Source: a virus. Taken from it: a DNA stretch of 30,295 nucleotides. Every line of letters starts with the position of its first letter. Position 1 is the stretch's first letter. The notes beneath the pieces are model-generated. The model saw only the letters and a program-made list of their open reading frames with translations, was not told where the DNA came from and searched no databases. Location of the stretch: the IMG/VR virus record IMGVR_UViG_3300030399_000063, positions 1-30,295 of that record; one strand, 5' to 3'. Shown in pieces: positions 1-30,295 of the stretch. The position numbers and the translations under genes were made by a program.

Positions 1-510
1 CCTGGTGTCGGCTACCCTCACTTGCTCTACTCCATCGCCGTGGCAGGCGGGACAGCCTTCGTGCGGAGCTTCATGTGGATTGAACCCGAAGCCACCCGTG
101 GCGAGCGGCGGGATGCGCTTACCGCACGGCTGCTCACATTTACTGCCACAGGTGTGATCCAGACATTGGCGAACCACTTCATCATACTCAAATTGAGTCC
201 ATTGATATTGATGATTGATCCCATGACAATGCCGGCAGCACTCAGTCTCAACCCAGATCAGATCGCTCGGATCGGCGCTCGCAATCTCACGCCATTGATT
301 GAGTACCCATTCGACTGTGAGCGCTCTGGCCTTCGCTCTGATCTCGATCTGTTCCTGAATCGCTTCTTGAACTTCTACCTCTTGCAAAAAACGATAGGCC
401 ATCATCGGAGCATTCTCAGGCTTCGATCCGGTCCTAATGGCAGCCTGAGTCCCATTAAAATCAACGAGATACTCGACCACAAACGTATTGCGTTCGCTAT
501 TCACAGCCAC
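1..510 (-). CDS. terS: Terminase small subunit with cysteine-rich insert (3' end beyond window)
   Basis: This is the DNA-recognition subunit of the packaging terminase. It runs off the left edge, so only about 170 codons are visible. The N-terminal part reads FVVEYLVDFNGTQAAIRTGS, the helix-turn-helix signature of Terminase_2-type small subunits. A cysteine-rich insert follows (C92, C95, C116, C121, C125, C129, C153, C156, including CRHCHG and CPACHGDG), then a GGFGF motif. This layout is known in many phage small terminases. An in-frame stop at 520-522 limits the start to GTG at 510 or GTG at 504. Neither has a strong Shine-Dalgarno sequence, so the exact start is uncertain. The large terminase gene would be expected next, to the left of the window. 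The family call is firm; DNA-binding specificity cannot be inferred. Confidence 0.88.
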   Translation of the reverse strand, partial: MAVNSERNTFVVEYLVDFNGTQAAIRTGSKPENAPMMAYRFLQEVEVQEAIQEQIEIRAKARALTVEWVLNQWREIASADPSDLIWVETECCRHCHGINHQYQWTQFEYDEVVRQCLDHTCGSKCEQPCGKRIPPLATGGFGFNPHEAPHEGCPACHGDGVEQVRVADTR

Positions 511-537
511 AGAATACGCTCATCGGTGATCAGAGTC

Positions 538-554
538 AATTCCATACCCCGTTG
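538..554 (-). repeat. CAACGGGGTATG repeat, copy 1 (inverted partner of 832-848)
   Basis: Read on the minus strand this 17-mer is CAACGGGGTATGGAATT. It matches the plus-strand 17-mer at 832-848 at 16 of 17 bases. The two face each other across the control region. It lies just upstream of the terS start, where an operator could act. Confidence 0.55.
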
Positions 555-620
555 GGTGCATTCGGGGTTGCTACGGGCAAACCAACGGGCATTCTTTAGA
601 ATCAATGCTTTAAGTACAAA

Positions 621-636
621 ATACCCCGATACCCCG
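621..636. repeat. Tandem ATACCCCG pair
   Basis: Two perfect adjacent copies of the octamer ATACCCCG, the reverse complement of CGGGGTAT. The same octamer forms the core of the 538-554 and 832-848 repeats, giving four copies in about 300 bases. It is a candidate binding site for a phage regulator or the terminase. The function is inferred. Confidence 0.5.
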
Positions 637-693
637 TAGTATATAGTCAATAGGTCCAGACCAATTACAGTATTCAAATATTAGTACTAAATA

Positions 694-724
694 TAGATAT
701 AGGTTTAGACACAATCTATATCTA
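694..724. promoter_or_regulatory. 9-bp inverted repeat (possible operator)
   Basis: TAGATATAG (694-702) and CTATATCTA (716-724) form a perfect inverted repeat around a 13-base spacer in A+T-rich DNA. As RNA the stem would be weak and no U-tract follows, so a protein-binding site is likelier than a terminator. Confidence 0.4.
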
Positions 725-831
725 AAGTCGATTATTGAAAAACGAGTTCAGCTTCCACACGCTGGAGTTTGGGGCTACGGGCCTCATTTCAGGTAAGCAT
801 ATTTCGCCTTTTGCTGGCATTTTTCAATTTC

Positions 832-848
832 CAACGGGGTATGAAATT
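832..848 (+). repeat. CAACGGGGTATG repeat, copy 2
   Basis: CAACGGGGTATGAAATT, near-identical and inverted relative to 538-554. It sits about 40 bases upstream of the early promoter at 886-915, so a protein bound here could influence early transcription. Confidence 0.5.
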
Positions 849-885
849 CTGAGTTTTAAGCTCGAATGTGACTGATTGAATTTTA

Positions 886-915
886 TTGACCGAAATTGTC
901 TAATAGTGATATTAT
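886..915 (+). promoter_or_regulatory. Sigma-70-like promoter of the early plus-strand genes
   Basis: A -35 box TTGACC (886-891), an 18-base spacer and a -10 box TATTAT (910-915). The first start codon of the rightward small-gene cluster follows about 32 bases later at 948. It is the best promoter match in the left control region. Confidence 0.6.
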
Positions 916-947
916 GACAGGTATCACAACTGATGGAGGTCATCTCT

Positions 948-1202
948 ATGAAAATGAGAGATGCTTTAGAAATCATCAAAAGAAAAACTCGTACAAAAAT
1001 GAAAGTGACTTGCACTCCAATACGTGCAGCCGAAAATGAGTTTTTCGATGCACTTGAAATTTCAAAAACCCATGAACGTTTGAAGCAGGGTGCGATTGAT
1101 GGGAATCTGGAGTTTTTCTATTCATCTATTCGATGCCCCAAATGCAAACGCTTTCGCCGAATCCACGTTGTCAACGGAAGGTGTGAGGAATGCCAGAAAT
1201 AA
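948..1202 (+). CDS. Small zinc-ribbon-like protein
   Basis: An 84-residue protein of unknown function. The ATG at 948 is chosen because GGAGG (935-939) lies 8 bases upstream. An alternative ATG at 933 overlaps that ribosome-binding site. The N-terminal half is basic (KRKTRTKMK). The C-terminus carries CPKC and CEEC pairs about 14 residues apart, a typical zinc-ribbon spacing. This suggests a metal-stabilised nucleic-acid- or protein-binding fold. It is the first gene after the 886-915 promoter and overlaps the next gene by 13 bases, so the two are probably co-translated. No family name is recognised. Confidence 0.7.
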   Translation: MKMRDALEIIKRKTRTKMKVTCTPIRAAENEFFDALEISKTHERLKQGAIDGNLEFFYSSIRCPKCKRFRRIHVVNGRCEECQK

Positions 1203-1873
1203 TCGATCGTAAAACCGCCATCGCCCGAGGTCTCACTAAATACTTCACGGGTAAACCTTGCAGTCACGGTCACTTGTCCGAGCGCTACTGCAAGAACGGA
1301 GCTTGCCAAAGGTGCTTGAGTCCAAACAGTACCGGCCTCGTTCGGCTACAGCCGGCGGCCATCGAAGGTCAAATAGTCAGCGGCCCCGATGATCGGCTGG
1401 AGTTGATGAAGGAGAAGCTGGCAATCGATCGCATCAATGCTGAAGCGAACGCCAGACTCATCGAACTTCGAGCGCAATCTCTCGCACTCAGGTCCAATCT
1501 AAGTAATGAGCGAACCGAGCGCCGTGCCGACCGCGAGAAGCGCAAGTTCCTCAAAGAACACCTGGTTCCAGTCAACATCCTGGGCTTCGACGAGGATTAC
1601 CACGTGGCCGTCAATATGGTATGGATGGCCGCCATGATGCGGAACCCCGAGATCACCAAAGCGGACGTGCTCACCGGGCGCAAGAATGAGTTCGGCTATT
1701 ACATCATGAGATGCTTCCCAGAAGACAAGGTGATGCTCTGCGAGCAGACCAATCGGCTCTATAGCCAAAAGAGAACTGACGATGTCATCCGGCTGCGAGA
1801 GCAAGCCATCGCCAGCGCCCAGGTAGCGGAAGCGGCTGAGATTGAATCGGAATGGCCTGAATTTAGACCTTGA
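1190..1873 (+). CDS. Phage protein with N-terminal HNH-like CxxC domain and coiled coil
   Basis: A 227-residue protein of unknown function. Residues about 9-42 contain a motif (YFTGKPCSHGHLSERY, then CQRC) found at the start of various phage HNH or endonuclease-VII-like proteins and small zinc proteins. The catalytic HNH histidines are not evident, so nuclease activity should not be assumed. Residues about 70-125 are charged, Glu/Arg/Leu-rich and probably coiled coil. The C-terminal third is a separate mixed domain. The start at 1190 lies inside the end of the previous gene and follows a GTGAGGA ribosome-binding site. The gene appears intact. Confidence 0.7.
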   Translation: MPEIIDRKTAIARGLTKYFTGKPCSHGHLSERYCKNGACQRCLSPNSTGLVRLQPAAIEGQIVSGPDDRLELMKEKLAIDRINAEANARLIELRAQSLALRSNLSNERTERRADREKRKFLKEHLVPVNILGFDEDYHVAVNMVWMAAMMRNPEITKADVLTGRKNEFGYYIMRCFPEDKVMLCEQTNRLYSQKRTDDVIRLREQAIASAQVAEAAEIESEWPEFRP

Positions 1874-1933
1874 CACGCTACCCGTAGTGTGAGAAGATAA
1901 AGGAGTAGCAAAAAACTCTCGGAGGAAATCACA

Positions 1934-2104
1934 ATGTCTACCCTTAATCAACTTTGCAAGGAACTCAGCTCCATATACGGATCACGCGGATATCGCATTA
2001 CGAACGATGGTGAAGTTCACGTTCGTCGCCAATCTAACGAGAGGTGCGGCGATACCTACTATTGGGCCTTTTACGGCTACGTGGAAACGCTTTTGGCCGC
2101 CTAA
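1934..2104 (+). CDS. 56-residue hypothetical protein
   Basis: A short gene with a strong ribosome-binding site, GGAGGAAATCACA before the ATG. The protein includes GEVHVRRQ and YYWAFYGYVET, a style seen in small uncharacterised phage proteins. The reading frame closes at TAA 2102-2104. The +1 frame just before and after that stop looks protein-like and ends at TAA 2157-2159, so the annotated C-terminus may reflect a frameshift. The leader TCGGAGGAAATCA recurs before the next gene at 2204. Confidence 0.6.
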   Translation: MSTLNQLCKELSSIYGSRGYRITNDGEVHVRRQSNERCGDTYYWAFYGYVETLLAA

Positions 2105-2203
2105 CCGTCACCCCATCTCGGAGAAGATCGAGGCCGTTCAAACCTACGTGATGCGCTAACCAACCGGGGCGTTATTCCGGCAACATATCGGAGGAAATCA
2201 AAC

Positions 2204-2959
2204 ATGCTCGCATTTCACAATAATCCTGCTATCAAAGAAAAATACCTCGCTCGCGTCCGCGCTCACCGCGTCGCCGATGAAATCGTAAAGGGCCGATATT
2301 GGGAAAACGGTAAAGGCTGCGCTGTCGGATGTACCCTTCATTCCGGCAAGCACATGAGTTACGAAAGCGAACTTGGAATTCCAGTCGCTCTCGCTCATCT
2401 TGAAGATACGATCTTCGAGAATCTGCCAAACGAGTTAGCTCTCGAATGGCCGGCTCGATTTCTTGAAGCGGCGCATCCCGGTGCCGATCTAAGCAACGTC
2501 GTAAATCAATTCATGAGTTGGATGCTTATTGATCCCACTCATGGAGTCATTCGATTCGTCAATACTGACATGGATCGTTCGGCCATCATAGGTGTTGCTG
2601 CAATTCTTCGGACCGACGCTACCGCCGAAGAAATTGAAAAGGCACTATCGGCGGACTCGGCGGCGGACTCGGCGGCGGCACTCTCGGCGGCACTCTCGGC
2701 GCGCTCGGCGGCACTCTCGGCGTACTCGGCGGCGGACTCGGCGGCGGCACTCTCGGCGGCGTGCTCGGTGGCGGACTCGGTGGACTCGGCGGCGGACTCG
2801 GCGCGCTCGGCGGCGGCGGCACGCTCGGCGGCACGCTCGGCGGTGGACTCGGCGCGCTCGGCGGCACTCTCGGCGGACTCGGCGGCGTACTCGGCGGCGG
2901 ACTCGGCTTACATTTCTTTCTCCGATAAGCTAATTGAGTTGATGAGTATCGCCAGATGA
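2204..2959 (+). CDS. Conserved hypothetical with long Ala-Ser repeat tail
   Basis: A 251-residue protein of unknown function with a strong ribosome-binding site, CGGAGGAAATCAAAC before the ATG. Residues 1 to about 145 form an ordinary globular domain beginning LAFHNNPAIKEKYLARVRAH and containing NGKGCAVGCTLHSG. I recall similar N-termini in uncharacterised phage and bacterial proteins. Residues about 148-240 are low complexity, built from repeated xSA or ADSA-like units with D, L, R, Y, C or V at the variable position, probably helical. A short normal C-terminus (SFSDKLIELMS) closes it, so the repeat has not broken the frame. The stop overlaps the next start as ATGA. The repeat tract's role is unknown. 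Confidence 0.75.
   Translation: MLAFHNNPAIKEKYLARVRAHRVADEIVKGRYWENGKGCAVGCTLHSGKHMSYESELGIPVALAHLEDTIFENLPNELALEWPARFLEAAHPGADLSNVVNQFMSWMLIDPTHGVIRFVNTDMDRSAIIGVAAILRTDATAEEIEKALSADSAADSAAALSAALSARSAALSAYSAADSAAALSAACSVADSVDSAADSARSAAAARSAARSAVDSARSAALSADSAAYSAADSAYISFSDKLIELMSIAR
2641..2910 (+). repeat. In-frame TCGGCG tandem repeat (coding minisatellite)
   Basis: About 23 copies of TCGGCG or one-base variants recur every 9-15 bases, always as Ser-Ala codons, giving 9- to 15-base units. The absence of stops in other frames explains the spurious Arg-rich and Pro-rich overlapping ORFs. Such tracts commonly change length by slippage. Confidence 0.85.
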
Positions 2960-3162
2960 CAATCTATAACCCAAGGTGGGATCTAAGTACAATACCCTCA
3001 GATAAGTTTCAATCTGAGGCAGGCCGTCGCCGGCGCGCCAAAGGTCCGCAAGTAACCAGGCAGAAGCTCAGTCCCTGTATACACTGTGGGACTGAGCTTA
3101 ACGCTCGTCAACGTCGCCTTAAATGCTTGAACTGTGGAAGGAGTCAAAATGTTCCTGCATAA
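2956..3162 (+). CDS. Small zinc-ribbon protein
   Basis: A 68-residue basic protein. The N-terminus NPRWDLSTIPSDKFQSEAGR, followed by RRRRAKG, resembles a recurrent family of small uncharacterised phage and bacterial proteins. The C-terminal half contains CIHC and CLNC pairs, a probable zinc ribbon. It begins in an ATGA overlap with the upstream gene, implying translational coupling. It ends 14 bases beyond the start of the next gene. The function is unknown; nucleic-acid binding is plausible from charge and zinc motif. Confidence 0.7.
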   Translation: MTIYNPRWDLSTIPSDKFQSEAGRRRRAKGPQVTRQKLSPCIHCGTELNARQRRLKCLNCGRSQNVPA

Positions 3163-3331
3163 CGCTCACATCTGTATTAACTGCGAGTGGATAGGGGATT
3201 CGGCCACCACTTGCATCAAGTGCGGAGGATCGCAGACCATGCCTCTAGCACAGTGGTTTCGGTCAATAACAGAACAATATCTGACATGGGATAGGGTACG
3301 GAAGAATTCAAACTATCGGTCGTCTGACTGA
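3149..3331 (+). CDS. Small zinc-ribbon protein
   Basis: A 60-residue protein. The ATG at 3149 is preferred because GGAAGGAG (3136-3143) sits 5 bases upstream. A GTG at 3134 overlaps that site. The N-terminal half has a CINC and CIKCGG pair 11 residues apart, typical of a rubredoxin- or ribbon-type zinc site. The C-terminus is short, polar and basic. It is the last gene of the left plus-strand cluster and converges on the primase gene with a 20-base gap that contains no obvious terminator hairpin. Confidence 0.65.
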   Translation: MFLHNAHICINCEWIGDSATTCIKCGGSQTMPLAQWFRSITEQYLTWDRVRKNSNYRSSD

Positions 3332-3351
3332 TGCTGAAATTACCCAAAGAC

Positions 3352-5730
3352 TCAAGCCCTGAAAGCTGACTGATACGGAGCGCTGGCAGTATTGCAGCGC
3401 TCATATTCTTTGGCGACCGCCGCCGGGTCCGTTATTTGCTTGGCTAGATTGCTGTCATGCACATATAGCCTTGGCTTGGTATGATCCGGCAGCACTAAAT
3501 TGTTGACGCGCCCGTCCTTAAGCGCCGGGTGCCACCTATACCCAATCGACTCCAGCATTTCTTTACGCCTCAAGTGAGTAACGCCGCGCACACGTCCCAA
3601 CCGCTCCAGTAGCTTCTCTAATTGATGGGATGATACCCAACCCCCACAGAAGCCCGGTAAGCCCTGGGAAATAGCCTCCTCGATCTCCTGCTCAATACCT
3701 CCCACCGATGCGCTTATAGCCTCACCGGTAGTCGAGCTGAAGGGGGCTCTCTGGCAGTCGCCGGCAGGATTCAGTTCTGCTGGAATCTGATAAGTGTGTA
3801 GGAACTCGGCAACCACCGCATATCCGCCACTCTTGAGCCAGTTGTACAGTGGCACAAAGTATTCAACGGTCATACCATCGCGGCGCAAGTCGTCGAACGC
3901 TTGCTGAGCTGTAAACATGACGCAGAAGCGGCGGTCGTTCTTGGTTTTTTGAATAGCGTCTCGATGATTGGAATTGAACATGAAGTTACCGCAGATATCG
4001 GAGCTTATCTGGTCTACTCCCTTGGCTTCAATCTCAAGCTGATCGCCGGTAATCATCGGCTTCAGCTCTTCGATAATCTCCCGGCGCTCGCCGGGTACAT
4101 AAATATCCTCGACCGCATAGAGAATTTTGCCCACCATCCATGCGTTGAATTCCTTTGCCAGCTTGCTCGCCTTTGGCCAGTGGACGTATCTCCGGCCAAT
4201 AGCTTCAGCCACGCAATGAGTGAGCAGAGTCTTTCCGTTACCTTCGACGCCTTGCAATAGAGGTGCCCAGCGGAATTTCCTACCTTTGTATTGAACGCAG
4301 GCGGCCATATAGCTGAGGATGATTTTCTGATCCAACTCTTCCGGAAGCAATCGGGCAATGTGGTCGAGGAATGGACCGGCATCACCAGCAACCCGAGGGA
4401 CATCGATGGGTATGTAGGTGTTCACAAAGCTCATCCCATTGCGATGCACCACTTCGGCCGCCGGCAGGTCCGGGCGGAAGCATGAGCCGTTAACCTTGGG
4501 ATGCGACAGAATCTGCGATTGGGTGAAGGCTTCCCACGGATCACGGCTGGTGCGATCATTGCCTGCGGACATCGTGAAGTTGCGGCCGCCGTAGTGGACT
4601 CGGAATTGATCCGGTTTGAGGATCATTCCACCAGGCACGAGCACCTTATGCTGATCGGTGATGTAGAAGCATCCTGAGAATAGAGATTCTTGAGCTTCTT
4701 GAGTGAGATATTGGCTACTGTCCAGTTGCTTTACAGCCTCACCAGTCGCTTCAGGGGGCGCGGGCAGCCCTGAGGTCTTCAGGACATCTACCTGACGCGC
4801 CACGACCCCTAGAATCGTCCGCGGCAAGTAGTCCTGCCGGCCCCACTTATCGCGCACCAGCTTGGATTGCCACATCAGGCGCTCAATGCGTCCACAATCC
4901 TTGCCAGTCCAGAATGCTAGATGTTGTGCAAGGGCGCTATCTGCTTGACTGGCATTCCAGGGATCGCCAGACCGATCCGCAGGGAACACGGAAGCGAGTT
5001 TGGATGGATCTGCCAACCAGAGGTCGGCAAAGCTCGCTTTGACTCCAAAAACGCTATTGGCGCTCTTGGACTTGAGAGCCCGCTGGATCAGTTCATCGTC
5101 GTTCGGAGGCCCACTCCAGGTTAGGTCCGGACCAGCATCACACCTCACACTCCATTCGGTACTCCAGTGACCCATACTGCCGGCGCTAGAATCGGGCGGG
5201 AAGTAGGTTTGAGTGAGCGTATAGAGTACGGCAGACAAGTCAGCGGCAGCGCTGCCCTGAGCAGATATCCCAGTTAGGGCGATGAATCTCCCCGTGTGAT
5301 AAAACTCCATATTGAGTTGCTCATTCTTGCAGCCATGAACGGGAGGTTTTCCCGACCCAATGAGATGCATTCCGATGCCGGATCTGCTGACCTCCATAGC
5401 GCACCCTGAGAGCAACTGAGCAACCTGTTGCGCATGAGGTGCCCACCCGGTTGGCGTGAGACAACCGTCAATATCGACAACCCAAAAAGGATCGTTCTCG
5501 GTGAAGACAAAGCCGATCCCATAAGGTTCTCCAAGTTCCGACGCTCGCTGCATGGCGGTGCGAGCATCCAACCAGATCGAATGGTCATGGGCACTCTTGA
5601 CGCGCATGTCGCGGGAGTCAATGGGGAGTTTGTCAGTCTTCCCCGGTCGGCTCTCCGAAGGGACGGCTTTGTAGAGAATGAATTGTCGATAAGCGCCTAG
5701 AGGCGCTAATGCGGCAGGGAGTTCGCGCAC
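3352..5730 (-). CDS. AEP primase-polymerase fused to SF3-like helicase (NrS-1/DUF5906 type)
   Basis: A 792-residue replication enzyme. The N-terminus shows the archaeo-eukaryotic primase motifs: DID at 86-88 (FWVVDIDGC), the sxH-type histidine H122 (SGIGMH) and an acidic motif at E142 (NMEFYHTGRFIALTG). Residues about 255-310 resemble the helix-bundle segment of phage NrS-1 polymerase. The C-terminal ATPase has Walker A GVEGNGKT at 494-501, an acidic pair ED at 541-542 and a polar NSNHR at 586-590, as in DUF5906/SF3 helicases. It probably primes and unwinds phage DNA. The start is GTG 5730 with GGAGAG upstream, 6 bases after the regulator gene. It is the last gene of the leftward operon. The family call is strong; polymerase activity is inferred. 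Confidence 0.85.
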   Translation of the reverse strand: MRELPAALAPLGAYRQFILYKAVPSESRPGKTDKLPIDSRDMRVKSAHDHSIWLDARTAMQRASELGEPYGIGFVFTENDPFWVVDIDGCLTPTGWAPHAQQVAQLLSGCAMEVSRSGIGMHLIGSGKPPVHGCKNEQLNMEFYHTGRFIALTGISAQGSAAADLSAVLYTLTQTYFPPDSSAGSMGHWSTEWSVRCDAGPDLTWSGPPNDDELIQRALKSKSANSVFGVKASFADLWLADPSKLASVFPADRSGDPWNASQADSALAQHLAFWTGKDCGRIERLMWQSKLVRDKWGRQDYLPRTILGVVARQVDVLKTSGLPAPPEATGEAVKQLDSSQYLTQEAQESLFSGCFYITDQHKVLVPGGMILKPDQFRVHYGGRNFTMSAGNDRTSRDPWEAFTQSQILSHPKVNGSCFRPDLPAAEVVHRNGMSFVNTYIPIDVPRVAGDAGPFLDHIARLLPEELDQKIILSYMAACVQYKGRKFRWAPLLQGVEGNGKTLLTHCVAEAIGRRYVHWPKASKLAKEFNAWMVGKILYAVEDIYVPGERREIIEELKPMITGDQLEIEAKGVDQISSDICGNFMFNSNHRDAIQKTKNDRRFCVMFTAQQAFDDLRRDGMTVEYFVPLYNWLKSGGYAVVAEFLHTYQIPAELNPAGDCQRAPFSSTTGEAISASVGGIEQEIEEAISQGLPGFCGGWVSSHQLEKLLERLGRVRGVTHLRRKEMLESIGYRWHPALKDGRVNNLVLPDHTKPRLYVHDSNLAKQITDPAAVAKEYERCNTASAPYQSAFRA

Positions 5731-5736
5731 GTCAGC

Positions 5737-6045
5737 CTACTCTCCAGAGATGTGCGCGATGACCTTAGCCCGCACGCCAGCAGGCATTTTGTGACCGGCG
5801 ACCATCGCCTGAGCCAGAACGGCATAATTGCCGCGCTTGATAGCTGTGCGCACAAGCGTCTGACGGATGTCTTGGATTGAGCCGAAGTAATAGGCAACCA
5901 GACCATAGGAACAATCGGACTCGATAGCGATCTTCTCCGTTGTTATCTTCATCCATCCGCCTGGCGTCTCGGTCAACTTGAGCGCTGCCGTGATGATGGA
6001 TTCCTTGCGCTTCTTCACTTGCTGCTGGTTCAACCTAGTTGGCAT
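5737..6045 (-). CDS. TetR-like N-terminal HTH regulator
   Basis: A 102-residue protein. Residues 14-60 read as a TetR-type DNA-binding domain: a helix (SIITAALKLTE), then IAIESDCSYGLVAYYFGS, close to the canonical recognition helix followed by a Tyr-x-Phe turn. The usual TetR ligand domain of about 120 residues is missing, leaving a short helical tail. Such short forms are common in phages. GGGAG lies 7 bases before the ATG. It is encoded between the VRR-NUC nuclease and the primase and is a candidate for the factor that binds the repeated operators in this window. That link is inference. Confidence 0.7.
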   Translation of the reverse strand: MPTRLNQQQVKKRKESIITAALKLTETPGGWMKITTEKIAIESDCSYGLVAYYFGSIQDIRQTLVRTAIKRGNYAVLAQAMVAGHKMPAGVRAKVIAHISGE

Positions 6046-6078
6046 CAGTTATCTCCCACTTGCTGCAAATCTCTAAAG

Positions 6079-6558
6079 TTACCCTTCGGATGTTGCAAAA
6101 CACGCATCGCCGCCATCCGCAACTATCAGTTGCACCCACTTCAATTGAGCTTCTTCGTGCTCCGTCCCGGAGTATATCCACCCTGGCCGCTTGCACTCCC
6201 GGCTCACGAACTGAGCTATTGTACTGCCGACCATATCTCGCGTCACCACAACTGGCCGCCATCCTATCAGGTCTCCGCTCTTCAAAATCGCATTCAACTT
6301 GGGGGAATCATTGGCAAGCCCATATCGTACAGGAATGCCGCGCTCATCGGTGAGAACTCCTACGTTGTTCCGCCACAGTTTGATTCCTTTGCGAGCAGCT
6401 TCGAGTCGCACCAAGCTCTGCACGTAGCTCTCAGTCTGAGGGATTTGGCCGGCAAGTCTCGGAGCATTTTGATCCAACCCAAATATGCAGTTGAGTTCCT
6501 GAAGCGCTATGTAAGGGATGCTCCACTTAATTGCCCATTGATGAACAGTTGACTTCAT
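6079..6558 (-). CDS. VRR-NUC family nuclease
   Basis: A 159-residue putative structure- or end-specific DNA nuclease. The catalytic signature is visible: E53 in LEAARKG, RNNVG at 63-67, D96 in GDLIG, and the ExK motif E121-K123 in RECKRPGW, followed by a conserved Gln region (EEAQLKWVQ). This is the PD-(D/E)XK-type VRR-NUC layout seen in many phages. The N-terminal 40 residues are an extra region of unknown role. Its ATG overlaps the previous stop as ATGA. It probably processes replication or recombination intermediates. Residues between D96 and E121 are slightly divergent but the catalytic set is complete. Confidence 0.85.
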   Translation of the reverse strand: MKSTVHQWAIKWSIPYIALQELNCIFGLDQNAPRLAGQIPQTESYVQSLVRLEAARKGIKLWRNNVGVLTDERGIPVRYGLANDSPKLNAILKSGDLIGWRPVVVTRDMVGSTIAQFVSRECKRPGWIYSGTEHEEAQLKWVQLIVADGGDACFATSEG

Positions 6559-6770
6559 AAATTAGGTATCCTGTGAATAGACTTCCAAACTTCCAAATTT
6601 GCCAGATATTCAGGGACTCCGGCTATCAAGCCTTCGCAATCGTCAAACCAAGGACAGTAGTCGATATTGAAAGTTTCGCAACATTGAGCACAAAAGCCAT
6701 CGATATCGAGTTGCTCTGCCATATCGGTCAAAAGTGGTTCACTGCATCGAGGGCAGATCGCAATTGTCAT
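6555..6770 (-). CDS. Small Cys-rich protein
   Basis: A 71-residue acidic protein. It has CPRC at 6-9 and CAQC at 27-30, consistent with a zinc ribbon, plus isolated Cys residues in DYCPWFDDC. Both ends are coupled: its ATG overlaps the upstream stop at 6767-6770 and its TGA overlaps the VRR-NUC start, each as ATGA. No family is recognised. The position in a DNA-metabolism operon suggests an accessory role, but nothing more specific is supported. Confidence 0.65.
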   Translation of the reverse strand: MTIAICPRCSEPLLTDMAEQLDIDGFCAQCCETFNIDYCPWFDDCEGLIAGVPEYLANLEVWKSIHRIPNL

Positions 6771-7090
6771 TTAACACCCCTCCGTCGCTTTGATGAACTC
6801 TGCCGCAAGTGCACTGACAATCGCATTGCCATATCCGCGCAATCGTCCCATTCGGGCGGGAACCCCATGAGCCGACGGGAGTAAGCCGGGTTCAATGGGC
6901 CGGTATTTGTCGTCGCGTCCGTACCACCAGTCGGCATCGCCCCAGAAACCGCGAGTTGCGCCTGCCTCGGCAACTGATCGCACCTGTGTCTCTGAGAGCC
7001 ATCCGGGTTCACCCCAGTTTCGCTCATGCCCTCCGAGTCTTTCCAATCCCTCGCAGCCGGAGTTGCAACGCTCGTTATTTCAGCGAAGGT
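6767..7090 (-). pseudogene. C-terminal remnant of a phage C5-cytosine DNA methyltransferase
   Basis: A stop-free stretch reads as the end of a Dcm-type methyltransferase: ATPAARDWKDSEGM, then NPDGS, then LNPAYSRRLMGFPPEWDDCA. The catalytic N-terminal two-thirds (SAM-binding and PCQ motifs) are absent. The frame is open from 7090 but has no ATG before 7027, so the conserved-looking first 21 residues have no evident start. An overlapping frame (6771-7079) also reads like a Dcm C-terminus, with GFWGDADWWYGRDDKYRPIE and RLRGYGNAI, the latter resembling motif X. I call this a degraded or truncated gene. If the ATG at 7027 is used, an 86-residue peptide is made, coupled by ATGA to the next gene. 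Confidence 0.6.
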
Positions 7091-7167
7091 TTAGCACAAA
7101 CACGAAAATAAAACGCTGATTTTTCAATTCCGCATTTTTTGCAACGTTTTGTTTTTTGATCAGTCAT
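7075..7167 (-). CDS. 30-residue CxxC mini-ORF
   Basis: An ATG two bases after the helicase stop opens a 30-codon frame (MTDQKTKRCKKCGIEKSAFY and ten further residues). It contains the CxxCG start motif typical of phage HNH/endonuclease-VII-like zinc proteins, then ends at TAA 7075-7077. It may be the truncated start of such a gene. A -1 slip at its last codons would run it into the methyltransferase-like frame that follows. The ribosome-binding site is weak. It may not be functional alone. Confidence 0.4.
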   Translation of the reverse strand: MTDQKTKRCKKCGIEKSAFYFRVCAKPSLK

Positions 7168-7169
7168 GG

Positions 7170-8915
7170 TCACTTTGATAAGTATGCTTCAGCATTGATA
7201 CTTCCGTCAATACCGAACTTGCTCACCTCAGCAAGCACTTTCACCGCAAGCTCTTCGGCCTCGGCCGCTCCCAGCAATTGAGCATTGGCAACATCGGTTC
7301 CGAACTTAAAATAGAAGCGCCGGAAGCTCTCCGACTGCGAGTATCCTTGTGCGTGCTCTAAGCCCGCCCACCAGGCGACGGCGTTGCGCAATGAGCGCTG
7401 GTTGGCTTGTCTCTCCATCCACTTCGCACGAGCCGCAATCTGCGCCGGTAAGGGTAGCCCTTGAGGTGCATAGAAGTCACCATCCTTGCGCTTCAGTTCG
7501 CCTCTGAGCTTGCGCAAAGTATCGTGATCCAACTCCATCAAGTCGCCATCCAGGTAAGCGAGGTCCGCACGCTGCTCGGGGGTGAGAGCGACCTCAAACC
7601 CGCAGTATGGGCAGCATCGGAAGCTGCGTTCATACGGACTGAAGCACTCAAGGCAGACGGTCAGAGGGATTTCGTCGCTCTTGATCTTCCGCTTGACGCG
7701 CCGGTCAAGCGTCCAAACTTGATGCTTATCTGGCGGACCATTGTGGCGTACTACGTTCCCCACATGGTCTATGACGATACCCTTGGGCTTCATGCTTCGG
7801 GCGACCAATCCGAGTCGCTCCGAGACGCTGAAGCTGTCCCACATGCGCAGGTATTCCGGCCCAAGTAGCAACCTCAGCACACGACCGAATTGCTGCGAGT
7901 AGAGAGCGAAGCTGTACGTTGGTCGAGCGAAGCTGACCACCTGAATCGCCGGCAGATCGAAACCCTCACCGAACAAATCCACGTTGACAAGCTGTAGAAT
8001 TTCTCCGCGCTTGAATCGCCTGATTATGTCATGACGCAAACTGTCTGGGGTATTGGCGCTGACCACTTCCGCCTTGATTCCGGCAGCGCGGAAAGCGGCT
8101 GCTGTCTTCTTGGCCGACTCCACATCGACTTCAAATGTCACTCCCATCATGCCATCGGCAAAGCGCTTGTAGTGCTTTACGACATCGCCGGTGAGGGTAG
8201 CGCTCGCTCGCCGCGCCTTGCGTAGAGCGGGTGGAGTGAAGTCGCCCGTTGCATCGCTTACCCCAACGTTGGTTAGATCAAAGTCCTGAGGAATAGGAGG
8301 GCAAATAATGCGATAATCCGTGAGATAACCCAGATTGATGATTTCACGCATAGTAGGAGCGCACACCATAGCGTCAGCAAGACCATCATGATGACGACCA
8401 AGACCGCGTCCGTCAGCGCGGCGAGGAGTTGCGGTAGGGAATAATCCGCGAGCGTTGGGGAACTTGGCTTGAGCTTTACCCCATTTGTTATCTTTGAGAA
8501 CATGATGGCCCTCATCCTGAATCGCTAGTCGAATTTGCCGGAACCAAGGGTCATCCGGCATCTTGACGATTGTATCAACCCCACCAACTCCAGTCTTGGC
8601 AGTTGGATCGAGGTAGCTGTAACCAACCTCCATCACTTGTAGAGCAGTGATCACTCGCATGAGGCTGGTATTGTTGCCCACCAGACGATGCCTTACTCCA
8701 TTACGAGCGAGCGCAATGCTGATTTGAGAGACGAGTTCTTGACGATGAGCGACGGCTATACTCGCCCCCGGCTCATCGTATAGCAACTTCGATAGCACCA
8801 CTGTCTTACCAAAACCAGTGGCCGCCACCCCCATCACATTCTGAGCACCAGCGTCCCAGGCGGCGTAGATATCGCGCTCGAATGGGATCTGAATGGACCT
8901 TAGAGGGACTGGCAT
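7170..8915 (-). CDS. SF2 DExH-box helicase with zinc ribbon
   Basis: A 581-residue ATP-dependent helicase or translocase. Motifs appear in order: Walker A TGFGKT at 33-38, DEGH at 134-137 (motif II), TATP at 161-164 (motif III), and QFGRVLR at 342-348 (motif VI). A four-cysteine ribbon follows (C421, C424, C434 or C435, C438). This is the RecQ/RAD25-like layout common in phage replication modules, with a C-terminal helical tail of about 140 residues of unknown role. The ATG lies 2 bases after the methyltransferase stop. The last codons contain one copy of the 19-bp motif described under findings. It probably remodels replication or recombination intermediates. Confidence 0.88.
   Translation of the reverse strand: MPVPLRSIQIPFERDIYAAWDAGAQNVMGVAATGFGKTVVLSKLLYDEPGASIAVAHRQELVSQISIALARNGVRHRLVGNNTSLMRVITALQVMEVGYSYLDPTAKTGVGGVDTIVKMPDDPWFRQIRLAIQDEGHHVLKDNKWGKAQAKFPNARGLFPTATPRRADGRGLGRHHDGLADAMVCAPTMREIINLGYLTDYRIICPPIPQDFDLTNVGVSDATGDFTPPALRKARRASATLTGDVVKHYKRFADGMMGVTFEVDVESAKKTAAAFRAAGIKAEVVSANTPDSLRHDIIRRFKRGEILQLVNVDLFGEGFDLPAIQVVSFARPTYSFALYSQQFGRVLRLLLGPEYLRMWDSFSVSERLGLVARSMKPKGIVIDHVGNVVRHNGPPDKHQVWTLDRRVKRKIKSDEIPLTVCLECFSPYERSFRCCPYCGFEVALTPEQRADLAYLDGDLMELDHDTLRKLRGELKRKDGDFYAPQGLPLPAQIAARAKWMERQANQRSLRNAVAWWAGLEHAQGYSQSESFRRFYFKFGTDVANAQLLGAAEAEELAVKVLAEVSKFGIDGSINAEAYLSK
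7194..7212. repeat. Third copy of the 19-bp motif, inside the helicase gene
   Basis: ATTGATACTTCCGTCAATA matches the promoter copy at 11300-11318 at 17 of 19 positions and keeps the inverted ATTGA/TCAAT ends. It lies in the last codons of the DExH helicase, just ahead of the mini-ORF and methyltransferase remnant, so it may control an internal promoter or be chance. Confidence 0.4.
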
Positions 8916-8917
8916 TA

Positions 8918-9880
8918 TCAGAACACCAACTCAGTACAATTTTCTTGCTCACCAAAAGCCTGAAATACTTGCATTGTCTCATTGTCTATGAAAGTTTTCA
9001 GATTACTGAGATTGTTGACGGCCATATCAAAATAGGATGGTTTAAGTTCGCACATGAGTCCCTTGCGGCGCATGTTGATGGCTGAATAAACTGTCGATCC
9101 GATACCTCCGAAAGGATCGAATACCACATCCCCTGGGTTACTCCAGAGTTCGATGCCCCGATCAATGATGTCGCGGCTCATTGGGCATATGTGGCGTTCA
9201 TCCTCATCCTCACGACCACCGCGGTAATTGAGGGTGCGAGTCGGCCGGCAGTCCATCCACACGGGCGACGCATATCGCCTCCATCGATTATGCGCGAGGT
9301 TGCCTTCAGTTGGCTCATCTTCGCCGATGAAATGTGTTAATCCATGCTCATGCGGAATCGGTTGCGCATTGACTCCCGGCTTGCGAAAAGTTACGAGGTA
9401 TTGAGGTCCGCCAGCCCGCACCATTGCGCTGTCTTTGCATAGTTGCTTGTGCATCAACCCGAGCGCTTTCGTCCGTACGGCTTCGATAAGTGGATCTTTC
9501 CAAACAACGTGCTCAGAGTGGTAGATGAATCCGGCTGCTTCAAACATCCGGATGATCGCGCCTCGAAAATCCTTCAGACCAATGTGACCGTCGCGCCCTT
9601 TGGTTGTGCTCATGTTCATGCAATCGACCGAGACATTACGACCCGGCATCATTACGCGCATCAGACCATCGACGCAAAACCGAAAGTGCTCGAAGAAGTG
9701 ATCATCGTCGCGGCAATTTCCCATGTCTCGATCCGAGTTGCTGTAGACGTAAAGAGTGCTGTATGGTGGGCTGAAAATCGAGTATCCGACTGAGTTCGCG
9801 GGAATCATGGTATTCATGAATTCGACGCAATCGACGTTGTAAAGGGCAATATTTTCAGCGACGTGCTGATTGAGGATCAT
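8918..9880 (-). CDS. Beta-class DNA methyltransferase (N4-cytosine or N6-adenine)
   Basis: A 320-residue SAM-dependent DNA methyltransferase. The catalytic motif IV SPPY is at 37-40. The SAM-binding motif I DPFGGIGST is at 255-263. That order (IV, target-recognition region, I) defines the beta class. SPPY more often belongs to N4-cytosine enzymes, but N6-adenine cannot be excluded. The ATG at 9880 is chosen because GGAG lies 5 bases upstream and it overlaps the helicase stop as ATGA; a GTG at 9886 is also in frame. No partner endonuclease is visible, so it is probably an orphan enzyme that protects or marks phage DNA. Confidence 0.88.
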   Translation of the reverse strand: MILNQHVAENIALYNVDCVEFMNTMIPANSVGYSIFSPPYSTLYVYSNSDRDMGNCRDDDHFFEHFRFCVDGLMRVMMPGRNVSVDCMNMSTTKGRDGHIGLKDFRGAIIRMFEAAGFIYHSEHVVWKDPLIEAVRTKALGLMHKQLCKDSAMVRAGGPQYLVTFRKPGVNAQPIPHEHGLTHFIGEDEPTEGNLAHNRWRRYASPVWMDCRPTRTLNYRGGREDEDERHICPMSRDIIDRGIELWSNPGDVVFDPFGGIGSTVYSAINMRRKGLMCELKPSYFDMAVNNLSNLKTFIDNETMQVFQAFGEQENCTELVF

Positions 9881-11208
9881 ATCCACTCCGGTAAGGTAAT
9901 TGAGGTTGATGGTACGTAATCTGTGCGCTCGGCTGACGTGCCGAGAACCTCGCGTTGAGTAAATTCGCGCATGTGACCTATCATCCGGTCAGTCATCTCG
10001 TCGGCCTGCGCCTGTTTGCGTTCCAGGTTGACTTTGATAGTACCTTCCGGAGTCGTATATACCATCCAGACGAGCACTTCCTGAGTTTGCCCGAAGCGAT
10101 AACAGCGGCGAACGGCCTGATAGTATTTCTCGAAACTATCGTCTGGAAAGTAACCAACATTGCGGCAATGTTGCCAGTTCAGGCCGAATCCGCATATCTT
10201 CGCTTTGCTGATAATCACACGGGATTGACCCAGAGTGAACGAGTGAATCCGACGCTCTTTTTCGGACATCGAAAGCGACCCATGCACTTCGACAGCGTCG
10301 GGAATTAAGCTGGCTAGAAGACTGGATTCGTCATTCAAATTGCACCAGATGACCCAAGGCTCTCGGATGCTGTTCGCGAGGGACGCCATATACTCGCAAC
10401 GCTCTTTAATCGAGTCCCGGCGAGCTTGCAATCGCTCTCGCATGGTGTTCGCCATAGGCTTGTCCCACGACATTTCGCATTCCATCAATCGCAGAGGCGG
10501 CAACGTATATCCGTCATCATCGAAGCCAAGGTCGGAAGGCTTGCGGATGACCGCCGCCCAGGTCGAGAGCCACTCCCAGAACTTGGTTTTACCATGACCC
10601 TTCAAGCGCCATTTGCTTGTATCTTTGCCGTCGTGAGTAAAGAACATCGAAAGCATCTCGGAGTATTTCATCACCCCGAGGAACTCCGACTGGCTACCAA
10701 GCTCCATGAAGTCGTTTGGCGAAGGAGTGGCAGTGCAACTCAGGCGGTATGGGGTATTGCGGAACTTCTCGATAATCATAGATCGGGTTTTACCATCTTC
10801 AGCTTTGAGGATGCTTGATTCGTCCAATACCACACCTGTAAACAGACGGGCATCGAAGTGCTCCAGCATCTCGTAATTGCAGATGACAATTTGAGTGTCA
10901 TCGATCTCATGCTGGTGACGGCAATATTTGACGGCGATACCGAACTTCGCACCCTCATCCACTGTTTGCTGCGCGATACATAATGGTGCGACGATCAGTA
11001 CGAATCCTGGTACCGCATCGGCCCAAGCTAGTTGCATGAGGGTTTTGCCAAGGCCGGTATCTGCGAAGATGGCGGACCGTCCCTTTTTAAGAGCCCATTT
11101 GACGATGGGTAATTGAAAATCAAACAGATTGGGGTTTAAGTTATCAGCATCGAATCCCGAGCAAACGTCCGATACCTGCTTCTGGTGGAGGAATTCTGAA
11201 TAATTCAC
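9877..11208 (-). CDS. SNF2-type helicase/translocase
   Basis: A 443-residue protein of the SNF2/SF2 superfamily. Numbered from GTG 11208: Walker A DTGLGKT at 50-56, motif II DESS at 129-132 (the usual DExH with Ser at the last position), TATP at 159-162, and motif VI in QAVRRCYRFGQ at 364-374, the strong SNF2 hallmark. GTG 11208 has GGAGG 8 bases upstream and overlaps the stop of a 27-residue leader ORF as GTGA. An in-frame TTG at 11241 is less likely. SNF2-like genes beside DNA methylases are frequent in phage replication regions. The exact substrate is unknown. Confidence 0.88.
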   Translation of the reverse strand: MNYSEFLHQKQVSDVCSGFDADNLNPNLFDFQLPIVKWALKKGRSAIFADTGLGKTLMQLAWADAVPGFVLIVAPLCIAQQTVDEGAKFGIAVKYCRHQHEIDDTQIVICNYEMLEHFDARLFTGVVLDESSILKAEDGKTRSMIIEKFRNTPYRLSCTATPSPNDFMELGSQSEFLGVMKYSEMLSMFFTHDGKDTSKWRLKGHGKTKFWEWLSTWAAVIRKPSDLGFDDDGYTLPPLRLMECEMSWDKPMANTMRERLQARRDSIKERCEYMASLANSIREPWVIWCNLNDESSLLASLIPDAVEVHGSLSMSEKERRIHSFTLGQSRVIISKAKICGFGLNWQHCRNVGYFPDDSFEKYYQAVRRCYRFGQTQEVLVWMVYTTPEGTIKVNLERKQAQADEMTDRMIGHMREFTQREVLGTSAERTDYVPSTSITLPEWI

Positions 11209-11288
11209 CGGAAAAGCCTCCAAATCTCGCAAACGACCCAAAAAGCAGCGATCTCAATCCCTATCGCATATATGCATCCCTTTTTCAT
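11205..11288 (-). CDS. 27-residue hydrophobic leader ORF, coupled to the SNF2 helicase
   Basis: The ATG at 11288 has AGGAGA 5 bases upstream and encodes 27 residues. After MKKGC the peptide is largely hydrophobic (IYAIGIEIAAFWVVC) and ends IWRLFR. It could be one short membrane helix. Its TGA overlaps the GTG of the helicase in a GTGA arrangement, so its translation would deliver ribosomes to the helicase start. It may be a coupling leader, a small membrane peptide, or both. No homologue is known to me. Confidence 0.5.
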   Translation of the reverse strand: MKKGCIYAIGIEIAAFWVVCEIWRLFR

Positions 11289-11293
11289 GAAAA
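11282..11293. promoter_or_regulatory. 12-bp perfect palindrome TTTTCATGAAAA
   Basis: A perfect dyad overlaps the start codon of the leader ORF on the minus strand. It could be an operator or a coincidence of the start context. It lies 7 bases from the divergent promoter pair. Confidence 0.35.
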
Positions 11294-11299
11294 TCTCCT

Positions 11300-11329
11300 A
11301 TTGACACTTCCATCAATACACGATACGGT
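11300..11329 (+). promoter_or_regulatory. Promoter of the rightward replication operon, with 19-bp motif
   Basis: A consensus -35 TTGACA (11301-11306), a 17-base spacer and a weak -10 TACGGT (11324-11329) precede the ATG at 11363. The -35 box is embedded in ATTGACACTTCCATCAATA (11300-11318), whose outer parts TATTGA and TCAATA (the first base lies at 11299) form an inverted repeat. The same motif recurs at 7194-7212 and 18607-18625, so this is probably a regulated promoter. Confidence 0.65.
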
Positions 11330-11342
11330 GGGTATGCGTCAA
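11313..11342 (-). promoter_or_regulatory. Candidate divergent promoter for the leftward helicase operon
   Basis: On the minus strand, TTGACG (11342-11337), an 18-base spacer and TATTGA (11318-11313) could drive the leader ORF and SNF2 helicase. The -10 box is poor. It overlaps the 19-bp motif, so one bound protein could control both directions. Confidence 0.4.
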
Positions 11343-11362
11343 TCAAAATTTATGAGGTGAGC

Positions 11363-12190
11363 ATGAGCAACACAATCACAATCGATCTGGATTCGCTCTC
11401 AGAAGATCAAGCGCAAAAACTGGCAGGATTCATCTTGACCTACGCCGGTTCGGATGAGCCGCAGAGTCTTCACAACTTGGAATTTGAGGATGCCGTGGAA
11501 CGTGCTGCGGAAGCCGCCCATTCCGTCGCCGAACCTTCGCCATCACAAGTCTTCGGTAAACCTCACCCCGATCATCCGGCGATCAATACCCAAGCTCCGT
11601 CTGTATATCAGCAAATTGCAGCGCTTGATGCGGCCCCATCCACGATCAGCACCGCCGGTCCCACATTGGTGATTCCAAACCCTCCGAGTGGGGCTGCTGC
11701 CCAGGTTGCGACCCCGCCGACGACATCTTTCACCCCCACTGCGGTCTCGGGTATGGTAGTTGACAAGACTGGCCTACCCTGGGATTCTCGCATCCATTCC
11801 GCTGCCAAGAGCTTTAATGCCGACGGAACCTGGCGCGCCCGCCGCGGGCTGGTGGATGGATACTCCAATCAAATCGAGTGCGAACTCAGGCAGGTGATGG
11901 CAATCCCGTCCCCTTCGACCCCTGCGATGGCTGCGACTGCTCCAGTTGCCCAAGCTGCGGTCGCTACGTCCGCTAACATTCCCGCACCGCCTCCCGCGAT
12001 CCAACCCTACCTCGACCTTATGAACAAGGTGAGCAGCGCACTTGCCGGTGCTCGCATCACTCAAGTGCAATTGCAGAAGGTCTGTGATGCCGTTGGGCTG
12101 CCGAACTTCGTCTCCCTCGGCACGCGGCTGGATCTTGTTCCGACAGTCGCTCCGATGATCGACGGTATTCTGGCCGGCGCTGCCGTCTAG
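11363..12190 (+). CDS. Conserved phage hypothetical with Pro/Ala-rich linkers
   Basis: A 275-residue protein. The ATG at 11363 follows GAGGTGA; a GTG two codons earlier is less likely. The core motif GLPWDSRIHSAAKSFNADGT, continuing into WRARRGLVDG (about residues 135-165), belongs to an uncharacterised family found in phage replication regions. It is flanked by long Ala/Pro/Thr-rich, probably disordered segments. A short N-terminal acidic region and a helical C-terminus complete it. It is the first gene of the rightward replication operon, so an early accessory role in DNA metabolism is likely. No catalytic motif is visible. Confidence 0.75.
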   Translation: MSNTITIDLDSLSEDQAQKLAGFILTYAGSDEPQSLHNLEFEDAVERAAEAAHSVAEPSPSQVFGKPHPDHPAINTQAPSVYQQIAALDAAPSTISTAGPTLVIPNPPSGAAAQVATPPTTSFTPTAVSGMVVDKTGLPWDSRIHSAAKSFNADGTWRARRGLVDGYSNQIECELRQVMAIPSPSTPAMAATAPVAQAAVATSANIPAPPPAIQPYLDLMNKVSSALAGARITQVQLQKVCDAVGLPNFVSLGTRLDLVPTVAPMIDGILAGAAV

Positions 12191-12194
12191 CGCC

Positions 12195-12347
12195 ATGACC
12201 GAAGATCAGATGGAAGCCATCGTCATTGAGGAAATCCGGAAGGCTACAAGCGTTCGCAGCTTCCGGTTCCTCAGTGTCAACCAGCAACGTAACATTATCC
12301 GTAAGGCTATTGAGAGGGGGTTGGCGTCATGTCCCACACATTCCTAG
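12195..12347 (+). CDS. 50-residue hypothetical protein
   Basis: A short ORF four bases after the previous stop, overlapping the next gene by 19 bases. The product is helical and charged (EEIRKATSVRSFRFL, NIIRKAIERGL), with no zinc or membrane motif. There is no strong ribosome-binding site, so translation probably relies on reinitiation from the upstream gene. The spacing and the good ribosome-binding site for the next gene inside it (GAGAGGGGG at 12312-12320) fit a real operon member. The function is unknown. Confidence 0.5.
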   Translation: MTEDQMEAIVIEEIRKATSVRSFRFLSVNQQRNIIRKAIERGLASCPTHS

Positions 12348-13456
12348 CACCATCCTCGGCGGCAACATGGAGCGTATGCTCACTCTCACCTACAATGAGG
12401 GCTCGCTTTCCGCAAGAGCATGGATCGTCTGAAGCGGACGAGGGTACGGCGGCGCATTGGGTGGCCTGGGAACTTGTCATGGACCGCGAGGTAGCTTTAC
12501 ACGCTCAAGCTCCCAACGGCCTGCTGGTGACCGAAGAAATGCTTGAGGGGGCTGATCTAATCGTCGATTACCTGAGGATGAACGGTATATCCCCAGACTC
12601 GTGTGCCATTGAGCAGATCATCCCCATTGCTTCAATTCGCGCCGATATGCGCGGTACGCCGGACCTCTGGAGTTTCGATCCCGTCACATGTCATCTGGTG
12701 ATAGTCGATTACAAATTCGGCCACAGGTTTGTCGATGAATTCTGGAATAAGCAAGGTCTCTGCTATCTTTCAGGGATCGTCGATAAACTTCAGTCGCGCT
12801 ATCACATCAGTTGGCTTGAAGCTCACATGACAGTGGCATTCACCGTCATCCAACCTCGGTGTTTCTATCGCGGATCGTCAGTCCGCACCCATGAATTCAA
12901 ACTCTCGGATTGCCGCGGCCAATTCAACAATCTGGCCAATATGGCAGAAGCCGCGACCATCCACACTCCCACCGCGACGGTCAATGAGCATTGCGGGGAT
13001 TGCCCTGGCCGTCATGCCTGCGATGCTCTTCAGCTCTCCGCATACACCGCCGCCGAATACAGCTCCCGCCGTGGGGTTGTGGAACTCACGCCGTCAGCGG
13101 CCGCGCTCGAACTCAAGATACTGAGCGCGGCTCTTGATCGTCTTACGGCTCGTGTCGAGGGGCTGAAGGAAATCACCATCGCCAATCTCACCGCCGGCAA
13201 GCATGTGCCGTACTATCGCGCCGAACCGGGGATGGGTCGCTCAACATGGAATATCCCAGCGCCCCAGGTCATCGCCATCGGTTCGCTAAGTGGCGTCAAC
13301 TTACAGAAGCCTCCTGAGGTCGTTACCCCAACGCAAGCGAAGAAACTCGGAGTGAATGAGCAGGTCGTCGCTCAATTTAGCTTCACTCCGAAAACCGCAA
13401 CCAGGCTCATCCCTGAAACCCAGACTGACGCCGCTCGCGTCTTTGGAAGGAACTAA
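12329..13456 (+). CDS. Cas4/RecB-like PD-(D/E)XK nuclease, DUF2800 type
   Basis: A 375-residue putative exonuclease. It shows E38 in DEGTAAH, D112 in RGTPDLWSF, and D127-x-K129 in VIVDYKFGH, the ordered acidic/lysine core of the RecB-like nuclease fold. A cysteine set (C17 at the N-terminus; C222, C225 and C231 in CGDCPGRHAC) resembles the iron-sulphur ligands of Cas4/AddB-type nucleases. Phage DUF2800 proteins have this plan and lie beside a ssDNA-binding gene, as here. It probably resects DNA ends for recombination. Start ATG 12329 has a purine-rich GAGAGGGGG upstream. Confidence 0.82.
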   Translation: MSHTFLAPSSAATWSVCSLSPTMRARFPQEHGSSEADEGTAAHWVAWELVMDREVALHAQAPNGLLVTEEMLEGADLIVDYLRMNGISPDSCAIEQIIPIASIRADMRGTPDLWSFDPVTCHLVIVDYKFGHRFVDEFWNKQGLCYLSGIVDKLQSRYHISWLEAHMTVAFTVIQPRCFYRGSSVRTHEFKLSDCRGQFNNLANMAEAATIHTPTATVNEHCGDCPGRHACDALQLSAYTAAEYSSRRGVVELTPSAAALELKILSAALDRLTARVEGLKEITIANLTAGKHVPYYRAEPGMGRSTWNIPAPQVIAIGSLSGVNLQKPPEVVTPTQAKKLGVNEQVVAQFSFTPKTATRLIPETQTDAARVFGRN

Positions 13457-13461
13457 TAGCA

Positions 13462-14463
13462 ATGGCAGATCGCGTAAGCATCACATCACCCGTAGGCCGT
13501 ATGGTTGCGGGAAGTCTATACAAAGAAGTCACTACAGACTTCGACGGCAACCCCTTGAAATACAAAACCGGCCCCAAGGTTGGGCAGTCGCGAGTTGAGT
13601 TCTATTTTGGCCTCGCTATTCCCAAAACGAGAGCAAACTGGTGGGAAGAATCATGGGGCCAGCAGATCCTCAATGTCGGATCGGTGGCATTCCCCGGAAG
13701 CTATCAGCGCAAAGACTTCGCGTGGAAAATCACGGACGGCGACAGCACTGAGGTCAACAAGCGCAACAAGCGTCCTTGCGACAACGAAGGATACAAATCC
13801 CATTGGGTGCTCTCGCTGCGAGGTGGATATGCACCGAAGATTTACCGATTCGAGAACGGAACCGCGATACAGGAGTTGACGCCGGATTACGTCAAGCCCG
13901 GTTATTACATCGAAGTCCTGTTCAATGTCGAGGGAAACGGCAATCAGAACAATCCTGGCGTATACCTCAATCACTCGATGGTCTGCTTCCGCGCCTACGG
14001 TCCTGAGATCAGCTTCGGCCCCGATGTGAATACCGCCGGCTTCGGTCAGGGCGCATTACCGCCCGGTGCCAGCCTCGCGCCGCCGCCCAGTTCGATCCCT
14101 ATGCCTGCCGGCGGCCCTGTGCCGTCTGCTGGTGCGATTCCTGCGAGCATCCCTGCCCCTTCTGCCCCTGCCGTCGCCGCTAGCCCCATACCGGCATCCT
14201 CCGCTGGAGTCAGCCCCATACCGGTGCTGCCAAACCCTCAGTTCCTCCAGGTGCCCGCGCCAAGCACAACTGGAGGGATGCCGTCCAACCCCCAGAGTGG
14301 TGTACCTTCGCCGGTCGCTGGTGCAATCCCGCTACCTCCTGCGAGTGCATCCCCTTCTAGCCCGCGTTACCGCATGACAGCGCAAGGCACGCGCGAGGAA
14401 TGGCACGCAAAGGGCTGGACAGACGCTCAGATGATCCAGGGTGGATACATGGTGCAGGAGTAA
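13462..14463 (+). CDS. Putative ssDNA-binding protein (DUF2815-like) with Pro/Ala-rich tail
   Basis: A 333-residue protein. Residues 1 to about 195 form the conserved domain: FYFGLAIPK, then a tract ending in GYYIEVLFNVEGNGNQNNPG, VYLNHSMVCFRAYG and SFGPD, typical of phage ssDNA-binding proteins of the DUF2815 type. Residues about 196-303 are Pro/Ala/Ser-rich and probably disordered. The last 30 residues (GTREEWHAKGWTDAQMIQGG) form a conserved terminal motif seen in this group, possibly for partner docking, as the tails of other SSBs do. It starts 5 bases after the nuclease gene with AAGGAA upstream. Confidence 0.75.
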   Translation: MADRVSITSPVGRMVAGSLYKEVTTDFDGNPLKYKTGPKVGQSRVEFYFGLAIPKTRANWWEESWGQQILNVGSVAFPGSYQRKDFAWKITDGDSTEVNKRNKRPCDNEGYKSHWVLSLRGGYAPKIYRFENGTAIQELTPDYVKPGYYIEVLFNVEGNGNQNNPGVYLNHSMVCFRAYGPEISFGPDVNTAGFGQGALPPGASLAPPPSSIPMPAGGPVPSAGAIPASIPAPSAPAVAASPIPASSAGVSPIPVLPNPQFLQVPAPSTTGGMPSNPQSGVPSPVAGAIPLPPASASPSSPRYRMTAQGTREEWHAKGWTDAQMIQGGYMVQE

Positions 14464-14584
14464 TTTTAACAAGGTTGACGCTATGTACTACGCAGATTAA
14501 TGCGCGAAAGTGCGGTGTCAGGTCGTCAATAAAGTGGCGGGGGATCTACCAGACGATCCCATAACATCTCTCGGAGGGAATGTA
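14464..14584 (+). other. 121-base gap with minimal ORFs
   Basis: The gap holds two tiny ORFs, ATG TAC TAC GCA GAT TAA at 14483-14500 and another of ten codons at 14501. Neither is a credible gene alone. The frame of the following gene stays open back to the TAA at 14498-14500. GGAGG at 14573-14577 serves the next gene. No terminator is seen. Confidence 0.45.
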
Positions 14585-14779
14585 ATGATACAAGTCGGAG
14601 ATTTAGTCATCAGAGATCATGTTGCTTTCGAAGTCACCGGGATATATTTAGGAGCATTCGCATCAGAATCATCCTACGGTATAAAACGGCTTGATGGATT
14701 TCCCAAAGAAGCATCAATGGAGTATAAAATCCCATTGGAATTTATAGAGGTAATGAAACTGTACCGCGAGGTGAAGTAA
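14585..14779 (+). CDS. 64-residue hypothetical protein
   Basis: The ATG at 14585 follows GGAGG at 14573-14577. An upstream GTG at 14510 in the same frame is possible but lacks a ribosome-binding site. The product is mostly beta-strand-like (VGDLVIRDHVAFEVTGIYLG), suggesting a small SH3-like or barrel fold, with no catalytic motif. Its TAA overlaps the next ATG as TAATG, so it is coupled to the ParB-like gene. No family is recognised. Confidence 0.55.
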   Translation: MIQVGDLVIRDHVAFEVTGIYLGAFASESSYGIKRLDGFPKEASMEYKIPLEFIEVMKLYREVK

Positions 14780-15597
14780 TGGCAGTCGATTTCAACGTCA
14801 AACCGACTCGGGGAACGATCTATGAATTTTTCCCCGAGGAGATCGAAGTTCGTGAAGAATTGAACGGGCGGCAAGAGAAGCCGGATATCGAGTGGCTGAT
14901 AACCGATATTCTTTATCAAGGTCAGATACAACCCAGTGGTATCTGGAGTGACGCCGGATCGCCCGTGCTCTCCTACGGATTCTCACGCTGGCGTGCCATA
15001 TCGGAGATCAACAAACGCAAGTTGACTCCGGAACCGATGAAACTCAAGTGCTCCTACTACAAGACTAACGAGCAGGGCGCGTTTATCCGCAATATCTCCG
15101 AGAACCGGATGCGTAACGATACCACACCAGTGGACGACGCTCACAACATCCAGCGTCTACTCGCATGGGGTATGTTGGAATCGGCGGTAGCCCGCATCTA
15201 CTGGCCAGTGGCAGCCACCGAGGGCGAGATCGCAAAGGCAGTCAAGTGGGTTAATGATCGCCTCAATCTCATCAAGCTAACTCCAGAATCCGAGCAGGCC
15301 CTAAAATCCGGACGGATGAATGAGAGCGCGGCGCAAGCAATTAGCAAGCTGAAGAGCACGCAGCAGAAGGCTATCCTCAAGAGCAAGCCCGATGGACCAA
15401 TCACCGCCAAAGATGTGAAGTCGTTCGGAGCAACGCCGAAGCCAATCAAGTATAAGAATGACCCCGAAATCATGCGGCGTCTCACTCTGCTTTTCGAGTC
15501 TGCCGATTTCGAGAACTATGATGAGGGCATTCACTCTATGATCGAAGTGGATGCGGTGACTTTGGTTGGTCTCAAGAACTATGTGCTGGGAGAGTAG
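14779..15597 (+). CDS. ParB-like nuclease-domain protein
   Basis: A 272-residue protein. The N-terminal 110 residues match the ParB/Srx fold pattern. There is a strand-rich start, then SPVLSYGFSRWRAISEINKR, which corresponds to the conserved G-x-x-R-x-x-A motif. ENRMRNDTTPVDDAHNIQRL follows, the counterpart of the ENxxRxxxxPxExA box. The middle and C-terminus are helical and lysine-rich, suggesting DNA binding. Phage ParB-like proteins may act in partition, transcription control or as nucleases; which applies here is unknown. It lies directly before the DNA polymerase. Confidence 0.75.
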   Translation: MAVDFNVKPTRGTIYEFFPEEIEVREELNGRQEKPDIEWLITDILYQGQIQPSGIWSDAGSPVLSYGFSRWRAISEINKRKLTPEPMKLKCSYYKTNEQGAFIRNISENRMRNDTTPVDDAHNIQRLLAWGMLESAVARIYWPVAATEGEIAKAVKWVNDRLNLIKLTPESEQALKSGRMNESAAQAISKLKSTQQKAILKSKPDGPITAKDVKSFGATPKPIKYKNDPEIMRRLTLLFESADFENYDEGIHSMIEVDAVTLVGLKNYVLGE

Positions 15598-15603
15598 CAT
15601 CAA

Positions 15604-17610
15604 GTGATCCCCACTCCACCTCAATCCAAGCCGGTAGCGTTCTACGATACGGAATGTTACCGCAACTATTGGGTGCTGAAGATTCGAGTCCAGAACGGAC
15701 CCATCTTCAGCTTCCGGCTTGGACCTGGGCAATCTTTCAGTGACGGCGACCGCATACGCATATCCGATCTATTTGCGATGTTCATGGTTGTCAGCTTCAA
15801 CGGTATTTACTACGACGTGCCGATGATTTGTGCCGCGCTCGCCGGATTCTCCTGCGAGCAACTAAAGTGGCTGTCGGATGAGATCATTCAGCAGAAACGG
15901 AAGCCCTGGGAGTTGAATCTCCCTATCGACTGGCAACCTGCGGACCATATCGACATTATGCAGGTGCTACCGGGTGAGGGAAGCCAGAAGAGCTATGCCG
16001 GTCGCATCCACTGCAAGCGAATGCAGGATTTGCCCTTTGAACCCGACCGATGGCTTTCGGATGTAGAGATAGTCGAACTCGATTCCTATTGCGAGAATGA
16101 CCTTGATGTTCTGGAGGAGCTTTACAAAGCCCTCGAACCTCAGCGCGTCATGCGCACTCATCTCAGCAAGCGTTATGGTGTCGATCTACGCTCGAAGTCT
16201 GATGCCCAGATGGCAGAGGCCGTCATCAAGCTCAGATGCGAGCAGGCTATCGGGCAGCGCATTTACAAGCCGGATATTGATTGGAATCTGAAGTTCCGGT
16301 ATAACCCTCCCGCATGGGTTGCTTTCCAAACCCCTCAATTACACAAGACTCTTGAAATCATCAAAGAGTGCATCTTTGGGCTAGGTGCTAACGGGATGGT
16401 TGAGATGCCGCCGGCACTCAAGGGGCTTGAGATTCCATTAGGTCAAGCCATCTACCGCATGGGGATCGGCGGACTGCACAGTAGCGAGAAATGCGTAAGC
16501 CATGTGGCTGATGATACCTGGTGCCTTCGGGACAACGATGTCGCCAGCTACTATCCGAATCTGATCTTGCTATCGGGCGAATTTCCCAAGGCCCTCGGTC
16601 CAGTGTTCCTTGACGTTCTTTGCAACATGAAGGATGAGCGCCTAGATGCAAAGAGTCTGGAGCGCAGCCTCAAGAAGAATGGCGATACCGCCAGCTATGA
16701 ATTTCAGATCGCTCACGTCGAAAATGAGGGCATGAAGGTCATGATCAACGGAACCTTCGGTAAAACGGGAAGCCCATTCAGCATTCTGTTCGCGCCGAAG
16801 ATGATGATTCAGACCACCATCACCGGTCAACTAGGAATGCTCATGCTAGTTGAGTGGCATGAGCATTACGGCATTCAGGTTGTAAGCGCTAACACGGACG
16901 GTTTCATCATCCGCTGCCGGCGCAATCAAGTCCACTTCAGCGAGCACCTCATTGCCCAGTGGCAGGAGATGACCGGTCTCGAAATGGAAACGACCGAATA
17001 CAAGGCCGTTTACTCCAGAGATGTGAATAATTATTTCGCGATAAAGTCAAACGAAGTCAAGCGCAAAGGTGAGTATAGTAAATCTGGTTTGATCGAGAAG
17101 AAGAATCCGGATTGCGAGATATGCTCCGATGCCGTCGCAGATATGCTGTTGCACGGAACTCCAATCCTCTACACACTCGCCAGTTGCCGAGACATTCGCA
17201 AGTTCGTCACTGTGCAGAAGGTTACCGGCGGAGGCGTCAAGATGTGGGGTGATGGCCCGCAGTTCAAGCTGGTGCGCGACATGATCCCGACGATTGAAGC
17301 GAACGGATGGGCTCGCAAAGGCAGAATGTGGACGCGAGGATTGCAGACGCTATCGGCCAGTGAAGCCTATGCTGCTTGCTTCGAGCCCCAGCGACCTGAG
17401 TACCTAGGCAAGGTGATCCGATGGTACTATGGCGTCAACTCACCTGGCCCCATAGTTTACCAAGGTTCGGGGAACATGGTTGGTCTGAGCTACGGGGCCA
17501 AGCCATGCATGACTCTACCCGATGAGTTCCCCAGCGACATTGATTACGCATGGTATATGAGTAAGTGCGAAACCATACTGAAGGAGATTGGATATGATAC
17601 ACGCCCATGA
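15604..17610 (+). CDS. Family-B-type DNA polymerase with 3'-5' exonuclease
   Basis: A 668-residue replicative polymerase. Exonuclease motifs: FYDTECYRN (Exo I, residues 13-21), SFNGIYYDVP (Exo II, about 62-72), and YCENDLDVLEELY (Exo III, about 160-172). Polymerase motifs: DNDVASYYPN at about 310-319 (motif A), MINGTFGKTGS at about 380-390 (motif B), and SANTDGF at about 428-434 (motif C). Motif C has Asn where the classic DTD has its first Asp, which I recall in related phage enzymes. It is shorter than canonical PolB. The start GTG 15604 follows GGGAGAG. It probably elongates primers made by the AEP enzyme at 3352-5730. Confidence 0.87.
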   Translation: MIPTPPQSKPVAFYDTECYRNYWVLKIRVQNGPIFSFRLGPGQSFSDGDRIRISDLFAMFMVVSFNGIYYDVPMICAALAGFSCEQLKWLSDEIIQQKRKPWELNLPIDWQPADHIDIMQVLPGEGSQKSYAGRIHCKRMQDLPFEPDRWLSDVEIVELDSYCENDLDVLEELYKALEPQRVMRTHLSKRYGVDLRSKSDAQMAEAVIKLRCEQAIGQRIYKPDIDWNLKFRYNPPAWVAFQTPQLHKTLEIIKECIFGLGANGMVEMPPALKGLEIPLGQAIYRMGIGGLHSSEKCVSHVADDTWCLRDNDVASYYPNLILLSGEFPKALGPVFLDVLCNMKDERLDAKSLERSLKKNGDTASYEFQIAHVENEGMKVMINGTFGKTGSPFSILFAPKMMIQTTITGQLGMLMLVEWHEHYGIQVVSANTDGFIIRCRRNQVHFSEHLIAQWQEMTGLEMETTEYKAVYSRDVNNYFAIKSNEVKRKGEYSKSGLIEKKNPDCEICSDAVADMLLHGTPILYTLASCRDIRKFVTVQKVTGGGVKMWGDGPQFKLVRDMIPTIEANGWARKGRMWTRGLQTLSASEAYAACFEPQRPEYLGKVIRWYYGVNSPGPIVYQGSGNMVGLSYGAKPCMTLPDEFPSDIDYAWYMSKCETILKEIGYDTRP

Positions 17611-17788
17611 GTTGCTCAAGGAAATTGAGATTGCAGTTAACAATGACGACCGTCAAGCCGCTATTCGAGAAATGAAGGACGAAATTGATCGGCTCGAATT
17701 CAAATTACGTGAGCAATCTGATTATTTGGCGGATCGAGGAATCGTCATCAATACCCCTGGTTCCAAACTCAATTGGATTGAGTCATGA
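17594..17788 (+). CDS. 64-residue coiled-coil protein
   Basis: The ATG at 17594 has AAGGAG 7 bases upstream and overlaps the polymerase end by 17 bases. A TTG at 17588 is less likely. The sequence is charged and heptad-like over residues 5-45 (LLKEIEIAV, EMKDEIDRLEFKLREQSDYL), consistent with a short dimeric coiled coil. No membrane or zinc motif is present. The stop overlaps the next ATG as ATGA. It may be a small polymerase accessory or regulatory peptide, but that is only positional inference. Confidence 0.6.
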   Translation: MIHAHELLKEIEIAVNNDDRQAAIREMKDEIDRLEFKLREQSDYLADRGIVINTPGSKLNWIES

Positions 17789-17997
17789 GGCTATACATGT
17801 GCCTGAATTGCAAAACAAGAGTGGTGAGTATGAGCACTCAGATACCTCGTTCATGCCGGAAGTGTTTGAGCGGCCCTGCGTGGCTCAAGTTGCTTGCGGT
17901 GATCAATGAGGCGTCCGAAGCCGCTCCGACAGCGTTAAACCGGTTTAACTCTTCAAAATCGCCGCATCTACAGCAATATCCCCGCCAGTCGTCTTAA
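17785..17997 (+). CDS. Small CxxC protein at the end of the plus operon
   Basis: A 70-residue ORF coupled to the previous gene by ATGA. CLNC at 6-9 and CRKC at 24-27 form a likely zinc ribbon. The last 20 residues are polar and low in structure, and they overlap the end of the opposing minus-strand gene by 53 bases through a 16-bp palindrome. The zinc half looks real. The tail may simply be read-through of untranslated DNA up to the next stop. Confidence 0.5.
   Translation: MRLYMCLNCKTRVVSMSTQIPRSCRKCLSGPAWLKLLAVINEASEAAPTALNRFNSSKSPHLQQYPRQSS
17934..17949. terminator. 16-bp perfect palindrome between convergent operons
   Basis: GTTAAACCGGTTTAAC lies exactly where the plus replication operon meets the minus tail/lysis operon and contains the minus gene's stop codon. 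As RNA it gives a 6-bp A/U-rich stem with a CCGG loop and no good U-tract, so it is a weak terminator at best. It could also be a protein site. Confidence 0.4.
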
Positions 17998-18304
17998 TGA
18001 GGGTGGCTGCGTCGTCGAACAGCTTGATGAGAGCAGTTCCGTCAGTGACTAGAGCGCCCAGGACGCCGGCGTCTGCTGCGATATTGACCCCACCCCCAGC
18101 CACCACCAGAGCGATGGCGGCCGCGAGTGCTTTACACTCAAGAACGTCACTGGCAACGGTGGCAGTATCCTCGGCGAGCGTGGGCATTTGAACCTTGAGT
18201 TCTTCAACCACTTCGATGCCGCGGTGGATGGTGCTGATTGAATCGACGATTACGTCTTTGACTCCGATGTGAAGCCAATGAGCGATGTGCTGAAATACGT
18301 TCAC
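17945..18304 (-). CDS. Ala/Val-rich hydrophobic small protein
   Basis: A 119-residue protein. GTG 18304 is chosen because GGAGG lies 5 bases upstream and the open frame before it only shadows the neighbouring gene. It begins with a His/aromatic helix (VFQHIAHWLHIGVKDVIVDS), then an acidic amphipathic stretch. From about residue 60 it is very rich in Ala, Val, Gly and Asp (ALAAAIALVVAGGGVNIAAD). One segment could cross a membrane. Similar short Ala-rich proteins occur near phage lysis genes without known function. It is the last gene of the right-hand minus block and is separated from the gene before it by a GC-rich hairpin. Confidence 0.6.
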   Translation of the reverse strand: MNVFQHIAHWLHIGVKDVIVDSISTIHRGIEVVEELKVQMPTLAEDTATVASDVLECKALAAAIALVVAGGGVNIAADAGVLGALVTDGTALIKLFDDAATLIKTTGGDIAVDAAILKS

Positions 18305-18327
18305 GGTTCCTCCCGCCACTAAAGCTA

Positions 18328-18349
18328 GGGGCGACTCGAAAGTCGCCCC
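18328..18349 (-). terminator. GC-rich stem-loop between two small genes
   Basis: A perfect 9-bp stem GGGGCGACT/AGTCGCCCC encloses four bases that read UUCG in the minus-strand transcript. The hairpin is very stable, but only a poor U-run (UAGCUUUAG) follows. It may be a partial terminator or an mRNA-stabilising or processing element that sets the ratio of the two flanking genes. Confidence 0.55.
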
Positions 18350-18365
18350 GTCGATCATCCGCTGG

Positions 18366-18566
18366 CTACAGATCCGTGATGACCTTCTCGGTATCCTTGA
18401 CGACAGTTTCGGCGTCAGGAACGAGAGCTTCGATGTCGCTGATAGCGACGGTGGAAAGGCCGGCGGACTTCGCATCCGCGACCAGCTTTTCGATGCCCGT
18501 AACGAAACCTTGAACTGCCACGAGTTCCGCTGGCACGTCGGTAATTAGTGCTGCAAGATTTGCCAT
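18366..18566 (-). CDS. 66-residue helical hypothetical protein
   Basis: The ATG at 18566 has AAGGAG 9 bases upstream. The product is acidic and helical (MANLAALITDVPAELVAVQG, then KLVADAKSAGLS and DAETVVKDTEKVITDL), lacking Cys, Trp and any clear membrane segment. It resembles, in composition only, the neighbouring 119-residue protein. It has its own strong promoter at 18597-18624, suggesting high expression. The function is unknown; a small virion-associated or lysis-timing role is possible but unsupported. Confidence 0.65.
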   Translation of the reverse strand: MANLAALITDVPAELVAVQGFVTGIEKLVADAKSAGLSTVAISDIEALVPDAETVVKDTEKVITDL

Positions 18567-18596
18567 TGTGTTTTCTCCTTGCCTCTCGGCATAACC

Positions 18597-18625
18597 ATCA
18601 TATCGCTACTGACGGAAATGTCAAT
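18597..18625 (-). promoter_or_regulatory. Strong promoter for the last two right-hand genes, with 19-bp motif
   Basis: On the minus strand, TTGACA (18624-18619), a 16-base spacer and TATGAT (18602-18597). It is the best sigma-70 match noticed in the window. The -35 lies in ATTGACATTTCCGTCAGTA (18625-18607), which matches the motif at 11300-11318 at 16 of 19 positions with only transitions. It begins just after the stop of the upstream gene. Confidence 0.7.
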
Positions 18626-18895
18626 CTACCGGTGCCAGAAGATAATCAGCCATGCCGCCATTGCCGCAATGAGGGCGATTATCACATTCAATCGCCATCT
18701 ATTTGCCTGGTGCTGCTTATCCCGTTCCTTTTCGAGAGTGCGAAATTCAACTAGAAAATGATCCACTCGATTTTCCAATCCAGGATGTGGCGGCCCCTCC
18801 AGTTTTTCCGATACTCGATTAAGCTCCCGCCAAATCTCATCCTTACAAGATTCAAATTCTCGCCTCAATATAGGCTCATCGTTGATTGCCATCAT
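18626..18895 (-). CDS. Coiled-coil protein with C-terminal membrane helix (holin/XhlA-like)
   Basis: An 89-residue protein. Residues about 10-68 are charged and heptad-like (KDEIWRELNRVSEKLE, HFLVEFRTLEKERDKQHQ). Residues about 69-86 form a single hydrophobic helix (VIIALIAAMAAWLIIFW), ending with HR outside or in the cytoplasm. This is the plan of XhlA-type holin-associated proteins and some phage holins, and the position after the tail fibre gene is typical of lysis genes. The first ATG overlaps the fibre stop as ATGA; a second ATG follows immediately. The lysis role is inferred. No endolysin is seen beside it. Confidence 0.65.
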   Translation of the reverse strand: MMAINDEPILRREFESCKDEIWRELNRVSEKLEGPPHPGLENRVDHFLVEFRTLEKERDKQHQANRWRLNVIIALIAAMAAWLIIFWHR

Positions 18896-19722
18896 GCCCC
18901 CAGGAACTCAAGCTGGCCGTACACATACGCCTCATTACTTCCGGATTGTCCGGCCAAAACTGGAGTGCCTGTCACATTCATCACCGCCGCCAGTTGATCG
19001 CCTATAGCGCAAAGTATGATTGCGTCGAAAGGATAAGCCATCGCCCCGTCACTAACCTGCGGATATTGAGCGCACTGGCGGATGATTGAACTGTTTTTGA
19101 ATATCTGAGTACCGATCAACTGACCGGCCGGCGCGGGAAGATAAGTTACGCCGGATAACCGATATTTTCCGGCCCATAAAGCGACGAATCTGTTGGACGA
19201 AGAATGTCTCAATCCAAAAGGATCGAATTCGACCGTATCCCAGAGCACTTCGGAATTACCGGATGCTAGGGTCTGTTGAGCGCTGGCATATACGCTCGCC
19301 ACCGCTCTATCTGGAATCCATCCCGCGCCGCCCGTATCTGGATCGGTCACGTTGTTGTCAACAATCGATGTCCAAAATCCCGTCCCGGCAGCGGTGAGCA
19401 GTCGTGCCCCCTTTGGGTATCCACCGACAGCAGCGGAGAATACCGAGTCGTACTGGAAATTTCCCCCGGCATTTGCCCATACGACTGGTGCCGATATTTG
19501 CCCCAGCGCCCCGTTCATATCCAAGCCGCTCATTACCACCCCGCCCTCGGGGATAGGTGTCATAGTGGCAGGAGGGAAGCCATCATTGAAGCTCGCAGCC
19601 CCAGGTGTGACGCCGATCTGCGATGGGACAGGAACAGTCCGCTTGCCGCCGAAGCCTCCGGAAGCGGCGGCGTTGACTGCGAAGGGTTCGACGAGTTTAA
19701 CTGGTGCTCCGCTTAATAGCAT
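18892..19722 (-). CDS. Tail fibre protein with conserved phage fibre N-terminal domain
   Basis: A 276-residue structural protein. The ATG at 19722 is chosen because AAGGGG lies 6 bases upstream; an ATG at 19749 would overlap the previous gene by 26 bases. The first 150 residues match a fibre domain I recognise: SQIGVTPGAASFNDGFPPAT, then MTPIPEGG, DMNGALGQISA, GGYPKGA and NNVTDPDTGGAGW. The C-terminal 120 residues are beta-rich (SGVTYLPAPAGQ, AYVYGQLEFLGA), like C1q/collar-type receptor-binding ends. It follows the DUF2612-like baseplate gene, the usual place of a fibre. It probably contacts the host surface. Confidence 0.82.
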   Translation of the reverse strand: MLLSGAPVKLVEPFAVNAAASGGFGGKRTVPVPSQIGVTPGAASFNDGFPPATMTPIPEGGVVMSGLDMNGALGQISAPVVWANAGGNFQYDSVFSAAVGGYPKGARLLTAAGTGFWTSIVDNNVTDPDTGGAGWIPDRAVASVYASAQQTLASGNSEVLWDTVEFDPFGLRHSSSNRFVALWAGKYRLSGVTYLPAPAGQLIGTQIFKNSSIIRQCAQYPQVSDGAMAYPFDAIILCAIGDQLAAVMNVTGTPVLAGQSGSNEAYVYGQLEFLGA

Positions 19723-19723
19723 T

Positions 19724-20284
19724 TCAAACCCCTTCTGAGAATATCCCATTGCCCATAGTTGTCACCCACGGTTGACCCATTTCAGCGAAGCCGATGAGGG
19801 GGTATTCCTGTGCCTGAATTCCCATCATTACGCCAGATGGCCGCAGAAATATCCCCGACTGCTGGATTATGAGCAGTTGCGTTGGGGTGAGGGCGAATTC
19901 GAAGTTGTATACCATCGTCATTCTGCCCGTATCGAGAACATAGGCGCGCGTCCCAGCCCCAAGCCAATTTTGAAGTAATTGATTGATGGCCTGAGAACTT
20001 GGGTACAGAATGTTGCTCAGAGCCTTGAGCAACACCAATGAACGAAACGCATCCTCGTCATCCAGGAACGTACCGAGAGCCGTAATGAGCGACTGCGGGA
20101 TGCCGACAATGCGAGACCAGACGGCAAGTCCGAAAATATTGGCCGTATCCACATTGAAGATGGCGTTGTAGAAACCGTCAATATCGGCATGAGGGTCGAT
20201 ATTCGCATTCATCCCATTTACTAGAGAGAGAATGCGCGGGCTGTTGCCATATTGACTAATGATCGTCTGTTCGAGATTCTTCAT
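19724..20284 (-). CDS. Baseplate/tail protein, DUF2612-like (P2 gpI position)
   Basis: A 186-residue protein. The N-terminus shows the family pattern: YGNSPRILSLVNGMNANIDP, then ADIDGFYNAIFNVDTA and FGLAVWSRIVGIP. DEDAFRSLVLLKALSN follows. The C-terminal half is beta-rich. DUF2612 proteins occupy the place of P2 gpI, bridging baseplate wedge and tail fibres. Its ATG overlaps the J-like stop as ATGA. The order W-like, J-like, DUF2612-like, fibre is the standard contractile-tail arrangement. Confidence 0.82.
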   Translation of the reverse strand: MKNLEQTIISQYGNSPRILSLVNGMNANIDPHADIDGFYNAIFNVDTANIFGLAVWSRIVGIPQSLITALGTFLDDEDAFRSLVLLKALSNILYPSSQAINQLLQNWLGAGTRAYVLDTGRMTMVYNFEFALTPTQLLIIQQSGIFLRPSGVMMGIQAQEYPLIGFAEMGQPWVTTMGNGIFSEGV

Positions 20285-21552
20285 ACAAAGGTCACCGTGA
20301 TATTTCCAGCAGCAATGCTGGGAGTCTGATCAATGCCCACCTGAGCTTGATATCCAGATGGTGACGGGGATGTCCCGACCAGAACCCCCAGCAGCGTGAC
20401 GAAACTTCCAATATTTGAGACCACGGCATAATACTGAGCTGCAATTACACTTCCGCCGATACGCGCCCTTGCGTTTCCGTTCTGACCTTGAAATTGAGCG
20501 ATTATGGCGGCCTGTACAAGCGCGGTTAGGTTGCTCGGAAGATTGGCGGAGTTGACGATTTGAACCGAAAAATAGATCGGCAATCCTACGGGGCGAATGA
20601 AGCTCACCTGATACTGTGGCTGTGGGACGCTGTAAGTCGTATCTGCCACCGTGACGGTCGATACGGTACCCATCCCAGGGACTGGCGACTGTCCGACGGG
20701 GAATGCAGCATAGTCGCAGCCATCGTCCTTCTTCCCCCAGATGGCCGCCGCAACCTGAGCGTCGATGCCGCCCACCACTGCGACATAAATGGAGTGAGGC
20801 GCGAGCGGATAGTTGCTCGCATTGGCAGTCCCGCCAGGCAGCGGATTACCTGATTGCTCAAGGCCGCTCGGGTTGTCTAGTACGTAGCAATCGAGAACGT
20901 TGTCAATCTCAAAGACGTTGGCATAGATGGCCTGATTAGTCCCGCGCCCATTGATGGCGACCGAGTTCTGCCGGCGGAACTCAAAGTCTGCCCGACTCTC
21001 GACCACGTTCCCAAGGATACCGTCCGATGGGTTGGTGATTGTATCCCAACCGTTGATTTGCTGAAATACGCGAGTGAGAGTGCCGGCAGGACAGGCGACG
21101 GCCCCAGCTACCTGATTTTGCCACTGGCTGACCACCGTACCGCCCGCGCCGATGGTCACGCCGGTCAACAGGATGTAGCTATTGCCGCTTGTGTCCTGCG
21201 CCAGCGTGCCTGCTGGGATTGGGGTACTTGCGATACCTCCGAGCGTGCAAGTGACCGCCGTGGCCTGCGCAGGCTTGCGTGTGAGGAAGTATATGCGAGC
21301 GAGCCCATCCTGAAAGCGGCCGCTGGCGTATTGAGGGTCGAACTGATTGGCAAGAAAGAGAATCTGCGAGTCTTTGTCCGCAATGACAGCAGCCTCGCTG
21401 CTAGCCACCTGCCCCTGTGGAGTTGTCAGCCCCGGACCAAGCACGCCGCCAAAGGCGGAGTTGATATCAGCCTGCGTCCCGGCTAGAACGTCAGCTTCTT
21501 GAGGGACGATGACACCTTGATCGGTGAATTGTATTTGCGGCACGCTGGACAT
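20281..21552 (-). CDS. Baseplate J-like wedge protein (Mu gp47/P2 gpJ family)
   Basis: A 423-residue protein, close to usual for the family. It opens with QFTDQGVIVPQEADVLAGTQ, followed by ADINSAFG, the well-known N-terminus of J-like baseplate proteins. Later come AVTCTLGGIASTPIPAGTLA, a strand pair typical of the family, and DTITNPSDGILGNVVESRAD with FEFRRQNSVAINGRGT, the most conserved region. It forms wedges around the hub and joins the fibre-bearing protein. The start overlaps the upstream stop as TAATG. It is complete and shows nothing unusual. Confidence 0.93.
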   Translation of the reverse strand: MSSVPQIQFTDQGVIVPQEADVLAGTQADINSAFGGVLGPGLTTPQGQVASSEAAVIADKDSQILFLANQFDPQYASGRFQDGLARIYFLTRKPAQATAVTCTLGGIASTPIPAGTLAQDTSGNSYILLTGVTIGAGGTVVSQWQNQVAGAVACPAGTLTRVFQQINGWDTITNPSDGILGNVVESRADFEFRRQNSVAINGRGTNQAIYANVFEIDNVLDCYVLDNPSGLEQSGNPLPGGTANASNYPLAPHSIYVAVVGGIDAQVAAAIWGKKDDGCDYAAFPVGQSPVPGMGTVSTVTVADTTYSVPQPQYQVSFIRPVGLPIYFSVQIVNSANLPSNLTALVQAAIIAQFQGQNGNARARIGGSVIAAQYYAVVSNIGSFVTLLGVLVGTSPSPSGYQAQVGIDQTPSIAAGNITVTFV

Positions 21553-21917
21553 TAGAAGCTCACCACCGAAGAGACGTTGTTGGTATCGACCACGTATACG
21601 TTACCTGTCACTTGCCGATCTGTGTATCCGCTGATGACCGTTTGAGCCGTACTCACTCCCGGTACAGTCAAGGCCTCCGCATTCATCATTTCGACAATCA
21701 GTGAAGCTGGCGGCAACTTACCGAGAATTTGAGTCCAGTATGGTATCCCTTGAGTCGTATCGTAATACACTTCGCTAGCGAACGTGCGAATGGCGCTGGC
21801 CACATCCTGAGCGACAGCGAGCGGCGGCGCAGCCACTGCGATATTGCCGTTGTTGTCCACGGTCAGATCCCAGGTGTTGACATCCAAAAGAAGCGTGCTG
21901 TATGGCTGTATGCTCAC
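21552..21917 (-). CDS. Baseplate wedge protein, gp25/W-like
   Basis: A 121-residue protein starting at GTG 21917 in a GTGA overlap with the spike gene. DNNGNIAVAAPPLAVAQDVA, followed by ASAIRTFASEVYYDTTQGIP and YWTQILGK, matches the short wedge protein of contractile tails (T4 gp25, P2 gpW, Mu gp46 group), including the DxxxAIRTF and GIPYW elements. The C-terminus is strand-rich. It should assemble with the J-like protein to initiate sheath polymerisation. Confidence 0.85.
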   Translation of the reverse strand: MSIQPYSTLLLDVNTWDLTVDNNGNIAVAAPPLAVAQDVASAIRTFASEVYYDTTQGIPYWTQILGKLPPASLIVEMMNAEALTVPGVSTAQTVISGYTDRQVTGNVYVVDTNNVSSVVSF

Positions 21918-22573
21918 GGTATCGGCGGCGTTGTCGGTTCGGGCGGTGTTCCAAAATCATGAATGTGGGTAGCCAAGCTGATTGAATCTGGCCCGGCCAG
22001 AACGTCAGTCTCCGCTACGATTGTACCGTTAGTTCGGACCACTACGCCCATCAAGTTGATTAAGGGCGCTTGGATGGTAATCGCGATGGGCGATACGATG
22101 TTGATCCCCTCGGGGCTGAATTGGATGTACTGACTCGGAGCTGATTGACTTAAACCTAGACCGATGTACATGGCGTCCGAAAAGCTGTAGTACCGGTCAG
22201 AACCCGGATTGGCCTGAGCTTGTGTGCTAATTACCTTGGAAATATCCCGGCTAGCGAATAGGCAGAACCCTATGTCACCCGGCGCTGGATCGAGAATGAT
22301 ACCGTTGCCGGCGGCGCTCTGTATGCGCAAATAAGGGACGTTGGAAATTATGGTGTGTGGAGTGCTATTTCCGGCCCCATCCACCTGATTAACCTGTGGC
22401 TGCACATTCACGGTTCCGATGGGCGACAGACCTCCGCTGTTGGTGCATGAGATCACCCTCACCAGAGTCGCGGTCTGAATTTTGAGTATCAACTGCTCAA
22501 TCAGAAAATGCAATTGATTGTAGCGCCCATAGGTGGTGAATGGGCTGAATAGACCTGGTGGTATGTTACTCAT
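21914..22573 (-). CDS. Baseplate spike protein (gpV/gp45-like)
   Basis: A 219-residue protein. The ATG at 22573 overlaps the hub stop as ATGA; a longer frame to 22621 only shadows the hub gene. The N-terminal half contains an OB-like region (LVRVISCTNSGGLSPIGTVN, PAPGDIGFCLFASRDIS). The following repeated short strands (GINIVSPIAITIQAPLINLM, GVVVRTNGTIVAETDVLAG) form a triple beta-helix. The C-terminal THIHDFGTP carries the HxH motif that binds an iron ion at the tip of P2/phi92-type spikes. It is the membrane-piercing tip of the contractile tail. Confidence 0.85.
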   Translation of the reverse strand: MSNIPPGLFSPFTTYGRYNQLHFLIEQLILKIQTATLVRVISCTNSGGLSPIGTVNVQPQVNQVDGAGNSTPHTIISNVPYLRIQSAAGNGIILDPAPGDIGFCLFASRDISKVISTQAQANPGSDRYYSFSDAMYIGLGLSQSAPSQYIQFSPEGINIVSPIAITIQAPLINLMGVVVRTNGTIVAETDVLAGPDSISLATHIHDFGTPPEPTTPPIP

Positions 22574-23481
22574 GATGACAACGCCAATCCGGTTTTGGAA
22601 CCGCGAATATCCATCAACCACGATCCGTTAGGTTTCGCGCTCTCTAGCTTGAGGCTGAGACTGGTGACGATCCAAGGCCCTTCCGCACGCGGCGTCTCGG
22701 GGCTAAGGATCTGCACGCTTCCGCCGAAGGTCACGGAAGGACTGAATAGCATTTGAAACTTCACCCCCACCCCGTCGAAGGTAGGGTAGCCTTTGAGTCC
22801 GGATGTTTGGGATATGATCGGGACGAACTTAATGCGAGGTTGATTAACTGGGGTGATGGCGATGATGGTGTTATCGACATAAAGCCAGATGTTGTTATCA
22901 CGGGCGATATCCTTCAATTGCTCAAGGCCAGTGTTGGCATAATACGGGTTTTTGATGGGAGTAAACGGGACTCCGTTATTTTCAAAAGTGTAGACAGGTT
23001 GACCTGAATTGATACTGGCGTTGATTTTACCAATGACAATCTGCATCAGAGAGACGGCATCCGTGGGGCCGGAGAAGGCCGTAGGGGTAATGGGCTGCAA
23101 GGCGCTGAAGTAGGCCGCCTGAGCTCGGATACTGAGATATACATCCGGCATGTTGTCGTAGTTGGCCCAGGCGTTGACGATGTTGCCGACGAAGACGAGA
23201 GTGGTCTGATCGCCGTCTACGGCGAATATTTGAACCGTATTGGGAATGAATGCGAGCGGCTGCCACTGTATTGTGGTTAAGGAATTCATTTCACTTTGCT
23301 TGACTCCGAATATGGAAGCTCGCAAAGTACCCATCATCGCCCCGCCGGCCTTGTCGATATCGACGACTGCGCGAAATCCCTGAAGCGTGACTGTATTGCC
23401 CGAAGACGACGAACCGAAGTTCCCCGTCCCGAGAGTGAACACAAACTTCAAATCTTTCGAATTGTCGAAGGATAGGGTCAT
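22570..23481 (-). CDS. Baseplate hub protein (gp27/gp44/gpD-like)
   Basis: A 303-residue protein between fibre and spike genes. The start reads as strands with a conserved hub motif (AVVDIDKAGGAMMGTLRASI, FGVKQSEMNSLTTI). It continues with FVGNIVNAWANY, then QLKDIARDNNIWLYVDNTII, where the NIWLYVDNTIIAI run fits hub proteins of the Mu gp44/P2 gpD type. Near the C-terminus GPWIVTSLSLKLESAKPNGS, followed by W, is typical of phage hub ends. It should form the trimeric ring that holds the spike. Motif conservation is moderate, so the call relies partly on gene order. Confidence 0.75.
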   Translation of the reverse strand: MTLSFDNSKDLKFVFTLGTGNFGSSSSGNTVTLQGFRAVVDIDKAGGAMMGTLRASIFGVKQSEMNSLTTIQWQPLAFIPNTVQIFAVDGDQTTLVFVGNIVNAWANYDNMPDVYLSIRAQAAYFSALQPITPTAFSGPTDAVSLMQIVIGKINASINSGQPVYTFENNGVPFTPIKNPYYANTGLEQLKDIARDNNIWLYVDNTIIAITPVNQPRIKFVPIISQTSGLKGYPTFDGVGVKFQMLFSPSVTFGGSVQILSPETPRAEGPWIVTSLSLKLESAKPNGSWLMDIRGSKTGLALSS

Positions 23482-23837
23482 TTGCAGTAAAGAACCCCCT
23501 GTGGAAATACCTGCCTTAAAGTCGCCCGTTCACTGGGGCCGTGCATCGGAGCTTCTTCCATCAGATCTCCGTTGGGAAAGTACCGCCGGGGCGCGAAGCT
23601 CAAATGAGGGAACTCCGCAGGGCATGAGAAATTGACCTGACGACCGTCCGCCGAAGTGACGACTATCCCCTTGGAGGTGGTCACGATTTTGATCGGATAG
23701 CAGGCTTCCTTGTGATTGTTGGAAACTCCACATTGAATAGCGGGAGCGGTGGCGACTGGCGCGGCGATGGGCTTTGAGCATCCTTCGATAACAAAGGCCA
23801 TCGCGATAATAGTTTCGATACATGAGATTTTTTTCAT
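23478..23837 (-). CDS. Putative small secreted or lipoprotein inserted in the tail module
   Basis: A 119-residue protein. The N-terminus MKKISCIETIIAMAFVIEGC is a short signal sequence ending in a lipobox-like VIEGC; the -2 Glu deviates from the usual consensus. The mature part is Ala/Pro-rich, then beta-rich with Cys residues that could pair. It starts one base after the stop of the large fibre gene and overlaps the hub start as ATGA. It is not a recognisable tail protein. It could be an envelope-located accessory (for example affecting superinfection) or a cargo gene carried with the fibre. The function is unknown. Confidence 0.55.
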   Translation of the reverse strand: MKKISCIETIIAMAFVIEGCSKPIAAPVATAPAIQCGVSNNHKEACYPIKIVTTSKGIVVTSADGRQVNFSCPAEFPHLSFAPRRYFPNGDLMEEAPMHGPSERATLRQVFPQGVLYCK

Positions 23838-23838
23838 A

Positions 23839-26800
23839 TCAATTGAATTGCTTGCAGGTCATCGTGCCCGATGTTAGAAGTGCGCTGTACCACTGGCAAA
23901 GTTCCAAATGGCCGATTGCATTTGGATGCAAACCGTCCAAGCTGCTTATTGACGTGAACGATTGGGCTGTGAAGCTTAGGGTAACTCCGGTTTCGGGTCC
24001 GCTAGCCGTTGTCGGTACGGTTGTTCCGGTGGCATAATTGCGGCCAGGCTGGCCGCCGATTACAGTAGCGACTGCCGCTCCCGAGCAAGTGTTGACCAGG
24101 AAGTATCCACCATAGGAACCCGCCTGTGTTGGGATGATCTTGTCACCTACATTACAGCCCCCGGTTCCGCCGCTTACCACCGTAGCAGTTGCAGGGAGAA
24201 CTAGGCTTAAGTCTGGCGGATAGTAAGTGTAGGCACCGACCGTCACCCCCGGTGCGCCCGGTCCATCTTCGAGATACGTGCATGTGCCGAGCGTCAAGCA
24301 AAGATCCTGTACCATGATGCGCCACTGAGTACGAGAAGAGGCTCCTGATATTACCGTTCCGGCGGCAACCGCCGTAGATGTCCATACGCCTCCGACAAGG
24401 GTCATAGCCGTCAACGCCGTAGTGGTTGTATAGCTATCTCCGGTACATGCGTCCGTGCCGGTCTCAGTATATCCCCCGTTGTTAAGGATGGCTGGTATAT
24501 AGATAGTCATGCTGCTATTCACGGCCTTGAGCGCAGCTATCGCATTTTTGAGCGCATAGGCTTCGATGCCGACGCAGTTCGCTGTTGATCCATAAATCGA
24601 AGATAGATGGACGAAATCGTTGATACCCCGAGCAATGATTGCAGTGGTCAACGATGAAGGCCCAGAGGTCTCCAGCGGGGTAACGTAGCTGTTGGCCCAT
24701 GTCGTCGCGTATGAGGCCGGGAATCCGCTTCCTCCACCCGCCGTAGTGATTGCGCTGGGCGAAGTTGGCGTGTTGAAATCCATAACAGTTGTTGCGCCAC
24801 CAAATCCTATAGCCGCAATGTTGGGAGTGGGTTGATTGCTACCGTATCTCCACATTGGACAAAATGAATCTGAGCTGCTGTAGGGCGGTGCGTTAAATCC
24901 TGAGCAAAGAATCGAGTCAGTGACTACCATCGTCACGTTGCCTGTTTCGGTTACCGGAACGGCGGTATATTGTTGATTGTTTGGAATCGAGAAGCTGTTC
25001 AGGAACATACCGTCCAACTGCCCATAGAGGTCTGCGGCTGTAAAGCCGACCGCACTGTTTCCGAGCACCGCCCCAATGTTCACGTCAACGTAATAAAAGG
25101 TCGATCCTCCAGTGCCGGGAAGCGATACGTCCATATAACTATTTTGGCTGGCGTTTTGGATAGACGAGCTTTCCGCCGGAACCATGTTAGCAAGAGATGT
25201 CCCCACCCTTACCGTAGCGTCCTGACCATCGGCATCGGAGAACGGGAGGCCTGGAGAAAATGCGAAGCGTATGGAGGGAGCGTTGGTGAAAATCACCGCA
25301 TGAGATTGGGACCACTGGCCGTAGTAACTCAGGTTTCCAGCGGGATTGATCGAACCAACAGTGAAAAAAGCGTCAGCGGATGATCCCGTTTGTGTCGGAA
25401 ATACTCGACAGCCCACCGAGAAGCTCGCGCCGGGGTTGGCAATCGTCGCACCTGTAATCACGCCACCGGAAGCGGTAATGTTGAGTAAAACGCCCTGCCC
25501 GTTACCCGAGCATCCGCTGGCGGTCGTTGTCGGAACGTTGTTTTGTGTCGAGTAACCTGACGTTCCAGCATTGGTAAGCGTTAGCGAAGTGACTGTGTTG
25601 AAGTTGCCGCCGTTCGTGTACGGAAATGAGAAAGTGATGAACGGGGAATCGTGAAGGAATGGGTCGCCGTTGAAAAACGTGTGGGTATTCCACAGGGGGG
25701 CTGGTTGGGATGCGAGGGAAGTGAAAGCGTTGTTAGTAAAGCCATTCTCCGCCGATAACCAACCCGAGCAACTCCCGGCTGAAAGGAATCCGCAATACAT
25801 ACCAGCGACCTGCGGTTGGGTTAGTTGCACGCCGGGGATATACCCAAACTCTTCAATCGCATAGTTAATTGACCCTGAAGTTTCCCAGGCAGACGCAGAC
25901 GTGGCTGAAAGCGTTGAAGTCATCAAAGGAGAGATGAGAGTTGCACTGCCGTCGTTCATCATCGCACGCCATGTACCGTTGCCAAAATCTACCAGCGTGG
26001 TAAGAGTCCCATTGAGTCCACCAGCTCCGTTAATCCCAGAATTAGATGTATAAGTTGGAAAGGACCAAGTGACGAAAGAGGATGTTGCCGTGTTAAACTC
26101 GGCGGCGAATCCGACTCCCAACTCAATCTCAAGTGATTTGGCTATGATAAAGGTATTGCCCGGAAAAACTGGATTTGTGCATGATCCCGATGTAGTGCAA
26201 CTCAGCAATGGGGCTGCCCTTACCCATGTTGTGAACCCACCTACGTTAAACCCCGTACCCCAACTAGTGCTGCTTGCCTTATATCTTGGCAATGTAGCGG
26301 TCGATAACGTAGCAGCGGAACCCGTAATCTGCGAGGTTGAAGTTACTACAGTCCCACCAAATGCATAGGTCAATCCAGGGAGACCGATGGGGGTTGGCAT
26401 GATGGACGGGCCGTTGCCCACAGAACCTTGCTCGCACCAACCTGAGTTTGGGATGCCAAATCCAAATCCACCGGGGTTGAAATTCGGAAATCCCGAAGCC
26501 CCACCCACTGTTTGCACAAAGGTCGTAGACGTGCCTGTGGGGAGAATGTTGCTCACTGTCGCAGGACAAGTGCTTGCTCCGGTTGGATTGAAACGGAACA
26601 CTCCCGCCGTAGCCGCGCCCGCGACGCTAGTCTGAAGCGCGGTCGGTACGATGATTCCATTGCTATTCAATGCTGCCTGTTGGCTGAGCAATGAGTTGTT
26701 CATTGGAGTCAAAGCGGCGGCGCAACTCGCTACCGTTCCGGCTGCACACGCGGCTATGTTCGTAGCTTGATTTGCATACGGCGTCGCCGGCATCGCATAA

Positions 26801-27804
26801 AGATCCGGAGTGGCTGTGCCAGCTAAGGCCGGGCCGGTTGTATAGGCATTCGTTCCGGGAGTGATGCCGGTAACTGTCAGGTTTGTATTTTGAAACGGAA
26901 CGGCGGTCACATTCGGCAAAGTTCCCGACGGCGTCTGACAGGTCGTAGTACTCCCGTTGTAAAAGATGAATCCCGTCCCGGAAGGACATAGGACTACTGC
27001 AATTTGAGGTCCAGTAGCGACACCAGTGGTATTCAACGCAGTTCGCACTACAAGCCCATTTGCTCCGGGATCTCCAAGGCCGCCCGCACTTGAAGTTTGA
27101 GGATTGACTAAAGTCCATCCACTTCCGTTCCATTGAGCATGTGCTACCACGGTTGATAGCATATCGTTGGCAGCAAGGGCCGCTCCCGCTTGCTTGGTGA
27201 TTACCGTCGCACTCCCAGGCGCGACAGCGAGGGTTGGCGTTGTGATTGCATTCCCTGCATGGGGTAGGAAATTCACGGTCAACCCGGTCACAATCGAGGC
27301 AGGGGTAGGACTAAGGGCTACAGTATAGACGTTGGCGACACTACTGCTATCAGTCCCCATTACAGCAGCAGATAGAGTTGCTGCACTCGGAGGCATGAAT
27401 GGAGTTCGGTTATCGTCAAGGCTGGTGATTGAGGATGATCCTGCGACAATGGTAGCCAGCAATGTCCCTGCTGCGGTCGAAAGAGACGTGCTCAAAGCAG
27501 GCGTACAAATTGCGGCAGTATTGAGGTACAGATAATTAGTCGCGCTCGCCGTCAGTGTCAAAATTCCGCCGGCATACTCAACATTCTTTCCGCCACAATT
27601 CACTGTGCCCGGACCTACCTGCAAATTCAAACCCGTGACCGCTGTGCAATTGGTTGCCGCATTCCCGCAAGGTGCATAACCAGGCGCAATCCCGTTCGAA
27701 TATTTTGCATTGGCAGGAAAGATGGGGGCCTGTTGAGACTGAGGGTTCTGGGCAAAAACAACAGTAGCGGCGAACATCAGCCACGGCGCAATGAGTTTCT
27801 TCAT
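23839..27804 (-). CDS. Large SGNH-hydrolase tail fibre with N-terminal signal-like sequence
   Basis: A 1321-residue protein. The ATG at 27804 has AAGGGG 6 bases upstream. The first residues, MKKLIAPWLMFAATVVFAQ, look like a Sec signal with a VFA cleavage site, unexpected for a virion protein. Residues up to about 250 contain fibre-like segments (NVYTVALSPTPASIVTGLTV, AQWNGSGWTLVNPQT). The centre is a long Gly/Thr/Ser-rich beta region. The last 360 residues form an SGNH hydrolase: VTDSILCSG near 961 (GDS block, Gly replaced by Thr), FGGATT near 1003, RGINDF near 1061 (GxND), and DGLHPNAIGH near 1288 (DxxH). It probably deacetylates or cleaves host surface glycans during adsorption. The esterase call is strong; its virion location is inferred from gene order. 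Confidence 0.75.
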   Translation of the reverse strand: MKKLIAPWLMFAATVVFAQNPQSQQAPIFPANAKYSNGIAPGYAPCGNAATNCTAVTGLNLQVGPGTVNCGGKNVEYAGGILTLTASATNYLYLNTAAICTPALSTSLSTAAGTLLATIVAGSSSITSLDDNRTPFMPPSAATLSAAVMGTDSSSVANVYTVALSPTPASIVTGLTVNFLPHAGNAITTPTLAVAPGSATVITKQAGAALAANDMLSTVVAHAQWNGSGWTLVNPQTSSAGGLGDPGANGLVVRTALNTTGVATGPQIAVVLCPSGTGFIFYNGSTTTCQTPSGTLPNVTAVPFQNTNLTVTGITPGTNAYTTGPALAGTATPDLYAMPATPYANQATNIAACAAGTVASCAAALTPMNNSLLSQQAALNSNGIIVPTALQTSVAGAATAGVFRFNPTGASTCPATVSNILPTGTSTTFVQTVGGASGFPNFNPGGFGFGIPNSGWCEQGSVGNGPSIMPTPIGLPGLTYAFGGTVVTSTSQITGSAATLSTATLPRYKASSTSWGTGFNVGGFTTWVRAAPLLSCTTSGSCTNPVFPGNTFIIAKSLEIELGVGFAAEFNTATSSFVTWSFPTYTSNSGINGAGGLNGTLTTLVDFGNGTWRAMMNDGSATLISPLMTSTLSATSASAWETSGSINYAIEEFGYIPGVQLTQPQVAGMYCGFLSAGSCSGWLSAENGFTNNAFTSLASQPAPLWNTHTFFNGDPFLHDSPFITFSFPYTNGGNFNTVTSLTLTNAGTSGYSTQNNVPTTTASGCSGNGQGVLLNITASGGVITGATIANPGASFSVGCRVFPTQTGSSADAFFTVGSINPAGNLSYYGQWSQSHAVIFTNAPSIRFAFSPGLPFSDADGQDATVRVGTSLANMVPAESSSIQNASQNSYMDVSLPGTGGSTFYYVDVNIGAVLGNSAVGFTAADLYGQLDGMFLNSFSIPNNQQYTAVPVTETGNVTMVVTDSILCSGFNAPPYSSSDSFCPMWRYGSNQPTPNIAAIGFGGATTVMDFNTPTSPSAITTAGGGSGFPASYATTWANSYVTPLETSGPSSLTTAIIARGINDFVHLSSIYGSTANCVGIEAYALKNAIAALKAVNSSMTIYIPAILNNGGYTETGTDACTGDSYTTTTALTAMTLVGGVWTSTAVAAGTVISGASSRTQWRIMVQDLCLTLGTCTYLEDGPGAPGVTVGAYTYYPPDLSLVLPATATVVSGGTGGCNVGDKIIPTQAGSYGGYFLVNTCSGAAVATVIGGQPGRNYATGTTVPTTASGPETGVTLSFTAQSFTSISSLDGLHPNAIGHLELCQWYSALLTSGTMTCKQFN

Positions 27805-27814
27805 CGTATTCCCC

Positions 27815-28846
27815 TTATGCATAGACAGAAATGAGTGCGGTCAGGCCCGTATCTGAAGCGTCCAGATAGACGTTTGTTGCGTCGAAAGCTGGCGTCTGAG
27901 CGATAATCTGACCGCCCGAAAGCATGAAAATGTTTATGCGACTCGGGGAGGCCAACAGTCCGTGAGGAACCGTAAGCAATCCGGGGTCACTTGAAGTCAC
28001 TGTCAATACTGTAGCTGAATCCGTGATGTTTATGGCGGTGTTGACCATTTGGAACACGGTTATTTTGGCAGTCACTCCGGCCCCGGTAGCCGTAAAGTAC
28101 ACATTGGAATCGTCAGCAGATGAGGATTGCCATATGCAACCGAAGGATGTTGGCAGAATCTCAATCAGGCTGGGGACGAATCCGAGCCCATGCGGGACCG
28201 CGAACTGCACGCCGGCACTCGGGGCATTGACTGCAAGACTGGCCGCTGGAGGTTGGACTGGCGGCGCGATGCGAGTGACTTCAGATTGAGCTGGAGGCCG
28301 GTAGACAAAGATCATTGCGGTAACGCCCACGTCCGAGCCCACCAGATAAATGTTGGTGTTGTCGGCAAAGAAGGTCTGCCCCCAGATAGCCCCCGGCGAT
28401 GTGGGCACAATCTCCAGCACGGTAGGTATGCCTACGATGCCGTGAGGGACGCTGAAGTCCCCACCGTTGGGTGATGTGACCAGAAGTACCGCTTCGAGCT
28501 GTAGGACATTGGGGATTCCGACTGCGGCGAAGGCGGTCTCAAGCACCTCGGCGGCCGTCAGATAGACAAGCATCCATCTGGAATTCAGGCCAGTGTATAC
28601 GGGATCATCGAAGCCTTGAGTATCTAAGAAATATAGATTTCCTTGGAAGCCATCGTAGGAATTGGCGGCATCTAGCGGGACTGCATTTAGAGCAATGCAT
28701 CCGATGCACATATCGACGCCATTGGAATTGATATCCACGTAGAGGTTTTGATTGCGCAGGTAAATATTGATCTGACAATTCTGCCCTCCGAGCACGCAGA
28801 GAACTATCTGATTTGGGACCGCCTGAATTGGGATAGTCTGCGCCAT
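27815..28846 (-). CDS. DUF6983-like tail protein with three C-terminal repeat domains
   Basis: A 343-residue protein. Residues 1-105 match a phage baseplate-associated family: IPIQAVPNQIVLCVLGGQNC, then INIYLRNQNLYVDINSNGV, YDGFQGNLYFLDTQGFDDPV and LNSRWMLVYL. The rest holds three related copies of about 62 residues (roughly 121-182, 206-266, 281-343). Each has VPHGL/I, a P-x-x-I/L-x-I strand, an N-x-Y segment and a closing T-A-x-I-x-V-Y. A proline-rich linker separates copies 1 and 2. The repeats are probably beta-sandwich appendages exposed on the virion. The start lies 6 bases after the upstream gene. Confidence 0.7.
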   Translation of the reverse strand: MAQTIPIQAVPNQIVLCVLGGQNCQINIYLRNQNLYVDINSNGVDMCIGCIALNAVPLDAANSYDGFQGNLYFLDTQGFDDPVYTGLNSRWMLVYLTAAEVLETAFAAVGIPNVLQLEAVLLVTSPNGGDFSVPHGIVGIPTVLEIVPTSPGAIWGQTFFADNTNIYLVGSDVGVTAMIFVYRPPAQSEVTRIAPPVQPPAASLAVNAPSAGVQFAVPHGLGFVPSLIEILPTSFGCIWQSSSADDSNVYFTATGAGVTAKITVFQMVNTAINITDSATVLTVTSSDPGLLTVPHGLLASPSRINIFMLSGGQIIAQTPAFDATNVYLDASDTGLTALISVYA

Positions 28847-28852
28847 ATCACC

Positions 28853-29506
28853 TTAGTGGGATAGTTGATTCTTGATGTTGATGAAGGTCGAACTGTTTGG
28901 GGGTCCGGGCTGTACGATACCACCATTGGACGGCAGGTTGGATGCCGGGTTTTGAGGCACGTTGATAGGACTTTGCGTGGTGCTGAATGATACCGAAACT
29001 TGTCTTATCTCGCGAAGATGCAACTCAACGATCAGCATATTCGCGCCGCTGTCCGCACGTCTAATGATGCTGTAATCGGTGATGTTGTAGTTGAAGTAAG
29101 TGACCTCTGGAGTCTTCACGCTGTAAAGTTGCGTGGACTGGCAGGCGTTGTCCAGTGCAGCGAGGAAAGTTCCGCGGTCATTTACCCCACCACTGAAGCA
29201 ATAGCGTACAGTCGGTTCGCCGGGAAGCACGACTTTGTTGTAGCTGGCGAATCCCCCATCTTCCACGGGGAAGTCGGATACTCGCGTCTCACGCTTGAAC
29301 TCGAAAGAGTTGGTGGACAGGATTGGGCCGGACCCTAGCAGCGCGGATTCCAGTACCGTCACCAGCAGGCTGTTACCGCCGCTAGACGTCAACCCCAGTT
29401 GATTTCCGGATTTATCGAATATGCCCCATTGCGTCTGCGATTGCAGTGCATTGAGTAGGATCGTGCCGAGACTTCCGATGGTGGCGAGCGCGATAGTGGC
29501 GGCCAT
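28853..29506 (-). CDS. Baseplate/tail hub-associated protein
   Basis: A 217-residue protein. An Ala/Ile-rich N-terminal helix (TIALATIGSLGTILLNALQS) leads to a beta-rich core. The core has FEFKRETRVSDFPVEDGGFA, continuing into SYNKVVLPGEP, then TPEVTYFNYNITDYSIIRRA and LIVELHLREI, a pattern recognised in phage tail proteins that lie between tape measure and hub (Dit-like or gp53-like position). The C-terminal 45 residues are Asn/Pro/Ser-rich and probably flexible. The ATG overlaps the upstream stop as TAATG. The exact subunit role is uncertain. Confidence 0.7.
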   Translation of the reverse strand: MAATIALATIGSLGTILLNALQSQTQWGIFDKSGNQLGLTSSGGNSLLVTVLESALLGSGPILSTNSFEFKRETRVSDFPVEDGGFASYNKVVLPGEPTVRYCFSGGVNDRGTFLAALDNACQSTQLYSVKTPEVTYFNYNITDYSIIRRADSGANMLIVELHLREIRQVSVSFSTTQSPINVPQNPASNLPSNGGIVQPGPPNSSTFINIKNQLSH

Positions 29507-30285
29507 TATGGCACCATCCCATAGTTGGCTTGAGAAGCAAACAAATAATCCAGTTCTCTCGCCAAATCCTGAGTAATACCGACCGCATCGGTAGCTTGCG
29601 TGTTGATGGTGATGCTCTCGATATTCACGCTGCGACTGTTGCTCACGCTCTGAGGCGTAGAGCCAGCGCCAGGAGCAGGGGCGGCAGAGGATGCACCTGG
29701 GATGCCATTGAGCGTTTGCGCGAACGTGCCGCGCTTGTTGGCTTCGCCCACGGCATCCTGAGGTCGCTCATACGCTCGCGATACAGTGGAGCCTGATCCG
29801 TAAGCGGTAGTTTGTTTCTTAAGCAAGTCGCCTGCGTTTTTATAGCTCCCTTGAGTCAGTTCATATTGCACAAATGCCAACTGCTCACCCACTGATGATT
29901 CGCGAATGTCTTTACCTGACCATTTTTTGAAAGCAGCTTGTCGATCGGGATGCCACTGGGCGAGACCGAACGCTTGCCCGTTATCTCCAACCGCGTTCGG
30001 TTTACCTCCGCTCTCGGCAACGAGATTGGCCACGATGCCGGCAGCTTGCTCTTTGCTCCAACCTCGTTTTTGAAAGTAATCCATCGCACGTTCTTTGAAC
30101 TGACCGCCGGCATTCGCAGATATGGGTTTCCGAGGATCTAGAACCCCAAGAGGGTCGCGAGGAGCGAACTGTTCGGCTTCATCGCGCTTAATGACATCCC
30201 AAATCTTGCCGAGCTTTTCAATGGGAGCTATATTTGGGTCATTCAATACGCCGCCAAGTTTTGCGAGCGCATGAATTTTAGACAT
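29506..30285 (-). CDS. Tail lysozyme (Phage_lysozyme2-like); possible C-terminus of tape measure
   Basis: At least 259 residues. Residues about 64-125 carry the tail-lysozyme signature: FQKRGWSKEQAAGIVANLVA, then ESGGKPNAVGDNGQAFGLAQ and WHPDRQ, with E91 as the likely catalytic acid. It should open peptidoglycan during DNA entry. The last 45 residues (SVNIESITINTQATDAVGIT, then ASQANYGMVP) match the conserved tail end of many phage tape-measure proteins. The frame remains open upstream to the window edge (codons for Asp-Gln-Leu before ATG 30285). This may therefore be the C-terminal part of a tape measure or a separate gene; the window cannot decide. Confidence 0.8.
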   Translation of the reverse strand: MSKIHALAKLGGVLNDPNIAPIEKLGKIWDVIKRDEAEQFAPRDPLGVLDPRKPISANAGGQFKERAMDYFQKRGWSKEQAAGIVANLVAESGGKPNAVGDNGQAFGLAQWHPDRQAAFKKWSGKDIRESSVGEQLAFVQYELTQGSYKNAGDLLKKQTTAYGSGSTVSRAYERPQDAVGEANKRGTFAQTLNGIPGASSAAPAPGAGSTPQSVSNSRSVNIESITINTQATDAVGITQDLARELDYLFASQANYGMVP

Positions 30286-30295
30286 AAGCTGATCG

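What the first reader, a model, noticed from the sequence alone, without database searches (positions are those of the whole stretch)
23839..27804. Giant tail fibre that combines a Sec-like signal peptide with an SGNH esterase
The protein begins with a credible export signal ending VFA, yet lies inside a baseplate operon and ends in an SGNH hydrolase. Phage virion proteins are assembled in the cytoplasm, so a signal peptide is odd. Either the protein is secreted as a free polysaccharide esterase, or a host exoprotein was fused to fibre sequence, or the hydrophobic start acts in assembly. Block I has Thr for Gly (TDS).
Basis: partly seen in the sequence, partly recalled or inferred. Interest (0 to 1): 0.6.

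Follow-up and report, generated by a model that had tools for sequence, protein, structure and literature searches.

The report
Signal-peptide tail fibres of Acidobacteriota phages
A giant fibre protein of a soil-bacterium virus carries a genuine, evolutionarily conserved export tag, and so do dozens of related and unrelated fibres of viruses that infect the same bacterial phylum, which suggests that these viruses send their attachment fibres out of the cell to mature instead of building them only inside it.

Summary
Confirmed and extended. The gene (minus strand, 27804..23839, 1321 aa) starts with a Sec-type signal peptide, MKKLIAPWLMFAATVVFA|QNPQ, and lies between a baseplate plug and the hub. 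I found about 50 related loci. Every genomic hit in a scan of 84,980 species was an Acidobacteriota MAG. Nearly all relatives keep a signal peptide: the hydrophobic core has diverged to 15% identity (12% expected from composition), yet hydrophobicity and the A|Q cleavage site persist. They share a ~120-aa module with a phage tail-fibre fold and then unrelated C-termini (SGNH-like, beta-helix). The module has an invariant cysteine pair that is absent from signal-less relatives, and total cysteine counts are mostly even, which points to an oxidising compartment. A tail protein ending in an undescribed ~65-aa repeat ('PHGL') is encoded just upstream in 47 of 53 loci, so the fibre is probably a virion part that docks there. 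Cultured Tunturi_1 and Tunturi_2 phages carry unrelated fibre/spike genes with the same kind of signal peptide and high cysteine content. Best reading: fibres are exported by Sec, fold with disulfides in the periplasm and join virions at lysis. A free secreted enzyme remains possible. The window's SGNH domain rests on motifs only.

The parts
23839..27804 (-). giant exported tail fibre gene, 1321 aa plus stop
   Evidence: ORF and translation; RBS-like AAGGGG upstream; 100% copies in other IMG/VR contigs
27751..27804 (-). Sec-type signal peptide, residues 1-18, predicted cleavage VFA|QNPQ
   Evidence: conserved as a property across the family
27391..27750 (-). N-terminal 'NAKY' module, residues 19-138, with cysteine pairs C46/C53 and C70/C100
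   Evidence: alignments; AlphaFold pLDDT about 90 over its core; Foldseek match to cyanophage A-1(L) tail fibre 8kec, E=1.6e-4
27070..27387 (-). second module, residues 140-245, shared closely only with L022 (68% identity over residues 2-242)
23842..24987 (-). SGNH-hydrolase-like C-terminal region, about residues 940-1321: TDS 962-964, GIND 1060-1063, DGLHPN 1290-1295
   Evidence: motifs; Pfam Lipase_GDSL_2 E=0.055, below cut-off
27815..28846 (-). baseplate plug (Pam3 gp18-like) with a C-terminal extension of three PHGL repeats; proposed docking partner
   Evidence: Pfam PF22479 E=4.4e-15; PHGL HMM; short plugs lacking PHGL occur with no fibre gene
28280..28492 (-). PHGL repeat 1
28031..28243 (-). 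PHGL repeat 2
27818..28012 (-). PHGL repeat 3
23478..23837 (-). small putative lipoprotein (119 aa, ...VIEGCSKP) directly after the fibre; analogues in L009, L010, L022
22570..23481 (-). baseplate hub (gp41-like)
   Evidence: PF22759 E=6.6e-17, phrog_196
18892..19749 (-). second tail fibre, ordinary: no signal peptide, 2 Cys in 285 aa; internal control
   Evidence: phrog_12796 tail fiber E=1e-32

Best explanation
The protein is a modular tail fibre/tailspike that is exported by the host Sec system. Shown by sequence: a conserved signal peptide with a conserved signal-peptidase site, a tail-fibre-fold N-terminal module, co-varying cysteine pairs, swapped C-terminal enzyme or binding domains, and close genetic linkage to a tail-tip protein carrying PHGL repeats. 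Inferred: the fibre is translocated during infection, its signal is cleaved, disulfides form in the periplasm, and at lysis the mature fibre attaches to released virions, probably through the PHGL-bearing plug or tail-tip protein. The C-terminal SGNH-like domain would then deacetylate or de-esterify host exopolysaccharide during attachment. Likelihoods: functional signal peptide about 0.95, export to an oxidising compartment about 0.85, later attachment to the virion about 0.5-0.6.
For: Signal peptides in nearly all relatives against 19 of 213 other ORFs. In 44 distinct signals the h-region pairwise identity is 15% (12% expected from composition) while the first 25 mature residues are 42% identical, and 42 of 44 have A/G/S at -1. 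C70/C100 are invariant in 8 diverse members and lost together in L075 and in signal-less L072. C46/C53 are both present or both absent across the 8. C70/C100 are missing in signal-less homologous tail proteins (Elbi gp71, Syntrophomonadaceae phage), and the ~215-aa PHGL tail proteins, several of which match the NAKY profile, have almost no Cys. Even Cys number in 31 of 37 complete fibres, p=4e-5. Fibre 1.71 Cys per 100 aa against 0.57 in the same phages' other structural proteins. Tail-fibre fold. Unrelated C-termini including pectate-lyase and GDSL types. PHGL gene upstream in 46 of 53 loci, plus L081/L114. In MAGs the fibre start often overlaps the PHGL stop, and signal-bearing beta-helix proteins without NAKY also follow PHGL. 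Cultured Tunturi_1 and Tunturi_2: signal-bearing gp12, gp13, gp14, gp16, gp17 with 20, 10, 21, 2 and 32 Cys.
Against: No proteomics exists, so presence in the virion and cleavage are not shown. PHGL linkage is genetic, not physical. Some MAG loci have PHGL with no fibre behind it. Six loci show no PHGL gene in the stretch examined. Three cultured Acidobacteriota phages (Tunturi_3, 4, 5) show no signal peptides among the tail proteins examined. The window's other fibre has none, so export is not required for fibres in general.
Confidence: 0.55

Rival explanations
1. It is a free secreted exopolysaccharide esterase/depolymerase that is never part of the virion. It clears matrix around infected cells, helps spread, or alters receptors to exclude other phages, and it borrowed a fibre N-domain.
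For: Export signal, enzyme-like C-termini and a neighbouring lipoprotein.
Against: The conserved part is a tail-fibre-fold module, and the gene is coupled to tail-tip genes in different tail types, which a free enzyme would not need.
Confidence: 0.27
2. The signal is not cleaved; the hydrophobic N-terminus is an assembly element or membrane anchor of the virion fibre.
For: Tailed-phage virions are normally assembled in the cytoplasm (general knowledge).
Against: A/G/S at -1 in 42 of 44 and Q at +1; cysteine pairing only in signal-bearing versions; in L027 and L049 several hundred residues separate the signal from the module, yet the signal stays at the very N-terminus.
Confidence: 0.12
3. Host exoprotein captured by the phage, or an assembly chimera.
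For: Only the general resemblance to exported host enzymes.
Against: Identical gene and order in independent contigs and a whole family with the same architecture.
Confidence: 0.03

Closest known systems
Cyanophage A-1(L) tail fibre (PDB 8kec) and Anabaena phage Elbi gp71 tail collar protein
   Same: fold of the N-terminal module (Foldseek E=1.6e-4) and weak sequence similarity (Elbi, 33%)
   Different: Elbi gp71 has no signal peptide and lacks the C70/C100 pair
Modular tailspikes/depolymerases of tailed phages (conserved N-domain, swapped enzymatic C-domain)
   Same: architecture; beta-helix/pectate-lyase and GDSL-type C-termini; gene position beside the baseplate or tail tip
   Different: classical tailspikes are made and attached in the cytoplasm (general knowledge); these carry Sec signals and cysteine pairs
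Tunturiibacter phages Tunturi_1 and Tunturi_2 fibre/spike genes (gp12-gp14, gp16, gp17)
   Same: Sec-type signal peptides, high Cys, infect Acidobacteriota
   Different: no detectable NAKY or PHGL domain; the published paper does not discuss signal peptides
Filamentous phage coat proteins such as pIII and pVIII (from general knowledge)
   Same: virion proteins routed through Sec with cleaved signals
   Different: assembled at the inner membrane without lysis; not tailed phages

Membership tests
Sec/SPase I exported protein | n-region, h-region and small residues at -1/-3 | tested here: met
   rule-based, SignalP not available
Sec/SPase I exported protein | cleavage and localisation outside the cytoplasm | not testable with these tools
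   only indirect: paired and even cysteines
Tail fibre/tailspike | N-terminal fold known from fibres, with swapped C-terminus | tested here: met
Tail fibre/tailspike | location in the tail/baseplate module | tested here: met
Tail fibre/tailspike | presence in the virion | not testable with these tools
   needs virion proteomics
SGNH/GDSL hydrolase (window C-terminus) | blocks I, III and V with Ser, Asn and Asp-x-x-His | tested here: inconclusive
   TDS, GIND, DGLH present but Pfam E=0.055 and no usable model

The most novel reading that the evidence does not exclude
Many Acidobacteriota phages assemble their tails in two compartments: particles in the cytoplasm, and disulfide-bonded fibres exported by Sec that dock on a dedicated PHGL adaptor only when lysis mixes the two.
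Probability: 0.5. Interest if true: 0.85.

Novelty: new variant of a known kind. Interest (0 to 1): 0.7.

Why it matters
Tailed-phage fibres are assumed to be made and attached in the cytoplasm. A phylum-wide set of fibres with conserved export signals and disulfide-type cysteine pairs would imply a different order of tail assembly, perhaps suited to acidic soils, and would explain fibres that standard annotation misses (0 Pfam and 0 PHROG hits for the window protein). Cultured phages with hosts make it directly testable.

Tried and rejected
AlphaFold on the C-terminal 422 aa as a single sequence: pLDDT 32, discarded. PDB sequence search: only a chance antibody hit at E=0.13. Whole-protein tblastn in INPHARED phages: no match. 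First genome-contig scan with the signal-containing alignment: no relatives; repeated with the mature module. PHGL scan of viral contigs was not possible with the diverse alignment, so Acidobacteriota genomes were searched instead. An attempt to rebuild the PHGL HMM returned no hits and was not used. Literature searches found no report of signal peptides on tailed-phage fibres; only openly licensed PMC papers are held. Chimera or host-capture idea rejected by identical and syntenic contigs.

Full report
The gene and its place. The fibre gene is on the minus strand, 27804 to 23839, 1321 aa. Its start codon follows AAGGGG closely and lies just after the plug stop. In transcription order the neighbours are a plug with a Pam3 gp18 domain, the fibre, a small putative lipoprotein, the baseplate hub, spike-like and wedge proteins, baseplate J, a DUF2612 protein and a second fibre. 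The window is an IMG/VR virus fragment. Identical copies of the fibre exist in other contigs with the same gene order.

The signal peptide is a family feature. Relatives found through baseplate J have a fibre at the same place with 49-62% identity over the first ~140 residues and unrelated remainders. An alignment of the mature module brought 49 viral loci and 6 loci from 84,980 species genomes, all six of them Acidobacteriota MAGs. Of 52 loci, 47 pass a simple rule for signal peptides and 4 more have a visible hydrophobic start; only L072 lacks one. Some of these loci are near-duplicates; 44 distinct signals were compared. Their h-regions share 15% identity, hardly above the 12% expected from composition, against 42% for the first 25 mature residues; yet hydrophobicity is kept and 42 of 44 have A, G or S before the cleavage point, almost always followed by Q. 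Two rows of that comparison (L041, L049) are not true signals, because extra repeats separate signal and module there; their real signals are at the N-terminus. Among 213 other plus-strand ORFs of the same loci 19 passed, several of them apparently further exported fibres. A stricter version of the rule gave 37 of 44 fibres. SignalP was not available.

Cysteines. C70 and C100 of the module are invariant in eight diverse members, and C46/C53 are both present in three and both absent in five. L075 and L072 have lost both C70 and C100. Two signal-less homologues from other hosts, a tail collar protein of Anabaena phage Elbi and a tail protein of a Syntrophomonadaceae phage, lack this pair. The ~215-aa PHGL tail proteins encoded beside the fibres, several of which match the same profile (best E=1.4e-8), start without a signal and have almost no cysteine. 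Complete fibres have an even number of cysteines in 31 of 37 cases (p=4e-5). In the myophage clade fibres have 1.71 Cys per 100 aa against 0.57 in other structural proteins. This is what disulfide-bonded exported proteins look like; it is not proof of export.

Why it is probably still a fibre. The module was modelled with good confidence (core pLDDT about 90), and its best solved-structure match is the tail fibre of cyanophage A-1(L); phage tropism determinants and receptor-binding proteins follow with weak scores. C-termini are swapped freely: of 44 members, three match a pectate-lyase-like family, two beta-helix, one GDSL, and many PHROG hits are tail spike, tail fibre or tail protein. The window protein's own C-terminus carries TDS, GIND and DGLHPN motifs but only a sub-threshold GDSL match.

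The PHGL link. The plug of the window ends in three repeats of a ~65-aa domain without a Pfam or PHROG name, called PHGL here. An HMM of it finds a gene at position -1 to -5 before the fibre in 46 of 53 loci, plus L081 when its ORF is chosen correctly. The domain is attached to plugs, to ~1000-1300-aa tail-tip proteins and to small proteins, so it spans tail types. Plugs without PHGL (L016-L019) come without a fibre gene there. In 399 Acidobacteriota-class genomes the module occurs in 21 and PHGL in 32, often on the same contig within a few hundred bases. In several genomes PHGL is followed by signal-bearing beta-helix proteins that lack the module: the signal and the PHGL neighbour are more constant than the module. 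Some PHGL loci have no fibre behind them.

Cultured relatives. Tunturi_1 and Tunturi_2, isolated on Tunturiibacter psychrotolerans (PMC11924767), encode gp12, gp13 (tail fiber), gp14 (tail spike/pectin lyase), gp16 and gp17 (virion structural) with clear signal peptides and 20, 10, 21, 2 and 32 cysteines, while other virion proteins have no signal and few cysteines. No NAKY or PHGL match was found in the tail and structural proteins scanned. Tunturi_3, 4 and 5 show no signals among the tail proteins examined. The paper reports no virion proteomics and does not discuss signal peptides.

Verdict. The signal peptide is real and conserved. The most economical model is export, oxidative folding and late attachment to the virion; a free enzyme is the main rival. 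What is shown is sequence, fold and linkage; compartment and virion presence are inferred.

Noticed in passing
window 23478-23837 (-): Small putative lipoprotein (VIEGCSKP) directly after the fibre, with analogues in L009, L010 and L022; by position it recalls the T5 Llp lipoprotein beside the receptor-binding protein gene (from memory).
   Followed up: partly
L139 10371-23028; L140: Cultured Tunturi_1 and Tunturi_2 podophages have a run of signal-peptide, Cys-rich fibre/spike genes (gp12-gp14, gp16, gp17).
   Followed up: yes
L125, L130, L132: PHGL tail gene without a fibre, followed by the same host membrane-protein gene in different Acidobacteriota genomes: looks like an old, vertically kept prophage-like element.
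   Followed up: no
L056:9456-10973, L057:9239-11482, L045, L060, L063, L073, L075: Further signal-peptide proteins directly downstream of the fibre, in L056 a second NAKY fibre: exported fibre genes come in clusters.
   Followed up: partly
L027 (=L041), L049, L081: Several hundred extra residues (Ig-like repeats in L027) inserted between signal peptide and NAKY module.
   Followed up: partly
window 2204-2959 (+): 251-aa protein with a long Ala/Ser/Asp repeat tail (SAADSAAALSA...), with an Arg-rich ORF in another frame at 2592-2933.
   Followed up: no
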